A stretch of 64,000 bases of DNA from Flavobacterium xinjiangense (GTDB taxonomy: Bacteria; Bacteroidota; Bacteroidia; Flavobacteriales; Flavobacteriaceae), in contig NZ_FRCL01000005.1 in assembly GCF_900142885.1 (NCBI RefSeq), forward strand, positions 62,001 through 126,000, in the 5' to 3' direction. Numbering within the stretch: position 1 is the stretch's first letter; the number at the start of each line of letters is the position of its first letter. This document shows positions 1 through 64,000 of this stretch, piece by piece. Both the position numbers and the translations under genes were made by a program. The notes below the pieces were generated by a model, which saw nothing but the letters and a program-made list of their open reading frames with translations, did not search any database and had not been told where the DNA came from.

Positions 1-239
1 GTAGCAGTTACCTGAACAGGACTTTCTTTTATATCTTTATTTAATACATTAGAGTCAGCGTCTTTCAATTCAATATTTTGAATTTCTTTTATCTCCTGAC
101 TTTGAACTATTTTTTTAGCGCCTTGAGAATCTTTTGTTGTTGTAATATTGGTTTTTACCTCTGATTTTACATTTGTATTTTGAGCTTGAAGACTTAAGGT
201 AAATAAAAAAGCTGCAACTCCTAACATTATAGTTTTCAT
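1..239 (-). CDS. secreted protein, 3' end beyond window
   Basis: About 79 N-terminal residues are visible; the rest lies beyond the left edge. The protein starts MKTIMLGVAAFLFTLSLQAQ, a clear signal peptide with probable cleavage after LQA. The visible mature part is rich in Lys, Thr, Glu and Gln, has no cysteine and looks disordered. The ATG at 239 is the only start that places the signal peptide at the N-terminus. No family is recognised, so only the export prediction is supported. The role is unknown. Confidence 0.6.
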   Translation of the reverse strand, partial: MKTIMLGVAAFLFTLSLQAQNTNVKSEVKTNITTTKDSQGAKKIVQSQEIKEIQNIELKDADSNVLNKDIKESPVQVTA

Positions 240-368
240 AATATCTAATTTTAATAGTTTATAAGTTGTAAAGATATAGTGTATTGACTTTAAGTTTGTT
301 GTATAATTCACATGAAAATTTACAATATTCACACACAAAGAATCCTGAGTAGAAATTCAGGATCTTCA

Positions 369-1109
369 CTATTTTTTGCAGGCCACAATAACATAGGTGT
401 CGTAAGCATATGTTTTTCGATCAATAGTTTTAATTATTTCGAAACCGTTTAAATATAGAAACAATTGCATTTCATTTAAAGTAAACACACGAACAGTAGA
501 GAAGTCATCTGCTATTATTTCTTGTTCGTCATCCTTAACGGTATAATACTGGGCAGTCCACTCTAACATGAAATTTTCTGCTGAAGTTGTTTTCCAGTTG
601 CTGTTTCGATAGTAATTTATTCCTTCATATTTTGCCTGATGTTTAATAATAGGATTCTCTTTGGTATAAGGGATAAATCGATTGGCATCTATAAAGTCAA
701 AAATAACAATTCCGCTGCTGGTCAAATTTTTATAAATTGATTCGAAAGTATTGTTGATATCTTCGTTATTTATTAAATAGCTGGTAGACCTTCCTGTAAT
801 TAGTATGGAATCCACAGAGGTTTCAAGTTGGAAATCTCGCATGTCTCCATGAATAAAATGGCAGTTTTCATTTCTTTCTTTGGCAATAGCAATCATACTT
901 TTACTATAGTCTAACCCTATATATTCTTGCTTATTTTCTTGGAATCTTTTAGCCAGATTACCTGTTCCGCTACCTATTTCCAGAATGGTTTTTCCGTTAT
1001 TTTCTTGGATTAAAGTATTATAGAAATTATATTCCTCATCATAATCGATGAAGGTTTGATACATTGCATCAAAAATTGCTGCCATTTTTCCGTCATATAG
1101 ATTTGTCAT
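369..1109 (-). CDS. class I SAM-dependent methyltransferase
   Basis: A soluble protein of 246 residues from the ATG at 1109. The frame stays open to a non-ATG start at 1139, but the residues before MTNLYDGK look like untranslated leader. Motif I, ILEIGSGTGNLA, lies at residues 42-53, followed by an acidic loop (GLDYSKSM) that would bind the ribose of S-adenosylmethionine, and GDMRDF as the adenine-contacting motif. This is a Rossmann-fold methyltransferase of the Methyltransf_25 type. The substrate cannot be read from the sequence; small-molecule and protein methylation are both possible. It ends just before a terminator-free gap with the truncated upstream gene and shares the strand of its neighbours. 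Confidence 0.8.
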   Translation of the reverse strand: MTNLYDGKMAAIFDAMYQTFIDYDEEYNFYNTLIQENNGKTILEIGSGTGNLAKRFQENKQEYIGLDYSKSMIAIAKERNENCHFIHGDMRDFQLETSVDSILITGRSTSYLINNEDINNTFESIYKNLTSSGIVIFDFIDANRFIPYTKENPIIKHQAKYEGINYYRNSNWKTTSAENFMLEWTAQYYTVKDDEQEIIADDFSTVRVFTLNEMQLFLYLNGFEIIKTIDRKTYAYDTYVIVACKK

Positions 1110-1150
1110 GATCTTTAGATATAGTATAAAATTAAGCAAAAATAGGATAC

Positions 1151-1184
1151 AAAAAAAGGGCTGTCATAAGACAGCCCTTTTTTA
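1151..1184. terminator. bidirectional rho-independent terminator
   Basis: Inverted repeat with arms AAAAAAGGGCTGTC and GACAGCCCTTTTTT around a four-base loop. The A and T tracts on both sides allow function in either direction. It lies between the TonB receptor (minus strand, ends at 1203) and the methyltransferase (minus strand, starts at 1109), so it should end the receptor transcript. Confidence 0.85.
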
Positions 1185-1202
1185 AAATATTCAGTAAATG
1201 AA

Positions 1203-3851
1203 TTAGAATTTATAGTTCAAAGATAAATTGAACATGGTTCCTAATTGACTAAAATGAGATCCATCATAAGTCGTTTTATCATAACGACCATTGAAAGTAA
1301 TCAAATTGTATTGATTTTTAACTTGCGCAGGGTCATTTAAAATTGCAGTTCCTGCAGCATTTTCAGCTACAAATTTCCATTCAGGTAATACATTCAATAA
1401 ATTGTTTACATTTAAAGATAAAGTTAATTTTTCTGATGCAGAAAAAGTAACTCCTAAATCAGTAACAATTTTAGGTATAAATTCTGTTTTTAAATTTGCA
1501 TCTAAACCATCTTGGTTAAAAGTAGTTTTGCCAAAATAGGTGTTGTTAAAAGAAAATCCAAACTTACCAATTTCATAGTTAGCACCTAAAATCCATTTTG
1601 TTTCTGGTCTTGAAGTAAACATTAAAGATTCAAGTGTCTGACTGAAATTGCTACGTTTTACCGGAGATATTCTTTCGTTTTGGAAAGTTACGTTTCCAGA
1701 TAAGTTAAATCCTAATTTTCCTTCGCCTAACAAGATGTTGTTGTAATTCGCTACAACATCCAAACCAGAAGTTCTTGAATCGAATGAATTTTCAAACCAA
1801 GCAACTGATCCAAATTGTGTGTTCACTTTATCTCCTAAAACAATTCTGTCTTTTACTTTGATGTTGTAGTAGTCAAGAGTAAAATTAAAGTTTTTAGAAG
1901 GTTTTGCACCAAGACCAATCGTTATATTAGTTGATTTTTCAGCATCTAGTGGGTCAATTCCTAAGATACGTGCTTGAGGAGATACATTATTAATAATACC
2001 ACTCACTTGAATACCTTGACCTGGAACGAATGAATATTGTGATTTTTGAGTATAGATTTGGTGTAAAGTTGGTGCTCTAAATCCTGTTGATACAGAACCT
2101 CTTAAGGTAATTTTATCATCTAAAAATTTATATCTAGAACTCAATTTCCATACCGTCGCTCCACCAAAATCGCTGTATTCTTCATGACGAACAGTTCCAT
2201 TTATTAAGAAGTCTTCTGTAACATCATAAGCTAAATCAAAATAAGCTCCTAAGTTATAACGATTCCATTTTCCTGAATTTTCAGGTCTGTTTCCAGCAAA
2301 TGAATCGGCACCAATTCCTTCCCATGAAGCTTTGTCTCCTTCGATTACCTCGAAATTTTCAGTTCTAAACTCAGATCCAAAACCGATACTAACTTTGTCA
2401 GATAATACTTTTGAAATATCTAAATTCCCAACGATGTGATTGAAAGCTGTTCCTCCTGGTTTGAATGCAATTGGACTATTTTCCAAATAAACATTTTGTC
2501 CATTTGCATCTTTAATATTAGATCTGTTAAAAGAATTTTCTACTGTGTAGTCTTGTTTATTTCCACCAGTTGTAATACTAGCATCAGTATTCCATCCATT
2601 TATTTTTGATTTGTAACCCAATGTTGCATTGTAGTCATTCAAATCACCTGTAAAAGTAGGAACATAACCTTGGTATGAAGCAGGAGTACCGTCGCCAAAG
2701 AAGTCTGCTAAAAATGGATAGTCAGATAATGTTCTCCAATATGGAGTTCTGTAATTAGCAAATGAGTTTACTTTTTTGTAAACATAAGCTGCATTGTAGT
2801 ATAATTGCGTGTTTTCTGATAAATCAGTTCCACCGTTGATTAAGAATTTAGCAGCGGTAGTTTCAGGAGCACCATTGATATTTCCAGCATCTGGATGTTT
2901 AGCTAGGAAAGCTTGAACATCAGATAGTGAAGCACCAAAATCTCCTGCATCTCCTGCAGCGTCTACTTTACCTGGTCTGTTAGACAAGTTTACTTTAGAG
3001 AAATCTACAGTATAATTTAAAAAACCCTTAGTACCTACAGTAGTACCATTATTTAAACTTACTCCTAACATTTCACCATCACCTTCAGATGTAATTCCGC
3101 TTCTTACAGTAACAGAACCGTTAGCTGAACTCTTTTTCAAAATAATATTCATAACCCCAGCGATCGCGTCAGACCCGTATTGTGCAGATGCACCGTCACG
3201 AAGAATTTCTACTCTTTCAATAGCGTCAGTAGGAATAGCAGATATATCTGCTCCAGTTTCCCCACGCCCCGGAGAAGTTTGTACATAAAGTAAAGAACTT
3301 AAGTTTTTACGTTTCCCGTTGATAAGGATTAATGTTCTACTTGGTCCCATATTTCTAATTTCATATGGATCAAGCAATGAAGTCGCATCATTTACAGGTG
3401 TTTGAACCGTATTAAAAGATGGTATTTTGTACTGTAATGCTTTGTCAAATGAAGCTTGTCCAGTAGAAGCTAAATCCTTAGCGGATATTACATCAATAGG
3501 AAGAGCCGTTGTAGTGTTACTTCTAGGAGCAGTTCTTGTTCCTGTAACTACAATTTCATCTAAAGCTTGTCCACCTTCTTCAGATAAAACAACATTAATT
3601 GTTGAGCTTGTTGCTGCTTTTTCCAATTTAGAAAAACCAACATAGCTGAAAACCAAAGTGGCTCCGTCTTTAACTTTAATTTTGTAAGCTCCATCGATAT
3701 CTGTTGAGACACCGTTGTTTGTTCCTTTTTCGATAATGTTAACGCCTGGCAGCGCCATGCCAGCATTATCCTTTACAACACCAGAGATATCTTTTTGTGC
3801 AAAAAGAAACGTGACGTTTAATAAAAATAATAATAATGCAATTTTTTTCAT
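1203..3851 (-). CDS. TonB-dependent outer-membrane receptor
   Basis: An 882-residue outer-membrane transporter from the ATG at 3851, which begins the signal peptide MKKIALLLFLLNVTFLFAQ. Next comes a carboxypeptidase-D regulatory-like domain (about residues 20-95, starting DISGVVKDNAGMALPGVN), a TonB-box-like stretch (DEIVVTGTR), a plug domain (about 105-255, with the motif VEILRDGASAQYGSDAIAGV) and a 22-strand-type beta-barrel ending in the aromatic residue of NYKF. The family takes up siderophores, cobalamin or glycans using energy from TonB-ExbBD. This member has the look of the iron-complex receptor branch rather than SusC, because it is shorter than about 1000 residues and has no SusD partner next to it. 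The substrate is unknown. The frame extends to a TTG at 3896, judged untranslated. Confidence 0.9.
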   Translation of the reverse strand: MKKIALLLFLLNVTFLFAQKDISGVVKDNAGMALPGVNIIEKGTNNGVSTDIDGAYKIKVKDGATLVFSYVGFSKLEKAATSSTINVVLSEEGGQALDEIVVTGTRTAPRSNTTTALPIDVISAKDLASTGQASFDKALQYKIPSFNTVQTPVNDATSLLDPYEIRNMGPSRTLILINGKRKNLSSLLYVQTSPGRGETGADISAIPTDAIERVEILRDGASAQYGSDAIAGVMNIILKKSSANGSVTVRSGITSEGDGEMLGVSLNNGTTVGTKGFLNYTVDFSKVNLSNRPGKVDAAGDAGDFGASLSDVQAFLAKHPDAGNINGAPETTAAKFLINGGTDLSENTQLYYNAAYVYKKVNSFANYRTPYWRTLSDYPFLADFFGDGTPASYQGYVPTFTGDLNDYNATLGYKSKINGWNTDASITTGGNKQDYTVENSFNRSNIKDANGQNVYLENSPIAFKPGGTAFNHIVGNLDISKVLSDKVSIGFGSEFRTENFEVIEGDKASWEGIGADSFAGNRPENSGKWNRYNLGAYFDLAYDVTEDFLINGTVRHEEYSDFGGATVWKLSSRYKFLDDKITLRGSVSTGFRAPTLHQIYTQKSQYSFVPGQGIQVSGIINNVSPQARILGIDPLDAEKSTNITIGLGAKPSKNFNFTLDYYNIKVKDRIVLGDKVNTQFGSVAWFENSFDSRTSGLDVVANYNNILLGEGKLGFNLSGNVTFQNERISPVKRSNFSQTLESLMFTSRPETKWILGANYEIGKFGFSFNNTYFGKTTFNQDGLDANLKTEFIPKIVTDLGVTFSASEKLTLSLNVNNLLNVLPEWKFVAENAAGTAILNDPAQVKNQYNLITFNGRYDKTTYDGSHFSQLGTMFNLSLNYKF

Positions 3852-3978
3852 AATTAGTTGTTTTTTGGTTTTTGTTTGGTTTGAAATCGGGTGCAATATA
3901 ATTTTTTTTTAACAAAACCTTAGCAAATGCGCTATTTTTTTATAAAAAAGTTATTAAAAAAAGGATTAATCATGCTTT

Positions 3979-4012
3979 TTGGTTAAGCGGCATATATTAA
4001 ATCTTATATTTG
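3979..4012 (+). promoter_or_regulatory. candidate Bacteroidota promoter of ychF
   Basis: TATATTTG at 4005-4012 matches the -7 element TAnnTTTG and is preceded, 23 bases upstream, by TTG at 3979-3981 as a possible -33 element. This predicts a leader of about 140 bases before ychF. The rest of the 305-base gap between the receptor start (3851) and ychF (4157) is A/T-rich and shows nothing else that I can name. Confidence 0.45.
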
Positions 4013-4156
4013 CAAACTTTTAAAGCAAAAACTAAAACTTTTAGCAGGCGACTGTTATCTGAAACAAAAATAGCATGCACCTGACAAGATTCAAATAACA
4101 AAATATTTGAAGAATGGAGATGCCATGTTCCATAAAAAAACAAATATTATCTAGAC

Positions 4157-5251
4157 ATGAAAGCAGGAATTGTAGGATTACCTAATGTTGGAAAATCAAC
4201 ATTATTCAATTGTTTATCAAATGCAAAGGCGCAAAGTGCTAACTTTCCTTTTTGTACCATCGAACCTAATATAGGTGTAGTAAATGTGCCGGATTCCAGA
4301 ATGGAAAAATTAGAGGAATTGGTTAAACCGGAACGTGTGCAAATGGCAACCGTAGATATTGTAGATATTGCAGGTTTAGTTAAAGGAGCAAGTAAGGGAG
4401 AAGGATTAGGAAATCAGTTTCTGGGAAATATTAGAGAATGTAATGCAATCATTCATGTTTTGCGTTGTTTTGACAATGATAACATTGTTCACGTTGATGG
4501 AAATGTAAACCCAATTCGAGACAAAGAAACCATTGATATTGAGTTGCAGTTGAAAGATTTAGAAAATGTAGAAAAACGTTTAGAAAAAGTAAATCGTGCC
4601 GCTAAAACAGGAAATAAGGAAGCACAAACAGAGAAAGCACTTTTAGACCGAATCAGAGAAACGTTACTTCAGGCAAAATCCGCTAGAATTGTGGTTCCTC
4701 AAAACAACGATGAAGAAGTTTTGATGGAAGGTTTCCAGTTGATTACGGCAAAACCAGTGTTGTATGTTTGTAATGTTGATGAAAATTCAGCCGTTAGCGG
4801 AAACAAATATGTTGATCAGGTTCGCGAATTGGTTAAAGACGAAGATGCCGAAGTAATTATTCTTTCGGTTGGAGCTGAAGCTGATATTACGGAATTAGAA
4901 AGCTATGAAGAACGTCAGGTTTTTCTGGAAGATATGGGATTGACCGAGCCAGGTGCATCAGTTTTGATTCGTGCAGCATACAAATTATTGAAACAACAAA
5001 CGTATTTTACTGCGGGAGTTAAAGAAGTTCGTGCTTGGACCATCAATATTGGAGCAACTGCGCCACAAGCGGCAGGAGTGATTCATACTGATTTCGAAAA
5101 AGGATTCATCCGCGCCGAAGTTATCGCTTACGAAGATTTCGTTCATTACGGTTCAGAAGCAAAATGTAAAGAAGCCGGAAAATTCAAGGTAGAGGGAAAA
5201 GAATACGTTGTAAAAGATGGTGATGTAATGCATTTTAGATTTAACGTCTAA
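4157..5251 (+). CDS. ychF: redox-regulated ATPase YchF
   Basis: 364 residues, the usual length for this universally conserved Obg-family P-loop protein, which prefers ATP over GTP and binds ribosomes. The P-loop GLPNVGKST is at residues 7-15, the G3-equivalent DIAGLVKGAS follows, and the G4 position reads NVDE instead of NKxD, which is the family signature for ATP preference. A coiled coil (about residues 130-200) and a C-terminal TGS domain ending MHFRFNV complete the protein. The first ATG places the P-loop at the expected position. It is transcribed alone: a promoter-like element lies upstream and a terminator follows directly. Confidence 0.97.
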   Translation: MKAGIVGLPNVGKSTLFNCLSNAKAQSANFPFCTIEPNIGVVNVPDSRMEKLEELVKPERVQMATVDIVDIAGLVKGASKGEGLGNQFLGNIRECNAIIHVLRCFDNDNIVHVDGNVNPIRDKETIDIELQLKDLENVEKRLEKVNRAAKTGNKEAQTEKALLDRIRETLLQAKSARIVVPQNNDEEVLMEGFQLITAKPVLYVCNVDENSAVSGNKYVDQVRELVKDEDAEVIILSVGAEADITELESYEERQVFLEDMGLTEPGASVLIRAAYKLLKQQTYFTAGVKEVRAWTINIGATAPQAAGVIHTDFEKGFIRAEVIAYEDFVHYGSEAKCKEAGKFKVEGKEYVVKDGDVMHFRFNV

Positions 5252-5258
5252 AAAAAAA

Positions 5259-5288
5259 GTCATAAAGTCGAAAGTCATAAAGTCGAAA
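5259..5288 (+). repeat. 15-base tandem direct repeat
   Basis: The 15-mer AGTCATAAAGTCGAA occurs twice head to tail (5259-5273 and 5274-5288) directly after the ychF stop codon. The second copy supplies the left arm of the following terminator hairpin, so the repeat looks like a small local duplication of terminator sequence. Confidence 0.8.
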
Positions 5289-5314
5289 GTTAGTAATAAC
5301 TTTCGACTTTTTTT
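5279..5314 (+). terminator. ychF terminator
   Basis: Twelve-base perfect stem AAAGTCGAAAGT / ACTTTCGACTTT with an eight-base loop, followed by a T tract. It lies 28 bases after the ychF stop. Confidence 0.85.
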
Positions 5315-5510
5315 GTACCTATTTCCAGCTTTCTACTACAAACGAAGTTCACTGAACTCCATTTAAAATAAAAGTTTAGTGAAGTAATATTTTTCAGGTC
5401 AATCTCTTTTTTCTAAGACAAAAAAGGAGCTTCCTTCGGTCACTCTTTTCCGTCAAGAAAAAATGAGATTGACCTGAAAAATACTTTTCGTTTCAATCTG
5501 GGGTAAAATC
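5314..5510. repeat. palindromic intergenic repeat, copy A
   Basis: This fills most of the 374-base gap between ychF and the FMN reductase gene. It starts with CCTATTTCCAGCTTTCTACT (5319-5338), which is related to the left ends of the copies at 13081 and 21955. It continues with AACGAAGTTCACTGAAC (5341-5357) and GTGAAGTAAT, both also found in the 22.1-kb copy. It then holds a perfect 19-base inverted repeat (5388-5406 and 5465-5483, core CAGGTCAATCTC). Its loop, AAAGGAGCTTCCTTC followed by GTCACTCTTT, is nearly identical to the loop in the 22-kb copy. No coding frame is present. Confidence 0.7.
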
Positions 5511-5625
5511 GATCTCGGAAAAATGAAATTTCCTTTTTTCTAATTTGTTTTTGTAATCTGTGAATCAATGGCTAATTATTTTGTAGCTATTTTATTTTTA
5601 CTACTTTTAAGAAAAACTAATCATC

Positions 5626-6147
5626 ATGAAAATTATAGCTTTTGGCGCAAGCCCCAGTAAAAACTCCATCAATAAAAAATTAGCGACTTACGCTGCAAAT
5701 CTTTTTGAAAATGGAGAAGTGGAGGTTTTGGATTTAAATAATTTCCAAATGCCGATTTTTACAGTTGACATCGAAAAAGAAATTGGTCAGCATGAATTAG
5801 CCAAAATTTTTCTGTCAAAAATTGCTACAGCAGATATATTAGTAGTTTCAATGGCGGAAAATAATGGTAATTATTCTGCCGCTTTCAAGAATGTTTTTGA
5901 TTGGTGTACCAGAATAAATTCCAAAGTTTTTCAGGATAAACCAATGTTACTTATGGCAACATCTACGGGAGCGAAAGGAGGAGCAAGTGTTTTGGGAATA
6001 GCTAAAAATGCTTTTCCTTTTTACGGCGGAAATATAAAAGCTACTTTCTCGCTGCCTAGTTTTGACGCTAATTTTGATGTCGAAAACGGGAAAATCTCAA
6101 ATCCAGAATTGGACAGTCAGTTGAAAGACCTTATTAAGAATTTTTAA
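5626..6147 (+). CDS. NAD(P)H-dependent FMN reductase
   Basis: 173 residues of flavodoxin-like fold. The N-terminal GASPSKNSINKKLA is the FMN-phosphate loop of NADPH-dependent FMN reductases, and the middle carries the PxYxxS-like region in modified form (MAENNGNYSAAFKNVFDWC), which normally holds the flavin ring. The family reduces FMN, quinones or azo compounds with NAD(P)H in the cytoplasm. The length is normal and the start is the only ATG near the flavin loop. The next gene follows after 17 bases on the same strand, so the two may be co-transcribed although they share no obvious pathway. Confidence 0.85.
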   Translation: MKIIAFGASPSKNSINKKLATYAANLFENGEVEVLDLNNFQMPIFTVDIEKEIGQHELAKIFLSKIATADILVVSMAENNGNYSAAFKNVFDWCTRINSKVFQDKPMLLMATSTGAKGGASVLGIAKNAFPFYGGNIKATFSLPSFDANFDVENGKISNPELDSQLKDLIKNF

Positions 6148-6164
6148 ATTTATATATACGTAGA

Positions 6165-7130
6165 ATGAAATTAAAATATTTATTTTTTATTTTTTTTAGT
6201 TTCGCATTTGTAAATGCAGCTTATTGTCAAAAATATATTTTGGTAGATTCTATAGTCGAAAGTTATTCAAAAGAAATAAGTAATGTAGATCAATTAGTCG
6301 AATTAATTAATAAAGATTTTTCTAAACAAGAGGAAAAAGCAAGGGCTGTTTTTAAATGGGTTACGACAAATATAAGTTATGATGTTGATTTAGCTAAAGT
6401 AATGAACTCAAAGTCCATGAATGCATTTTCTTATAAAACCGAAAAAGAAAAGGAGATTAAAGAAAAGAAGTTTAAATTGGATTTGGTAATGAATGCAATG
6501 GCTTCACGAAAAGCCGTTTGTCATTCTTATGCTGCCTTGGTTGAGTATTTATGTGAAAAATCAGGAATCGAAACTAAGATTATATTAGGGAATCTCAAAT
6601 CGGATGCGTCGGAGATTGGAGCGCTGCCTAATAAAATAAATCATGCTTGGAATGTAGTCAAAATAGATAATCATTGGAGGTTTGTAGACGCAACATTAGC
6701 TGCTGGATTTATTTCTCTTAAAACAAATTCGTTTAAGTTTTATTTTAATGACAGCTATTTCTTTACTACCCCAGAGCGTTTCTTTCTAAATCATTATCCT
6801 TTGGATGAAAACTGGCTTTTGACGAAAAAAAATAAAAAAGATTTCGCACAATTACCTTTGTTTTTTGGTAGTTATTTTCAAAATAATTACGATTTAATTA
6901 AGTCTGAATCTGGTATTTATTCAACTTTGGAAAATGGAAATTTGATTTTTGCAATTCAAGGATTGGAGCAATACGATACTGTTGAATATTCGTCTTCCAT
7001 TAATAATAAAATCATTTATTTTGATCAAAAAAATGATTCAGACTTCACTATCTCCTTATTGGATAAAAAAAACTCTTTTGTTTCTATTTTCGTAAATGGG
7101 AAAATAATTGCGATTTATAAAATTATATAG
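6165..7130 (+). CDS. secreted transglutaminase-like protein
   Basis: 321 residues. The signal peptide MKLKYLFFIFFSFAFVNAAY is followed by a transglutaminase-core fold. The catalytic triad appears intact: Cys119 in KAVCHSYA, His160 in NHAWNVV and Asp175 in FVDATL. The stretch AVFKWVTTNISYDVD is the helix that normally precedes the catalytic domain. In bacteria such proteins act as exported proteases or cross-linkers with largely unknown substrates. The C-terminal third (about residues 225-321) matches nothing I recognise. It lies 17 bases after the FMN reductase gene and probably shares its transcript. Confidence 0.8.
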   Translation: MKLKYLFFIFFSFAFVNAAYCQKYILVDSIVESYSKEISNVDQLVELINKDFSKQEEKARAVFKWVTTNISYDVDLAKVMNSKSMNAFSYKTEKEKEIKEKKFKLDLVMNAMASRKAVCHSYAALVEYLCEKSGIETKIILGNLKSDASEIGALPNKINHAWNVVKIDNHWRFVDATLAAGFISLKTNSFKFYFNDSYFFTTPERFFLNHYPLDENWLLTKKNKKDFAQLPLFFGSYFQNNYDLIKSESGIYSTLENGNLIFAIQGLEQYDTVEYSSSINNKIIYFDQKNDSDFTISLLDKKNSFVSIFVNGKIIAIYKII

Positions 7131-7280
7131 GAATTCAGTTTCAATCCTAAACCAGTAATATGAATTTATAATTCTCCAGGGTTTTTGAATTGTCAATATC
7201 ATTCTTAATAACTTTGAAGGCTTCCTGTTTTAAAATTTATCGAATTACACTACATTAGCACCAAATCCACAAAATTTACA

Positions 7281-9143
7281 ATGTCCGATCAAAATCAATA
7301 TACCGAAGATAATATTCGGTCACTCGACTGGAAAGAACATATTCGCATGCGTCCCGGAATGTACATCGGGAAATTGGGAGATGGTTCTTCGCCAGATGAT
7401 GGTATTTATATTCTTCTGAAAGAAGTCCTCGACAACTGTATCGATGAATTTGTCATGGGTGCCGGTAAAACGATTGAGGTAACGATTAAGGATAAAACGG
7501 TCACCGTTAGAGATTACGGTCGTGGAATCCCATTGGGAAAAGTCATTGATGTCGTTTCTAAAATGAATACGGGTGGAAAATACGATTCATTGGCATTCAA
7601 GAAATCCGTCGGATTGAATGGAGTAGGGACAAAAGCGGTAAATGCTTTGTCGAACTATTTCCGTGTGGAATCAGTTCGCGATGAGAAACAAAAAGCGGCT
7701 GAATTTTCGGCAGGAAACTTAGTTCTCGAAGAGGATATTATTGACACAACGAAACGCAAAGGAACTAAAGTAATTTTTACTCCTGACGAAGCGATTTTCA
7801 AAAACTATAAATTCAGATTTGAGTATGTAATCAAAATGCTCAAAAACTATTGTTATTTAAACAATGGTTTGACTATTTTATTTAATGGTGAAAAATATTT
7901 TTCTGAAAACGGTCTAAAAGATTTATTGGAAGAAACCATTCACGCAGATGATTTGGAATATCCAATCATTCACTTGAAAGGTGAGGATATCGAAATTGCC
8001 TTAACCCACAGCAAAACGCAATACAGCGAAGAATACCATTCCTTTGTAAACGGACAAAATACAACGCAAGGAGGAACGCATTTAGCGGCCTATCGGGAAG
8101 CGATTGTGAAAACTATTCGGGAGTTTTACAATAAAAGTTTTGAAGCTTCAGATGTTCGAAAATCGATTGTTACCGCGATTAGCATCAAAGTAATGGAACC
8201 GGTTTTTGAGTCCCAGACCAAAACCAAATTAGGTTCGACTGATATGGGTTCTGATCTGGGAATGCCATCTGTGCGTACTTTTGTAAATGATTTTGTGAAA
8301 ACGAAATTAGATAATTATTTACACAAAAATACTCCAACTGCAGATGCATTATTACGCAAAATTCTTCAAGCCGAAAGAGAGCGAAAAGAATTATCGGGTA
8401 TTCGAAAATTAGCGACAGATCGTGCCAAAAAAGCAAATCTGCACAACAAGAAATTAAGGGATTGTCGTGCGCATCTGCCCGATACTAAAAATCCTAAAAA
8501 TCTTGAAAGTACCCTTTTTATTACGGAGGGAGATTCGGCTTCTGGATCCATTACCAAATCACGTGACGTAAATACACAAGCCGTTTTTAGTTTGCGTGGA
8601 AAGCCTTTGAATTCGTATGGAATGAGTAAAAAAATTGTTTATGAAAATGAAGAATTCAATTTATTGCAGGCGGCATTGGACATTGAAGATGGATTAGAAA
8701 AATTGCGTTACAACAATATCGTAATTGCAACTGATGCCGATGTCGATGGAATGCACATTCGCTTGTTGTTGATTACTTTTTTCCTACAGTTTTTTCCAGA
8801 GTTAATAAAAGAAGGTCATTTGTACATTTTGCAAACACCACTTTTCAGGGTTCGAAACAAGAAAGAAACAATTTATTGCTATTCTGACGACGAACGAAAA
8901 GCAGCTATTGAAAAATTAAAACCAAAACCGGAAATCACCCGATTTAAGGGATTGGGAGAAATTTCACCGGATGAGTTCAAAAATTTTATTGGAGAAACCA
9001 TTCGTTTAGATCCTATTATGATGGATAAAAACACCTCGATTGAGCAGTTATTGTCTTTCTATATGGGTAAAAATACGCCAGACAGACAAGAATTTATCAT
9101 CAAAAATCTGAAGGTAGATTTAGATGTAATTGAGGCTGTTTAA
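7281..9143 (+). CDS. parE: DNA topoisomerase IV subunit B
   Basis: 620 residues, the ATPase subunit of a type IIA topoisomerase that decatenates chromosomes. The GHKL ATPase domain carries the Mg-binding Asn52 in EVLDNCIDE, the loop [10 protein letters not shown] and the lid [14 protein letters not shown]. The Toprim domain has EGDSASG and DADVDGMH for metal-dependent cleavage. The length and the adjacency to a parC-type subunit A point to ParE rather than GyrB, though the families are close. The downstream subunit gene begins 51 bases later, so the two should be one operon. Confidence 0.93.
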
Positions 9144-9194
9144 AAAAAGATTAAAGTTGATAGGAGGAATCCATATACAATTCATATAAAATAA

Positions 9195-11852
9195 ATGGAC
9201 GAAGAAGAAGAAAACATAATTCCAGAAGAGAAGGAGGGAAGTAAACAATCCGAAGGACAGCATTTTTACGATAATCAAGAAGACGAAAACGATACCATTA
9301 CCAAAGTTACGGGAATGTATAAAGACTGGTTTCTGGATTATGCTTCCTATGTAATTCTGGAGCGTGCAGTTCCTGCGATTGAGGATGGTTTCAAGCCCGT
9401 TCAGCGTAGAATTATGCACTCTTTAAAGGAATTAGATGACGGTCGTTATAACAAAGTAGCCAATGTTGTTGGTCATACCATGCAGTACCATCCTCACGGA
9501 GATCAGAGTATTGGTGATGCGATGGTGCAAATTGGCCAGAAAGAATTGCTGATTGATTGTCAAGGGAACTGGGGAAATATACTCACGGGTGATGGTGCCG
9601 CGGCTTCTCGTTACATTGAAGCGCGTTTGTCAAAATTTGCCTTGGAGGTTTTATATTCTCCAAAGATTACCGATTGGGGAGTTTCTTACGATGGTCGCCG
9701 TGCGGAACCCAATAACCTGCCAGTAAAATTCCCATTATTGTTAGCTTCTGGTGCAGAAGGAATTGCGGTTGGTCTTTCGACTAAAGTGTTACCTCATAAT
9801 TTCAACGAGTTAATTGATTCGTCAATAAAAATTTTAAAGGGTAAGCCATTTACCTTATATCCTGATTTCTTGACACAAGGTATTGCTGACGTGTCCAATT
9901 ATAATGATGGATTGCGTGGCGGTAGGGTTAGAGTTCGTGCTAAAATTGCCCAATTAGACAAAAATACTTTGGTGATTACACAAATTCCGTTTTCTACAAA
10001 TACTACGACTTTGATTGACAGTATTTTGAAAGCCAATGAAAAAGGGAAAATCAAAATCAAAAAAATAGAAGATAATACCGCGGCCGATGTCGAGATATTA
10101 ATCCATCTTTTTCCAGGTGTTTCGCCTGATAAAACCATTGATGCATTATTTGCTTTTACAGCCTGCGAAACTTCGGTAGCGCCATTAGGTTGTGTGATTG
10201 AAGATAACAAACCACTCTTTATCGGAGTTTCTGATATGTTGAAGATTTCGACAAACAGAACAGTGCAACTTTTAAAAAGCGAACTGGAAATCCAGTTGAC
10301 AGAATTAGAAGAACAATGGCATTTTCTTTCTTTGGAACGAATTTTTATTGAAAATAAAATCTATCGTGATATTGAAGAAATGACGACTCGAGAAACGGTA
10401 ATTAAGGCTGTTGATGATGGTTTGAAACCACACATCAAACACTTGAAACGAGCGGTTACTGAAGAGGATATTCTGCGTTTATTGGATATTCGAATCATGC
10501 GTATTTCTAAATTCGACAGCAACAAGGCGCAAGATAAAATAGAATCACTAGAAGGCGATATCGAACAGGTAAAATACAATTTAGAGCATCTTATAGATTT
10601 TGCAATTGCTTACTTTGCCAAGTTAAAAGAGAAGTACGGAAAAGGTCGGGAACGTCAAACTGAGCTCCGTATTTTTGACGATATTGAAGCCACGAAAGTA
10701 GTGTTAAGAAATACCAAGTTATACGTCAATAAGGAAGAAGGTTTCGTTGGTACAAGTTTGAAAAAAGACGAGTACGTAACGGATTGTTCTGATATTGATG
10801 ATGTAATTGTATTTCTTCGTGACGGTAAAATGATGATTACAAAAGTAGATGCCAAAACCTTCGTGGGTAAAGACATTATTCATATTGCTATTTTTGACAA
10901 AAGCGATAAAAGAACGATTTATAACATGATTTACCGTGATGGAAAATCTGGACCATCGTATATAAAACGTTTCAATGTTTCGGGCGTGACGCGTGACAAA
11001 GCGTATGATTTAACCAATGAAACTGCAGGTTCACAAGTGTTGTATTTCTCTTGTAATCCAAATGGAGAAGCAGAGGTAATTACGATTATGTTGCGTCAGG
11101 TAGGAAGTGTCAAAAAACTGAAATTCGATATTGATTTTGCCAGTTTAAATATTAAAGGCAGAGCTTCCAAAGGAAATTTGGTAACTAAATATCCAATAAA
11201 AAAAATAGAGTTAAAAGAAAAAGGTATATCGACTTTATTGCCGAGAAAAGTATGGTTTGATGATACCGTTCAAAGATTAAACGTAGACGGAAGAGGTGAT
11301 TTGTTAGGTGAATTCAGACCTAGCGATAAAATTCTGGTCGTGTCGCAATCCGGAAAAATAAAAGTGATTACACCCGAATTATCCACCCATTTTGATGAAG
11401 ATATGGTAGTTTTAGAGAAATGGGTTCCTAAAAAACCGATTTCGGCAATTTATTATGACGGTGAGAAAGAGCGCTATTATATAAAGCGTTTCTTGGTTGA
11501 AATTGAAAATAAAGAGGAAAGTTTTATTACAGAGCATTCAAACTCAAGACTGGAAATTGTATCAACAGATTATCGCCCTGTGGCTGAATTGGTCTTCGCA
11601 AAAGTCAAAGGCGTTCAAAAAGAAAACATGACTGTAGATATCGAATCTTTTATCGCTTTAAAAGGATTTAAGGCGCTTGGGAATCAATTGACAACGGATA
11701 AATTGAAGCAAGTAAATCTTTTGGAATCCTTGCCTTACGAAATCCCAGAGGATATTATTGCTGAAGAATTGGAAGTGAAAGGAGAAACTGACGGTGATGA
11801 TTTGGATATCCAACTGGAAGATGATGGGCAGATAACGTTAACTTTAGAATAA
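9195..11852 (+). CDS. parC: DNA topoisomerase IV subunit A
   Basis: 885 residues, the DNA-cleaving subunit. An acidic N-terminal tail of about 38 residues precedes the breakage-reunion domain, whose catalytic Tyr140 lies in AAASRYIEARL. VQRRIMHSL and YHPHGDQSIGD correspond to the DNA-binding winged-helix region where quinolone-resistance changes occur in other species. A long coiled coil (about residues 370-480) is followed by a diverged beta-pinwheel C-terminal domain without a recognisable GyrA-box, which fits topoisomerase IV rather than gyrase. It is transcribed with parE and ends at a perfect palindromic terminator. Confidence 0.93.
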   Translation: MDEEEENIIPEEKEGSKQSEGQHFYDNQEDENDTITKVTGMYKDWFLDYASYVILERAVPAIEDGFKPVQRRIMHSLKELDDGRYNKVANVVGHTMQYHPHGDQSIGDAMVQIGQKELLIDCQGNWGNILTGDGAAASRYIEARLSKFALEVLYSPKITDWGVSYDGRRAEPNNLPVKFPLLLASGAEGIAVGLSTKVLPHNFNELIDSSIKILKGKPFTLYPDFLTQGIADVSNYNDGLRGGRVRVRAKIAQLDKNTLVITQIPFSTNTTTLIDSILKANEKGKIKIKKIEDNTAADVEILIHLFPGVSPDKTIDALFAFTACETSVAPLGCVIEDNKPLFIGVSDMLKISTNRTVQLLKSELEIQLTELEEQWHFLSLERIFIENKIYRDIEEMTTRETVIKAVDDGLKPHIKHLKRAVTEEDILRLLDIRIMRISKFDSNKAQDKIESLEGDIEQVKYNLEHLIDFAIAYFAKLKEKYGKGRERQTELRIFDDIEATKVVLRNTKLYVNKEEGFVGTSLKKDEYVTDCSDIDDVIVFLRDGKMMITKVDAKTFVGKDIIHIAIFDKSDKRTIYNMIYRDGKSGPSYIKRFNVSGVTRDKAYDLTNETAGSQVLYFSCNPNGEAEVITIMLRQVGSVKKLKFDIDFASLNIKGRASKGNLVTKYPIKKIELKEKGISTLLPRKVWFDDTVQRLNVDGRGDLLGEFRPSDKILVVSQSGKIKVITPELSTHFDEDMVVLEKWVPKKPISAIYYDGEKERYYIKRFLVEIENKEESFITEHSNSRLEIVSTDYRPVAELVFAKVKGVQKENMTVDIESFIALKGFKALGNQLTTDKLKQVNLLESLPYEIPEDIIAEELEVKGETDGDDLDIQLEDDGQITLTLE

Positions 11853-11886
11853 AAAAAAACTTCCGCAATTGCGGAAGTTTTTTTTT
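11851..11886. terminator. perfect palindromic bidirectional terminator
   Basis: A 36-base perfect palindrome centred on CTTCCGCAATTGCGGAAG, with nine A on the left and nine T on the right. It overlaps the parC stop codon and lies three bases from the end of the convergent terC gene, so it serves both. Confidence 0.9.
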
Positions 11887-11888
11887 GT

Positions 11889-12662
11889 TTACTTTTTCTT
11901 TTTTGTCATTTTCATATTCAGCACTTCGACTAAAAGAGAGAATGAAATGGCAAAATATAAATATCCTTTTGGTACCGGTGTAACGTGGTTTCCAAAGATT
12001 AAGGCATCAGATAAATGAGCACTTTCAGTAAGCAACATAAAACCAATTAGTATCAAAAACGATAAACCTAATATTTGAATAGAAGGATGTTTATTTACAA
12101 AATTCCCAACAGGTACTGCAAATTGCATCATTATTAACACCGAAATAACCACTGCAGTTATCATTATGTAAATAGCACCTTCAACTCCGTTTGTCATCCC
12201 TACCGCAGTAAGAATACTGTCAAAAGAGAAAACTAAATCAATCATAATAATTTGTAGTAATACATTTTGAAATGATTTTGTTGCTGCCTTACCTAATTCT
12301 TTTTCTTCATGTCCTTTTTCGTCGACTTTCTCCCGAATTTCATTAGTACTCTTGTAAATTAAGAATAATCCTCCACCAAGTAAAATAAGACTCTGACCTG
12401 TAACCCCAGCCGAAAACCAACTGAAATCGATGTGAAACCAAGGTTCTTTCATTTGAATTAAAAGATTAATACCAAATAAAAGTCCAATTCTCATAAACAT
12501 GGCAAGAAACATACCTACTTTCGTTGCTTTTTTCCGTTGCTCAATTGGTAATTTTCCGGTGGCAATCGATATAAAAATAATGTTGTCGATTCCCAATACG
12601 ATCTCTAGAAACGTCAATGTTAACAAGGCGACCCACGCATCGGGATTTAAAAATACTTCCAT
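11889..12662 (-). CDS. TerC family integral membrane protein
   Basis: 257 residues with about seven membrane helices. Both TerC-family acidic helix motifs are present: FLEIVLGIDNIIFISI near residue 20 and DLVFSFDSILTAVG near residue 145. The family includes tellurite-resistance TerC and the manganese exporters Alx/MeeF/MeeY, and a metal-export role is therefore likely. A charged loop of about 20 residues (around residues 105-130, rich in Glu and Lys) separates the two halves. It is convergent with parC. Confidence 0.88.
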   Translation of the reverse strand: MEVFLNPDAWVALLTLTFLEIVLGIDNIIFISIATGKLPIEQRKKATKVGMFLAMFMRIGLLFGINLLIQMKEPWFHIDFSWFSAGVTGQSLILLGGGLFLIYKSTNEIREKVDEKGHEEKELGKAATKSFQNVLLQIIMIDLVFSFDSILTAVGMTNGVEGAIYIMITAVVISVLIMMQFAVPVGNFVNKHPSIQILGLSFLILIGFMLLTESAHLSDALIFGNHVTPVPKGYLYFAISFSLLVEVLNMKMTKKKK

Positions 12663-12695
12663 TTTATTTAGTTATGAATTATGAATCTGAAAAGT

Positions 12696-13070
12696 TTAAT
12701 CTGAAATCTTGGTAACGGTACCTTTTTGTTTTGTGTCTAAACCGACCATTCCAAATTCAAAGGTATAGGAATTTTTTGATGTTGTCAAAATTTTCATGTC
12801 GATTGCTTTTTCTTCTGCCTTATTTTTAGGATGTAGTTTACGCAAAATATATTCGCAATCATTTACCCATCGTATCGAAGCAGTATCTGTTTTGCCGTCA
12901 AAAGTTTCGATTTCAATACTGTCATTGCGTTCAAAAAAAGTTGTTTTTTTTACACCATTAACGTTATATTCAAATTTGAATTTCCCAGTTTTAAATGCTG
13001 CGCAGTTGCGTTCCACATTATAACATGACATTAGTAGCAGTAGTGGGAGGAGAAGGATAATTTTTTTCAT
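12696..13070 (-). CDS. small lipoprotein, unknown function
   Basis: 124 residues. The N-terminus MKKIILLLPLLLLMSCYN is a lipoprotein signal with the lipobox LMSC, giving lipidation at Cys16. The mature part is predicted to be a small beta-rich domain with several Phe-Glu and Thr-rich strands. No family is recognised. The ATG at 13070 is directly preceded by a run of A residues (T11 on the plus strand at 13070-13080), a typical Bacteroidota leader that could vary in length. The repeat element at 13081 abuts the leader. Confidence 0.7.
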   Translation of the reverse strand: MKKIILLLPLLLLMSCYNVERNCAAFKTGKFKFEYNVNGVKKTTFFERNDSIEIETFDGKTDTASIRWVNDCEYILRKLHPKNKAEEKAIDMKILTTSKNSYTFEFGMVGLDTKQKGTVTKISD

Positions 13071-13080
13071 TTTTTTTTTT

Positions 13081-13155
13081 GGAGCTATTTCCTGCTATAC
13101 GTTTCAATCTTTTTTTCGTTCCTCAAAAAAGGATTTTCACTGCTATCAGGGCTAG
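13081..13155. repeat. palindromic intergenic repeat, copy B
   Basis: Begins GGAGCTATTTCCTGCTATAC and ends with GGATTTTCACTGCTATCAGG plus GCTAG. The middle is an A/T-rich imperfect hairpin (AATCTTTTTT against AAAAAAGGATT). The same outline occurs, on the opposite strand, in the copy at 15891, and the left end resembles those at 5319 and 21960. Confidence 0.65.
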
Positions 13156-13165
13156 TTTATAATAG

Positions 13166-13741
13166 TTATTTCAATCGTTTTAATTCTTCATCAGTAAAAT
13201 TTTTGATGCTTTTTTCTTGAGAAAATTTATCCGCATTATAACTGTTTGATTTGTTTTTTGGAATCGATAAACTTTCCCAATCGCTATTTTTTAATTGCTT
13301 GGCATAAAAAACAATTTGTCCAATATGGTACGGATAATGGGCCAATTGTCTGTTGATGGCTTCTATAACAGAATGACCTTCATTCCTAATATATATAATC
13401 TCCGAAAGTTGTTCGGGCCGTAATTGATTTAAAGCAGTAAACAAACATTTCCAGCCTTTATTCCAAAGTGCTAAAACTTCTTCTTTTGATTTCAAATCAT
13501 TTTCGAATTCCGAATCTCGATTGCGCCATTCTTTTTCGCCATCTGTAGTCAAAAAATCTGTCCATCTGGAAAGCATATTTCCTGAAAGATGTTTCACAAT
13601 CGTGGCAATGCTGTTCGTGTCCTCATTTACAGTGAAAAAAAGTTGTGGCGGTTCTAATTGTTCCATAGCTTTTTCTCCTACAGCTTTATAATAGAGAAAT
13701 TGCTTATTTACACTTTGAAGATATTGATTATTGATTTCCAT
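13166..13741 (-). CDS. DinB-like protein (DUF1572 type)
   Basis: 191 residues predicted to form the DinB/YfiT four-helix bundle. The metal-ligand pattern is visible as His53 region (IVKHLSGNM) and HYPYHIGQIV near residue 136. The family members bind a divalent metal and are thought to act as thiol-dependent transferases or hydrolases, but few have known substrates. The C-terminal tail is Lys- and Asn-rich. The pentapeptide-repeat gene ends at 13744 just upstream, two bases away on the same strand, so both are likely in one transcript. Confidence 0.75.
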   Translation of the reverse strand: MEINNQYLQSVNKQFLYYKAVGEKAMEQLEPPQLFFTVNEDTNSIATIVKHLSGNMLSRWTDFLTTDGEKEWRNRDSEFENDLKSKEEVLALWNKGWKCLFTALNQLRPEQLSEIIYIRNEGHSVIEAINRQLAHYPYHIGQIVFYAKQLKNSDWESLSIPKNKSNSYNADKFSQEKSIKNFTDEELKRLK

Positions 13742-13743
13742 GA

Positions 13744-14316
13744 TTAGAGGATTTTAATATCGTATTTATCTAACAGTCCAATGATTCCCTGCGTCGAAAA
13801 CTTGGCTTTCTTCATGGGATTGAATTCGGGATCAATTTTATAATTGTATGCGGTTGTAAAATCGACTTCCTTGAGTTGGGTTTCATTAAAAATAGCATTG
13901 TCTAAATTACAATTTTCAAATACCGAATTCGAAAGAATAGCGCCCGCAAAATTGACTTCTTTCATAGAACACGAATTGAATTTTGTCTTTGGCATTTTTT
14001 TATTAGCAAAAGAAGAATAATCCAAAACACAATCTTGAAAATGTACGCTAAATAAGAAATCAGTACAAGTGTTAAAATGGATTCCAAGTAATTTACAATT
14101 TTTAAAACTAACCGTTTTTAGACTTGTTCCGGTTAAATTAGTCATGGCCAAATTACAATCGATGAACTCACAATCCATAAAAGTGTTATTTGAAAAATCA
14201 CTATTAGAGAAATCACAATTCTTGAAAATACAATCCTCAAATTCTCTATGGCTGATTTTTTTGCCGATATAAACAATTTTTTCAAATGTTTTTTGAATGT
14301 GAATCAAATCTTCCAT
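13744..14316 (-). CDS. pentapeptide-repeat protein
   Basis: 190 residues made largely of pentapeptide repeats with the A(D/N)Lxx-like pattern, for example FKNCDFSNSDFSNNTFMDC and FENCNLDNAIFNETQLKEV. These fold into a right-handed quadrilateral beta-helix (about residues 25-165). Some relatives (MfpA, Qnr) mimic DNA and protect gyrase. Topoisomerase IV genes lie 2 kb away, but nothing ties the two together, and most pentapeptide proteins have other or unknown roles. The start ATG shares one base with the stop of the upstream gene (TAATG), showing translational coupling. Confidence 0.85.
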   Translation of the reverse strand: MEDLIHIQKTFEKIVYIGKKISHREFEDCIFKNCDFSNSDFSNNTFMDCEFIDCNLAMTNLTGTSLKTVSFKNCKLLGIHFNTCTDFLFSVHFQDCVLDYSSFANKKMPKTKFNSCSMKEVNFAGAILSNSVFENCNLDNAIFNETQLKEVDFTTAYNYKIDPEFNPMKKAKFSTQGIIGLLDKYDIKIL

Positions 14317-14537
14317 TAGTCGTTAAATAAGCTTTTCATAATTGTTTTTAATCCCAAATACAGCAGAAACATAGCAGCAAGGCAAGCAATGATTCCGATT
14401 GCTAAAACCAAATAATGCCACGCATTTTGTTGATTCATAAACGCATTATAAATCAATGATGGACCTATAAATAGTAGAGGCAAAGCTCCCGCTAAATATT
14501 TGATTCCTTTGGATAATAGTTCTTTGTTAGTTCCCAT
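14316..14537 (-). CDS. two-helix membrane protein (DUF6095-like)
   Basis: 73 residues from the ATG at 14537 (MGTNKELLSKGIKYLAGALP). The frame extends upstream to 14588, but that part overlaps the previous gene and is not hydrophobic. Two membrane helices are visible, about residues 14-34 and 41-63, with a short polar loop between them. It resembles small Flavobacteriaceae proteins classed as DUF6095, recalled from memory. It sits within a run of four minus-strand genes (15012 to 13166) with overlaps or very short gaps. Function unknown. Confidence 0.65.
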   Translation of the reverse strand: MGTNKELLSKGIKYLAGALPLLFIGPSLIYNAFMNQQNAWHYLVLAIGIIACLAAMFLLYLGLKTIMKSLFND

Positions 14538-14541
14538 TGAT

Positions 14542-15012
14542 TTAAAAAGAGATTCGCATACCAATTCCGTTTTGATTGGTGATAACATTAATTTTCTCGA
14601 AATTAAAACTAGTTTTATTGATTAACAGTGATTCATTGTATCCATCAATTGCCTTCTTTATTTTTTTTGAATGGCCCATTATTACTGGAATAGATATAAG
14701 TGTAGATGCCAACCCAATGTATGTTAATGTTGTAGGATAGGCTTTATCCTGTGTTAAACCTGTTACCAAATCAGATCCTATAATGCCTATTCCAAATCCC
14801 AAAAGAAAACCTCCAACAGATGCTTTTGTTCTTCCTTGTTTGTACTGTTCAAGAAGTTCGGGTTGCGAAGCAAGTAATTCTTTTACAGCTGTGTTTGAAA
14901 GTTTTTGGTTGTTGGAATCATATATTCTTCCTCCTGATTTCAAAGTAAGTTGTTGAGAAAATGATACTGCAGAGAACAGTAAAAAAGCAAGGAGCAGGAT
15001 TTTTGATTTCAT
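14542..15012 (-). CDS. exported membrane-associated protein, unknown
   Basis: 156 residues. The signal peptide MKSKILLLAFLLFSAVSFSQ is followed by a short segment (RIYDSNNQKLSNTAVKELL) and two hydrophobic stretches around residues 67-85 and 95-112, the first glycine-rich (GGFLLGFGIGIIGSDLV). The tail ends in alternating polar and hydrophobic residues, GIGMRISF, with a terminal Phe. It may be an outer-membrane-associated protein, but no family is recognised. It ends four bases before the start of the DUF6095-like gene. Confidence 0.65.
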   Translation of the reverse strand: MKSKILLLAFLLFSAVSFSQQLTLKSGGRIYDSNNQKLSNTAVKELLASQPELLEQYKQGRTKASVGGFLLGFGIGIIGSDLVTGLTQDKAYPTTLTYIGLASTLISIPVIMGHSKKIKKAIDGYNESLLINKTSFNFEKINVITNQNGIGMRISF

Positions 15013-15059
15013 ATAATTGTTTAATGTTAAGGTTTTTTGTAAAATTAAATAGAAGTGGT

Positions 15060-15875
15060 TTACTGACCAATGAAATTATCAACTGCTTTTCTAACGCTTC
15101 CGTGTTTTTTTAATAATTCGGAAGCTTTTTCGTAGGAAACAGGAATTTCTCCCATAATCATTTTCACACCGCGATCGACCAGTTTGCTATTACTCAATTG
15201 CATATCTACCATTTTATTTCCTTTCACTTTCCCAAGTTGAATCATAGTCGCCGTTGAAATCATATTTAGTACCAGTTTTTGTACTGTTCCGGCTTTCATT
15301 CGTGAACTTCCCGTTACAAATTCAGGTCCTACAATTACTTCGATTGGAAATTTTGCGGTTAGCGAAAGCGGACTTCCTGCATTGCAAGAAAGACTTCCTG
15401 TGGTAATATTATTTTCGTTACAAGCTTGCAATCCTCCAATAACATAAGGTGTTGTTCCCGAAGCAGCAATTCCTATCACGACATCATTTTCATTTACATC
15501 AAAAGCTTTCAAATCAATCCAGGCTTGAGTAGGGTTATCTTCGGCATTTTCTACGGCTTTGCGAATTGCGGTGTCGCCACCGGCAATAATCCCGATTACT
15601 AAATCGAATGGAACGCCAAATGTTGGCGGACATTCCGAAGCATCAAGGATTCCAATACGTCCTGAAGTTCCAGCGCCAATGTAGAATAATCGGCCGCCTA
15701 ATTTCATTTTCGAAACTATTTCAGTGACTAAATTTTCTATTTGTGGTAACGCTTTTTCTACCGCAAGTGGGACGGTTTTATCTTCCTGATTGATATTAGA
15801 AAGTAATTCCTGAACCGACATTTTTTCTAAATGTTCGTATTTTGAGGATTGTTCGGTGGTTCTTGTGAATTCCAT
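15060..15875 (-). CDS. murQ: N-acetylmuramic acid 6-phosphate etherase
   Basis: 271 residues. The enzyme removes D-lactate from MurNAc-6-phosphate to give GlcNAc-6-phosphate during peptidoglycan recycling. The SIS-domain core GRLFYIGAGTSGRIGILDASECPPTFG (about residues 61-87) carries the family signature, with Glu in DASECPPT as the likely catalytic acid. EFVTGSSRMKAGT and LSNSKLVDRG are further MurQ-specific blocks. It is slightly shorter than the enterobacterial enzyme at the C-terminus. A repeat element lies just upstream. Confidence 0.95.
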   Translation of the reverse strand: MEFTRTTEQSSKYEHLEKMSVQELLSNINQEDKTVPLAVEKALPQIENLVTEIVSKMKLGGRLFYIGAGTSGRIGILDASECPPTFGVPFDLVIGIIAGGDTAIRKAVENAEDNPTQAWIDLKAFDVNENDVVIGIAASGTTPYVIGGLQACNENNITTGSLSCNAGSPLSLTAKFPIEVIVGPEFVTGSSRMKAGTVQKLVLNMISTATMIQLGKVKGNKMVDMQLSNSKLVDRGVKMIMGEIPVSYEKASELLKKHGSVRKAVDNFIGQ

Positions 15876-15890
15876 ATTATTGTTTTTTTT

Positions 15891-15982
15891 GCGTGAGGGA
15901 TAGAAGTGGAAATCCTTTTTTATGCAGCGACAGCGGAATAAAAAAGATTGCAGCGAATAGCCCGACCCTTGCGGTCACGCCC
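15891..15982. repeat. palindromic intergenic repeat, copy C
   Basis: Bounded by GCGTGAGGGATAG and the terminal inverted complement TCACGC. Read on the minus strand it contains GGGCTATTCGCTGCAATCTT and AAAAAAGGATTTCCACTTCT, which match copy B closely. It fills the gap between the murQ start and the end of the ZIP gene. Confidence 0.7.
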
Positions 15983-15993
15983 AAATTATTTAA

Positions 15994-16662
15994 TTATATA
16001 AAATATGCCAACGCAATTCCTATCACAATCATAGAAACTTTGGCAATGTTGAATTTATGTCCTTCGCTGCTTTCGAAAATGATGGTAGATGAAATATGGA
16101 ATAATATTCCAATTACGACAGCCGTTATTTCGTCATAATATTCATTTAAAACCGGTAAAGAGCCCGATAAAAAGGTTCCTAGCGGTGTCATAATTGCAAA
16201 GGTGATCATGAAGATGAAAATTGCCTTATTGTTCAGATTTGCATTAATGAAAAATGTCGTCAGAATAATAGCAATTGGTAAATGATGAATGGCAATTCCT
16301 AACGCTAAATCATTATGACGGCTTACAGGAAATCCTTCTAAAAAGGCATGAATGCAAAGGCTAATAAACAAAAGCCAAGGAATGTGGTTCATGTGTGGAT
16401 GTCCGTGAACATGCCCATGTTCTGCACCTTTTGAAAAGAATTCTAATATGATTTGGAATAAAATTCCCAACATAATAAAAAGCCCGATATTGCCATTTTT
16501 ACTTTCATACACTTCCGGTAATAAGTGCATCACCGTCAATGAAAGCAAAAACGAACCGCTAAATGCCAATAATAATTTCAGATTGGTTTTGTTGTTCGGT
16601 TTCAAAACCAAAGCGATACCGTACCCTATGAGTACTGAAAGTAATGGTAAAAGATAATTCAT
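15994..16662 (-). CDS. ZIP family metal transporter
   Basis: 222 residues with about eight membrane helices. The central cytoplasmic loop carries a histidine cluster (HGHVHGHPHMNH, near residue 92), and helix IV holds the metal-site motif HAFLEGFPVSRHND. Helix V has HHLPIAIIL. ZIP proteins move Zn, Fe or Mn into the cytoplasm. The family is short here, like other bacterial ZIPs. The ATG overlaps the stop of the upstream methyltransferase as TAATG, so the two are translationally coupled. Confidence 0.9.
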   Translation of the reverse strand: MNYLLPLLSVLIGYGIALVLKPNNKTNLKLLLAFSGSFLLSLTVMHLLPEVYESKNGNIGLFIMLGILFQIILEFFSKGAEHGHVHGHPHMNHIPWLLFISLCIHAFLEGFPVSRHNDLALGIAIHHLPIAIILTTFFINANLNNKAIFIFMITFAIMTPLGTFLSGSLPVLNEYYDEITAVVIGILFHISSTIIFESSEGHKFNIAKVSMIVIGIALAYFI

Positions 16663-17426
16663 TATTTAAAAATCATGATTAATCGCTCACTGTCCGTTTT
16701 GTGGAATTTCTTTAATTTGTAATCTCCAAAAATATCCAACAGGTAAATTCCGGCTTCTTCCATTAATTGTTCAAAATCTTGAAGTGTCAAGGCTTTTACT
16801 TTTTCAGTAAAATGAAATTTTTGTCCTTTGTCTTCAAAGTCAATTTCTTTATAAATATGGCCGTCTTTTAGATAGCGCTTGATGTGAAATTCAATTTCAT
16901 CAACTGTTTTTGTTTCTTCAGGAACTAAGGTTTCGAGCACATGAGCGACATTCATAAAGTCAATCACGGCAAATCCATATTCCGAAAGGCTTTCTTTGAT
17001 GGCTTTTAAAGTGGTTAAATTGTCTTCGTCATTCTCGAAATAGCCGAAACTGGTAAACAAATTGAAAATGGCATCGTATTTTTCTTCAAATGGTTCACGC
17101 ATATCGTGAACTTTGAAATGTAAGGTTTCATTGGTATTTTTAGAAGCTTCAGCAATACTGTTTTCAGATAAATCAGCACCCAGAACGTCAAATCCCAATT
17201 GGTTTAAATAAATGGAATGGCGTCCTTTGCCACAAGCTAAATCCAGCACTTTTGCGTTTTCGGGAAGATTAAGGTAATGTGTAATATTATCCATAAAAAC
17301 CTGCGCTTCTCTATAATTTCTTTCTTTATAAAGAATGTGATAATACGGAGTGTCAAACCAAGACGTGTACCAGTTTTCAGATGATTTCAATTGATTTTCA
17401 GTTGGTGGATTTTGTGCTGCAGACAT
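16662..17426 (-). CDS. class I SAM-dependent methyltransferase
   Basis: 254 residues. Motif I, VLDLACGKGRHSIYL, lies at about residues 60-74, the ribose-binding acidic residue in VLGADLSENSI follows, and HDMREPF is the adenine contact. The N-terminal WYTSWFDTPYYHILYKER and C-terminal RLIMIFK blocks are typical of a conserved Bacteroidota methyltransferase of unknown substrate. It is divergent from the THUMP methyltransferase, with only 69 bases between the start codons, and coupled to the ZIP gene downstream. Confidence 0.82.
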   Translation of the reverse strand: MSAAQNPPTENQLKSSENWYTSWFDTPYYHILYKERNYREAQVFMDNITHYLNLPENAKVLDLACGKGRHSIYLNQLGFDVLGADLSENSIAEASKNTNETLHFKVHDMREPFEEKYDAIFNLFTSFGYFENDEDNLTTLKAIKESLSEYGFAVIDFMNVAHVLETLVPEETKTVDEIEFHIKRYLKDGHIYKEIDFEDKGQKFHFTEKVKALTLQDFEQLMEEAGIYLLDIFGDYKLKKFHKTDSERLIMIFK

Positions 17427-17466
17427 TTATTCTTTTTCAATTAATTCGATTCAGGCAAATTTAGTG

Positions 17467-17474
17467 TATTTTTG
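17467..17474 (+). promoter_or_regulatory. -7 element of the THUMP methyltransferase gene
   Basis: TATTTTTG fits TAnnTTTG and ends 21 bases before the ATG at 17496, predicting a leader of about 15 bases. The TTG within it could be mistaken for a start codon at 17472. No clear -33 TTG is seen at the usual spacing. Confidence 0.4.
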
Positions 17475-17495
17475 CAACGAATACTTGATTTTACA

Positions 17496-18695
17496 ATGGA
17501 AAATAATTTTAAAATGGTTGCCAAAACCTTTTTTGGTTTTGAAGAAATATTAGCGAAAGAATTGCAGATGTTGGGCGCGCAAAACGTTGAACAAGGTGTG
17601 AGAATGGTAAGTTTTAAAGGGGATAAGGGGTTTATGTACAAAGCGAATTTATCTTTGCGTACGGCTTTGAAAATCTTAAAACCTATTTATTTTTTCAAAG
17701 CTAATAACGAACAGGCTTTATACAAAGGCATTTCGGGAGTGAATTGGTCTAAATTGCTTAATGCCAATCAGACTTTTGTGATTGACGCTACGGTACATTC
17801 GGAATATTTTAATCACTCGGAATTTGTTTCTCAAAAGTGTAAAGATGCGATTGTTGATCAATTTAGAGAAAGAACCGGGCAACGTCCCAGTATTGATAAA
17901 GTTTTTCCTGATTTGAGAATTAATATCCATATTGACAAAGACCAGGTTTCAGTTGCATTGGATACTTCTGGAAACTCTTTACATCAACGTGGTTATAGAA
18001 CGGCTACGAATATTGCTCCTATAAACGAAGTTTTGGCGGCAGGAATCTTGTTGCTTTCGGGTTGGGATGGTCAAGGCGATTTCTTGGATTCAATGTGTGG
18101 TTCTGGAACTTTTCTGGCTGAAGCAGCTATGATTGCGTGTAATATTCCAGCAAACATTAACCGTAAAGAATTTGCTTTCGAAAAATGGAACGACTGGGAC
18201 AATGATTTATTTGATAGCATTTCGGATAGTTTGTTGAAACGAGTAAGAGAGTTTCATTACACTATAAAAGGCTATGATAAAGCGCCAAGTGCGGTTCAAA
18301 AAGCCAAAGACAATATCAAAAATGCTAATCTTGATGAGTATATCACTATCGAGGAAAAGAACTTTTTTGATACCGAAAAAACATCGCAAGGCAAGTTGCA
18401 TATGGTTTTCAATCCGCCTTATGATGAGCGTTTGGATATCCATATGGAAGAATTCTATAAAAGCATTGGAGATACTTTAAAGAAAAATTATCCTGGTACA
18501 ACTGCTTGGTTTATCACAGCAAATCTGGAAGCACTGAAATACGTTGGATTAAAACCTTCGAGAAAAATCAAACTTTTTAACGCGAGTTTAGAAGCGAGAT
18601 TAGTGAAATACGAGATGTACGAGGGAAGTAAGAGAACGAAATTTCAGGTGACAGATACAGAAAGTGGTGATCAGATTTCAGATAGCAGTTTGTAG
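17496..18695 (+). CDS. THUMP-domain RNA methyltransferase (RlmL N-type)
   Basis: 399 residues from the ATG at 17496. A THUMP domain (about residues 45-150) precedes a Rossmann-fold methyltransferase with motif I FLDSMCGSGTFLAEAAMIA (about 192-210) and the N-methyltransferase catalytic motif NPPYDERL (about 307). This set belongs to RlmL/TrmN-like enzymes that make N2-methylguanosine in 23S rRNA or tRNA. The RlmK half of the E. coli fusion is absent, as is usual outside gammaproteobacteria. A start at TTG 17472 is rejected because it falls inside the promoter element. Confidence 0.88.
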   Translation: MENNFKMVAKTFFGFEEILAKELQMLGAQNVEQGVRMVSFKGDKGFMYKANLSLRTALKILKPIYFFKANNEQALYKGISGVNWSKLLNANQTFVIDATVHSEYFNHSEFVSQKCKDAIVDQFRERTGQRPSIDKVFPDLRINIHIDKDQVSVALDTSGNSLHQRGYRTATNIAPINEVLAAGILLLSGWDGQGDFLDSMCGSGTFLAEAAMIACNIPANINRKEFAFEKWNDWDNDLFDSISDSLLKRVREFHYTIKGYDKAPSAVQKAKDNIKNANLDEYITIEEKNFFDTEKTSQGKLHMVFNPPYDERLDIHMEEFYKSIGDTLKKNYPGTTAWFITANLEALKYVGLKPSRKIKLFNASLEARLVKYEMYEGSKRTKFQVTDTESGDQISDSSL

Positions 18696-18751
18696 TAATC
18701 AAATGGCTGCAACTTTAAACTTTTTTAAACTTTAAACATCAAAATATCAAA

Positions 18752-18988
18752 ATGACTAAATTACAAGTACGTGCCTTTTTATATCAATTGGGTTCTTTTG
18801 CAATATTTTTTATATCCTTTAGATATTTAGTGGATCGATATACAATGTTAACCGGTTTTTGGATTCCATTTACCGCTTTTGTAATTGGAACAATTTTGGC
18901 TCCAAAATTCCAGGCCGTAAAAACCAAAGATGGAGAAAAATTATTTATGAAATGGATTTTTATAAAAGGAATTAAGGAGATTAATTAG
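18752..18988 (+). CDS. small membrane protein, unknown function
   Basis: 78 residues with two predicted membrane helices, about 8-26 (LYQLGSFAIFFISFRYLV) and 34-50 (GFWIPFTAFVIGTILAP), followed by a basic cytoplasmic tail ending GIKEIN. It starts 57 bases after the methyltransferase stop on the same strand and is followed directly by a strong hairpin. No named family is recognised. Confidence 0.65.
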   Translation: MTKLQVRAFLYQLGSFAIFFISFRYLVDRYTMLTGFWIPFTAFVIGTILAPKFQAVKTKDGEKLFMKWIFIKGIKEIN

Positions 18989-18996
18989 AAAATTAA

Positions 18997-19053
18997 AAAA
19001 TGTGTCAATTAGAAAATGATTTTAATTATCTCATTTTCTAATTGACACATTTT
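18997..19053. terminator. 23-base perfect stem between convergent genes
   Basis: Arms 18997-19019 and 19031-19053 are perfectly complementary (core GTGTCAATTAGAAAATGA) around an 11-base loop. The hairpin lies between the stop codons of the plus-strand membrane protein and the minus-strand DUF6048 gene and is flanked by A and T tracts, so it should terminate both. Confidence 0.8.
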
Positions 19054-19893
19054 CTACTTTTTTTTCTCTACTTTTTTAGGAGTAATCTTCTTCTTGTAAA
19101 TAGGAACAAAATACGTAACCGTATAATTGAATCCAACGCCAAAATCGCCATTGTAGGTTCTGTTGAATCCGGGAATGTATAAATTTTCGAAATTATCAGG
19201 TTGTTTATTACTGACCAAGCGTTTCAATTGAACACTAAAGCCTACAAACACATTGTCAAAAACCTTTGCTTTTACTCCCGCTACCACTTCAATCCAACTG
19301 GCTGTTAATCCGTTGAATTTTTGTCCGGAAGGAATTGATGGCACTTCTCCAAAATAAGGATTGGCATTGTAAATTTTATAGGAATTCAATTGTTGGCTAA
19401 AAGTGCTAAAACCATAGCGCAGACCTACGGAAATTATATTTTCCATATTCAGCCAGTTTTGATAGGCATTGTAATCAAAACCCGCTTTTAGATAAGACCC
19501 CTTTGTAGTTGAATTCAATCTGGTATCATCGGTAGTTTTATTTTCATTTCCGAGTTCGGCAGCCAAAAAGTATTTTTTTGTCAATCGATAATCCGCTACA
19601 AATTCAACTCCTTTATAATCCTTGTCATATAACGCCCTTGTCAATTTATATAAATCAACACCCACGCGCACCCCATAACGGTCCGTTTTGACAGGAGTAG
19701 GAGCAATAGAATCTTTCTTTTTTGCTATTAAATCAACTTTCTTGAAAGGTTCAGTATTTTCAGGAATTACACCATCTGTTTTTGGTGTTGGTTGATTCGT
19801 CAATTCGCCTTTTGGGCTCGTTTCTTGTGCTTTTGCCAAAGAAATGGACAAAACGAGGCAAAAACTAAAAAAATATTTTAATGTGTGTTTCAT
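19054..19893 (-). CDS. DUF6048 family outer-membrane-like protein
   Basis: 279 residues. The signal peptide MKHTLKYFFSFCLVLSISLAKA is followed by a proline- and lysine-rich linker (about 25-70) and a beta-barrel-like region that starts RYGVRVGVDLYKLTRALYD and continues with alternating aromatic strands to a lysine-rich tail. This layout matches the DUF6048 family of Flavobacteriales. The start overlaps the end of the DUF6452 gene by 29 bases, which together with the shared rlmD neighbour marks a conserved three-gene unit. Function unknown; envelope location is likely. Confidence 0.75.
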   Translation of the reverse strand: MKHTLKYFFSFCLVLSISLAKAQETSPKGELTNQPTPKTDGVIPENTEPFKKVDLIAKKKDSIAPTPVKTDRYGVRVGVDLYKLTRALYDKDYKGVEFVADYRLTKKYFLAAELGNENKTTDDTRLNSTTKGSYLKAGFDYNAYQNWLNMENIISVGLRYGFSTFSQQLNSYKIYNANPYFGEVPSIPSGQKFNGLTASWIEVVAGVKAKVFDNVFVGFSVQLKRLVSNKQPDNFENLYIPGFNRTYNGDFGVGFNYTVTYFVPIYKKKITPKKVEKKK

Positions 19894-20395
19894 TTTCGTT
19901 TTCTATATTACTTTTTTCAACCGAGATATATTTTATCCATTTATCGGCGGCAATTGTATGTGTATAAGGATTTGTTGGGTTTAAGGTGAAAATCGTCTTA
20001 AAACCGCAAGCTCTCGATACAAAAATATCATTTTTGGTGTAATCAAACTTTATGTCGTCGACATTGACTAATGCCGGATTCGAATTTCCCGAATTCAAGG
20101 TAAAGGTATAACTCGTGGTAACATCGTTTGTTTTTAACGGAATCGAAATTTTACTTCCATTGGCCAGGTATTTTGATTCATCGGCTGCAGTTGGATTAAA
20201 AATAATTCCATCTGTCATTCCAGCGCCAACGACCTTAAGATTAGTTACATTTTTTAAAACAGAAGGATTGGCAAAATCATAAAACTGAATGACCAGCCTT
20301 GGCGTTGTGGCCGTATTTGCATCGCAAATATCATCTTTCTCACAACTGGAGAAAAATAACGCTAGAGCCAATACCAATAAATATATTTTTCTCAT
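19865..20395 (-). CDS. DUF6452 family lipoprotein
   Basis: 176 residues. The signal MRKIYLLVLALALFFSSCEK ends in the lipobox FSSC, giving lipidation at Cys18. The mature part contains CDANTATTPRLVIQFYDFANP and a beta-sandwich-like pattern consistent with the DUF6452 family. The partner DUF6048 gene overlaps its 3' end by 29 bases, which suggests coupled translation and joint function at the outer membrane. What the pair does is not known. Confidence 0.75.
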   Translation of the reverse strand: MRKIYLLVLALALFFSSCEKDDICDANTATTPRLVIQFYDFANPSVLKNVTNLKVVGAGMTDGIIFNPTAADESKYLANGSKISIPLKTNDVTTSYTFTLNSGNSNPALVNVDDIKFDYTKNDIFVSRACGFKTIFTLNPTNPYTHTIAADKWIKYISVEKSNIENENETHIKIFF

Positions 20396-20408
20396 ATTTT
20401 TTAATGAA

Positions 20409-20450
20409 GATTTATGATTGCATTTTTATTAAAATCTGCAATCATAAATC
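20409..20450. repeat. 14-base perfect inverted repeat
   Basis: Arms GATTTATGATTGCA and TGCAATCATAAATC around a 14-base loop, in the 75-base gap between rlmD and the DUF6452 gene. No U tract follows in the minus direction, so it is a stable hairpin rather than a classical terminator. Confidence 0.6.
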
Positions 20451-20470
20451 GTTAATCAATCACAAATCAA

Positions 20471-21883
20471 TTATCTTCTTTCCAAAAGTACAACATTTTC
20501 CACGTGATGCGTTTGCGGGAACATATCCACAGGACGTACGCGAGTTACTTTGTATTTCTCATCCATTAAAGCTAAATCTCTAGCTTGTGTGGCCGAGTTA
20601 CAACTTACATACACCACTTTTTCAGGAGCGATTTTCATAATTTGTTCAATTACGTCTTTATGCATTCCGTCTCTTGGTGGATCCGTAATAATTACATCTG
20701 GATGCCCGTGTTGTGCGATGAAACTATCGTTAAAAACGACTTTCATATCTCCTACAAAGAATTCACAATTGGTGATTTCATTGCGTTCCGCATTCAATTT
20801 AGCATCTTTAATCGCTTCAGGAACGCTTTCAACACCAATCACTTTTTTGGCATTTTTAGAGACAAACTGAGCAATTGTTCCTGTTCCGGTATACAAATCA
20901 TAAACAACTTCATTTCCGGTAAGACCAGCAAAATCTCTCGTTATTTTATATAATTCGTACGCTTGATCAGAATTGGTTTGGTAAAAAGATTTCGCATTAA
21001 TGCTGAATTTCAAGCCTTCCATTTCTTCCAGGATGTAATCTCTTCCTTTGTATAATTTAATATCGGTATCGTATAAAGTATCGTTCGCTTTATTATTGAT
21101 AACGTATTGCAGCGAAGTAATCTGAGGGAATTTTTCGTAAATATGATCCAAAAGCAATTCTCTGTTGGCTTTGTCGTTTTCAAAAAACTGAATCAAAACC
21201 ATTATTTCACCAGTTGAAGCCGTACGCAACATCAAAGTTCTAAGCAAACCTTCGTGCGCTCTTGGATTAAAGAAAGTCAAACCGTGCTCGTTAGCAAAAG
21301 CGCGAACTTCGTTTCTAATCGCATTCGAGGGATCTTCCTGCAAATGACATTTATTGATGTCCAGAATTTTATCCCACATTTTCGGAATGTGAAAACCAAG
21401 TGCGTTTCTGTTTCCTAAATCTTCGGTGCTGTCAATTTCTTTTTCGGTCAACCAACGGCTGTTCGAAAAGGAAAATTCCATTTTGTTTCTGTAAAAAAAC
21501 TGTTTTTCCGAACCTAAAATCGGTTCAAATTCAGGAAGCTCAATTTTTCCTATGCGTTGCAAATGGTTTTTCACCTCATTTTGCTTATAATACAACTGTT
21601 GGCTGTATTTCATATTCTGCCATTTACAACCTCCACAAACACCAAAATGCTCGCAAATAGGTTCTAAACGATGCTCAGAATATTCGTGAAAATGAATTGC
21701 TTTCCCCTCGTAATACGCCTTGCGCTTCTTGAAAGTCTGCACATCAACCACATCACCGGGAACGACATTCGGGATAAAAACAACTTTACCATCCGGAGCC
21801 TTTGCTACCGAAACGCCTTTTGCACCAGCATCAAGGACTTTTATTTGATGAAAGACAACTTTGTCTGTATTTTTCTTAGCCAT
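20471..21883 (-). CDS. rlmD: 23S rRNA m5U1939 methyltransferase
   Basis: 470 residues. An N-terminal TRAM domain (about residues 8-66) is followed by the 4Fe-4S cysteine cluster CEHFGVCGGCKW (about 76-87), a fourth cysteine further on, the SAM-binding region VVYDLYTGTGTIAQF and the catalytic cysteine in VVYVSCNSATQARDL near the C-terminus. This is the RlmD/RumA layout, which methylates C5 of a uridine in 23S rRNA; TrmFO-independent m5U54 tRNA formation by RlmCD-type enzymes is a known alternative within the family. The ATG at 21883 lies five bases from a -7 element. Confidence 0.92.
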   Translation of the reverse strand: MAKKNTDKVVFHQIKVLDAGAKGVSVAKAPDGKVVFIPNVVPGDVVDVQTFKKRKAYYEGKAIHFHEYSEHRLEPICEHFGVCGGCKWQNMKYSQQLYYKQNEVKNHLQRIGKIELPEFEPILGSEKQFFYRNKMEFSFSNSRWLTEKEIDSTEDLGNRNALGFHIPKMWDKILDINKCHLQEDPSNAIRNEVRAFANEHGLTFFNPRAHEGLLRTLMLRTASTGEIMVLIQFFENDKANRELLLDHIYEKFPQITSLQYVINNKANDTLYDTDIKLYKGRDYILEEMEGLKFSINAKSFYQTNSDQAYELYKITRDFAGLTGNEVVYDLYTGTGTIAQFVSKNAKKVIGVESVPEAIKDAKLNAERNEITNCEFFVGDMKVVFNDSFIAQHGHPDVIITDPPRDGMHKDVIEQIMKIAPEKVVYVSCNSATQARDLALMDEKYKVTRVRPVDMFPQTHHVENVVLLERR

Positions 21884-21887
21884 AGCG

Positions 21888-21895
21888 CAAAAATA
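21888..21895 (-). promoter_or_regulatory. -7 element giving a near-leaderless rlmD transcript
   Basis: On the minus strand TATTTTTG matches TAnnTTTG and ends four bases before the rlmD ATG. Transcription starting at the usual distance would begin at or within a few bases of the start codon. Confidence 0.35.
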
Positions 21896-21954
21896 AGCGT
21901 TTGAATGGTTTTATAAATTCAAATTGTGAAATATTTTCAAATTTTCCATTTTTT

Positions 21955-22150
21955 TATTTGGGCCCATTCCCGCTTTCCGCTGCAAACCCGCAATTCCGTA
22001 AGCTGGAACACTAAGCCCGTAAAGGAGCTTCCTTCAGTCGCTCTTTACCGGCGAGAGTTCCAAAGCTTTCGGTGCTGCGGTTTTTTTGCTATAAACGAAG
22101 TTCACTGAACACATCTGAAAAATAAAGTTAAGTGAAGTAATCGGGGGCGG
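21955..22150. repeat. palindromic intergenic repeat, copy D
   Basis: Occupies much of the 457-base gap between rlmD and the small membrane protein gene. It begins CCCATTCCCGCTTTCCGCTG (compare copy A at 5319 and B at 13085). It holds an imperfect palindrome whose loop is AAAGGAGCTTCCTTCAGTCG, as in copy A, and ends with AACGAAGTTCACTGAAC and AGTGAAGTAAT, also shared with copy A. The order of the two shared blocks is reversed relative to copy A. The rest of the gap is A/T-rich leader. Confidence 0.7.
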
Positions 22151-22287
22151 GATTGGTGATGAGAATTTGATTATTTTAACTATAATCATTTTTGTCTTTA
22201 GTGTTATTCGTAGGCTTAAAGGTTGAATTATGTGAATTATGTAATGTTTTTGTTTAATTTAGTAATATTTCATTAACTTAGTGTCAA

Positions 22288-22295
22288 TATATTTG
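22288..22295 (+). promoter_or_regulatory. -7 element of the 73-residue protein gene
   Basis: TATATTTG matches TAnnTTTG and lies 45 bases before the ATG at 22341. No TTG at 17-23 bases upstream is evident. Confidence 0.4.
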
Positions 22296-22340
22296 TAATA
22301 TCAAAACTAAAAAATATAATTAATCTAAAATCGATTCAAC

Positions 22341-22562
22341 ATGAAACAATTATCCAACATCAGCGTAACTTTTAAAAAGTCTTTATTATTAATCGCACTT
22401 TTATTTTCTCAAAGTATTATATGGGCACAAGATAAAACAGTGGATGTAAATTTGAATGTGAATAAAGGAGAAAATGACTGGTATGCGCAACCATGGATTT
22501 TAGTAGTAGGTGGTGCAGTATTTATCATAATAATAGTAGCTCTTTTAAGAGGTAAAAAGTAA
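22341..22562 (+). CDS. small exported membrane protein
   Basis: 73 residues. An N-terminal signal peptide (about 1-30, ending SQSIIWAQ) is followed by about 22 polar residues (DKTVDVNLNVNKGENDWYAQ) and one C-terminal membrane helix, VVGGAVFIIIIVALL, with the basic end RGKK. The product would sit in the inner membrane with a short periplasmic segment. The gene stands alone, with its own -7 element and terminator, which argues for a real transcript. No family is recognised. Confidence 0.7.
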   Translation: MKQLSNISVTFKKSLLLIALLFSQSIIWAQDKTVDVNLNVNKGENDWYAQPWILVVGGAVFIIIIVALLRGKK

Positions 22563-22599
22563 TTATAACTGGTATTCGGTTTAATAAATAACGAACTAT

Positions 22600-22648
22600 A
22601 AAAAAGAGTGTAAATTGATCTTATAAAAGTCAATTTATACTCTTTTTT
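22600..22648. terminator. bidirectional terminator
   Basis: Arms AAAAAAGAGTGTAAATTGA and TCAATTTATACTCTTTTTT with an 11-base loop; it lies 38 bases after the 73-residue protein gene and before the end of the convergent gene at 22693. Confidence 0.85.
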
Positions 22649-22692
22649 CATTTAAATGATTAAAAATATTGGATTCGCCAGAGTAACAATTA

Positions 22693-23145
22693 TCAAACTG
22701 GATTGTCTTTTTTTTTGATCAATTCATAGTTAATTATCGTAGGCAGATAGAAACATATATCGGCAGTGATTTTCCCAAGAATAATTCCAAGAAAATAATT
22801 TTCGGTTAGTATTGGCATCCAATACATACAAAACGGGCGAATGAAAAAGAAATCCAAAATGGCAGGATAGCCAAATTCCAATAACAAATTCTTTACCAAT
22901 AAAAGGGTTTCCCTTAAAGTGGTTTTTTGCCCTAGCTCTTGATTCTTTTTGGCCATCTTTTTATAAGACTTCGCAATTATGATTCCGTAAAATGCCAAAT
23001 ATTCTGCAAACGTAATCAAATAAGCCGTAGTCAAACCGCTAAGAATTCTGCTGAATTGGGAACTTAACAAAGCCGAACTTGTGGCTGCTAATTCGGCATA
23101 TTTGTATCGGTCAAACCATTCTTTAAAATTCGATTTATTAAACAT
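22693..23145 (-). CDS. membrane protein, unknown function
   Basis: 150 residues with three or four predicted membrane helices (about 25-58, 84-100 and 115-138), separated by a basic loop AKSYKKMAKKNQELGQK. The segment FGYPAILDFFFIRPFCMYWMP between helices is conserved-looking but not assignable. It ends KKKDNPV. It is convergent with the 73-residue protein gene and apparently monocistronic. I do not recognise the family. Confidence 0.65.
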   Translation of the reverse strand: MFNKSNFKEWFDRYKYAELAATSSALLSSQFSRILSGLTTAYLITFAEYLAFYGIIIAKSYKKMAKKNQELGQKTTLRETLLLVKNLLLEFGYPAILDFFFIRPFCMYWMPILTENYFLGIILGKITADICFYLPTIINYELIKKKDNPV

Positions 23146-23298
23146 TGGTGGTAATTAATTTTGTATTAAAAAAGATAGTCCAAAAAAGGAATATTTTTAG
23201 TTGTTATTGTTTGTGAGTATGGATTGAAATCAGTGCGATTCTTGTAGTTTGTATTGTTTTTTAATTGTAAGATATGATTTTAACAAACATAATCAATT

Positions 23299-23367
23299 AT
23301 GCGCAAAATTAGAAGAAAGACTGGTTTTTTAGCAGTAATCATGATTGGTAGAGCTTCTATTACCTAG
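23299..23367 (+). CDS. possible 22-codon small ORF
   Basis: ATG at 23299, stop TAG at 23365. The peptide is strongly cationic at its start (MRKIRRKTGF) followed by a hydrophobic patch (LAVIMIG). A terminator begins five bases after the stop, which is what would be expected of a short transcript. No ribosome-binding or -7 element is convincing, and no downstream plus-strand gene exists for it to act as a leader peptide. It may be a small membrane-active peptide or chance. Confidence 0.3.
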   Translation: MRKIRRKTGFLAVIMIGRASIT

Positions 23368-23371
23368 AAGC

Positions 23372-23405
23372 ACAAAAGCCCAAATCTATTGATTTGGGCT
23401 TTTGT
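23372..23405. terminator. bidirectional terminator
   Basis: Arms ACAAAAGCCCAAATC and GATTTGGGCTTTTGT with loop TATT. It can end the minus-strand lipoprotein gene (stop at 23429) and the short plus-strand frame at 23299. Confidence 0.85.
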
Positions 23406-23428
23406 ATGAGTTTTGGGAAATAACAATA

Positions 23429-24070
23429 TTATTTTAAAAATGCTAAAGGTGTTTGTACTTTAATTTTTATAGCATCAAAGTTATTAGAGTTTATTCCAAC
23501 TAAACCATAAACAGTTTCTCCTTTTTTAATTGTTTTTCCATTGATATTGTAATCATTCAAATCAGCATTGAATTTTTTGTTAGCGGAACTAGCAACAATC
23601 ATATTCCCACCTGCAATTCCAGGTCCAAGAATTAAACCTACAGGAAAAGAACTAGTCGTTCCAGGATTATTATAGGAATTAGTCTCAGTTTTATAAATCT
23701 GTATAGGTGATAAAAGTAAAAACCATAAATAAGAGGCAGGACTCTGTTTTAAAGTTTTGTAAATCGTTTCTTTTTCCATTAAATACAGAGTGGCGTCATT
23801 TTCATAACTAAGCGAAATGTCTGTGCCAAAAACCAGATCTCTGTCGCTGTTATTGGTAACTTTAATGGCAATCAGTTTTACCGTTTTACTCTTTTCTTTT
23901 TTGGCGTATTTATTATCTAATAAATCATATTTATATTCTAAAGAAACATCATTCGTTGCATTTTTTGAAACGTAGTTAATGTTTTTTGGATCAATGGATT
24001 TGTAACCAGATGCACAACTGTTTAGCAGTAAGGCGCAAGATGATAAAAAGATAATTTTTAAAATTCGCAT
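23429..24070 (-). CDS. lipoprotein, unknown function
   Basis: 213 residues. The signal MRILKIIFLSSCALLLNSCAS ends in the lipobox LNSC, giving lipidation at Cys19. The mature part is beta-rich (VSLEYKYDLLDNKYAKKEK, VKLIAIKVTNNSDRDLVFG), with a middle hydrophobic stretch SYLWFLLLSPIQIY and a glycine-rich segment (VGLILGPGIAGGNMIV). It is likely an envelope protein. No family is recognised. The gene is monocistronic by its spacing. Confidence 0.7.
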   Translation of the reverse strand: MRILKIIFLSSCALLLNSCASGYKSIDPKNINYVSKNATNDVSLEYKYDLLDNKYAKKEKSKTVKLIAIKVTNNSDRDLVFGTDISLSYENDATLYLMEKETIYKTLKQSPASYLWFLLLSPIQIYKTETNSYNNPGTTSSFPVGLILGPGIAGGNMIVASSANKKFNADLNDYNINGKTIKKGETVYGLVGINSNNFDAIKIKVQTPLAFLK

Positions 24071-24196
24071 AAGTAATTTATTTTGTAAGGTTAATTTTGG
24101 TGGCGCAAACTTAGTAAATTTCTTAATAAATAAAATAAATTTTAAAAATAAATATTGAATTATTTGTAGGATTAAAGTGAGTATTGTTTTTTTGAA

Positions 24197-24889
24197 TTAT
24201 TTGACCTGCAAAGCCAAAGTAATTGCTTTATCGGCTAGTGGAGCCATTACTTGATAACCTGTTTTATTGGGATGCACACCATCATTCGAATAATCAGTTT
24301 TTAAACCCTGATTTTTATCAACCATTTCAGAATAATAATCGACATACACAATGTCATTTGCAAGAGCGTAATTCTTCAGGATTTCGTTCAATGTTTTGAT
24401 TTTAGCAATCGGTTCTTGGTTGGGTTTCCAAGGAAAGTCGTAAGCCGGCAAAACGGAACACAGAATTACTTTGATGTGGTTTGCTTTCGCCAATTCAATC
24501 ATAGAGAAAATATTATCCCGAATCATTTCAATGGTCGTAGGACCTGTGTTTCCTGCAATATCATTGATTCCTGCAAGAATTACAACAGCGGTGGGTTTTA
24601 AGGCGATGACATCGGCTCTAAAGCGCAGTAGCATTTGTGGCGTAGTTTGTCCGCTTATCCCCCGATTAACATAAGGTTTGCCGGAGAAATATTCCGGATC
24701 AACGGTACTCCAAAATTCGGTTATGGAATCCCCCATAAAAACAATCCTTTTTTGTCCCACTTCTGCAGGTTTTAAAACAATGTTTTCATTTTGGTAACGA
24801 TTTAAATTGGGCCAGTCTTGAGCCTTTACATTTCCTCCCATAAAGATTGATAATACTAGTAAACAGTAAATTAATTTTGTTTTTCTCAT
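24197..24889 (-). CDS. SGNH/GDSL hydrolase
   Basis: 230 residues. A signal peptide (about 1-24, ending GGNVKAQ) precedes an SGNH fold. Block I holds Ser55 in FMGDSITEF, block II Gly in NRGISGQTT, block III Asn in LAGINDIAGN and block V Asp203 and His206 in DGVHPNKTGY. All four catalytic blocks are intact, so it is probably an active esterase, either acyl-ester or carbohydrate-acetyl, in the periplasm. The substrate cannot be read. It resembles secreted acylhydrolases common in Bacteroidota polysaccharide degraders, but no polysaccharide locus is nearby. Confidence 0.88.
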   Translation of the reverse strand: MRKTKLIYCLLVLSIFMGGNVKAQDWPNLNRYQNENIVLKPAEVGQKRIVFMGDSITEFWSTVDPEYFSGKPYVNRGISGQTTPQMLLRFRADVIALKPTAVVILAGINDIAGNTGPTTIEMIRDNIFSMIELAKANHIKVILCSVLPAYDFPWKPNQEPIAKIKTLNEILKNYALANDIVYVDYYSEMVDKNQGLKTDYSNDGVHPNKTGYQVMAPLADKAITLALQVK

Positions 24890-25067
24890 TTGTACCTAGT
24901 TTTCATAGTTATAAATTAATATGCGTTAGGTCTAACAAACGTAACAAATTCGCATTTGGAAACCTAAGCATAACTCCATGTCGCTGTTCTTGATCTAATG
25001 ATTTTAAACATTTTTTAAAATTTCGTTAAAAAAACCAGTTTCTGAAAGTGTTTTTTGACAAATGAAC

Positions 25068-25075
25068 TAAATTTG
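25068..25075 (+). promoter_or_regulatory. -7 element of the OsmC-family gene
   Basis: TAAATTTG matches TAnnTTTG and ends 21 bases before the ATG at 25097; a TTTTTTG tract lies 10 bases upstream, closer than the usual -33 spacing. Confidence 0.4.
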
Positions 25076-25096
25076 AGTAAATTAAAAAATAGAATT

Positions 25097-25507
25097 ATGA
25101 AAAGAAATGCAACCGCAGTTTGGAATGGTTCACTAAAAGAGGGAGCCGGGAAATTATCGACACAAAGTAAAACCTTAGAAAATACCCAATATTCATTCAA
25201 ATCCCGATTTGAAGAAGGAGTAGGAACAAATCCTGAAGAGTTAATAGCAGCGGCGCACTCAGGCTGTTTTACGATGCAGCTTTCGGCTTATATTACTGAA
25301 GCCGGTTTTGAAATTGAAAGTATCGAAACCAAATGTGATATTGATTTAGTAGATGGTACGATTGTAAGTTCTCATTTAACAGTTAATGCAAAGGTAAAAG
25401 GGATTTCTGACGATGCTTTTCAACAAGAAGTTTCAAAAGCAGAGAAAAACTGTCCCGTTTCTAAAGTATTGAACGCTGCTATTTCTAGTACTGCGACTCT
25501 AGTATAA
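25097..25507 (+). CDS. OsmC family peroxiredoxin
   Basis: 136 residues from the ATG at 25097; the open frame begins earlier (25055), inside the promoter region. Two redox cysteines are present, in HSGCFTMQL and in KNCPVSKVL, at the spacing of OsmC. OsmC proteins reduce organic hydroperoxides using dithiol electron donors. The N-terminal MKRNATAVWNGSLKEGAGKL matches the E. coli OsmC start. It is a single-gene unit ended by a clear terminator, and one of two OsmC-type proteins in the window (the second is at 48870). Confidence 0.9.
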   Translation: MKRNATAVWNGSLKEGAGKLSTQSKTLENTQYSFKSRFEEGVGTNPEELIAAAHSGCFTMQLSAYITEAGFEIESIETKCDIDLVDGTIVSSHLTVNAKVKGISDDAFQQEVSKAEKNCPVSKVLNAAISSTATLV

Positions 25508-25525
25508 AAATAAAGATTGATATAA

Positions 25526-25558
25526 AAAAGGCTCGGTTTTACACAAACCGAGCCTTTT
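25526..25558. terminator. bidirectional terminator
   Basis: Arms AAAAGGCTCGGTTT and AAACCGAGCCTTTT with a five-base loop, between the convergent OsmC and cysM genes. Confidence 0.88.
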
Positions 25559-25580
25559 CTATTTTATATAAATGATTGGA

Positions 25581-26468
25581 TTAGTCAAATAAATCCGAAG
25601 ACAAGTAACGATCGCCACGGTCACAGATAATGGCAACAATCACTCCCGATTCTAACGTATTGGCAATTTTTACCGCCGTAGCTACAGATCCACCGCTGCT
25701 CATTCCTGCAAAAACGCCTTCTTCGAGCGCCAAACGTTTGGTCATGTCACGAGCTTCTTGTTCTGAAACCTCAATAATAGAATCTACTTTGGAAGCATCA
25801 AAAATTTTTGGCAAGTATTCTTGAGGCCATTTCCTGATTCCAGGAATTTGGGAGCCGTCACTTGGTTGTGCACCTATTATTTGGATAGCTGGGTTCTTCT
25901 CTTTCAAATAGGTAGAAGTCCCAATTATAGTTCCAGTTGTTCCCATTGCAGAAACAAAATGTGTTACCGTTCCCTCGGTATCATTCCATATTTCTGGCCC
26001 TGTGGTTTTATAATGTGCTTTCCAGTTGTCGTCATTTGCAAATTGATTGAGCATGATATAACCACCTTCAGCCACTTTTTTGTCTGCATAATCTCGAGAA
26101 CCTATGATTCCTGTACTTGCAGGAGTTTGTATCACAGTCGCGCCGTAAGCGCGCATGGTTTGTGTGCGTTCCTTAGTTGAGTCATCGGGAAGTACTAACT
26201 CGATTTCTATATTGAATAATTGCGCTATCATTGCCAAAGCAATTCCTGTATTTCCGCTGGTAGCTTCGATGAGTTTGTCTCCTTTTTTGATATCTCCTCT
26301 ATCCAGTGCGGATTTAATCATATTATAGGCAGCCCTATCCTTTACGCTTCCACCGGGATTATTTCCCTCTAGCTTCAATAAAAGTTTTACATTCTTATTT
26401 TGTACCAAATTGACCGTTTCCACTAAAGGGGTATTACCAATGAGGTCTAATAATTTTCTTGGTTTCAT
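25581..26468 (-). CDS. cysM: cysteine synthase B
   Basis: 295 residues, a PLP-dependent O-acetylserine sulfhydrylase. The PLP lysine is Lys43 in PGGSVKDRAAYNMI, and the substrate loop is TSGNTGIALAM near residue 68. The glycine-rich phosphate-binding loop GTTGTIIGTS and the terminal CDRGDRYLSSDLF complete the family signature. The shorter length and the sequence at GIRKWPQEYLP favour CysM over CysK. It starts one base after the serine acetyltransferase stop, so the two genes form a cysteine-synthesis operon. Confidence 0.94.
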   Translation of the reverse strand: MKPRKLLDLIGNTPLVETVNLVQNKNVKLLLKLEGNNPGGSVKDRAAYNMIKSALDRGDIKKGDKLIEATSGNTGIALAMIAQLFNIEIELVLPDDSTKERTQTMRAYGATVIQTPASTGIIGSRDYADKKVAEGGYIMLNQFANDDNWKAHYKTTGPEIWNDTEGTVTHFVSAMGTTGTIIGTSTYLKEKNPAIQIIGAQPSDGSQIPGIRKWPQEYLPKIFDASKVDSIIEVSEQEARDMTKRLALEEGVFAGMSSGGSVATAVKIANTLESGVIVAIICDRGDRYLSSDLFD

Positions 26469-26469
26469 A

Positions 26470-27261
26470 TTATTTTATCTCTTTTATTTTTACTTCAGTG
26501 GTGGTCGTGTTCATAACGATTGATTTTGCAGGAATTGATTTTGTCACCCATGCATTTCCACCGATTATACTGTTTTTACCAATCACCGTTTCTCCTCCCA
26601 AAATAGTTGCATTGGCATAAATGCAAACATTTTTTTCCACGGTAGGATGTCTTTTAGTGTTTTTCATGTCTTTGCTTACACTTAAGGCACCCAAAGTTAC
26701 ACCTTGATAAATTTTCACGTTTTTTTCGATGACGGTGGTTTCTCCAATTACTATTCCGGTGGCATGATCAATAAAAATGGGTGACGCAATAGTTGCACCA
26801 GCATGAATATCGGTTCCGGTGATTCGATGGGCGTATTCACTCATCAGTCTTGAAAATAATAAAAGATCTAAGAGATACAATTCATGACTCAGTCTGTAGA
26901 TTGCAATGGCATAAAAGCCAGGGTAGGTCAGATACACTTCTTCAATACTGTTTGAAGCAGGGTCATTTTCTAAAAAATAATTGGCATCTTGATTCAGTTT
27001 TTCAAGAACTAAAGGCAAGGATTCAAAAAATTTATCCCACATAGAATCGCATTGGGCATCCGGTTTTTTGCAAGCGATGGCTGATATTTCTTTAAATTGC
27101 TTTTCAAGTTCCTCAATGCTTTTATTTAGTGGGGCATTGGTGTCGAATAAAGTGAAAAATAAAAGCTCAGTAAAAGCCTCTGTTTTTGTTTTGATGCTAT
27201 AATTAATGGTAAAACCATTTTTTAAAGCACTAATATTTTTGATAATCAGATCTTTTGTCAT
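26470..27261 (-). CDS. serine O-acetyltransferase
   Basis: 263 residues. The enzyme makes O-acetylserine from serine and acetyl-CoA and feeds the sulfhydrylase encoded next. A helical N-terminal region of about 140 residues precedes a left-handed beta-helix of hexapeptide repeats (IHAGATIASPIFIDHATGIV, near residue 165) with the catalytic His in FIDHATG and the catalytic Asp in that region. The C-terminal extension ends TTTTEVKIKEIK. It is followed by cysM after one base. The long N-terminus resembles the EpsC/SAT plant-type layout. Confidence 0.9.
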   Translation of the reverse strand: MTKDLIIKNISALKNGFTINYSIKTKTEAFTELLFFTLFDTNAPLNKSIEELEKQFKEISAIACKKPDAQCDSMWDKFFESLPLVLEKLNQDANYFLENDPASNSIEEVYLTYPGFYAIAIYRLSHELYLLDLLLFSRLMSEYAHRITGTDIHAGATIASPIFIDHATGIVIGETTVIEKNVKIYQGVTLGALSVSKDMKNTKRHPTVEKNVCIYANATILGGETVIGKNSIIGGNAWVTKSIPAKSIVMNTTTTEVKIKEIK

Positions 27262-27473
27262 GATTATAGAATTGAATTGTTAGATGAAAACCGTAAAAGT
27301 AAGTCGTTTTTTAGAAAAAAAAGCAAAAAATGGATAAAGAAATTTTGAAGATATGGCATAAATACAAGGAAATGAAATTCTAGCCGATTTTTAAATTTAA
27401 GAGTTGATTTGAATTTTTGTTTAATGAAAAATAAAAGGTTTTAATATGTAAATTAGCAAGAAAAATAATTTGC

Positions 27474-28175
27474 ATGGATACGAATACTACTTTCATAAGC
27501 GATATCTCAAAAAAGGAATTCCCTGTCGCGGATAAAGTTTCCGGAAAAACAATCAGGAATCCCATATTAGCCTTAATCCAAAAAGATTATCCTGATTTTA
27601 GCAGTGATGAATTTCTTTCTATAGGTGAGTTAAACCTGTATCGGGAAAAGTACATTTCAAATTACTTACTGGTTGAAATAGGGGAGCTTTCTAATCTGGA
27701 AGCTAAGGTTATTGGTTCTTTAGAGGAAGATAAATCTCTGGTAAGTACAGTGGAAGAGGAGATTGGTATTCGTACTTTTGGTCAAGTAATAGCAGATAAA
27801 GTTGCGGCTTTTGGCGGAAGCTGGAAATTTATAATTCTTTTTGGAGTATTTATTGTTTTGTGGATTTTGGCCAATATTTATATTCTAATGAATAAAGGAT
27901 TCGATCCTTATCCGTTTATTTTGTTGAATTTGATTTTATCCTGTCTAGCAGCTCTTCAGGCTCCGGTGATTATGATGAGTCAAAATCGTCAGGAAGAGAA
28001 AGACAGAGAAAGGGCGAAAAAAGACTATATGATTAATCTGAAATCAGAACTCGAAATCAGAATGCTTCATGAAAAGTTGGATCATTTGATTATGCACCAA
28101 CAGGAAGAGTTAATAGAAATTCAAAAAGTTCAAATCGAAATGATGAATGATATTTTGACTCGAATAAGTAAATAA
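27474..28175 (+). CDS. DUF1003 membrane protein
   Basis: 233 residues. The conserved block FGQVIADKVAAFGGSWKFI (about residues 100-118) opens two membrane helices (about 118-135 and 145-165) joined by the motif ANIYILMNKGFDPYPFILLN. The family ending MMSQNRQEEKDRERAKKDY begins a basic coiled-coil tail to residue 233. DUF1003 proteins are widespread inner-membrane proteins; some affect cyclic-di-GMP or magnesium-related phenotypes, but none of this is established here. The N-terminal 95 residues contain a small soluble domain with a KEFPVADKVSGKTIRNPIL segment. Confidence 0.85.
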   Translation: MDTNTTFISDISKKEFPVADKVSGKTIRNPILALIQKDYPDFSSDEFLSIGELNLYREKYISNYLLVEIGELSNLEAKVIGSLEEDKSLVSTVEEEIGIRTFGQVIADKVAAFGGSWKFIILFGVFIVLWILANIYILMNKGFDPYPFILLNLILSCLAALQAPVIMMSQNRQEEKDRERAKKDYMINLKSELEIRMLHEKLDHLIMHQQEELIEIQKVQIEMMNDILTRISK

Positions 28176-28194
28176 GATTTTTTTATACGGTTAC

Positions 28195-29578
28195 TTATGT
28201 GTTTTTGGGTAATGTAAAAATAAAACTTGCTCCATTGTTTTCTTCAGATTCAATGTGAATTTTACCTGATTTTCCTTCGATTATTTTTTTAACGATTGAT
28301 AAACCAATACCAGTGTTTTCCTGCACATCACGAGCTAAAATCGTTTGAAATATCCCAAACACTTTTGTGTGATAACCTTCAGCAATTCCTGGTCCATTGT
28401 CTTTTATGGTAAATTGATGGAAATCAGGTAAAGATGCATAAGTGCATTCAATTTTCCCTATAGCTTTGTCGTTGTGATTTACCGCATTTGTAATGAGGTT
28501 ACTGAAAATCTTGAATATTAATTTTTTTTTCGGCAATAATAACAGGGAAATCATCGGCAATATAAACTTCAAATCCTTCAGAAGGAACGGTAGTTTCGAC
28601 AATTTTTATCAGCATTTTCTTCAAATCTAAAGCTTCGCTGGCTTTTTTTGAGTTTTCAATGCGGGAATATTCCAGGACACCATTAATTAAATTCTCCAGC
28701 CGCACGATTCTTCCTTGCAGTAATTTAAAATTTTTGTGAACGTCATCCGTCGCACCAACTAAATCTTCCTGAATCCATTCTGAAAGGCTGTAGATTGCCC
28801 TTAATGGAGCTTTTAGGTCGTGTGAAATAACATAAGCAAATTGATCTAATTCCTCATTTTTTTTCTTTAAAATGAGTAGGGCATTGCGTAATTTTTCTTC
28901 TTCTGTTCGTCGGTTGATTATATCGTAATTCAGTATTTTATTCTTTTCTATTATTTTAAAAAGAAATAATGCAGTTAATAGAAACAATGTAATTAATACA
29001 ATGGATTCAATCAGGTTGAATAGTAAAGTACGATTCCATGACTTTGCGTCAAAATCCATTCCGTAAACAGCAATAGTTTTGCCTGTAATGTTGTCTTTTA
29101 TAGGGATATATGCGCTTACCCAGGTTCCCCATCTGTCAGTAGAAGGTTCTGTAATAATCTCTTTTTCGTTCTTGAAAGATTGATGCGTAGTTATATCAGC
29201 TTCTGTGTACTCTTGACCGGGTGGCGAGTAATCTTTAGAGCTTTCTGGTTCCGAATCAACAATGAAGTATACTTTTTCGTTTTTTTGAGTTAACAAATAA
29301 GCAAATCTGGCTTCTGGATTGACTCGGATGACTTCTTTTAAATTGTTTTTTAAAATCTGATATTCCGGTTTACTAATGTCGTTGGGTTTTATTTCCAGCT
29401 TTTTTAAATATTCTTTAGGCAGTGTTACTTCAATAGATTTTGCAATTTGTAATACTCTTTTAGTTCGATCCTCGCTAAATCTGACATAGGTAAAATACAG
29501 ATAAAATATTCCCAAAGCTAGAATGGTAAAAAACACTATTTTTTCTATCGATATTTTTTTCAGATTCTTTTTCTTCAT
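28195..29578 (-). pseudogene. Cache-type sensor histidine kinase, frameshifted
   Basis: Two overlapping frames together encode one kinase. The first (29578 down to 28499) carries a membrane helix (about 14-31), an extracytoplasmic single-Cache-like sensor (STDRWGTWVSAYIPIKD), a second helix (about 193-215) and HisKA with the phospho-acceptor in FAYVISHDLKAPLRAI. It ends shortly after GFEVYIADDFPVIIAEKK. The second frame (stop at 28195) carries HATPase_c with LIFKIFSNLITNAV, DNGPGIAEGYHTKVFG and GIGLSIVKK. The break is at an A9 run on the coding strand (28522-28530): eight A would restore AEKKLIFKIFSNLI, which aligns without a gap to the intact paralogue ending at 61192. Sequencing error, decay or slippage could explain it. 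The gene has no partner regulator next to it. Confidence 0.85.
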
Positions 29579-29796
29579 AGATGCTAAAATATATCGTGTT
29601 TTTAATTTAGGAAAAAAAATAATTATGTATTACAATTAATCTAAGGGGTTCCTTTCTTCAAAAATAAGATTTTTTATGGCTTTCAAAGCTTTTAAATTAT
29701 TTTAATTTAAAAATTGTTTTTAGGGAAATAAATGCGAGTAAATTTATTTTGATTTACTTGTGGAAAGTTTTGAAAAAGCAAGAATAAAGTTGTCAC

Positions 29797-30075
29797 TCAA
29801 TAGTGTTTATAAAGGTAACCAGCAATCATAAAAAGGCCATTAATAATCGCCATTCCAATGATTAAATTTTTGTAGTTTCTTTGTTTGTCTACAAAGTGCA
29901 AACCTACAATTCCTAAAAATAATAGGGTAGTATAAATAGCTGGATACATTTGAAAAGCAGCTGCGAAATTGCCTCTCAAAAGTAACACTAATCCTCTCTG
30001 AAATCCGCATCCCAAACACTCCACACCAAAGAGTGTTTTACTGAAGCAAGGAATCATGTATTTTTCTAAATCCAA
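29797..30075 (-). CDS. DUF2752 membrane protein
   Basis: 92 residues. The family pattern is CF near the start, then VECLGCGFQRGLVLLLRGNF (about residues 17-36), where the CxGCGxxR motif sits, followed by AFQMYPAIY and two membrane helices (about 47-62 and 72-88). The open frame begins with a TTG codon at 30075; an ATG at 30057 would remove the first six residues. I keep the longer form because its MDLEKYMIPC start resembles what I recall of related proteins. Function unknown. It is divergent from the 60-residue protein gene at 30177. Confidence 0.72.
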   Translation of the reverse strand: MDLEKYMIPCFSKTLFGVECLGCGFQRGLVLLLRGNFAAAFQMYPAIYTTLLFLGIVGLHFVDKQRNYKNLIIGMAIINGLFMIAGYLYKHY

Positions 30076-30128
30076 TTATTTTGTTTTTGCAATTTTACAA
30101 AAAAATAAGAAACGAATGAGATAATAAA

Positions 30129-30157
30129 TTGATGCAATTTTAAATTTAGTACTTTTG
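30129..30157 (+). promoter_or_regulatory. promoter of the small-protein/Smr operon
   Basis: TTG at 30129-30131 and TACTTTTG at 30150-30157 (TAnnTTTG) are 18 bases apart, the best two-element promoter match in the window. The first ATG follows 19 bases later. Confidence 0.55.
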
Positions 30158-30176
30158 GAATCTGATAGATAAAGAG

Positions 30177-30359
30177 ATGAAAAAATTTATAATTCCAATA
30201 ATGGTTGTGGCCATAATTATTGCTTTGTACGAGCAGGTGACTGCCCAGAAAAATGTGTATGTAATGGTAGTTGCAATCGTAGTTTTTATGATGGGAATGA
30301 TGCATTTGAGTGCCAAGATACCTAGTAAAAATCAAGATAAAGAAGACGAAAATGTTTAA
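30177..30359 (+). CDS. 60-residue membrane protein
   Basis: 60 residues with two membrane helices: about 4-17 (FIIPIMVVAIIIAL) and 27-43 (VYVMVVAIVVFMMGMMH). A short basic and acidic tail (KIPSKNQDKEDENV) follows. Its last codons overlap the ATG of the Smr-domain gene by eight bases, and it has its own promoter, so it is very likely expressed and co-translated with that gene. No named family is recognised; similar two-helix proteins precede Smr genes in Flavobacteriaceae, as far as I recall. Confidence 0.72.
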   Translation: MKKFIIPIMVVAIIIALYEQVTAQKNVYVMVVAIVVFMMGMMHLSAKIPSKNQDKEDENV

Positions 30360-30903
30360 CAAAGGCGATAAGGTTTCAGTGCTTGACGAGGCTATAAACG
30401 GAGTGGTGCTTTCAGTCAAAGAAAAGGAAGTTTCGATAGAAACAGAGGATGGATTCGTGATGACATTTTTTGTCAACGAGTTGATTAAGGTAAACTCTTC
30501 CAGTAACTTAATGGATTCTATTAGAAGAATCAATGTAGATGAGATTGCAAAGGAAAAAGAGATACCAAAACCACGCAGTTTTGTCAAAGAACGCAAAGAC
30601 AAACACGAAATTTCAGCCCCTGAGTTTGATTTGCACATCGAAAAATTGGTCCCTAATAAACGCGGAATGTCTAATTATGATATTCTTACTTTGCAAACTG
30701 AAACAGCAAAACGACACATAGAATTTGCTATTCGAAATCGCATTCCGAAGATTGTTTTTATCCATGGTGTTGGCGAAGGAATCTTAAAAGCGGAGCTTGA
30801 TTTCTTATTAGGCCGTTATGACAGTATCGCTTTTCAGGAAGGGAATTATCAAAAATACGGACAAGGTGCAACAGAAGTTTTTATCAAACAAAGCACCAAA
30901 TAA
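30352..30903 (+). CDS. Smr-domain protein (MutS2 C-terminal type)
   Basis: 183 residues from the ATG at 30352. The open frame extends upstream to 30310, but that stretch overlaps the upstream gene in another phase. An N-terminal KOW/SH3-like segment (FNKGDKVSVLDEAINGVV) precedes the Smr domain at about residues 95-183, with the conserved PEFDLHIEKL (LDLHG-equivalent) and the metal/nuclease motif HGVGEGILKAEL. Smr domains nick branched DNA or cleave RNA; several act on stalled ribosomes in bacteria. A terminator follows directly. Confidence 0.85.
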   Translation: MFNKGDKVSVLDEAINGVVLSVKEKEVSIETEDGFVMTFFVNELIKVNSSSNLMDSIRRINVDEIAKEKEIPKPRSFVKERKDKHEISAPEFDLHIEKLVPNKRGMSNYDILTLQTETAKRHIEFAIRNRIPKIVFIHGVGEGILKAELDFLLGRYDSIAFQEGNYQKYGQGATEVFIKQSTK

Positions 30904-30930
30904 TATTGTTTTAGATTCTTTTTGGCAATA

Positions 30931-30991
30931 AAAAAAACGTCAGTCAGAGAAATTTTCGAATGAAAATGGACTCTTTAACTGACGTTTTTTT
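30931..30991. terminator. terminator after the Smr gene
   Basis: Arms AAAAAAACGTCAGT and ACTGACGTTTTTTT with a 33-base inner region that itself pairs partly, between convergent genes. Confidence 0.8.
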
Positions 30992-31040
30992 ATGCTTAAA
31001 ATAGGCTTTACTAGCGTTTTATTTTGCCTAATATTTGGGG

Positions 31041-31997
31041 TTAATTAGTGGTATAAAGATCACCATAAATGTAACTGTCCCCCAGTTTAAAATCATTGCT
31101 TCCTTTCTTCATGGTAACATTTTTAAGCACTATGGTATGTTTAAATCCAGTGCCAAATGCAGTGGTAGTTACTTCGACAATTCCGCTTATATTCGAAACT
31201 CCCGATGCAGCAATCCATTCTTCACTTATGACAGGAGTAGAAGGAACGGTTGTGTTACAAAAATAGCTTCCAGTAAGTAAGCCGGAGAATAATCGGTAAG
31301 TAAGCTTGTTGTTAGAATCACCAATAAGTCCGGTTCTTGGCGTATTTAATGGCGTTGCTGCTCTTGCAATAAGTGTAGGATCTATGTCCAAAGTAAGGGC
31401 TTCACTACTATTATAATTGTAAATCTGGTTAGATGAACTGCATTTTTCTACTGTTTGGTCAAATCCAAAAGGTAATGCGTTTGCTGAGGTGACGTAATCC
31501 CCAAAAGGGAATGTTTCATAAACCTGAGTTCCGCTATTTTTAGCAAATGTGACATTCTTGAAAACGATATTGTGATTGTAACCGGTAATTCTCGTGCTGT
31601 TATCAGTAGTGCTTGTGGTTTTTACAGCAGTGGTGAATATTTGTATTTTACCGGCGGTAGCAGTCCATTGATCTGTTACAGTGGGAGTTACCGGAGGTAT
31701 AGTTTCACAAATATTTGCCGTAGAGATGGTTCCGTTATAAAAACGGTAAACTAATCTGTTAGCGCTGTTTATATTAATGATTGTTGGTGCGCCAATCAAA
31801 CTTGGTTCATTTGTAAAAGAACTTTTAGGTATTTCGAGAATTAATGATTCTTTATCTTTCAGTTTGTAAATGATATTATTGGTAGTGCAACTTTGTGTGG
31901 CAACAGCTTCAAAACTAATATCTTCTTGTACTAAATTACCGTCATCACAGCTATTCAGGAACAAGGCAACAAACAACAGGCTTACAACTCTTTTCAT
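31041..31997 (-). CDS. lipoprotein with an internal tandem duplication
   Basis: 318 residues from the ATG at 31997, where the signal MKRVVSLLFVALFLNSCDDG ends in the lipobox LNSC. The mature protein consists of two copies of a domain of about 145 residues. Each copy starts with a Cys-Xaa-Xaa-Asn/Ser motif and continues with IY-strand, LTLDI or LILEI, NRLVYRFYNG or NKLTYRLFSG, and a final HNIVFKNVTF or HTIVLKNVTM strand. The repeat is at the protein level and strongly diverged in DNA. It looks like an adhesion or binding beta-sandwich, with no known family. It is transcribed alone. Confidence 0.8.
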   Translation of the reverse strand: MKRVVSLLFVALFLNSCDDGNLVQEDISFEAVATQSCTTNNIIYKLKDKESLILEIPKSSFTNEPSLIGAPTIININSANRLVYRFYNGTISTANICETIPPVTPTVTDQWTATAGKIQIFTTAVKTTSTTDNSTRITGYNHNIVFKNVTFAKNSGTQVYETFPFGDYVTSANALPFGFDQTVEKCSSSNQIYNYNSSEALTLDIDPTLIARAATPLNTPRTGLIGDSNNKLTYRLFSGLLTGSYFCNTTVPSTPVISEEWIAASGVSNISGIVEVTTTAFGTGFKHTIVLKNVTMKKGSNDFKLGDSYIYGDLYTTN

Positions 31998-32164
31998 TTT
32001 TATAATATTTGAAACAAAAATAGAATTTTTAATTTGTTCCAATTACATTCCTATTCAAAAACATGGAATTTAACAACATATTGGGCTTTTAAATAGAGTG
32101 AAATGAAGTTTTGAGCTTAGTTGAAATGGATAGATTACGTTAATTTAAAGCGAAAACAAATCAG

Positions 32165-32172
32165 TATCTTTG
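32165..32172 (+). promoter_or_regulatory. -7 element of the RarD-like transporter gene
   Basis: TATCTTTG matches TAnnTTTG and ends 18 bases before the ATG at 32191; no clear -33 TTG is seen at the usual spacing. Confidence 0.4.
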
Positions 32173-32190
32173 TCGCAATTTATAGCTTAT

Positions 32191-33111
32191 ATGAGACTTA
32201 ATAAATACTATTTAGCTGCTTTTTCTGCCTTTTTTATCTGGGGATTTTTTAGTTTAGCTTTAAAACCGTTGCATAATTACCCATCTTTGGACATATTATT
32301 TTACCGCGTTTTTTTTAGTGTAACCACGATGCTTTTGATTAATCTTTGTTTTAGAAAGAAAGTGCTGAAAAAAGATTGGAATCAGTTCAAAAGCATGACT
32401 CCGAAACAAAAACGAAGCGTTGTTCTATTGACGCTTGGAGGTGGTGTATTTTTGTCTTCTAATTGGTTTGTTTTTATATATGTAATGAATCATATAAGTG
32501 TAAAAGCAGCGTCGTTAGCTTATTTGATATGTCCCATTTTAACTACGATATTGGCTTTTTTTATATTGAAAGAAAAATTGAGTAAATGGCAATGGTTTGC
32601 TGTGCTGCTAAGTATTTTTGGTTGTGTTTTATTATCATTGAATCATTTTGAAGATATCTTTTATAGCCTTATCACAGCAGCGACTTACGCTTTATATATT
32701 ATTAGTCAGCGAAAAAATAGTGAAATGGATAAATTTCTGGTATTAACGATTCAGTTGGTCTTTACAGCCCTGATTTTGATCCCTTTTTATCCAACTTATA
32801 GCGGAACGTTGCCTACAGAAACTTTATTCTACGGTTGTTTGTCAGTAATTGTGGTTTGTTTTACAATTATTCCTTTATTTTTAAACTTGTATGCACTTAA
32901 GGGAATTAATTCTTCGGCGGTGGGTATAATGATTTATATAAATCCAATAATTGGCTTTTTAATCGCTATTTTTTATTACAAGGAGCAAGTGACTACCCTC
33001 CAACTGTTTTCTTATTTCCTAATTTTGGTTTCTATCGTGGTGTTTAATGAAAAGCTTCTATTTGCCAAGAAATTGAAAGTAGTTGCAACCAAACTGGAAA
33101 GTTTAAAATAA
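32191..33111 (+). CDS. EamA-type transporter, RarD-like
   Basis: 306 residues and ten predicted membrane helices arranged as two EamA repeats. RarD signature elements are visible: the start YYLAAFSAFFIWGFFSLALK, the block DILFYRVFFSV and, in the second half, the short motif ALKGINSSAVGIMIYINPIIGFLIA. RarD-type proteins are drug/metabolite exporters; the substrate is unassigned in most species. The start at 32191 is chosen because it fits both the first helix and the promoter. The cysteine desulfurase gene follows after 18 bases and may be co-transcribed. Confidence 0.85.
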   Translation: MRLNKYYLAAFSAFFIWGFFSLALKPLHNYPSLDILFYRVFFSVTTMLLINLCFRKKVLKKDWNQFKSMTPKQKRSVVLLTLGGGVFLSSNWFVFIYVMNHISVKAASLAYLICPILTTILAFFILKEKLSKWQWFAVLLSIFGCVLLSLNHFEDIFYSLITAATYALYIISQRKNSEMDKFLVLTIQLVFTALILIPFYPTYSGTLPTETLFYGCLSVIVVCFTIIPLFLNLYALKGINSSAVGIMIYINPIIGFLIAIFYYKEQVTTLQLFSYFLILVSIVVFNEKLLFAKKLKVVATKLESLK

Positions 33112-33129
33112 TTTTATAATTTTCAAATA

Positions 33130-34254
33130 ATGAAAAAAGTATATCTCGATAGTGCCTCTACTACTGCCATTCGTCCTGAAGTTATTCAGGAAATGACCAA
33201 AGTAATGGCTGAAGATTTCGGAAATCCATCATCAACGCATAGTTTTGGCAGAAATGCCAAAAACATTTTAGAACTTTCCAGAAAATCAATCGCAAAGCAA
33301 TTGAATAGTACAGCACAGGAAATTATTTTCACATCCTGCGGAACTGAAGCCAATAATTGGATTCTTCGTTCGGCTGTCAAAGATTTAAAAGTAAAGCGTA
33401 TCATAACCAGTAAGATAGAGCATCATGCCGTTTTGTATACGCTGTTGGCTTTACAAAATGAATATGATATTCAAGTCGATTATGTTGCTGTTAAGCCAAA
33501 TGGTGAAGTTGATATTACGGATCTAGTGGAGCTGCTTTCTCAGGAAACAAAAACATTGGTTAGTTTGATGCATGTCAACAACGAAACGGGAAACATCTTG
33601 GATTTAGAAAGAGTAGTACGCATTTGCAAGCAGCACAATGCATTATTCCATTCCGATACAGTACAGTCTATAGGAAAAACAGAAATAGATTTACAAGCTA
33701 TTCCTGTTGATTTCATCGTCGCTAGTGCGCATAAATTTCACGGGCCTAAAGGTGTTGGATTTGCTTTTGTTCGCAAGAACTCCGGTTTACAACCTTTGTT
33801 TTTTGGAGGTGAACAAGAAAAAGGATTAAGGGCCGGGACTGAAGCATTACATCAAATTGCCGGTATGGCAAAAGCGTTGGAACTTTCCTATACCAATTTA
33901 AAAACAGATAGAACTTATATCTCCGAATTAAAAAGCTATTTGATTAGTCAACTTGAAATTGAATTTCCAGCATTTGTGATAAACGGAACTGCCGATGGGT
34001 TTTACAATATTTTGAACGTTCTATTGCCTTTTTCAGAAGATAAAACGGCTATGATTTTGTTTCATTTGGATATGAAAGGGATTGCGGTTTCTCGAGGAAG
34101 TGCCTGCCAGTCTGGTACTATAAAACCATCTCATGTATTAGCCGAAATGCTTTCAAACGAAGATTTGAAAAAGCCTAGTTTACGTATTTCATTTAGTCAC
34201 TACAATACAAAAAAGGATATTGATTTGCTAATTGAGGCATTGAAAAGCATATAA
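33130..34254 (+). CDS. cysteine desulfurase, NifS/IscS family
   Basis: 374 residues, a fold-type I PLP enzyme. Lys202 in SAHKFHGPKGVGF binds PLP and Cys326 in SRGSACQSG is the persulfide-forming residue. EAD-like PLP contacts (TSCGTEANNWIL, HVNNETG, FHSDTVQ) are all in order. Desulfurases of this group supply sulfur for Fe-S clusters or tRNA thiolation. The short Cys-loop marks a group I-like (NifS/IscS) enzyme rather than SufS. No scaffold (IscU) gene is adjacent, so the exact pathway is open. Confidence 0.9.
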   Translation: MKKVYLDSASTTAIRPEVIQEMTKVMAEDFGNPSSTHSFGRNAKNILELSRKSIAKQLNSTAQEIIFTSCGTEANNWILRSAVKDLKVKRIITSKIEHHAVLYTLLALQNEYDIQVDYVAVKPNGEVDITDLVELLSQETKTLVSLMHVNNETGNILDLERVVRICKQHNALFHSDTVQSIGKTEIDLQAIPVDFIVASAHKFHGPKGVGFAFVRKNSGLQPLFFGGEQEKGLRAGTEALHQIAGMAKALELSYTNLKTDRTYISELKSYLISQLEIEFPAFVINGTADGFYNILNVLLPFSEDKTAMILFHLDMKGIAVSRGSACQSGTIKPSHVLAEMLSNEDLKKPSLRISFSHYNTKKDIDLLIEALKSI

Positions 34255-34343
34255 TAAACGTATTGAAAGTCATTTTTTTTTCAAATCTAGTCTTGATTTT
34301 TTTGTAAATCTATGGTTATAATGCGATTTTTTCTTTGACTAAT

Positions 34344-35321
34344 TTACTTTTTTTGCTCTTTCAATTTTGCTTTTTCCTGTTTTTTAAAATAACTCCGGAA
34401 TAAAAAATTATGTTTCAATGCTTCCATATTTTCATTTAAACGGAAGCTGGCTTCTTTAATATTTGTCATGGTGGAATCTATTTTCAAAACTAATTTCGGA
34501 TCGTTTGACAAGTAATTTAGGGCACCTTTTCCTTCTTTAACATTTATGACTGTTGCGTTGAGATTGCTTACTACTTTATTTATTTCAGTACTGGATTTAT
34601 CCAAATTGCGCACGATTGTTTTGATATTATTGGCCACAGCAGTGTCTTTCATTACACCAATCACATTATTTTTATTATCTAATGAGCCAATAAGATTATT
34701 CAATTTTTTTACAGACTCGGTAGTTAATTTTCCTGTTATTTTTAAATAGTGCATGGTTTCCTTTAAATCCTTTGCTAAAGTAGAGTCTCTAATCAATAGG
34801 CCAATTGTTCCTTTTCCCTCGTTTATTTGTGACGTAATTTCTAGTAAATCAGCCGTAAGATGCGCGGCATTTTTATTCGTTATTCCAAGAGTATTTAGCA
34901 TTTCATCTGTACGAACGCGATTTAGGGATTTTATTTCGTCTCCGGGCTCAACCGGAAGCGATATTCCTTTGCCGGGTATAATATTGATGATCATACTTCC
35001 CACCAAACCATCAGAGCCTATGATGGCAACTGCATCTTTTTTTATATGACTAAAAAGGGTTTTGTCAATGATCATATCTACTTCTATAACAGAATCATTG
35101 ATCATATTGATTCCTCGCACCGTTCCTGAATTCACTCCTGAATACCGCACGTTATTGCCTATTTGTAAACCATTTACGTTATTGAAGACAGCTTTTAAAT
35201 GGTTTGTTTTTCCAAACATTTTTTGCTTGTCACCAATAAAATAGACGGCTACAATAAAAATTAGTAACCCAATAATTACAAAGATTCCAAGACGTATTTT
35301 TTGTGATGCTGTTTGTTTCAT
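34344..35321 (-). CDS. MCE-domain lipid-transport protein (MlaD-like)
   Basis: 325 residues. An N-terminal membrane helix (about 10-28) anchors a periplasmic MCE domain (about 40-115, FNNVNGLQIGNNVRYSGVNS). A helical, repeated region follows (about 150-290, with several conserved SxLN segments) and a basic tail. In Mla systems MlaD binds phospholipids between the inner and outer membrane. It is the last gene of a three-gene operon with an ATPase and a permease; genes for the outer-membrane lipoprotein and periplasmic carrier (MlaA, MlaC) are not here. Confidence 0.88.
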   Translation of the reverse strand: MKQTASQKIRLGIFVIIGLLIFIVAVYFIGDKQKMFGKTNHLKAVFNNVNGLQIGNNVRYSGVNSGTVRGINMINDSVIEVDMIIDKTLFSHIKKDAVAIIGSDGLVGSMIINIIPGKGISLPVEPGDEIKSLNRVRTDEMLNTLGITNKNAAHLTADLLEITSQINEGKGTIGLLIRDSTLAKDLKETMHYLKITGKLTTESVKKLNNLIGSLDNKNNVIGVMKDTAVANNIKTIVRNLDKSSTEINKVVSNLNATVINVKEGKGALNYLSNDPKLVLKIDSTMTNIKEASFRLNENMEALKHNFLFRSYFKKQEKAKLKEQKK

Positions 35322-35329
35322 TTCTATAC

Positions 35330-36082
35330 TTATTTAAAAAATGCTTGTACTTTAGGATCAGTTGAGATGGATAGTTCTTCAAAAGTTCCTTCGATATAAT
35401 TCTTGCCTTCTACCAATAATATCATTCTATTTGAAATTACTCTCGCACAGTCAACATCATGAGTAATTATGATTGATGATGTATTGTATTTTTCCTGAAT
35501 GGATTTCATTAGCATCAGTATTTCTTTTGCGGTAATAGGATCTAATCCAGTCGTAGGTTCATCATAAAGAATTATTTTGGGTCGAAGGATTAGTGTTCTT
35601 GCCAAAGCAATTCTGCGTTTCATTCCTCCCGAAAGTTCTTCCGGCATTAAATTTATTGTATTTGCTAAACCTACACTTTCTAGGGCTTCCATCACCAATG
35701 GTGTCGTGTCTTTGATCACTCCAAATTTTTTGGTATGACGCCGCAACGGAAATTCTAGATTTTCTCTAACCGTCATAGAATCATAGAGCGCACTTCCCTG
35801 AAAAAGAAATCCAACTTCTGTTCGAAGTTCGTCTAATTCTTCCCGGTCGAGCTCACTGATATCCTTTCCCATTACTTGAATAGAACCTCTGTCATGTTCT
35901 TCCAATCCGATGAGACATTTTATCATTACGGATTTTCCAGAGCCGGATTTCCCCATGATAACCAAGTTTTCACCTTCATACAAGACCATGTTGAAACCAT
36001 TTAATACGTGATTTTCACCATAGCTCTTCATCAGATCTTTGATTTCTATAATAGGTTTTAAATTTGGAACTGTTGTATCCAT
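35330..36082 (-). CDS. ABC transporter ATPase (MlaF-like)
   Basis: 250 residues, complete ABC ATPase: Walker A GKSGSGKS (about residues 42-49), Q-loop LFQGSAL, signature LSGGMKRR, Walker B IILYDEPTTG and the H-loop ITHD. The C-terminal extension (about 225-250) and the ALYDSMTVRENLEFPL block are typical of MlaF/Ttg2A. It energises lipid trafficking. It ends eight bases before MlaD and begins six bases after the permease, so the three proteins are one operon. Confidence 0.92.
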   Translation of the reverse strand: MDTTVPNLKPIIEIKDLMKSYGENHVLNGFNMVLYEGENLVIMGKSGSGKSVMIKCLIGLEEHDRGSIQVMGKDISELDREELDELRTEVGFLFQGSALYDSMTVRENLEFPLRRHTKKFGVIKDTTPLVMEALESVGLANTINLMPEELSGGMKRRIALARTLILRPKIILYDEPTTGLDPITAKEILMLMKSIQEKYNTSSIIITHDVDCARVISNRMILLVEGKNYIEGTFEELSISTDPKVQAFFK

Positions 36083-36088
36083 ATTAAT

Positions 36089-36871
36089 CTATAAATCATA
36101 AAAAATATCAGTAACAAAAACTGCGATAAAATCAATAATAAAGAGAAGCATTGAAGTGAACACCACCGCTGAATTTGCAGCTAAACCTACACCTGCCGTT
36201 CCTTTTTTGCAATAGTACCCTTTAAAACAGCCGACTAACCCTATGGCAAAGCCAAAAAAGAAGGTTTTAATTGTTGAGGGTATTAGATCACCAAATTCCA
36301 GAGCATTAAATACCTGATTGAAATATAATAAAAAAGAGACATTTCCTTTTATGTTCTCTACTAAGTAGGAGCCAAAAATCGCGATAGCATCTCCAAAAAA
36401 AACTAATACTGGAAGCATAAAAGTAGTAGCCAAAATACGGGTGACCACTAAATATTTAAAGGGATTTGTTCCCGAAACTTCCATCGCATCAATCTGTTCT
36501 GTTACTCTCATGGAACCTAATTCGGCACCAATTCCTGAACCAATTCTGCCAGCACAAATCAAAGCAGTTATGATTGGTCCAATTTCTCTAATAATCGAAA
36601 TACTCACCATAGAGGGCATCCAAGAAACAGCACCAAATTCTTGAAGCGTAGGCCGCGATTGTAAGGTAAAAACTAAACCTATGATAAATCCAGTTACAGC
36701 TACAAGAAGTAAGGAACGATTTCCCATATTAAAACATTGACGAAGAAATTCTTTGAATTCTGAAGGAGGCTTAAATGCTTCCTTGAAAAAACGACCGGCA
36801 AAATAGGAGAGTTCACCTATTTCAAGTAGAAAATTTTTGAATAATTCTATTATTTTAAAAATACTATTCAT
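36089..36871 (-). CDS. ABC transporter permease (MlaE-like)
   Basis: 260 residues with about six membrane helices. The family motif, GAELGSMRVTEQIDAMEVSG (about residues 132-151), is the coupling region that contacts the ATPase, followed by NPFKYLVVTRILA. MlaE-type permeases move phospholipids with the MCE protein. It is the first gene of the mlaE-F-D unit. The 272-base region upstream (to 37143) has no coding sequence; it is A/T-rich and shows no terminator-type hairpin. Confidence 0.92.
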   Translation of the reverse strand: MNSIFKIIELFKNFLLEIGELSYFAGRFFKEAFKPPSEFKEFLRQCFNMGNRSLLLVAVTGFIIGLVFTLQSRPTLQEFGAVSWMPSMVSISIIREIGPIITALICAGRIGSGIGAELGSMRVTEQIDAMEVSGTNPFKYLVVTRILATTFMLPVLVFFGDAIAIFGSYLVENIKGNVSFLLYFNQVFNALEFGDLIPSTIKTFFFGFAIGLVGCFKGYYCKKGTAGVGLAANSAVVFTSMLLFIIDFIAVFVTDIFYDL

Positions 36872-37143
36872 TACTCTATGAATTAATTTTTAATAGAAAA
36901 TGGCTACTCAAATATACGATTATTTGTCTGAATATCAGAGCTTTTGAATGTTGTTAATCTGTTTTTTTGATGGTTTTGTCAAAAAAAAAGCCTTTTAGAA
37001 AAAAAGAGATACTTATAGAACGGTTCTTTTTATTTTTCAATAAGAGAAATTTCACTTCAATGGTTCATTGTCGTGAGGGGAAAATATTCTTTGGGCAAAC
37101 ATTATCCATCAATAGCTTTTTTTTGCTGAAATGGAATAAATAA

Positions 37144-39741
37144 TTAAATGACGATTGTTGTTTGTTTATTCCTGTTTTTTATCCATTTCTCCATTTCACA
37201 GGCCCAAAATACAATACTTGAAACGGCTAAGGTTAATAGCAACTCATATATAGTTAGCGGTTGTGTTTTAAAAATTTTATTAAAGAAAGGGGTATAAATA
37301 ATCATAAACTGTAATGCAACAGTAATTAATAAAGAACTGAGCATGGGTTTATTAGTGAATAATCCAATCTTAAAAATGGATTGCTGGGAACGAATGACCA
37401 TTACGTGACCCAGCTGACTGAGACAAAGTACCGTAAAAGCCATCGTTTGCCAGTGTGAGTTCGCAACGTGTATTGCATAGGCTTGCATAGCAATGGTGAC
37501 AACTCCCATTAAAAATCCCACCCACAAAATATGTACCGCCATACCATTTGAAAAAATATTTTCTTGCGGATTTCTGGGTGGTCGTTTCATAATGTTTGAT
37601 TCGGATGGTTCTGAAGCTAGTGCTAATCCGGGTAAACCATCGGTAACTAAATTAATCCAAAGAATATGTATGGCTAACAACGGAATGGGCAATGCGAAAA
37701 ATGGGGCTAAAAATATTGCCCATATTTCGCCAGAATTTCCAGTCATAATATACTTTATGAATTTTAGGATGTTATCAAATATTTTTCTGCCGTGTTTGAC
37801 CGCAACTACTATGGTGGCAAAATTATCGTCAAGCAAAATCATGTGTGAGGCTTCTTTGGAAACTTCTGTGCCGTTGATTCCCATCGCAATACCTATATCG
37901 GCATTTTTAAGTGCAGGCGCATCATTCACACCATCACCTGTCATGGCTACAAAATGTTTTTTGGATTGCAAGGCATTAATAATCCTTAATTTCTGTTCCG
38001 GATTTACTCGGGCATATACTTTTACTTTTTCGACGGTATTTATAAACTCAATCTGTGTTAATCGGGAAAGTTCTGAACCTGTCATTACAAGATCTTCGTC
38101 AGTAGAAATAATCCCAAGTTTTTCTGCAATGGCTTTGGCAGTGAGCTTATGATCGCCTGTAATCATCACGGGAATAATACCTGCTTCTTTGCATTCAGTG
38201 ACAGCCTGCCTGGCTTCTTCACGCGGAGGGTCAATCATCCCGGCAAAACCAATAAGGGTAAGATCCATTTCAATTGCGTCAGCATCTAAATTTTCAGGCA
38301 AAAAAGGAATCGTTTTTATGGCATATCCCAACACTCGATAGCCTTTCTCTGCCATTTCGTTGACTTTGTGCTCAAATTCGGCAATATGTGATTTTTGATT
38401 GGCACTCAGTTTATCAAACAACACATCAACGGCTCCTTTTGTAATCACTAGGATTTCAGCATCACTATTTTGGGTTTGATGTATTGTGGTCATACATTTT
38501 CTTTTGGAGTCAAAAGGTAGTTCTGCAATTCGGGGAAATTTTGATTCTAGATCGGCTCGATTTGAGTTTTTTTCAAAAGCATATTGAACTAAGGCTACTT
38601 CAGTTGAATCTCCAATCCATTTACCATTTTGCCCCTCTGAAACATCATTATTTAAGGCTATTGCATGCAGCAACGGATTATTTTCCAAAAAAAGGGAATT
38701 GATTTCAGTATCTACTGTTTCAAAAATTTCTTGTACGGTCATCTTATTTAGCGTAAGCGTTCCTGTTTTATCAGAACAGATGTAGGTTACGGAACCCAGT
38801 GTTTCCACAGCTGGCAATTTGCGTATAAGTGCATTATTTTTGGCTAATTTCTTGGCACCGAAAGCCAATGCAATGGTTACTAATGCTGGTAAAGCTTCTG
38901 GAATTGCTGCAACAGCAAGCGAAATAGAAGTAATCAACATGGTCATCACAGATTCTCCCCGCAACCATCCAATAAAGAAAATTATGGTGCAAATTATCAG
39001 AATACCTAATGATAATCGTTTGCCAAAAGCACCTAATCTTTTTTGTAAGGGGGTAGTGATTTCATCCGTTTGAAGCATTTTTGCAATTTTCCCCAGTTCA
39101 GTTTTCATTCCCGTTGCAACCACATAAGCAAGTCCTCTTCCGCTAGTTATAGACGTACCTTTATAGCCCATATTGCTGCGGTCGCCAAGTTGATAGTCCC
39201 CTCTTGAAAGTTCTTCTGAGATTTTTTCCACGTTATTAGATTCCCCTGTAAGTGCTGATTCATCCGCTTTTATTTGGTGCGTTTCAAAAAAACGGACATC
39301 AGCAGGAATGATATTTCCGGCTTCTAGAATAACGACATCTCCAGTCACTAGATCAGAAGCAGGAATATTAAACTTCTTTCCTTCACGTAAAATCAGCGCA
39401 TGGTTAGCGGCCATATTTTTTAAGGCTTCCATTGCTTTTTCTGCACGGTATTCCTGAATTAATCCTACAAAAGCGTTGATTACTACGATAGCGAGAATAA
39501 TAACCGTATCCGTTATATCACCTATTATTCCCGAAATGATTGCTGCCGTGATCAGAATCAGAATCATAAAATCAGACAATTGAGAAAGAATCATCTGTAA
39601 AATAGTTTTCTTTTTCGAGTCTTCAATTTGATTTTTCCCATGTTTGGTCAAAAGATGTGAAGCAGTTGTTTGATCAAGACCTAATGGGGTTGTGTTTAAT
39701 AAGCTCGCTATTTCTGAAAGAGGGAGTAAATGCCAGTTCAT
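37144..39741 (-). CDS. P-type cation-transporting ATPase (Ca/Mn type)
   Basis: 865 residues. The phosphorylation site is Asp324 in SDKTGTLTLNK, the TGES dephosphorylation motif is near residue 166 and the hinge TGDGVNDAPALKNADIG is near residue 600. Helix M4 has AAIPEALPALV, the PEALP variant of the Ca-ATPase PEGL motif, and ten helices end with a K-rich tail. These mark the SERCA/PMCA-like type IIA/B calcium or manganese pumps. A similar pump, CtpF, is in the mycobacterial DosR regulon. The start ATG lies 53 bases below the CbpM gene stop on the same strand. Confidence 0.9.
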   Translation of the reverse strand: MNWHLLPLSEIASLLNTTPLGLDQTTASHLLTKHGKNQIEDSKKKTILQMILSQLSDFMILILITAAIISGIIGDITDTVIILAIVVINAFVGLIQEYRAEKAMEALKNMAANHALILREGKKFNIPASDLVTGDVVILEAGNIIPADVRFFETHQIKADESALTGESNNVEKISEELSRGDYQLGDRSNMGYKGTSITSGRGLAYVVATGMKTELGKIAKMLQTDEITTPLQKRLGAFGKRLSLGILIICTIIFFIGWLRGESVMTMLITSISLAVAAIPEALPALVTIALAFGAKKLAKNNALIRKLPAVETLGSVTYICSDKTGTLTLNKMTVQEIFETVDTEINSLFLENNPLLHAIALNNDVSEGQNGKWIGDSTEVALVQYAFEKNSNRADLESKFPRIAELPFDSKRKCMTTIHQTQNSDAEILVITKGAVDVLFDKLSANQKSHIAEFEHKVNEMAEKGYRVLGYAIKTIPFLPENLDADAIEMDLTLIGFAGMIDPPREEARQAVTECKEAGIIPVMITGDHKLTAKAIAEKLGIISTDEDLVMTGSELSRLTQIEFINTVEKVKVYARVNPEQKLRIINALQSKKHFVAMTGDGVNDAPALKNADIGIAMGINGTEVSKEASHMILLDDNFATIVVAVKHGRKIFDNILKFIKYIMTGNSGEIWAIFLAPFFALPIPLLAIHILWINLVTDGLPGLALASEPSESNIMKRPPRNPQENIFSNGMAVHILWVGFLMGVVTIAMQAYAIHVANSHWQTMAFTVLCLSQLGHVMVIRSQQSIFKIGLFTNKPMLSSLLITVALQFMIIYTPFFNKIFKTQPLTIYELLLTLAVSSIVFWACEMEKWIKNRNKQTTIVI

Positions 39742-39794
39742 AACTTAGTTTTTTACTTTTTACGGGCCATCAATTTTTTTTTAATATATCAATC

Positions 39795-40088
39795 TCAACT
39801 TTCATACAACCGCAATCTGTTTTTGACAGAAATCAACTCGTTTTGTAAGTTATCTATTTTTTGCAATAGATTAAATACCACATCAATTCCTTCTATATTA
39901 ACAGCTAGATCCTGATGCATGCGGATCATTTTTTCGATTTCATAAATTGCGTCAGGTTTTATATATTTTGTTTCATTGATCGTAAGAATCTCGATTAATC
40001 CAATTTCATTTAAATTAAAAATGAATGACATTTCTACATTATAATGGTTGTATAACGAGGACAAGGGGATGAGTTTTTCTATGTTCAT
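39795..40088 (-). CDS. chaperone modulator CbpM-like protein
   Basis: 97 residues, a small MerR-like protein with a coiled C-terminal helix (about residues 60-97). The middle segment LNEIGLIEILTINETKYIKPDAIYEIEKMIRMHQDL is the usual CbpM/MerR core. CbpM binds and inhibits the DnaJ homologue CbpA. The gene follows the CbpA-like gene with a four-base ATGA overlap, the classic arrangement of the pair. Alternatives such as a transcription factor are less likely because no DNA-binding residues are conspicuous. Confidence 0.82.
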   Translation of the reverse strand: MNIEKLIPLSSLYNHYNVEMSFIFNLNEIGLIEILTINETKYIKPDAIYEIEKMIRMHQDLAVNIEGIDVVFNLLQKIDNLQNELISVKNRLRLYES

Positions 40089-40999
40089 GACGTTCTTAAC
40101 TTAGCAAGTTCCATAAATAATTCTTTTTCTTTTTCAGAAAGATTGATAGGTATTTGAATTTGATAGGTAATATATAAATCTCCAAATTCTCCTTCTTTTT
40201 TATATACCGGAAATCCTTTTCCTTTTAGTTTTACTGTTGTACCGTTTTGAGTTCCGGGTTTTACTGTAAGTTTTGCTTTTCCGTCAAAAGTGTCTGCAGT
40301 CACATCACCACCTAATATAGCGGTATATAAATCAAGAGGCACTGTGGAGTATAAATTGTGTTTGTCTAGCTTAAAATTGGTGTGGTTCTCTACGGTGAAA
40401 GTGATGTATAAATCTCCTTTTGGTCCGCCACCAGCACCTTCACCGCCCATACCACTAATTTTTATCTGCTGACCATTCTCTACTCCGGCAGGAATAGTTA
40501 TTCGGATGTTTTTGCCATTGATGGTTAACGTTCGCTTATGGGTTGTATACACATCTTTTAAATCAAGGTGCAATTCAGCATTAAAATCCTGTCCTTTAAA
40601 CTGGGCACTTCGTCCTCCTTGTCTCCCTGATTGACGACCACCAAACATTGATTCAAAAAAATCTGAATAATCGCCACCCCCGCCAAATCCTGAAAATCCG
40701 CCACCTTCATAACCTGCTTGTTGTCCGCCTCGCGAATACTGCCCTTGCTGTTTTGCTTTATCATATTGTTCAGCGTGTTGCCAGTTTTCGCCGTATTCAT
40801 CATACTTTTTGCGATTTTCAACATGGCTCAGTACCTCATTGGCTTCATTGATTTCCTTGAATTTTCTTTCGGCTTCCTTGTCATTTGGGTTTAAGTCGGG
40901 ATGGTATTTTCTGGCCATTTTACGGTACGCCTTTTTTATTTCGGCTTCCGTTGCTTTTTTATCCACTTCAAGGATTTTGTAATAGTCTATAAATGCCAT
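40085..40999 (-). CDS. DnaJ-class co-chaperone (CbpA-like)
   Basis: 304 residues. The J-domain (about 4-68) has HPDLN as the HPD motif and is followed by a Gly/Gln-rich linker (about 85-125, GGFSGFGGGGDYSDFFESMF) and a C-terminal substrate-binding domain (about 130-300). The zinc-finger domain of true DnaJ is absent, so it is a type II protein like CbpA, a partner of DnaK. Together with the downstream CbpM gene it forms a stress-response unit. The first 300 bases upstream (41000-41295) carry no gene and no obvious regulatory palindrome. Confidence 0.9.
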   Translation of the reverse strand: MAFIDYYKILEVDKKATEAEIKKAYRKMARKYHPDLNPNDKEAERKFKEINEANEVLSHVENRKKYDEYGENWQHAEQYDKAKQQGQYSRGGQQAGYEGGGFSGFGGGGDYSDFFESMFGGRQSGRQGGRSAQFKGQDFNAELHLDLKDVYTTHKRTLTINGKNIRITIPAGVENGQQIKISGMGGEGAGGGPKGDLYITFTVENHTNFKLDKHNLYSTVPLDLYTAILGGDVTADTFDGKAKLTVKPGTQNGTTVKLKGKGFPVYKKEGEFGDLYITYQIQIPINLSEKEKELFMELAKLRTS

Positions 41000-41295
41000 C
41001 GTAGATTAGTTTAATAATTAGCATTATTGCAATTATGAGATTTTATTGATCTGAATCTTTTAGGTTTGTTTTTTTCCATTTTATTTCGTCCCAAATTTTG
41101 TCGTGAAAAAAATAAGCAAGTGTTTTTTAGCTATTGCTTACAATCATAAAACCAACTGAAATCTTTATTTGTCCGGTGAATACTTAAATAAAAATAAAGT
41201 CCTAAATCAAATAACCACTATGTAATTAACCGTTTTGACTATTGATCTGCGGATTGTTTCTTCCGCATAGTTTCTATTAGGAAGTAGTTTTTCTA

Positions 41296-41730
41296 TCATG
41301 ACTTACTAGGAATTATGAATACGGGTATTTCCGAATGTCGGACAATTTTTTCAGCTACACTACCCATAATCAAATGCGAAATTCCGGTCCTGCCATGCGT
41401 GCCCAAAACAATAATGTTTGCATCCCATTCTTGGGCTACCTTCAAAATTACTTCATGCGGTATCCCTTCTTCTACAAAAGTGCAAACTTTATAATCCTTA
41501 AATACGGTATCAATAAGCATTTGCTGATTTTTTTTATAGTCGTTTATGGTGATATCGGCAAATTCCTTTGGAGTGACGGCACCTTCTGTTATGAGCATTG
41601 TTAGGTCAACGACGCTTAGTAATGCAATCTCGGCATTTAGTTGACTAGCAAGTTGAAACCCATTTAAAGCAATTTTTTCTGAAGTGGGGTCATTGTCAAC
41701 TGCTATTAGTATTTTTTTCATGTTGTCCAT
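41296..41730 (-). CDS. universal stress protein
   Basis: 144 residues, a UspA-fold protein. The ATP-binding motif G-2x-G-9x-G(S/T) is present as GTHGRTGISHLIMGSV, so it is likely the ATP-binding class. The N-terminal KILIAVDNDPTSEKIAL is the usual first strand and D-loop. The start may be the internal ATG at 41721. Such proteins are typical of starvation and oxygen-limitation responses. It is separate from the neighbours by gaps of about 250-300 bases with no other features seen. Confidence 0.92.
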   Translation of the reverse strand: MDNMKKILIAVDNDPTSEKIALNGFQLASQLNAEIALLSVVDLTMLITEGAVTPKEFADITINDYKKNQQMLIDTVFKDYKVCTFVEEGIPHEVILKVAQEWDANIIVLGTHGRTGISHLIMGSVAEKIVRHSEIPVFIIPSKS

Positions 41731-41980
41731 GTCCTTTGATTTTTATAATTGCTGTTATATGAATCTTTTCGGCGCTCGGAAGTAAAATATAATATCCTGC
41801 TATCAGTCTATTTGAATTGTCAATTTTGAACACTTTTTTTATAGTTAAAGTAGGTATTAATTTTTTGAATTTTAGTGAATTATAAAGCTTTTTTATGGCA
41901 ATTTAAGAGAATAAATTTGTTCTTTCTACTTCTGTTTTAACCCATAATGAAAAGATTTTTAAATTCCCCTTAGAAGAAAT

Positions 41981-42559
41981 TTATTGTTTTATAAATTCAC
42001 TGTCTGCCTTAATTTTTACTTCATCACTAATCATTGGGGGAGGAAATTTTGAACCAATGTTAAAATCGGAACGTTTTATAATTCCACTAAACTGAAATCC
42101 GGCGATAATTGCTTTAGATTGCGGATTTGTTATAGTTCCTCTATACCACATATTGATGGTTGCAGGTTTTGTTATTCCGTGTAGCGTGAGATTCCCCGTT
42201 AGTTTGTATTTGCCTTTTTCTTTTCCGATTTTTTTTATAGATGTACTTTTAAAAGTCATTTTAGGATATTTTTCCACATCAAAGAATTCAGCACTCTGTA
42301 AATGATTATCCCGCATCTCCACTTCGGTATTGATGGAGGCCACTTCTGTTGAAAGTTCAAAGGACGCATCGCTGAAATCATCTTTTTTGGCTGTAGTAGT
42401 TATTTCAAATATTTTGAATAATCCGGCAATATCAGAAATGCCATGATGCACGGTGCTAAATTGTAGCTTTGAATGCATCGGGTCTGATTTCCATGTGGTT
42501 TGTGCCAGTAGCAAAGTAGCAGAAAATAATGTTGCAATAATGAATGTAATCTTTTTCAT
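41981..42559 (-). CDS. YceI family periplasmic lipid-binding protein
   Basis: 192 residues. The signal peptide MKKITFIIATLFSATLLLAQ is followed by a lipocalin-like fold with the family start WKSDPMHSKLQFSTVHHGISDIAG, the middle NHLQSAEFFDVEKYPKMTF and the end GIIKRSDFNIGSKFPPPMISDEVKI. YceI proteins bind long-chain isoprenoids such as ubiquinone precursors, from structures of E. coli and Thermus proteins. The size is normal. It is one of several envelope and stress genes in the same orientation. Confidence 0.92.
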   Translation of the reverse strand: MKKITFIIATLFSATLLLAQTTWKSDPMHSKLQFSTVHHGISDIAGLFKIFEITTTAKKDDFSDASFELSTEVASINTEVEMRDNHLQSAEFFDVEKYPKMTFKSTSIKKIGKEKGKYKLTGNLTLHGITKPATINMWYRGTITNPQSKAIIAGFQFSGIIKRSDFNIGSKFPPPMISDEVKIKADSEFIKQ

Positions 42560-42766
42560 GGACTGCTTTTTTTAATTTTTCGATAAAGGTTTTAGAAATT
42601 TTGTATTCAACAAAATAAATGGTGTAAATGATTGTAATTTTTAGATATTCGTCTATCAAATTTAATCAATTATTTAATGCTTAAATTAAATTAAAGTATT
42701 TTATTTCAGATAGTTATGTAATAAAAAAATGGAGCTTAGGTTTCTTATAGATTTCAATAATTTTCC

Positions 42767-43099
42767 TTAGTCCAGAAGTCGATAAATTGTTATCAAAAGG
42801 ATAATAGCCACAATTCCGGAATAGATTAATTTAGTATACTTAGCTAACCAATTGGGAAGGTAAATATCAAAATTGTCTTTTGTAGAATTGGAATATTTAC
42901 GAGCCAAAATAGTCAGGGGGCAAAAGAATTTAAATGCTACTAAGATAATCCCTTCCATAATTATTAATCCGTATCCTATCCAAAGCCATTTATCGAGTTT
43001 ATCAGCTATTACGGCATATAGCATATAGAAAATCACTAAATTGAAAAATAGCCAAATCATAGTGTGTACGATTTTAATAAGTATCAGTTTATCTTTCAT
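42767..43099 (-). CDS. membrane protein, possibly DUF2784-like
   Basis: 110 residues with three membrane helices: about 7-30, 37-57 and 88-107. The loop after the second helix carries FFCPLTILARKYSNSTKDNFDIYLP, which resembles the CPLT motif of DUF2784 proteins, but that match rests on one motif recalled from memory. Function unknown. It is the gene directly downstream of the reverse transcriptase on the same strand, separated from it by about 290 bases that contain a generic palindrome. Confidence 0.55.
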   Translation of the reverse strand: MKDKLILIKIVHTMIWLFFNLVIFYMLYAVIADKLDKWLWIGYGLIIMEGIILVAFKFFCPLTILARKYSNSTKDNFDIYLPNWLAKYTKLIYSGIVAIILLITIYRLLD

Positions 43100-43190
43100 T
43101 AATTTCAGTTTTTAGTCAAACAGATTCCGTCTATATAAATTAGAAAAATACCCAAAAGCTATCATTCGGGCACAAAAATTGGGTAGGATC

Positions 43191-43254
43191 TTAAACACGA
43201 ATTTCACGAATTTGCAAAAATTAATTCGTGTAAATTCGTGAAATTTGTGTTTAA
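43191..43254. repeat. long intergenic palindrome (ACGAATTT type)
   Basis: Arms 43191-43213 (starting TTAAACACGAATTTCACGAA) and 43232-43254 pair over 23 bases with one mismatch. Palindromes of this ACGAATTTCACGAATT type are common in Bacteroidota genomes. It lies after the reverse transcriptase gene and could act as a structural terminator. Confidence 0.8.
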
Positions 43255-43392
43255 CTTTTTAATATCAACTTAAAAATCACTGTAAATCTGCTTAATCAGT
43301 GCTATCTGCTTCCTATTTTAAACTTGTGTCCAGACGGAAGCAAAAACGGAGCTATTTATGATGTCAATGTTTCACACTGGCAGTACTTCTCG

Positions 43393-44451
43393 TTACATGA
43401 GCAGTGGTTGGATCATTTGTGTTTTCTGCTGTTTCTTTTTTAGAGCAATCAATACTGCTTTATAGCCTATAAATTCTAAATCTTTCGCGTTTATTTGCAG
43501 TACAAAATTTACTTTTCCTAACAGATGTTCGAGATAATTACTATGGTTAATCTCCTTGTATTCACGATGTTCATCTATACCAAATTTTTTGATATAATGC
43601 ATGTCTTGCCTCAATTCATTTCGTTTATGAAATGCGACCTGCGGTTTGTCATTTACTACAATGCCAGTTACGGTTTGTCTCATATTGGGCGTCATGAGTT
43701 TTGTTTTAGCAGTATTGAGATGAAGATTTAAGTTTTCAACTATTGAGGTGATTTTTGACAACAGTTCTTTTTCGTCAAAATCACCGGAGAAGCTCAAATC
43801 ATCAGCATAGCGAGTGTATCTTATTTTTCTTTCTATGCAATAACTGGAAATGACAGCATCGGCATCTTTAAAAATAAGATTTGATAAATACGGGCTGGTT
43901 GGCGCTCCTTGTGGTAAGGTTCCATCACGCGTACATAATTTAGAAAGCAGTTTTGATACCATTCGTGAATAGCCTGCGGTAAGAAACACTTTTTCAATTG
44001 ATTTAATCGAAATAGAGGGGAAAAAATTTTCCAAATCCAAAGTAAATACTTTGGGTTGCTTTTTATGAAATTTTAAGTTTTCGATAAGACCTGAATTAGG
44101 TTTATACGCTTTAGCAAAAGGGCTTATGGGTATTTTGTAAAGTATATTTTTTAGCACCCAGATTTGTATTTCTTTCAAGCTGGGAAGCGGTTCGGAAATG
44201 GCTCTTTTTGACCCGTTCTTTTTTGTGATTTCAAAATCGCGATAAAAATATTTGGGGTAAAGGGATGCTTTTTTGAGATATTCTTTTTTGTAGCCTACAA
44301 GTGCAGATAGATGGGAAGTGTTGTAAATTACAGGGACATTATTTGAAAACAATACTGCGGCATATTCTAAACATCTCTCAATATTATGTTCTGAGAAGCT
44401 ATTTTTAGAGGCTTCCTGGATAAAGGCTTCTTTGTAATGTGTAAAATCCAT
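43393..44451 (-). CDS. retron-type reverse transcriptase
   Basis: 352 residues. Motifs in order: the X-region-like NLKFH (125-129; the retron pattern is NAxxH); first catalytic Asp139 in FTLDLENFFPSI; QGAPTSPYLSN (181-191); YADD with Asp217 and Asp218 (215-218), followed by LSFSG; and VTGIVVN (261-267), the retron Y-region VTG that contacts the msr RNA. There is no maturase domain X, no endonuclease and no fused effector: the last 60 residues are ordinary thumb. In known retrons the enzyme copies part of an upstream RNA into msDNA from a 2'-OH of a guanosine. The matching non-coding sequence lies directly upstream. DGR and group II intron alternatives lack supporting repeats or a maturase domain. 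Confidence 0.9.
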   Translation of the reverse strand: MDFTHYKEAFIQEASKNSFSEHNIERCLEYAAVLFSNNVPVIYNTSHLSALVGYKKEYLKKASLYPKYFYRDFEITKKNGSKRAISEPLPSLKEIQIWVLKNILYKIPISPFAKAYKPNSGLIENLKFHKKQPKVFTLDLENFFPSISIKSIEKVFLTAGYSRMVSKLLSKLCTRDGTLPQGAPTSPYLSNLIFKDADAVISSYCIERKIRYTRYADDLSFSGDFDEKELLSKITSIVENLNLHLNTAKTKLMTPNMRQTVTGIVVNDKPQVAFHKRNELRQDMHYIKKFGIDEHREYKEINHSNYLEHLLGKVNFVLQINAKDLEFIGYKAVLIALKKKQQKTQMIQPLLM

Positions 44452-44463
44452 AATTACAAATCG

Positions 44464-44680
44464 TTAATGGAGTAGGGACTATTTTGTCCCTAACCCCAAT
44501 TAAGAATACCGGTTTAAAAGTTCGGAGCTCTGCGGAGGATCTTTTAAACCTAGTGCTTGAAAAAGCGTTCAAATACAGAACAGTGACTCACGGTTCCGTC
44601 ACTAGCCAAGGCTATGTGAGTTCTTTGAGAATTCGATTAAAAGAACAACTCCTTTTGAAGCGGAACAAATAATATTCTTT
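44464..44680 (-). ncRNA. candidate retron msr-msd RNA
   Basis: No conserved coding frame crosses this stretch, yet it holds several strong hairpins. Plus-strand positions: GGAGTAGGGAC with GTCCCTAACCCC (44469-44496, stem of about 11 with one G-U and one bulge); GGTTTAAAAG / CTTTTAAACC (44511-44550, ten-base perfect stem); AGTGAC / GTCACT (44582-44603); AGCC / GGCT (44605-44614, containing the AGC that could hold the branch guanosine); and GTTCTTT / AAAGAAC (about 44620-44647). A possible a1/a2 pair is 44671-44679 with 44502-44510 (seven Watson-Crick pairs plus two G-U). Position directly upstream of the reverse transcriptase matches the known retron layout. Exact ends, branch base and msd extent are not determined. 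Confidence 0.5.
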
Positions 44681-44762
44681 TGTCCATTTTCGGGATTTTA
44701 TGCTCGAAATCCTTTCGAATCCATTCCTCTTTTTTCTTGTTTTTTATTTTAGGAGGCTCCAT
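44637..44762 (-). CDS. 41-codon small ORF upstream of the retron RNA
   Basis: ATG at 44762, stop at 44637, with an in-frame stop just before the ATG. The product starts MEPPKIKNKKKEEWIRKDFE and ends FVPLQKELFF: a highly charged N-terminal half and a hydrophobic C-terminal end. The codon pattern looks coding rather than random. It has the same strand as the reverse transcriptase and overlaps the 5' edge of the candidate RNA. No family is recognised. It could be an accessory protein, a leader peptide or chance. Confidence 0.4.
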   Translation of the reverse strand: MEPPKIKNKKKEEWIRKDFEHKIPKMDKRILFVPLQKELFF

Positions 44763-44949
44763 TTATTGAATGTCTGATTTAGATTTTTAAATTTTTTAAT
44801 TATCTTGTTATTAATATTTTACAGGTTTTAATTGTACTCTTAAAGTTACAAAATAATAATTTATTAACAGTATTAATAATCATAAATTTTAACGTAATTT
44901 TTCACTTTTGCATTAAAAAATGAATTTTTTATGCTATTGTTTACTGGCG
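44763..44949. other. A/T-rich gap upstream of the retron locus
   Basis: 187 bases between the phospholipase-D gene stop and the small ORF. It is strongly A/T-rich. On the minus strand it holds TATTTTG followed by GTAAC (about 44843-44855), one base short of the TAnnTTTG element, which could be the retron promoter. Nothing else is seen. Confidence 0.4.
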
Positions 44950-46104
44950 TCAATTATAGAATCTTCTGTATGGAGTAAAAGTGACAATTATTTCTATAAA
45001 TCGGGTACTATAATAGGAAATCCAATTGGTGAATTTTGCGAATGTTGTATTCTTGATTGAAAGTGTTTGAGGAGTTATTTTTTGACATTGAGCTATTATT
45101 TGGTTGAGGTCCTCCTGATACATTTGAGCAAATATGGGCGAATTTATTTCGACGTTCGTTTCGATGCTGCCATAGGAGCTTAGATTATTTAAGTTAAAGG
45201 ATCCAATTGTTGTCCAATAACTATCTATGACAGCCGTTTTTCCGTGCAATATTGAACTATTCCACTCGTACAATTCTATATCGTAACTAAGAAGTTTGGA
45301 ATAAAGATAGCAAGTTGCTCTTCTTGTCATGGGAAGATCTGATATTCCGGATAGAATTAATCTAATTCTAACCTTGTTCTTGGCTGCTTTTTTCAAGGCT
45401 TGAGTTATTCTTCTACCAGGAAGAAAATAACTTCCCATTATTGTTATTTCTTCTTTGGCATTGCCAATTGATTTTATGTAAGCATTACTGATTTCGTTTT
45501 TTCTTTTTAACCAGTCATTTTGAAGAATACGAACTAAGATGTCTTCCTGAAGATGAAAAACAGATTTTATTTTTTGACTGTACAGCCGTCTCTTTTTGAG
45601 AAAAATTGCTTTACACAGTTCCTGGATGGGTTTTGCAATTTCTCCGTTTAATTGAACTGCATAATCTAGCCAAGGCGCTTCGGTTGGGGTTCCATGATAT
45701 TTATCAGCAATATTAATTCCACCTATCAGAGCGACCTTAGAATCTGCAACTACTATTTTTTGATGTAATCTACGACCCAGATAAAAGGTATAAGCGGAAA
45801 ATAATGGGGCAAAAAAACGAACGTTAATGCCGCTTTGTTCCAAATCATTTCTAATTTTTGAAGGAAACGATAAGGAACCCAATCCATCTAATATAAGATA
45901 TATTTTAACTTGACGGGAAGCGGCTTCTTTTAGTGCATTTATTATCCTGTTTCCTGTTGCATCATTTTCAAAAAGATAAACTTGGATATGGATTTCATAT
46001 TCTGAATTGTAGATAATACTTTCCAAACGGGAAAAATAATCTTCACCGCTGCGTACAAGAGCAATGTTTTCAGATACAACATTGGAATTTTTATTATGCG
46101 GCAT
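44950..46104 (-). CDS. phospholipase D-like / cardiolipin synthase
   Basis: 384 residues with two HKD motifs: LHQKIVVADSKVALIGGINI (about residues 112-131) and LHGKTAVIDSYWTTIGSFNL (about 290-309). The spacing fits cardiolipin synthases ClsB/ClsC, which transfer phosphatidyl groups; a nuclease role is possible but less likely. No N-terminal membrane helix is present. The start overlaps the M50 protease stop by 11 bases, so it belongs to the stress operon rather than to the retron, although it is the closest same-strand gene upstream of the reverse transcriptase. Confidence 0.85.
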   Translation of the reverse strand: MPHNKNSNVVSENIALVRSGEDYFSRLESIIYNSEYEIHIQVYLFENDATGNRIINALKEAASRQVKIYLILDGLGSLSFPSKIRNDLEQSGINVRFFAPLFSAYTFYLGRRLHQKIVVADSKVALIGGINIADKYHGTPTEAPWLDYAVQLNGEIAKPIQELCKAIFLKKRRLYSQKIKSVFHLQEDILVRILQNDWLKRKNEISNAYIKSIGNAKEEITIMGSYFLPGRRITQALKKAAKNKVRIRLILSGISDLPMTRRATCYLYSKLLSYDIELYEWNSSILHGKTAVIDSYWTTIGSFNLNNLSSYGSIETNVEINSPIFAQMYQEDLNQIIAQCQKITPQTLSIKNTTFAKFTNWISYYSTRFIEIIVTFTPYRRFYN

Positions 46105-47194
46105 GGTCTTTTTTCAAATGTACTTCTTTTATCAAAATAAATTCTAAAATATTCTCTGTGTCCAACGTCCCTATGAGTTTGTTGTTTTCCATGATGAGCA
46201 TTAGGGTTTCTTTGTTTTTGTACATGTCTTCAAAGACATTTTCTAATGCCGAATCAGCATCAAGAAAAATCAAATTCGGGTCCATTATATTAGCGATTGT
46301 TTCATTTTCTCCTTTTTTAGCTAATGCCATAATAATTTGATCCCGGTTTAGTGTACCTACGGGAATTGTATTATCGGTTACTAAAAAATTCTTGTTTTGA
46401 CTGTCAAGTAACAAATCAATAGCTGTTTTTAGTTTTTCATGAGCGTCAATTTCAGGATATTGGCGCATCAAGACATCTCTAACTTTATAGCCTGTCAATA
46501 CGTGTTTTGACTCTATAGAATCAGACTCGACTTGGGCTCCTATAACGACAAAAATCCCAATGAACACTAAAAAGGGATTGTATAAAAAACCTAGAAGAAT
46601 AAAACCAACCGCTATGAATTGGCCTATTCGAGCAGCGATTTTGGTAGCAACATTTCTTTGTAGTTTGAAGGACAGCAATGCACGTAAAACTCTTCCTCCA
46701 TCCATAGGGAAAGCCGGTATCAAATTAAAAAGTGCCAACCAAAAATTGACGATAAAGAAATTGAGAAAAAAATTATCTGCATTTACCCCTTTTGATAGTT
46801 CTGTCATTAATTGATTTGAATCATTTGGGATGGTAATAAAAAATCCGGTGATGAACGCCAAAGTTATATTTACAAGTGGACCTGCAAATGCAACCACTAA
46901 TTCTTCGACTGGTTTTTCAGGAATTCTATCGAGCCTGGCTAACCCGCCAATAGGAAGCAGTGTGATGTCTTTTGTAACTATATTATATTTTTTAGCGGCT
47001 AAAGCATGTCCTAATTCGTGCAAAAAAACAGTAACAAATACACTTAAAATAAAAAGAACGGACCATAGAATTTGTGTTGGATTTTGACCATTTTTATAGT
47101 TTACAAAAACAATGAATAGAATAAGCAGAGAGAATGTCCAGTGAAGATACAATCCTATGCCCGCTATTTTTCCGAGTTTTAATGATCCTTTCAT
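46094..47194 (-). CDS. site-2 protease (M50) with CBS domains
   Basis: 366 residues from the ATG at 47194; a longer frame to 47239 would add a lysine-rich stretch. The zinc site is His59-Glu60-x-x-His63 in FLHELGHALAAKKY, and the third ligand is the Asp in FPMDGGRVLRALL (about 163). Five or six membrane helices are followed by two CBS motifs (about 228-350), typical of energy sensing. Related Rip3-type proteases belong to the mycobacterial DosR regulon. The ATG is preceded by 15 A residues (T16 on the plus strand, 47194-47209). It is co-transcribed with the phospholipase-D gene. Confidence 0.9.
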   Translation of the reverse strand: MKGSLKLGKIAGIGLYLHWTFSLLILFIVFVNYKNGQNPTQILWSVLFILSVFVTVFLHELGHALAAKKYNIVTKDITLLPIGGLARLDRIPEKPVEELVVAFAGPLVNITLAFITGFFITIPNDSNQLMTELSKGVNADNFFLNFFIVNFWLALFNLIPAFPMDGGRVLRALLSFKLQRNVATKIAARIGQFIAVGFILLGFLYNPFLVFIGIFVVIGAQVESDSIESKHVLTGYKVRDVLMRQYPEIDAHEKLKTAIDLLLDSQNKNFLVTDNTIPVGTLNRDQIIMALAKKGENETIANIMDPNLIFLDADSALENVFEDMYKNKETLMLIMENNKLIGTLDTENILEFILIKEVHLKKDHAA

Positions 47195-47402
47195 TTTTTT
47201 TTTTTTTTTATGAAATTGTTCTGTAATACATTTGAACAAGGAGAGTATAATTATTTTTCAACAGTTAATTTTTTAGTTTATAGTGTTGATTATCAGTAAA
47301 TAACATACTAAGTTACGAAAAAAAAACAACTTTTAAATATAAATTAAACAGGATATTATTCATAGATTTAATAGAGAAAAGCGAAAAAATATAGGATTTT
47401 TT

Positions 47403-48395
47403 TTATCTGATTTCATTTTTGCAAACGCTATTGTAGGCCCATTCATTTAAGTTTGCGATTGTTGTGCTTGCAATGCCATGCAGTACTTCCGCAGTCAAGT
47501 AGGATTGATGTCCTGTGATTAAAACGTTTGGATTTGAATTGAGCTTTAGGAACAACTCATCATTTATGGGAGTGCCGGTATGATCTTTGAAAAATATTTC
47601 TTTTTCATGCTCATACACATCTAAACCGGCCGCAGCAATAATTCCGTTATTTAAAGCTTTTAGTAAATCAGCGGTATTTACGATACTGCCATTAGCGGTA
47701 TTAATCAAAATAACTTCTTTGCGCATCATTGCAAAAGTAGTTTTGTTAAAGAGGTTATTTGTTTTACTGTTTAGTGAACAATGTATGGATATGACATCTG
47801 AATTTGCACACAAATCATTAAATGTAGTGTAGAAAATATTAGTTTCAAGTTTCAATTCCTCATCTTTTATTGGATCAAAAGCTAAAATTTTACAGCCAAA
47901 ACCATGCATAATTTTTGCGAATGCACTTCCCGTTTTTCCGGTACCAATTATGCCTATTGTTTTTCCATGCAAATTAAAACCGACTAAATGATCCAGTCTA
48001 TAATCACCCAGCTGCATCATTTTTTGACCTAATATCAGTTTTCTGTTCAAAGCCAATAATAGGGCTGTGGCATGTTCGGCAACAGCAATTGCAGAAGGTA
48101 TATATGGGACATTGGCAACCTTAATTCCCAAGGCATGCGCTTTGTGCATGTCAATATAATCAGAACTTTTGGAGCGCAAAGCAATATATTTTACGTCTAA
48201 AGCATGTAATTTTTCCAGTACTGATGCTGATGCATCATCTGAAGTGAAAATTGAAATGGCATCAAATCCTTTTGCCATTTTTACCGTACTTTCATTTAGC
48301 GTTAGTTCGGTATAAGCCAAATCTAGTTTACCATGCAACGCTTTTTCAATAAATGGCTTATCAAAACCAGATATACTGTAAATTAATGTTTTCAT
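47403..48395 (-). CDS. D-2-hydroxyacid dehydrogenase (D-lactate dehydrogenase-like)
   Basis: 330 residues from the ATG at 48395. The NAD-binding GxGxxG is GIIGTGKTGSAFAKIM (about residues 150-165). The catalytic Arg is within LINTANGSIVNTADLL, and the catalytic His is in LITGHQSYLTAEVL near the C-terminus. The pattern matches D-lactate dehydrogenases of the LdhA type that reduce pyruvate with NADH, which fits a fermentative or low-oxygen role. It is separated from its neighbours by short gaps on the same strand. Confidence 0.86.
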   Translation of the reverse strand: MKTLIYSISGFDKPFIEKALHGKLDLAYTELTLNESTVKMAKGFDAISIFTSDDASASVLEKLHALDVKYIALRSKSSDYIDMHKAHALGIKVANVPYIPSAIAVAEHATALLLALNRKLILGQKMMQLGDYRLDHLVGFNLHGKTIGIIGTGKTGSAFAKIMHGFGCKILAFDPIKDEELKLETNIFYTTFNDLCANSDVISIHCSLNSKTNNLFNKTTFAMMRKEVILINTANGSIVNTADLLKALNNGIIAAAGLDVYEHEKEIFFKDHTGTPINDELFLKLNSNPNVLITGHQSYLTAEVLHGIASTTIANLNEWAYNSVCKNEIR

Positions 48396-48461
48396 TGCAT
48401 CGTTTTTCGGGTTCAAAAATTTAGTTGACTGCACTACAACTTTTTCAGGATTGTCAAAGTT

Positions 48462-48722
48462 CTATTTGTTTTTCCAGCGACTTAATGATGGTAAAATAGT
48501 TATGGCTTTCTGAATAGTATATATCGGAAGCTTTAATTTCTTCATTTGTGTAGATACGATATCTTTCATGTCTTCTAAAGTCATGTTTGGTTTTGTGAAC
48601 GTACCATCATCGTAACAATATTTACAATACAAATCATTCTTCAAGCCGTTTTTCTCTTTTCCTTTTACTTCTTCATTTGCAAGCGGCAATCCGCAACTTT
48701 GACATAATACGATATTTTCCAT
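48462..48722 (-). CDS. zinc-ribbon protein
   Basis: 86 residues. The Zn-ribbon cysteines are CQSCGLPL and CKYCYDDG (about residues 7-10 and 33-36). The C-terminal part is a basic helix (TLEDMKDIVSTQMKKLKLP). It looks like the putative zinc-ribbon family (Pfam Zn_ribbon_2 type, recalled from memory). A DNA, RNA or protein-binding role is not established. It lies in a run of minus-strand stress genes. Confidence 0.75.
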   Translation of the reverse strand: MENIVLCQSCGLPLANEEVKGKEKNGLKNDLYCKYCYDDGTFTKPNMTLEDMKDIVSTQMKKLKLPIYTIQKAITILPSLSRWKNK

Positions 48723-48869
48723 AATTCTTTATTTTGAAGGTTAAACCAATAGGTGTTTTATTATTGTCATTTGCGTTAGCTCTTCTTCCCACTATAAACA
48801 GAGGCTTTCAACAGTTTCATAGGTTTTAATATTCTTGCTTCAGCAAAATCGACTCTTCCTAAATTTAAC

Positions 48870-49316
48870 TCAAAAACTCAGTTGAATTTCGGAGACTATA
48901 ATTTCAGGATCAAGTCGTATTGGAGTTTTAATGGCATTCGAGATCAAACACACATTTTTACTCATTTCCAGAATCTGTTTGACTCTTTCCGGTTTTTGAG
49001 AATAGGGGATGACTACTTTTGGTTTTAATACAATTTCAATTATAAAGTATTTTCCTCTAATAATTTCAACAGTGCATATCGATTTGCTTTCATAACTTAT
49101 AAATTCAAGATTAGAATTTTCGGCAATGGTCAAAAAAGTACTCATTAGACAGCTATTTATTTTTGCAATTAATAAGTGCTCAGGTGTCCACATACCTTCC
49201 GTTCCATTCGAATATTCTGGAGGTGTCACCATTTCAATTTCCTTTGGCAAAATAGTGGAACTTAAAATTCCTTTTGTTTTGCCTGTCCATTTTAGATTTA
49301 CTTCGTAAGTATGCAT
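48870..49316 (-). CDS. OsmC family protein, second copy
   Basis: 148 residues. Two cysteines in NSCLMSTFL and KNVCLISNAIK are at the OsmC positions. The N-terminus is MHTYEVNLKWTGKTKGIL. It is distinct from the OsmC at 25097 (different N-terminal arrangement) and resembles SACOL/OsmC-like peroxide-responsive proteins. It follows the short-chain dehydrogenase gene on the minus strand, 39 bases away, in the stress cluster. Confidence 0.85.
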   Translation of the reverse strand: MHTYEVNLKWTGKTKGILSSTILPKEIEMVTPPEYSNGTEGMWTPEHLLIAKINSCLMSTFLTIAENSNLEFISYESKSICTVEIIRGKYFIIEIVLKPKVVIPYSQKPERVKQILEMSKNVCLISNAIKTPIRLDPEIIVSEIQLSF

Positions 49317-49354
49317 GATGCGATAGTTTTAATGAAAATTCAAACAGATAAAAA

Positions 49355-50110
49355 TTATTGAGCTACAAATCCGCCATCAACCGTCATGGCATGACCGGTC
49401 ACGAAAGAGGCTTCGTCAGAGCACATCCATACCACTGCATTGGCTATTTCTTCCGGAAGGCCAAAACGTCCCATGGGTTCTAAACCTGTAAATTGCTCTA
49501 TAGCTTCTTTTGTTTTTCCGGTAAGTCGATCAATCATTGGGGTTTGTATAACACCGGGACAAACCGCATTAACGCGGATTCCAAGTTTGGCGTATTCTAA
49601 AGCGGTGGTTTTTGTTAACCCAACGACCCCATGCTTTGATGCCACATAAGCCGGTAAACCTGCAAAACCAATTAGCCCGGCTACAGAAGCACAGTTTACT
49701 ATTGCTCCTTTTCCTTGTTTCAGTAGTTCTGGAATTTCATGTTTCATGCAAAGCCAAATTCCTTTTAGATTGACACCTATGGTTTTGTCCCAGTTTTGTT
49801 CTGTGCACTCTAATGTATTGGCTTGGGTTCCTTCGATTCCTGCATTATTGAAAGCATAGTCCAATCTACCAAAAGCCGCAATAGCTTCGGCAACCATTGC
49901 TTTTACTTCCTCCGCTTTTGAAACATCGCATTTGATAAAAATTGCCTCACTTCCCAATTCTTTGATGAGGTCTACTATTTCATCGTTTTCTTTCCAGTCC
50001 ACAACCGCTACTTTGGCCCCTTTTTTTGCGAAAGCAAGTGCAGTGGCTCTCCCAATCCCGGATGCACCTCCCGTAACCAGCGCCACTTTATCTTTAAAAA
50101 TTGTTTCCAT
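49355..50110 (-). CDS. short-chain dehydrogenase/reductase
   Basis: 251 residues, a classical SDR. The cofactor-binding TGGASGIGRATALAF is near residue 14, the NNAG motif near residue 90, the catalytic Ser in VNCASVAGLIG and Tyr-Lys in YVASKHGVVGLT near residue 155. The acidic Asp in VVDW at the end of the second strand favours NAD(H) over NADP(H). The substrate is unknown. The ATG overlaps the end of the phosphoenolpyruvate synthase gene by 17 bases, showing co-translation. Confidence 0.9.
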   Translation of the reverse strand: METIFKDKVALVTGGASGIGRATALAFAKKGAKVAVVDWKENDEIVDLIKELGSEAIFIKCDVSKAEEVKAMVAEAIAAFGRLDYAFNNAGIEGTQANTLECTEQNWDKTIGVNLKGIWLCMKHEIPELLKQGKGAIVNCASVAGLIGFAGLPAYVASKHGVVGLTKTTALEYAKLGIRVNAVCPGVIQTPMIDRLTGKTKEAIEQFTGLEPMGRFGLPEEIANAVVWMCSDEASFVTGHAMTVDGGFVAQ

Positions 50111-52547
50111 GACTTAATGTGTTTAGCATTTCGTTGCGTTTTTCTTCGTGTTTGGATTCCGCTTTCAAAATATTTTCTATGCCACTTATCAAAGCATCAG
50201 GAGTGAAGGATATACTATTGATGCCTTTTTCTACTAAAAATTGAGCAAATTCAGGAATGTCACTTGGAGCTTGACCGCACAATCCCACTTCAATTTTGTT
50301 TCTCTTGGCAGCGCGGATCGTTTCTGAGATCAAATGTTTGACCGCTGGGTTTTGTTCGCTAAATAAATAACTTACCAACGAGGAATCACGGTCGAGTCCC
50401 AGCGTAAGTTGAGTCAGGTCATTAGAACCAATTGAAAATCCATCAAATAGTTTTGCGAATTCATTTGCTAATATCACATTACTTGGAATTTCAATCATTA
50501 CATATACTTCTAATCCGTTTTCTCCTTGAACTAAACCATTTGCTTTCATTTCGTCTAATACTTTTTTGCCTTCTTCAATGGTTCTGCAAAAAGGAATCAT
50601 CAATTTCACATTATCAAGTCCCATTTCATTCCGCACTTTTTTCATTGCTTCACATTCTAGGGCAAAACCTTTTCGATAAAAATCGCTGTAATATCGGGAT
50701 GCACCCCGAAAGCCAATCATGGGGTTTTCCTCAACTGGTTCAAAGTATTTTCCGCCTATTAGATTCGCATATTCATTGCTTTTAAAATCGCTCATCCGCA
50801 CAATGACCTCCTTAGGATAAAAAGCCGCTGCGACAATAGAAACGGCTTCGGCGAGTTTATCAACAAAATAATTTTTACCATCGTCATAGTCTTTCGTTAA
50901 TGCTGCTATTTCTGACTGAACGGATGCGTCACTTATTTTTTCAGGTTCACAAAGTGCCAAGGGATGAATTTTTATGGTATTAGAAATAGCAAATTCGACA
51001 CGCATTAATCCAATACCGTTAGTGGGATAATAACTTAATTCAAAAGCCCGTTCGGGGTCGGCAAGAATCAGCATTGGGTTCGTAACAGGTACTGCTAACA
51101 GGCTGAAATCATGTTCTTTTATTTCCCATTTTAATTCGCCATCGTACACGTTTCCTTCCTTTCCTTCTGCACAAGACACGGTTATTTGCTGACCATTTTT
51201 TATCACTGAAGTTGCATTTCCGGATCCCAAAACAGCAACAGTTCCCAGTTCGCGGGCTACTATTGCCGCATGACTGGTACGTCCGCCTTTGTTGGTAATT
51301 ATGGCCGAAGCTTTTTTCATTATTGGATCCCAATCCGGATTGGTAAAGTCAGTCACTAAAATTTCACCATCAAGTAACTGATCCCCCTCGTTGGTATTAG
51401 TCAGGATTCGGGCTTTGCCTGTCGCAATTTTGTCACCAAGGGCAATTCCTTTGGTCAACAGCGTACCCTTTTCTTTGAGTTGGTAAACTTCTCTTACCTG
51501 TTTATTCTCCTTAGCATGAACAGTTTCCGGACGTGCCTGAACGATATAAAGTTGGTTATTCAAAGCGTCTTTTGCCCATTCGATATCCATTGCTTTATCA
51601 TAGTGTTTTTCTATTTGGTAGCACCATTGCCCTAGCTGAATTACTTCTTTATCGGTTAATGAAAATTGGTTTTGCTTTTCCAACGAGGTTTCTGTATTGA
51701 TAATTGTATTTTCTGCTGATTCAGTATTTGATTTTTCGGCATAAATCATCGTGAATTCTTTTCTTCCACAGTGTCTTTTTATGATGGGATTCAAATTTGC
51801 CTTTTCTAAAATAGGTTTAAAGACCATCCATTCGTCAGGAGTAACAGTTCCCTGAACAATATTTTCACCAAGCCCCCAAATACTGTTTATTATAATTGCA
51901 TTCTGAAATCCCGTGTCCGGATCGATGGTAAAGGCCACACCAGAAGCCGCTTTGTCACTTCGCACCATTTGTTGTACTCCTACAGAAATGGCAATATCCA
52001 AATTTGCAAACCCCATATCATGGCGGTATTTTATTGCCCGGTCTGTAAACAGCGATGCAAAGCAACGATGTATCGCATCCATGACTTGATTGTCACCGCT
52101 AATATTCAGGAACGATTGCATTTGTCCTGCGAAACTCGCTGATGGTAAATCTTCTGAAGTAGCGCTACTGCGCACTGCAACACCAAGATTATTCATTCCG
52201 GATTGTTTACTTAGTGATTGATAAGCCCTATGGATTTCATCGTATATTTCGCTGGGAATGGGTGCCGATAAAATAAGAGCTCTTGCTTTCTCACCAATTG
52301 GCGAAAGATTTGAATATTCTTTTGTATCTAATATAAATAGTAAATCATTGAGCGGTTTTTCTAACTTATTTTGTTTACGAAATAGGCGATAGGCTTTAGC
52401 AGTCAAAGCAAATCCGTTAGGAATATTGATCCCTTTTGGATTGAGTTGATTGTACATTTCACCCAAAGACGCATTTTTACCGCCCACTTTATCAATGGCG
52501 GTAATGCTGATTTCGTTGAAAAACAAGATGTATTTATACTTTTCCAT
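50094..52547 (-). CDS. ppsA: phosphoenolpyruvate synthase
   Basis: 817 residues. It converts pyruvate and ATP to phosphoenolpyruvate, AMP and phosphate. An ATP-grasp domain (about 15-345) is followed by the phosphohistidine swivel domain with GGRTSHAAIVAREL (catalytic His about 423), then a PEP-binding TIM barrel with the catalytic Cys in VGLCGQAPSD. Length and order match PpsA. It is the first gene of a stress-linked transcript that runs into the SDR and OsmC genes. The 656-base region upstream holds a generic palindrome and possibly an unannotated RNA. Confidence 0.93.
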   Translation of the reverse strand: MEKYKYILFFNEISITAIDKVGGKNASLGEMYNQLNPKGINIPNGFALTAKAYRLFRKQNKLEKPLNDLLFILDTKEYSNLSPIGEKARALILSAPIPSEIYDEIHRAYQSLSKQSGMNNLGVAVRSSATSEDLPSASFAGQMQSFLNISGDNQVMDAIHRCFASLFTDRAIKYRHDMGFANLDIAISVGVQQMVRSDKAASGVAFTIDPDTGFQNAIIINSIWGLGENIVQGTVTPDEWMVFKPILEKANLNPIIKRHCGRKEFTMIYAEKSNTESAENTIINTETSLEKQNQFSLTDKEVIQLGQWCYQIEKHYDKAMDIEWAKDALNNQLYIVQARPETVHAKENKQVREVYQLKEKGTLLTKGIALGDKIATGKARILTNTNEGDQLLDGEILVTDFTNPDWDPIMKKASAIITNKGGRTSHAAIVARELGTVAVLGSGNATSVIKNGQQITVSCAEGKEGNVYDGELKWEIKEHDFSLLAVPVTNPMLILADPERAFELSYYPTNGIGLMRVEFAISNTIKIHPLALCEPEKISDASVQSEIAALTKDYDDGKNYFVDKLAEAVSIVAAAFYPKEVIVRMSDFKSNEYANLIGGKYFEPVEENPMIGFRGASRYYSDFYRKGFALECEAMKKVRNEMGLDNVKLMIPFCRTIEEGKKVLDEMKANGLVQGENGLEVYVMIEIPSNVILANEFAKLFDGFSIGSNDLTQLTLGLDRDSSLVSYLFSEQNPAVKHLISETIRAAKRNKIEVGLCGQAPSDIPEFAQFLVEKGINSISFTPDALISGIENILKAESKHEEKRNEMLNTLSHGNNF

Positions 52548-52662
52548 TCAGATGATATTAAATAATAGTAAACCATTATTTTGGCTAAATAAGACAATAG
52601 AAAAATTTTTGTGACAGGCTTTTTTTTAGTTTTTAAAAAATTAAAAACAAGTTGTCCAAGCG

Positions 52663-52975
52663 TACTTTTGTATTAAAAGCCGGTTTTAGAGCTAAGATGA
52701 AAGAGTAGTAGGATTTCTCTTTTTGATGTATCTTATTCTAGTAAATTTAATCAAATAATGTTTTTGCAGGTACAAAATACGATGTTTTTTTGAAATTAAC
52801 TATGTGTTAAACAATCAATTATGATTTGATTGGAATTTTTGACCGTTGTCGGATTTTTAGGTTCAGTCATCGATTTTTTTTGAATTTTATGAAAAAATAA
52901 ATTCAGATTCTGGAGGTTTTATTTTTATCAGAAATAATAATTTAATAGGACTGTCCGCTTTGCGGATTTTTTTTT
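52663..52975 (+). ncRNA. possible plus-strand small RNA with its own terminator
   Basis: The 656-base gap between ppsA (minus) and the flavoprotein gene holds a plus-strand terminator at 52954-52975 but no plus-strand gene. An upstream -7-like TACTTTTG at 52663-52670 could start a transcript of about 300 bases. No -33 TTG is at the usual spacing, and no coding frame is convincing. This is a hypothesis based on the orphan terminator. Confidence 0.2.
52954..52975 (+). terminator. orphan plus-strand terminator
   Basis: Stem TCCGC / GCGGA with loop TTT, followed by nine T. It lies in the gap upstream of the minus-strand ppsA gene, where no plus-strand gene is known. Confidence 0.55.
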
Positions 52976-52980
52976 CTTTA

Positions 52981-53045
52981 GGCCACAGATTTATAAGTCT
53001 AATTCACTTTTCGCTAATCTGTGGAAATCCTTTAAATCTGTGGCC
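52981..53045. repeat. intergenic palindrome (CCACAGATT type)
   Basis: Arms GGCCACAGATTTA (52981-52993) and TAAATCTGTGGCC (53033-53045) are perfect complements, with an internal third copy AATCTGTGG at 53017-53025. This kind of palindrome is common between Bacteroidota genes. Confidence 0.75.
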
Positions 53046-53203
53046 AAAAATTTTGTTTGGAATTAGTTGTGGATAGTCTTATAATTTAAAAGGCAATGCA
53101 ACTTTTTCTGAATTGACTTTAAGATGGGAATTCCGCGAAATATTTTTTTGGACAAAAAATTAGTGTTACTTGGTAGAGAATATCTTGCTGTGCTTTGAGT
53201 GCA

Positions 53204-53872
53204 TTACATTTCAATTACAATAATATCAATACTTGCACCTAGCTCCATTAAGTCTTTGGTAATGCTTTTTACGAACTCAGTTGGTCCGCATACATAAAAA
53301 TGCTGCCCGAAGTCGGATATATGATCAATTAGGTAGGAACGATCAATTCTTCGTCCTCTAAAACCCAAAACGTTTTCACGGGTGAACAGTTTGATAAAAT
53401 TGTCTTTAAGCATCTCCTGCAACTCGTCTTGCATAATGACATCTTCGGAGGTTTTGTTGCTGTATATTAGGCTGTTGCCTTCAATCCGATTTTTATGATA
53501 CAAATCACGGAAAATTGAAATAAAGGGGGTGATTCCCGCACCACCAGCAATAAAAACGCCTGGGCCTTTGTATTGAATTGCCCCAAAAACATCGTGCAGA
53601 ATCAATTCGGCACCTGCATTCGTTCGGCCTAACATATTGGTTACGCCTTGATGATCTCTATAGATCTTGATCATAAATTCGAGATAGTCCTGTTCTCTCA
53701 GGCAGGTAAAGGTAAAAGGCCGTAATTGATTCTTCCATAATGGGAGATTTACGGAAACTTCGGTTGCCTGACCTGGTATAAAATCAAAGCCTGCAGGTTT
53801 TTCAACTGTAAAGCATTTTACATCGTGGGTAATGTAAACCGCTTTTATCACTTTAACAATATGAGTATCCAT
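53204..53872 (-). CDS. ferredoxin-NADP reductase-like flavoprotein
   Basis: 222 residues. The FAD-binding block is QLRPFTFTCLREQDYLEF (about 49-66), the pyridine-nucleotide region includes GAGITPFISIFRDLYHKN (about 105-122) and the end FYVCGPTEFVKSIT (about 192-205). This matches the FNR superfamily without an iron-sulfur domain, so it could reduce a quinone, ferredoxin or flavodoxin with NAD(P)H. No redox partner is adjacent. It lies at the edge of the stress cluster. Confidence 0.83.
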   Translation of the reverse strand: MDTHIVKVIKAVYITHDVKCFTVEKPAGFDFIPGQATEVSVNLPLWKNQLRPFTFTCLREQDYLEFMIKIYRDHQGVTNMLGRTNAGAELILHDVFGAIQYKGPGVFIAGGAGITPFISIFRDLYHKNRIEGNSLIYSNKTSEDVIMQDELQEMLKDNFIKLFTRENVLGFRGRRIDRSYLIDHISDFGQHFYVCGPTEFVKSITKDLMELGASIDIIVIEM

Positions 53873-54209
53873 AATAATTGGTTTAAATTTTATTATTAAC
53901 CGTGTTTATGGTATTTAAATTTTTGTTTGGGTCAAATATTTATTGGGATAAAAACCACTACATAAATTTACTTAAAAAAATAGAAAAATGATTATTTTTT
54001 TTAATATGTATTTGATTTTTAGGTTTTTGTAAGTTTGTTTTTGTTGCGTTCGAGACAGTTTTAGGGAACTGAAAAGCTATTTTTGCACCCGAAAAAAAAA
54101 CATATTTATAAAGTTACAGTAAACGGAAAGATGGAATTTTAAATGTAACAAGAACTAAAATCAACGTTTTATATATTTTAGCTCTTGTTGAATAGAAATA
54201 ATTTACTCT
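53873..54209. other. gap with one imperfect hairpin
   Basis: 337 bases without a gene between the flavoprotein start and the receiver gene stop. It is A/T-rich. One stem of 15 with a single mismatch (54147-54161 with 54175-54189, left arm AACAAGAACTAAAAT) sits just past the receiver stop and may stabilise or end that transcript. No U tract follows in the minus direction. Nothing else is seen. Confidence 0.45.
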
Positions 54210-54596
54210 TTATTCCATAAGCTTTTTTAACTCAGCCATAGTGATAGGTTTTACCAGATAATTACTAACGGCATCGTAAGTTTTGGCTTTTTCGATATCC
54301 GCTGGATCGACAGAACTGGTCATTATGTAAATCGTGATAGGATTTGCATGTGGAATTTTTATAAACTCGTCCAGAAATTGCCATCCATCCCATATTGGCA
54401 TATTCAAATCCAAAAGGATCAAATCAGGAAGTTTCTCATCAGCAATAATAATGGCTTTTAGTTTATCAAATGCTTCTTTTCCATTTCTAAAAATCATGAA
54501 GCTTTCGCAAAAGTTAGCAATTTCCATTATTCTTTTTGTTCCAAAAACAAAAATAGGGTCGTCATCAATAATACAGGCAATGTCAATTTTAGGCAT
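54210..54596 (-). CDS. single-domain response regulator
   Basis: 128 residues, only a receiver domain. The phospho-acceptor is Asp63 in LILLDLNMPIWDG, the acidic pair is in CIIDDDP (residues 11-13), the switch residues are MTSS and the conserved Lys is in LVKPITM. The WDG/NMP context is the Rcp1 type. It has no output domain and overlaps the upstream kinase stop by eight bases, so kinase and receiver form a pair. The output must be a partner protein or relay kinase. Confidence 0.92.
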   Translation of the reverse strand: MPKIDIACIIDDDPIFVFGTKRIMEIANFCESFMIFRNGKEAFDKLKAIIIADEKLPDLILLDLNMPIWDGWQFLDEFIKIPHANPITIYIMTSSVDPADIEKAKTYDAVSNYLVKPITMAELKKLME

Positions 54597-57500
54597 ATTT
54601 AAAATATAATTTAAAAGTTGTTCCTTTATCTAAGTCACTCGTGACTTTTATTTTGCCGCTGATGGCTTCAATTTGGTTTTTGGTAATAAAGAGACCTATA
54701 CCACGAGCGTCTGAATTCCCATGAAATGTTTTGTACATTCCAAATAGTTTACCACTATGTTTTTTCAGGTCAATTCCCAGGCCATTATCCTCGATATGTA
54801 AAACTACAAAATCATTCTCTATTTCAGTATATAATTTTATAAACGCGGAACGTTTATCGGATTTATATTTCACAGCATTCGATAGGAAATTCAGTAAAAT
54901 ACTATCAACATAAGCTGAAATACCTAATATTTCCAGATTTGGATCTACTTCGTTATAAATGGTTACGTTTGAAATTTTCGCAAGAGCATTAATACTATTA
55001 ATGGACGTTTTTAAAGATTTTTGTAGATTGATAGTTATTAGGTTTTCACTTATTGTAGTGTTCATTAATACTACCTCGTTAAGATGTCCAATCGTTTCTT
55101 TTAAATTTTTTGAAGCACCATCTAATAATTGGACAATTTCGTTTTCTGCGTATGTTGGGTTTTCATATAGCAGCAAATCGAGCATCATAGCTATATTTCC
55201 GGAATGTGATCTAAGATTATGTGAAACAATATGAGCGAAATTTTTTAACCGCTCATTTTGGTCTTTAGTTACGTGGAGCAGAGATTGTATCTCATTTTCA
55301 GCTTTTTTAATTATGCTGATATCGACCGCAATTCCTAAATACCCAATTATAATGTCTCTATTTTTTACAGCTGTAACGGTTAGTTGCACCGGGAACTGAC
55401 TACCGTCTTTTTTTACATAGGTCCATTCTCGCGTTTCAAATTCACCATTATTTGCTGCGTGGGTAAAAACATTAAAGCCTTCTATTTTACAGTTATTTTC
55501 AGAACTTAGCTCTATTCCTCTGGCTATAATTTCTTCTTTCAGATGAATGGCTTCCGGTGTTTTTAAAAAAATAATTTCCTCCTTTAGGTACCCCAATAGA
55601 TTTTCTGCGCCAACATTGAAAGTGGTAATAATTCCATTAACATCAGTCTCAATAATTGAAACCTGAGTGCTGGCATCAAAAATACCCTGAATCTTAGATA
55701 ATGCGTGTTCCAGTTCTTTTTCTGCTCTTTTTTGGGCAGTTATATCTATTATCTGTGAAATAAAATATATAGGTTTATTGTCTTCGTCTCTTACAAGAGA
55801 AGCGGCCAAAATGATAGAAACAATACTTCCATCTTTACAGAGGTATCTTTTTTCCATATGATAGAAACTTCTTTTCCCATCAATAAGTTCCTGGAGCAAG
55901 TTGAGGTCCGTATCTAAGTCATCTGGATGGGTAATATCCTGAAAAGTAAGTAGCATCAATTCCTCTTCATTATATCCAACTATCTCACATAGACTTTTAT
56001 TTACTTTGAGCCATTGTCCAGATTCATTAAGTAAAGCCATTCCTATAGCTGCACTTTCAAAGTTTCCTCTAAAAGCTTCTTCGCTGATGCGGAGTTGTTC
56101 TTCGGTCTTTTTTCTGGCTGTGATATCGGTGGTGTACATTATTAATCCTCCTACTGTTCCATTATCGGTATACCAGGGTTTAACTTCCCATTTTAACCAA
56201 TGGAATGTACCGTCGCTTCGAACAAATTTATCTTCATCTCTTTTTTTCGTTATTCCGCTTAGACATTCACGATGAATTTGCTTCCATTCTTCCCCGATTT
56301 CCGGGAATATTTCATAATGTGATTTGCCTATTATGGTTTTGTCTTGTAGTCCGTAATCATCTCTCCATTTTTCCGATGAAGCTAAGTAGCATAAGTTCGT
56401 ATCAAACATAGCTATTGCCGTAGGGGTTTGTTCGATAAAAAGCTTGTTTCGTTCAAAGGTTTTCTTGTATTCAGTGATGTCTGAATGAGTGCCGTACATC
56501 ATTAACGGTAAACCTTCTTCAGTCCAACTGATAACTTTTCCACGGTCTAAAACCCATATCCATTCGCCATTTTTATGTTTCATTCTACATTCACAATTGT
56601 AGAACTCTGATTTTTTTTCGAAACAGTTATTTAGCTTTTCACCGGAAGTAATCAAATCATCAGGATGAGCCAGATCGATCCAGGTTTGAATGCTTATGGG
56701 TTCCAGTTCTTCGAGCGTGTATCCTATAATTTCTGCCCAACGTTTATTAAAATGGGCTTCTCCCGTTTGTACATTCCATTCCCAAGTACCGGAATTTGTG
56801 CCTTCGAGTACACTTTGCAGTTTCTCTTTTTCCTGAATCAAGGCCAATTTGGCTTCTTTTTCAGTATGAATATCTTGAAATGTACCATATATTCTGGTGC
56901 ATACACCATTAGAAAACTCTGTTTGACCTATAGATCTTATCCATCGCGTATTATTTTCAGCAGTTACTATTTGCAACTTATGGTCAAATGGGGCGCCTTC
57001 ACTAATAGCTAATCCCACAGAAGCTATTATTTGAGCTCTACTATCGCCTTCTTTGTAAAAATTTATTGCAGTATCTAAATTGGGCTCGTAATCAGCGCCA
57101 ACTTCGTGAATTTCTTTGGTTACTGGACTCCAATGTAACGTTTGAGAGATTAAATCCACTTCCCAGTATCCTATACGGGCTGCGGAATTACAGTTTTTTA
57201 AGAATTCTTCTTGCTTTTTTAGGTGTGTTATATCGGTATGGGCACCAAGCATTCTGATTGCTTTCCCGTTTTGATCCCGTATGGCTTTCCCGCTACATTT
57301 TATCCAAACCGTAGTCCCATTTTTATGTTTGTATCGGGCTATTTGCTCGTATAAATGACTGGGGTTTTCGCAATGTTTGATAAAATTTTCGGTTGCTTTT
57401 TTTAAATCATCGGTGTGAATAATGTCCTGCCAAGATGCAGACTTATGAGGCATTTCTAGAGGATCATAGCCTAGTGTTGTCCAAAATTTAGGATTCATCC

Positions 57501-57624
57501 ATTCTTCTTCAGGTTTTTCTAAATCCCAATACCATAGTCCATCTAATGCGGATTCCTGAATGAAATCAAAAATAGAATTGTCTATTTTGATAAGTTCGTA
57601 TAATTCTTTTTTGAGGTAGCTCAT
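54589..57624 (-). CDS. multi-PAS sensor histidine kinase
   Basis: 1011 residues from the ATG at 57624 (a GTG at 57678 is possible but adds no domain). No membrane helices are present. Six PAS domains in series, each about 120 residues: about 20-140, 142-262, 268-392, 395-520, 523-648 and 655-785. Several carry PAC-type ends such as GTHSDITEYKK and TTDITARKK. The HisKA acceptor is His802 in FAHIVSHNLRSH, followed by HATPase_c with LLNFLSNAVKY, HIEDNGLGIDLKKH and GIGLFITKNQ. It probably senses soluble signals or redox. It is coupled to the receiver at 54210. Confidence 0.9.
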   Translation of the reverse strand: MSYLKKELYELIKIDNSIFDFIQESALDGLWYWDLEKPEEEWMNPKFWTTLGYDPLEMPHKSASWQDIIHTDDLKKATENFIKHCENPSHLYEQIARYKHKNGTTVWIKCSGKAIRDQNGKAIRMLGAHTDITHLKKQEEFLKNCNSAARIGYWEVDLISQTLHWSPVTKEIHEVGADYEPNLDTAINFYKEGDSRAQIIASVGLAISEGAPFDHKLQIVTAENNTRWIRSIGQTEFSNGVCTRIYGTFQDIHTEKEAKLALIQEKEKLQSVLEGTNSGTWEWNVQTGEAHFNKRWAEIIGYTLEELEPISIQTWIDLAHPDDLITSGEKLNNCFEKKSEFYNCECRMKHKNGEWIWVLDRGKVISWTEEGLPLMMYGTHSDITEYKKTFERNKLFIEQTPTAIAMFDTNLCYLASSEKWRDDYGLQDKTIIGKSHYEIFPEIGEEWKQIHRECLSGITKKRDEDKFVRSDGTFHWLKWEVKPWYTDNGTVGGLIMYTTDITARKKTEEQLRISEEAFRGNFESAAIGMALLNESGQWLKVNKSLCEIVGYNEEELMLLTFQDITHPDDLDTDLNLLQELIDGKRSFYHMEKRYLCKDGSIVSIILAASLVRDEDNKPIYFISQIIDITAQKRAEKELEHALSKIQGIFDASTQVSIIETDVNGIITTFNVGAENLLGYLKEEIIFLKTPEAIHLKEEIIARGIELSSENNCKIEGFNVFTHAANNGEFETREWTYVKKDGSQFPVQLTVTAVKNRDIIIGYLGIAVDISIIKKAENEIQSLLHVTKDQNERLKNFAHIVSHNLRSHSGNIAMMLDLLLYENPTYAENEIVQLLDGASKNLKETIGHLNEVVLMNTTISENLITINLQKSLKTSINSINALAKISNVTIYNEVDPNLEILGISAYVDSILLNFLSNAVKYKSDKRSAFIKLYTEIENDFVVLHIEDNGLGIDLKKHSGKLFGMYKTFHGNSDARGIGLFITKNQIEAISGKIKVTSDLDKGTTFKLYFKYA

Positions 57625-58051
57625 CCGTTTTGAACAAATAGTTATTGAATCAAAAATAGATTTATTTTTCCTATTCACAAATTTTTTTAACTTTTGAAAA
57701 GCACAAAAAAGGTAGAATTGTAGTACAAAAGATAACTGTTTAAAAAAAAGTGTTTCGCTTTAAAGAGTTATTGCATTGAAGAAAAAAACAAGAATGAGAT
57801 TTTTGTGTGAAAGTTTATTCTTTTATCTAATGTTAATTTTAGAGTCAAGAATCCACAAATTTAAGTTTGATTTTAGTTTTTATCATATAAAATGGGATTA
57901 AGACTCCAATTATTCAAAAAAAAAATTATTTTTGTACGTACACCTTCTTAAAGCGGGAAGTGCTATAAATTTGTTAGCTAATAATCAAAAGGTATTTAAA
58001 CGGATTTGAATTCATATTTAATGAAATTTAAAAGAATAACCACCCAAATTA
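57625..58051. other. divergent promoter region of two kinase genes
   Basis: 427 bases between the start of the minus-strand six-PAS kinase and the plus-strand GAF/PAS kinase. It is strongly A/T-rich. One -7 match on the plus strand is described separately; the minus-strand promoter is not recognisable. No palindromic operator or riboswitch-like structure was found. Confidence 0.4.
57927..57934 (+). promoter_or_regulatory. -7 element upstream of the GAF/PAS kinase
   Basis: TATTTTTG matches TAnnTTTG. It lies 117 bases before the ATG at 58052, predicting a leader of about 110 bases. Confidence 0.35.
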
Positions 58052-61000
58052 ATGAAAAAAATCCCGTTACCTACAAATGAATCTGACAGATTAACTGCCC
58101 TTGAAAGTTATTCAATTATGGATACTTTGCCTGAAAAAGAGTATGACGCAATAACACAACTGGCCTCCTACATTTGCGGAACACCAATAGCTTTAGTCAG
58201 TTTATTGGATAAAGAAAGACAGTGGTTTAAATCAAGTGTTGGATTAGGAGCGTCCGAAACTCCGAGAGAGATTTCGTTTTGCCAATATGCCATCATGGGA
58301 GAGGAAGTCTATGAAGTTACAAATGCTTCAGAGAATAAATTATTTGCTGATAATCCTCTGGTAACTGGCAATCCTGACATTCGATTCTATGCGGGAGCAC
58401 CTCTAAAAGATTCAGATGGTTTTAATTTAGGATCGCTGTGCGTTATTGATACAGTACCTAGGACCTTGAATGCAGAACAAAAAAATGCTTTAAAACTACT
58501 AGCAAACCAAGTCGTTTTATTATTGCAATTGCGAAAAAAGAATGCGGATTTAAATACTACCCAAAAGGAATTTCAGAATTTTATAGATTTGTCAAAGGAT
58601 TTGGTTTGCATTGCAAATGTGAATGGAATGTTTTTTAAAGTAAATCCTGCTTTTTCGAATGTATTAGGATATTCAAAAGAAGAATTAGAAGGGACGCCTT
58701 TTGTTGATTTTGTTCATCCGGATGATTTAGATAAAACTTATAAAGAAGTTGCTAAATTAGCAGAAGGACACAAAACAATCAGTTTTGAAAATCGGTACCG
58801 CTGTAAAAATGGCGAATATATAGTGTTAAGCTGGAACACCTCTCCAGATCCTGTTTCTGGAAATTTATATTGTATTGCCAGGGACATGACTATAGAATAT
58901 CAGCAAAAAGAGAAATTGGTTAAAACTAGTAGCGAATTATCGGCAATTCTTAATTCTACTGATTTTTCAATAATATCCTCTGATCTAGATGGAACGATTA
59001 AAGAATTCAATAGAGGTGCGGAGATATTACTTGGATATAAATCAGAAGAAGTAATAGGAAAGACCAGTCCATCTATTTTTCACTTATGGGATGAAGTTGT
59101 TAAACGAACAGAAGATTTATCAATAGAGTTTGGAAAAGATCTAGCACCTGGATACGATACATTTGTATTCAAAGCGAGAGAATTAGGAGTTGCAGACTCT
59201 AATGAGTGGACTTATGTGAGGAAAGACGGTAGTCTGGTCCCAATAGTTTTATCAGTTACAGGAATAAAGAATAGTGAAGGTGAACTGACAGGTTATTTAG
59301 GTATATCTAAGGATATTACTAAAGAAAAAGAAATAGAGCTGAATTTATTAAACAGCAATAAATTATTAGACGAATCGCAAAGTATTGCTAAAACGGGGAG
59401 TTGGAAATTTGATTTAGTCACGAAGGATTTAGTTTGGTCAAAAGGAAATTATAAAATTTTTGAATTTGAAGAGTTACCTGCGAATAAATTATACGACGCC
59501 TATCGAAAGATACTTCGTCCAGAAGTCTTGGTACGTTTGGACAAGGCGATAGAAAAAAGCATAACTACTGGGCAGGATTTTGAGTTTATGAACAGTATTG
59601 ATTTTAGTGATAACAGAGTTAAACATATTTTGACACTAGGCCAAGTTATTAAAAATGAATTTGGACAGGTAATTGGTGCCCAGGGAAGTACTCAGGATAT
59701 TACTGAAAAAATGATCGCTGAACAAAATTTAATAAAGAGTAATAAATTATTAGATGAATCGCAAAGTATTGCTAAAATTGGAAGTTGGAAATTTAATTTA
59801 ATTACAAAAGATCTTATGCTGTCTAAAGGGCACTACAGCATCTTTGAATTAGATGGTGTTCCTGCAGACCAATTGTATAAATCGTATCGCAATAGAATAC
59901 ATTATGACGATTTAACGACACTGGATGAGTTTGATGAAAATGTTATAAAAACAGGGGAAGATTATAAAACGAATTATCGAATTTTATTTCCTGATAATAG
60001 GATAAAATACATATCCGAAATAGGTCAACCGTTTAAAAATGGAAAAGGGGAAGTGATTGGACTTCAGGGATCTATATTAGATGTTACTGAAAAAACCCTT
60101 GCAGAGCAAAAGATTGCTGAAAAAGCAAAAGAAATAAATGATATCAGATCCGCATTAGATGAGTCTACAATTGTAACAATTACAGATCAAAAAGGAGTAA
60201 TCACTTTTGTAAACGACAAGTTTTGCTCTATTTCTAAATATTCAAAAGAAGAACTTATTGGGCAATATCACTACGTTGACAACCCAGAGTACCAATTAAA
60301 TCAATTTATAAAGAACATTTGGAAAACAATTGCCAATGGCAAAGTATGGAAGGGAGATATAAAAAATAGAGCAAAAGACGGATCCCATTATTGGGTAAAT
60401 TCAACTATTGTTCCATTTTTGGATAATGAGGGGAAACCGTATCAATATATAGCTATAAGCTCAGATGTTACGGAACAGAAATTAGCCAAAGAAAATTTAG
60501 ATAATGCCCTGGTAGACCTTGAAAAAACGAATAAAGAATTAGATCAATTTGCTTATATTGTTTCACATGATCTTAAGGCACCCTTGCGTGCCATAAACAA
60601 TCTTTCAGAATGGATTGTCGAGGATATGCCTGAAATGCCTGAGGCTGTAAATTCTAATTTTGGATTGTTACGCGGTCGAATTATGCGTATGGAGAATTTA
60701 ATTAATGGCGTATTAGAATATTCCCGTATTGGTAGGACAAAAATTGAAAAACAAGATACTGACTTGAAAATTATGTTACATCAGATTGTTGATTCAATTG
60801 TTCCAACCGAAGGATTTGAAATTTACATTGCTGACAACATTCCTGAAATAAAAATTGCAAGAATATTGTTTCAACAGTTGTTCAGTAATCTAATAAGTAA
60901 TAGCGTAAAGTATAATGACAAGCCAATAGGAAAAATAGAATGTTTCTATGAATCTTTGCCTGATTTCCACCAGTTCACCGTAAAAGATAATGGACCCGGA

Positions 61001-61192
61001 ATTGCGGAAGAATACCATAAAAAGGTATTTAAAGTTTTTCAAACCATTGAAGCACGTGACAAAAAAGAAAGTACCGGTATTGGATTGTCAATTGTTCAAA
61101 AGATAATTGACGAAGCGGGAGGAACCATTCGCATAGAATCGGAAGAGGGTAAAGGGGCAAGTTTTATTTTTACAATTCCTAAAGAAATTTAG
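58052..61192 (+). CDS. GAF/PAS sensor histidine kinase
   Basis: 1046 residues, soluble. An N-terminal GAF domain (about 22-160, with CQYAIMGEEVYEV and FYAGAPLKDSDGFNLGSLCV) is followed by five PAS domains: about 168-295, 298-425, 432-555, 560-685 and 690-815. The third and fourth share LLDESQSIAK and a following GSWKF block. The HisKA acceptor is His839 in FAYIVSHDLKAPLRA, and HATPase_c (about 935-1046) has LFSNLISNSVKYND and KDNGPGIAEEY. The GAF segment resembles light- or redox-sensing proteins but lacks an obvious chromophore cysteine. The next gene starts immediately after the stop codon. Confidence 0.9.
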   Translation: MKKIPLPTNESDRLTALESYSIMDTLPEKEYDAITQLASYICGTPIALVSLLDKERQWFKSSVGLGASETPREISFCQYAIMGEEVYEVTNASENKLFADNPLVTGNPDIRFYAGAPLKDSDGFNLGSLCVIDTVPRTLNAEQKNALKLLANQVVLLLQLRKKNADLNTTQKEFQNFIDLSKDLVCIANVNGMFFKVNPAFSNVLGYSKEELEGTPFVDFVHPDDLDKTYKEVAKLAEGHKTISFENRYRCKNGEYIVLSWNTSPDPVSGNLYCIARDMTIEYQQKEKLVKTSSELSAILNSTDFSIISSDLDGTIKEFNRGAEILLGYKSEEVIGKTSPSIFHLWDEVVKRTEDLSIEFGKDLAPGYDTFVFKARELGVADSNEWTYVRKDGSLVPIVLSVTGIKNSEGELTGYLGISKDITKEKEIELNLLNSNKLLDESQSIAKTGSWKFDLVTKDLVWSKGNYKIFEFEELPANKLYDAYRKILRPEVLVRLDKAIEKSITTGQDFEFMNSIDFSDNRVKHILTLGQVIKNEFGQVIGAQGSTQDITEKMIAEQNLIKSNKLLDESQSIAKIGSWKFNLITKDLMLSKGHYSIFELDGVPADQLYKSYRNRIHYDDLTTLDEFDENVIKTGEDYKTNYRILFPDNRIKYISEIGQPFKNGKGEVIGLQGSILDVTEKTLAEQKIAEKAKEINDIRSALDESTIVTITDQKGVITFVNDKFCSISKYSKEELIGQYHYVDNPEYQLNQFIKNIWKTIANGKVWKGDIKNRAKDGSHYWVNSTIVPFLDNEGKPYQYIAISSDVTEQKLAKENLDNALVDLEKTNKELDQFAYIVSHDLKAPLRAINNLSEWIVEDMPEMPEAVNSNFGLLRGRIMRMENLINGVLEYSRIGRTKIEKQDTDLKIMLHQIVDSIVPTEGFEIYIADNIPEIKIARILFQQLFSNLISNSVKYNDKPIGKIECFYESLPDFHQFTVKDNGPGIAEEYHKKVFKVFQTIEARDKKESTGIGLSIVQKIIDEAGGTIRIESEEGKGASFIFTIPKEI

Positions 61193-61921
61193 ATGGAAGA
61201 GTCAGCTAAAAGTTGTCAGGAAGAGTTATCAGCACTAAAAAAAGAGTATGAAGACTTTGTCTATATTGTTTCTCATGACATAAAAACACCCATGAGAGCT
61301 ATCTCTAACATAACAACATGGATTGAAGATGATCTAGGTCCTGATGCTGGTGCAGATATTTTAAATAATTTCACATTATTAAAAAATAGGGTAGGACGTC
61401 TTGAAAATATGTTGAATGCTTTACTGGAACTATCAAGAGTCAACAGAACCGAAATGGAACTGTACGAAGTTAATTTTCCTAAGATGGTGGAGGAATGTAT
61501 CGCTAGTCTGGATAATGGAGTAAATGTTAAGTTTCACGTAAATTATAATTTGTCCAATGAAAACTGCATTACCTTGGGGAAAAAATTGAATAAGGTTGTT
61601 TTTAATTTGCTAGACAATGCGGTTCGATTTCACGATAAAGAAATCAAAAATGTGTTTGTGGATGTCCGTGAAAATGAAAGCGATTATGAAATAAAAATAA
61701 GTGATGATGGTCCCGGTATAGCGGAAGAAGTGAGAAATAAGATTTTCGCTATTTTTTATACCGTCAATTCAAAAGACGTTTTAGATTCGACAGGAGCAGG
61801 GTTAACAATTAGCAGCAAAATAGTAGAAATGGTTGGTGGAAAAATTTACTACACGCCAGGAATAAATAATGGTTCAATTTTTCAGATTAATTGGCCAAAA
61901 ATAATAAGCTTAAAAAATTAA
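61193..61921 (+). CDS. sensorless histidine kinase
   Basis: 242 residues with only HisKA (acceptor His28 in YIVSHDIKTPMRAI) and HATPase_c (LLDNAVRFHD, DDGPGIAEEVRNK, GAGLTISSKIV). No sensory or membrane part exists, so the input must come from a partner, perhaps the large kinase upstream whose stop codon directly precedes this ATG. The receiver gene starts three bases after its stop. This suggests an intermediate relay step. Confidence 0.9.
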   Translation: MEESAKSCQEELSALKKEYEDFVYIVSHDIKTPMRAISNITTWIEDDLGPDAGADILNNFTLLKNRVGRLENMLNALLELSRVNRTEMELYEVNFPKMVEECIASLDNGVNVKFHVNYNLSNENCITLGKKLNKVVFNLLDNAVRFHDKEIKNVFVDVRENESDYEIKISDDGPGIAEEVRNKIFAIFYTVNSKDVLDSTGAGLTISSKIVEMVGGKIYYTPGINNGSIFQINWPKIISLKN

Positions 61922-61924
61922 ATT

Positions 61925-62335
61925 ATGATACAAAAATTGGTGAATATCTTATTAGTAGAAGACGATGAGGTTGATGTAATGAATGTGAAAAGAGCCTTTT
62001 CAAAAAATAATATAAAAAATGAACTTTTTGTTGCCGGTAACGGAGTCGAAGCCCTAGATATGCTGCGTACATCAATTGTTCCTTTGCCAAGAATTATTAT
62101 TTTGGACATTAATATGCCAAAAATGAATGGGATTGAATTTCTTAAAAATTTAAGAGATGATGAAAATCTTAAAAACATATCTGTCTTTGTCATGACTACT
62201 TCTAATGAAGATAGTGATAAGATTAATGCTTACAATCTTAATGTTGCGGGATACATTTTGAAACCATTGTCTTTTGAAAAATTTATTACTTCAGTTGCTA
62301 CACTAAAGAATTTTTGGTCATTATGTGAGATGTAA
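61925..62335 (+). CDS. single-domain response regulator
   Basis: 136 residues, receiver only. Intact acidic pair in LLVEDDEVD (residues 12-14), phospho-acceptor Asp61 in IILDINMPKMNG, switch residues MTTS and Lys in LKPLS. It fits the Rcp1-type receivers that pass phosphate to histidine phosphotransfer or kinase proteins. It follows the sensorless kinase after three bases. Confidence 0.93.
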   Translation: MIQKLVNILLVEDDEVDVMNVKRAFSKNNIKNELFVAGNGVEALDMLRTSIVPLPRIIILDINMPKMNGIEFLKNLRDDENLKNISVFVMTTSNEDSDKINAYNLNVAGYILKPLSFEKFITSVATLKNFWSLCEM

Positions 62336-62355
62336 AATTTTAAACAATATAATCT

Positions 62356-62772
62356 ATGGTAGGTGCAAACATATTATTAGTGGATACTTGTAAAACTTAT
62401 TTCGAAAATGCTGCAAAAGCATTTTCTGAAATCGGTATCCAGGCTACTTTACGTTTTGCAAAGAACGACATCGAAGCATGGTCAATGCTTAAAGGAGATG
62501 ATAAATTATTGCCAATACCAAAAATTATGTTGATTGATATTAATGCTGAAGGATTAAACGGCATTGATTTAATAAATAAGATTAGACTTGATTTTGAACT
62601 AAAATCGATTTTAATATTCGTGGTCAGCGATGTAAATAACAGTGAAAATAAACGTGCTGCTTTAAACTTGAATATCGCAGGATATATGCATAAGCCATTT
62701 GAAAAAGGAGAAATGATCGATTTTTTTTCAACTTTGAATGATTATTGGAATAGTATAGAATTTTCAAGCTAA
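62356..62772 (+). CDS. degenerate single-domain receiver
   Basis: 138 residues. The phospho-acceptor position is retained (Asp61 in IMLIDINAEGLNG), as are the switch Ser (VVSDVNN) and the Lys (HKPFEKG). The normal acidic pair at the end of strand 1 is replaced: LLVDTCKTYF has one Asp and a Thr. Mg binding should therefore be weak, and the protein may act unphosphorylated or as a phosphate sink. It lies 20 bases after the intact receiver on the same strand. Confidence 0.85.
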   Translation: MVGANILLVDTCKTYFENAAKAFSEIGIQATLRFAKNDIEAWSMLKGDDKLLPIPKIMLIDINAEGLNGIDLINKIRLDFELKSILIFVVSDVNNSENKRAALNLNIAGYMHKPFEKGEMIDFFSTLNDYWNSIEFSS

Positions 62773-62785
62773 AATAAATTTAAAC

Positions 62786-64000
62786 ATGGCTGTTACTTTA
62801 AAAATATTAATAATTGATGACGACAAAGTCGATACGGTAACCATAATTCGTTCGATATCACATTCGGGAATTATTGCTGATGTTGAAAGTGCTTTTTCGG
62901 CTCGAGATGGAATAGAAAAGATTAAGTCAGTTAATTATGATTTGATCTTTTTAGATTATATGATGCCGGATAGTGACGGAATTTCATTTCTGAAAAAACT
63001 AAGAGATTTAGATATAGAAACTCCAGTTATTTTTGTGACTTCGCAAGGGGATGAAAAAATTGCAAGTCAGGCTATATTAGGAGGCGCGTCAGATTATATC
63101 CCAAAAACATTATTGACTCCTGACGGTGTTTCGCAAAGTATTAGAAACGCACTTAAACTACACGAAAGTCTTATCCTTCGTAAAAAGACGGAGGTAGCTT
63201 TAAAACTAAATGCAAAAAGACTTTTTGAAGCGCAACAACTAGCAAAAATAGGAAGCTGGGAAATTAATCTAAAGGACGGTGAAGTATTTATTTCGGATCA
63301 ATTCTATTCTATTTTTGAAATCGAGAATGATAATAGGCCGACGATTGACCTGTTAAAATCACGGTTGATTAATGCGACTGATGTCCTACTTTTTGAAAAG
63401 AACCTTAACTACGTTAAAGAAAATAATTCAGAAGTACAGTTTACCCACAGTTTAATCAGTAAAAACGGTACAATCAAATATATCAACGAATATATAAAAT
63501 GCTTGAATGGAGAACAGAATGAACCACTCAAAATTTTAGGGACTATTCAAGATGTCAGTGATCAAAAGGAAATAGAAAGAGAATTAATAAAAGCAAGAGA
63601 TTTAGCAGAACAATCAACTCGCGTAAAAGAGCAGTTTCTGACTAATATGAGTCATGAAATTCGTACGCCAATGAATGGAATTCTGGGATTTGCAAAAATT
63701 CTGGATGGCACTAATTTAGATGACGAACAAAAGCAAAGTGTCAATGCTATAAAGAGAGCAGGTAAGAATTTAATGATTGTCATTAATGATATCCTAGATT
63801 TCTCTAAAATTGAAGCTGATAAAATGATATTTGAAGAAGTAGATTTTTCTTTGTCTCAAAATATAAAAGCAGTAATTGAGCTACTTTCTCCAATTGCAAA
63901 CGATAAAAAAATAAAATTAATTTTTAACATTGACAACACAATAGATAATTTTTTGATTGGAGATCCTACAAGATTGTCCCAAATTTTAATCAATTTGATT
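62786..64000 (+). CDS. receiver-PAS-histidine kinase hybrid, 3' end beyond window
   Basis: 405 residues are visible from the ATG at 62786. The N-terminal receiver (about 1-125) has the acidic pair in LIIDDDKVD, phospho-acceptor Asp57 in IFLDYMMPDSDG and Lys in YIPKTLL. A PAS domain follows (about 145-265, with EAQQLAKIGSWEINL) and then HisKA with His290 in TNMSHEIRTPMNGIL. HATPase_c begins near residue 360 and runs off the right edge. Receivers placed N-terminally usually receive phosphate from another kinase, here probably one of the upstream ones. Confidence 0.88.
   Translation, partial: MAVTLKILIIDDDKVDTVTIIRSISHSGIIADVESAFSARDGIEKIKSVNYDLIFLDYMMPDSDGISFLKKLRDLDIETPVIFVTSQGDEKIASQAILGGASDYIPKTLLTPDGVSQSIRNALKLHESLILRKKTEVALKLNAKRLFEAQQLAKIGSWEINLKDGEVFISDQFYSIFEIENDNRPTIDLLKSRLINATDVLLFEKNLNYVKENNSEVQFTHSLISKNGTIKYINEYIKCLNGEQNEPLKILGTIQDVSDQKEIERELIKARDLAEQSTRVKEQFLTNMSHEIRTPMNGILGFAKILDGTNLDDEQKQSVNAIKRAGKNLMIVINDILDFSKIEADKMIFEEVDFSLSQNIKAVIELLSPIANDKKIKLIFNIDNTIDNFLIGDPTRLSQILINLI

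Follow-up and report, generated by a model that had tools for sequence, protein, structure and literature searches.

The Flavo-1 RNA family (RF01705) appears in a table of PMC2864571, and a review placed it among the most abundant bacterial sRNA families (PMC9029176). In F. psychrophilum, its matches were found sense or antisense of transcribed regions indistinctly, and many of them in no transcribed region (PMC9723704). In their accessible parts, these three papers give no function for the family. Palindromic repeats of the CGTC type occur in several phyla including the Bacteroidetes and seem, from the accessible part of PMC3733652, to have no dedicated transposase. For hairpins shaped by template switching, an inversion of the loop together with copying of an arm is described in the accessible parts of PMC8794818 and PMC8604942.

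We analysed a stretch of 64,000 nucleotides, termed the window, and followed one composite hairpin in it, copy A, from its own sequence to the rest of the genome, the genus and the family. The hairpin carries two modules, M2 at its tip and M1 as an insert. No description of either was found in the literature searched, which leaves out most subscription journals.

The inverted repeat and its loop

The features are collected in Table 1; contig coordinates are the window coordinates plus 62000. The arms of copy A (left arm TATTTTTCAGGTCAATCTC) form a perfect 19-base inverted repeat, as the original prediction had stated. This length was reached in 0 of 100 dinucleotide shuffles of the window, the longest shuffled repeat having 16 bases, and among the perfect repeats of the window with spacers of up to 100 nt only one is longer. 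That one, at 18997-19053 with 23 bases per arm, has an appearance unlike the Flavo-1 family. As an RNA, copy A folds with −73.4 kcal/mol (z −9.2).

The loop contains the 15-mer AAAGGAGCTTCCTTC, which recurs in copy B at 22021-22035. With up to two mismatches allowed, these are the 2 matches in the window, where 0.12 were expected and 1 of 100 shuffles reached 2. Over a wider loop of 36 nt the two copies are 86% identical, and their arms, as read, are unrelated in sequence. A loop common to the copy at 22 kb between different arms had been claimed and is confirmed, and the coordinates given for copy A were correct to within a few bases. The proposed search of the whole genome gave a divided answer: the exact 15-mer is limited to these two sites in 3.9 Mb, but in degenerate form the loop module has at least 22 copies.

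Copy A has ychF (4157-5251) on one side and, on the other, a gene for a small protein resembling reductases (5626-6147). Both genes were named by our reading of the translations, and copy A is antisense to both. A hairpin that resembles a terminator, as read, follows ychF at 5283-5315. Elsewhere in the window, at 52977-53049, TTTAGGCCACAGATTTA and its near complement form a palindrome with 39 nt between them; a similar stretch, GCCACAGATTT, was seen upstream of the element in locus L016.

Table 1. Positions of copy A, copy B, their modules and the plain Flavo-1 elements in the window.
Feature	Position	Strand	Evidence
Copy A, whole composite hairpin	5316-5505	-	sequence; orthologous elements in other Flavobacterium species
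Frame of copy A in Flavo-1 orientation	5' half ~5484-5505, 3' half ~5316-5340	-	
M1 in copy A (46 nt), inserted in the 3' half of the frame	5341-5386	-	R2, E 1.0e-15
Left arm, perfect 19-base repeat	5388-5406	.	sequence; shuffles
M2 in copy A, apical stem-loop with the shared loop	5405-5467	-	R1, 78.5 bits, E 6.7e-13
15-mer AAAGGAGCTTCCTTC named in the original prediction	5423-5437	+	
Right arm, perfect 19-base repeat	5465-5483	.	sequence; shuffles
Plain Flavo-1 element without M1 or M2	13084-13157	-	RF01705, 69.9 bits
Plain Flavo-1 element, variant end sequence	15886-15971	+	RF01705, 59.1 bits
Copy B, composite with M2, M1 in the opposite half of the frame	21960-22147	-	sequence; R1 and R2 matches
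M2 in copy B	22003-22065	-	R1, contig 84003-84065, E 3.2e-10
M1 in copy B	22093-22142	-	R2, contig 84093-84142, E 1.9e-12

Membership in the Flavo-1 family

The plain Flavo-1 elements in the window score above the RF01705 gathering score of 42. In the whole genome at least 87 places do so, among 97 listed after scoring 150 of 1194 candidates. Copies A and B (L003 and L022) are not listed by RF01705 at the gathering score, nor at E ≤ 10, and they were not called in the window by the frame model R3, which was built from 23 RF01705 matches of the same genome. Copies of the same build do pass the RF01705 gathering score, namely L011, L019, L023 and L024 with M2 and L006, L007, L013 and L016 with M1. 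When the orthologues at the ychF site were scored with R3, L084 (E 1.6e-11), L065 (9.7e-6), L076, L087 and others matched, and copy A aligns with them. We place copy A in Flavo-1 because of its M2 and M1 modules and these orthologues. That it is a Flavo-1 element on the minus strand, with M2 and M1 as extra modules, is a reading on which, taken jointly with the folded-RNA explanation given below, our confidence is evenly balanced.

In a family sample of 120 genomes, one per genus, the Flavo-1 frame was found in 74. When the genome was searched with the whole element by blastn, most of the 44 matches covered one of two separate parts, and the element was therefore read as modular. Common palindromic arm themes were seen at unrelated loci of this genome (L005, L058 and L060; L016 and L042; L007 and L061), as if arms had been exchanged between copies.

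The modules M2 and M1

M2 is the tip of a longer Flavo-1 hairpin. A model of 41 copies (R1) found at least 22 copies in this genome at E ≤ 1.3e-5, with 150 of 5151 candidates scored, and matches in at least 102 of 150 genomes of the genus and at least 3 of the 120 family genomes, own genome included in both. Its stem covaries: two-sided changes occur in 16 of 21 pairs, with 57 such cells compared to 21.0 in shuffles.

M1 was searched with a model of 26 copies by sequence alone (R2). This gave at least 18 strong copies in the genome (E ≤ 3.7e-10) and matches in at least 95 of 150 genus genomes and at least 4 of 120 family genomes, again with the own genome included. Copy A is itself among the rows of both models, which match it at contig 67405-67467 (R1) and 67339-67388 (R2). 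In 16 of the 18 copies M1 is immediately preceded by GAT, the exceptions being copy A with TAT and L030 with AAT. As read, M1 is found in either half of the frame and in one orientation. Two M1 matches, 84 bases apart, lie at one place in L086 (18418-18552). The Flavo-1 copies L033 2703-2776 and L034 2462-2557, which are those downstream of the Y1_Tnp genes described below, contain another insert, some 28 nt long, close to the 3' end of the frame and ahead of TGCTCCTA; it is a possible third module.

Conservation and template switching at the ychF site

The contig scan with the neighbour protein yielded 80 loci, all titled as Flavobacterium except L108 and L111, and ychF was found in 76 of them. 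All intergenic regions no longer than 520 nt were read completely. Arms were compiled for 30 rows, counting the window, and in one row the tip is inverted. The nearest ychF sequence, from F. urumqiense, is 90% identical over ychF and the neighbour, and the genus of the genome was taken from such relatives. In the 29 sequences of normal orientation, the window included, the tip has an identity of 0.912 and the 5' arm of 0.567, compared to 0.474 for shuffled arms. M2 is a separate structured unit, common across the genus, and at an old orthologous site it is kept although the arms have drifted. Together with the 16 of 21 covarying pairs, these values support the suggestion that selection acts on the loop and not on the sequence of the arms.

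The element is absent from at least seven short ychF intergenic regions, and its presence requires at least 5 changes among 42 species. M1 is present in 6 of the 32 species scored and requires at least 6 changes on the tree; the M1 of copy A is absent from the same site in sister species. These M1 changes may be insertion, loss or allele exchange. A parsimony count at a second site (5 changes) was set aside, as it includes L126 and L137 of unconfirmed orthology. Most of the hairpin is gone in the intergenic regions of L085 and L078, consistent with a deletion between short direct repeats in the frame, and half of M2 is lost in L075.

In L068, the tip is the reverse complement of the tip of its sisters (26 of 26). 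Between its 5' arm and the reverse complement of their 3' arm, 26 of 27 positions agree, and its own 3' arm is almost unchanged (36 of 38). This is not a simple inversion, the 5' arm being a copy of the 3' arm. Read from these alignments, the inverted loop with the copied arm is the mark of template switching. The perfect arms of copy A could have the same origin, for which the evidence is weaker than in L068. Homogenised arms in the window copy, L084 and L087 involve few bases in each case and are no more than suggestive, whereas the clear example is L068.

Strand asymmetry of the mismatches

If mutation and DNA structure are both symmetric, G.T and A.C mismatches are expected to be equally frequent. 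In the M2 stems of the 22 copies of this genome, 19 G.T stood against 5 A.C (p 0.007). In 80 copies from 37 other genomes, which include some orthologues and were found by a covariance score that favours G.U over A.C, the count was 65 to 3 over 11 positions; these are 80 of the 87 best rows from other genomes, seven equally high rows, some near a contig end, having been omitted. In the arms of these 80 copies, positions 0-12 gave 22 to 1. The tRNA stems meant as an RNA control for these counts gave no usable structures.

The ratio in the M2 stem was weaker on other alignments, with 36:23 in relatives (A4) and 12:3 in ten rows of this genome. At the ychF site alone it was 26:11 in the M2 stem and 3:2 in the arms. 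The arms of copies without M2 showed the asymmetry weakly or not at all, with 9:1 in this genome (38 of 62 elements usable), 4:1 in Flavobacterium relatives (19 of 67) and 8:11 in other genera (51 of 60); looser versions of the arm count gave 9:7, 5:7, 8:3 and 12:4, and others 8:4, 9:4 and 9:10. The raw arm count of the 80 M2 copies, 23:47, is due to C.A mismatches that are conserved in the frame, at arm positions 13-15, and that inflate A.C. A symmetric DNA reading (cruciform) had first been favoured by near-equal counts in the own genome, which the same mismatches had inflated, and was given up after an anchored recount.

A single-strand fold appears to be constrained, at least in the copies with M2, because the mismatches of the M2 stem are nearly all G.T in the largest set. 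RNA is the likelier form of this strand; single-stranded DNA is possible.

A proposed folded RNA with a recognised tip

Since the arms vary and the tip is nearly unchanged, we favour a strand-specific structure, probably RNA, over a simple mobile repeat. Copy A would be read as a folded RNA from the Flavo-1 (minus) strand. An RNA-binding protein or an RNase would recognise the tip, GAGCGACCnnnGGAAGCUCC together with its bulge and the internal loop beneath it. The arms would form a spacer helix that is free in sequence, and selection as well as the copying of one arm from the other through template switching would keep it paired. That tip and arms act in this way, with a protein recognising the tip, stands in our judgement midway between doubt and acceptance.

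Several observations speak against it. At the ychF site copy A is antisense to both neighbours, the G.T excess is weak or missing in arms without M2, many F. psychrophilum matches lie in no transcribed region (PMC9723704, accessible part), and with DNA energies, too, the hairpin is stable on either strand. The promoter evidence points the same way. A promoter pair of the Bacteroidetes type consists of TTG and TAnnTTTG. In the 150 nt upstream on the sense strand, none of the 19 own copies that carry M2 has this pair, and none of the 45 that lack M2; on the same strand downstream, it occurred 2 times in each group.

More tentatively, and with the balance of our judgement against it, M2 might be a structured RNA module, undescribed so far and about 60 nt long, that sits on Flavo-1 scaffolds and whose tip is read by a protein, and M1 a nested mini-element that enters GAT^TG site-specifically, which together would make a layered hairpin family.

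Single-stranded DNA and mobility as rival explanations

The strand asymmetry fits any single-strand fold, and the hairpin may instead form in single-stranded DNA, for example on the lagging strand, and be moved by an HUH or other recombinase by a logic like that of REP/IS200 or attC, M1 being a nested passenger that enters GAT^TG. We regard this as unlikely, though by no means negligible. The GAT before 16 of 18 M1 copies and the occurrence of M1 in both halves of the frame in one orientation agree with such a passenger, as do the repeated changes in the presence of M1 and of the whole element; however, differences between sister species could also come from allele exchange. The Flavo-1 strand was on the lagging strand for 23 of 31 elements in G231 and G129 (p 0.011), an exploratory, post hoc count in two single-contig genomes with the skew taken at 20 points per genome and near zero in some windows, but the strands of M1 in G231 (9 versus 4) did not differ significantly. 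Conservation at an old site is also not expected of a purely selfish element.

The original prediction had named mobility by a REP-associated transposase. In the family sample, searched with PF01797 at E ≤ 0.001, Y1_Tnp was found in 37 of the 74 genomes with Flavo-1 and in 11 of the 46 others (Fisher p 0.007), so the two associate across genomes. However, the other 37 Flavo-1 genomes have no Y1_Tnp match, some of them rich in copies (G071 with 36, G049 with 28 and G070 with 23), and a Y1_Tnp gene thus does not occur wherever the repeat is abundant. This genome has two Y1_Tnp matches, one above and one below the Pfam cut-off. Both genes are flanked, as read by eye, by palindromes of their own and not by copies of the Flavo-1 repeat, with a Flavo-1 copy about 1 kb downstream of each. 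In L033 (about 1340-1400 and 1990-2100) the palindromes on both sides of the gene are of the CCGCACGAATCCTTTCGTGTGG type and are likely a separate REP family with its transposase. Neither these loci nor the distribution of Y1_Tnp supports RAYT mobility of the element, and this part of the prediction was dropped. A phage or plasmid origin was rejected after neither collection gave a match.

Neutral spread and termination as rival explanations

A selfish or neutral repeat is improbable. Its recent copies would have a tip that reflects a recent source, and template switching would keep the arms paired without selection. The many dispersed copies, the differing presence between sites and the template switch seen in L068 are in accord with this, but at an orthologous site whose arms have drifted far in the direction of random sequence the tip was kept, and 65 G.T against 3 A.C needs strand-specific selection.

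Among the 62 copies in this genome, 55 are located between ORFs, 4 overlap with one of at least 100 aa and 3 are at locus edges; the median gaps to the neighbours are 55 and 68 nt. This placement would suit a bidirectional terminator or 3'-end stabiliser between genes, which is nevertheless the least probable explanation, as the element has no fixed orientation to genes (same versus opposite strand in tandem gene pairs 13 versus 24 here and 31 versus 30 in relatives), ychF already has its terminator-like hairpin and termination does not need a conserved tip.

Comparison with known systems

The preferred reading, a folded RNA with a recognised tip, makes the tip module a conserved recognition site that can be tested, and with the count of strand asymmetry one can ask of such repeats whether RNA or DNA is the form in which they act. 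At one orthologous site, selection and template switching both appear to be at work on the same hairpin.

Like the hairpins described for template switching, L068 combines homogenised arms with an inverted loop; those hairpins are the outcome of a mutational process and not a family. With the CGTC repeats copy A shares that both are palindromic repeats in Bacteroidetes, but the CGTC foot was not seen at its ends. The GTAG repeats of the REP/RAYT system, as far as the accessible part of PMC3733652 describes them, resemble Flavo-1 in their many intergenic palindromic copies, whereas the hairpin of copy A is much longer, has a structured tip and shows no GTAG foot at its ends. With Flavo-1 (RF01705) itself copy A has in common the frame ends, irregular stem and variable arms, and where the family as printed has a short simple loop, copy A carries M2 at the tip and M1 as an insert.
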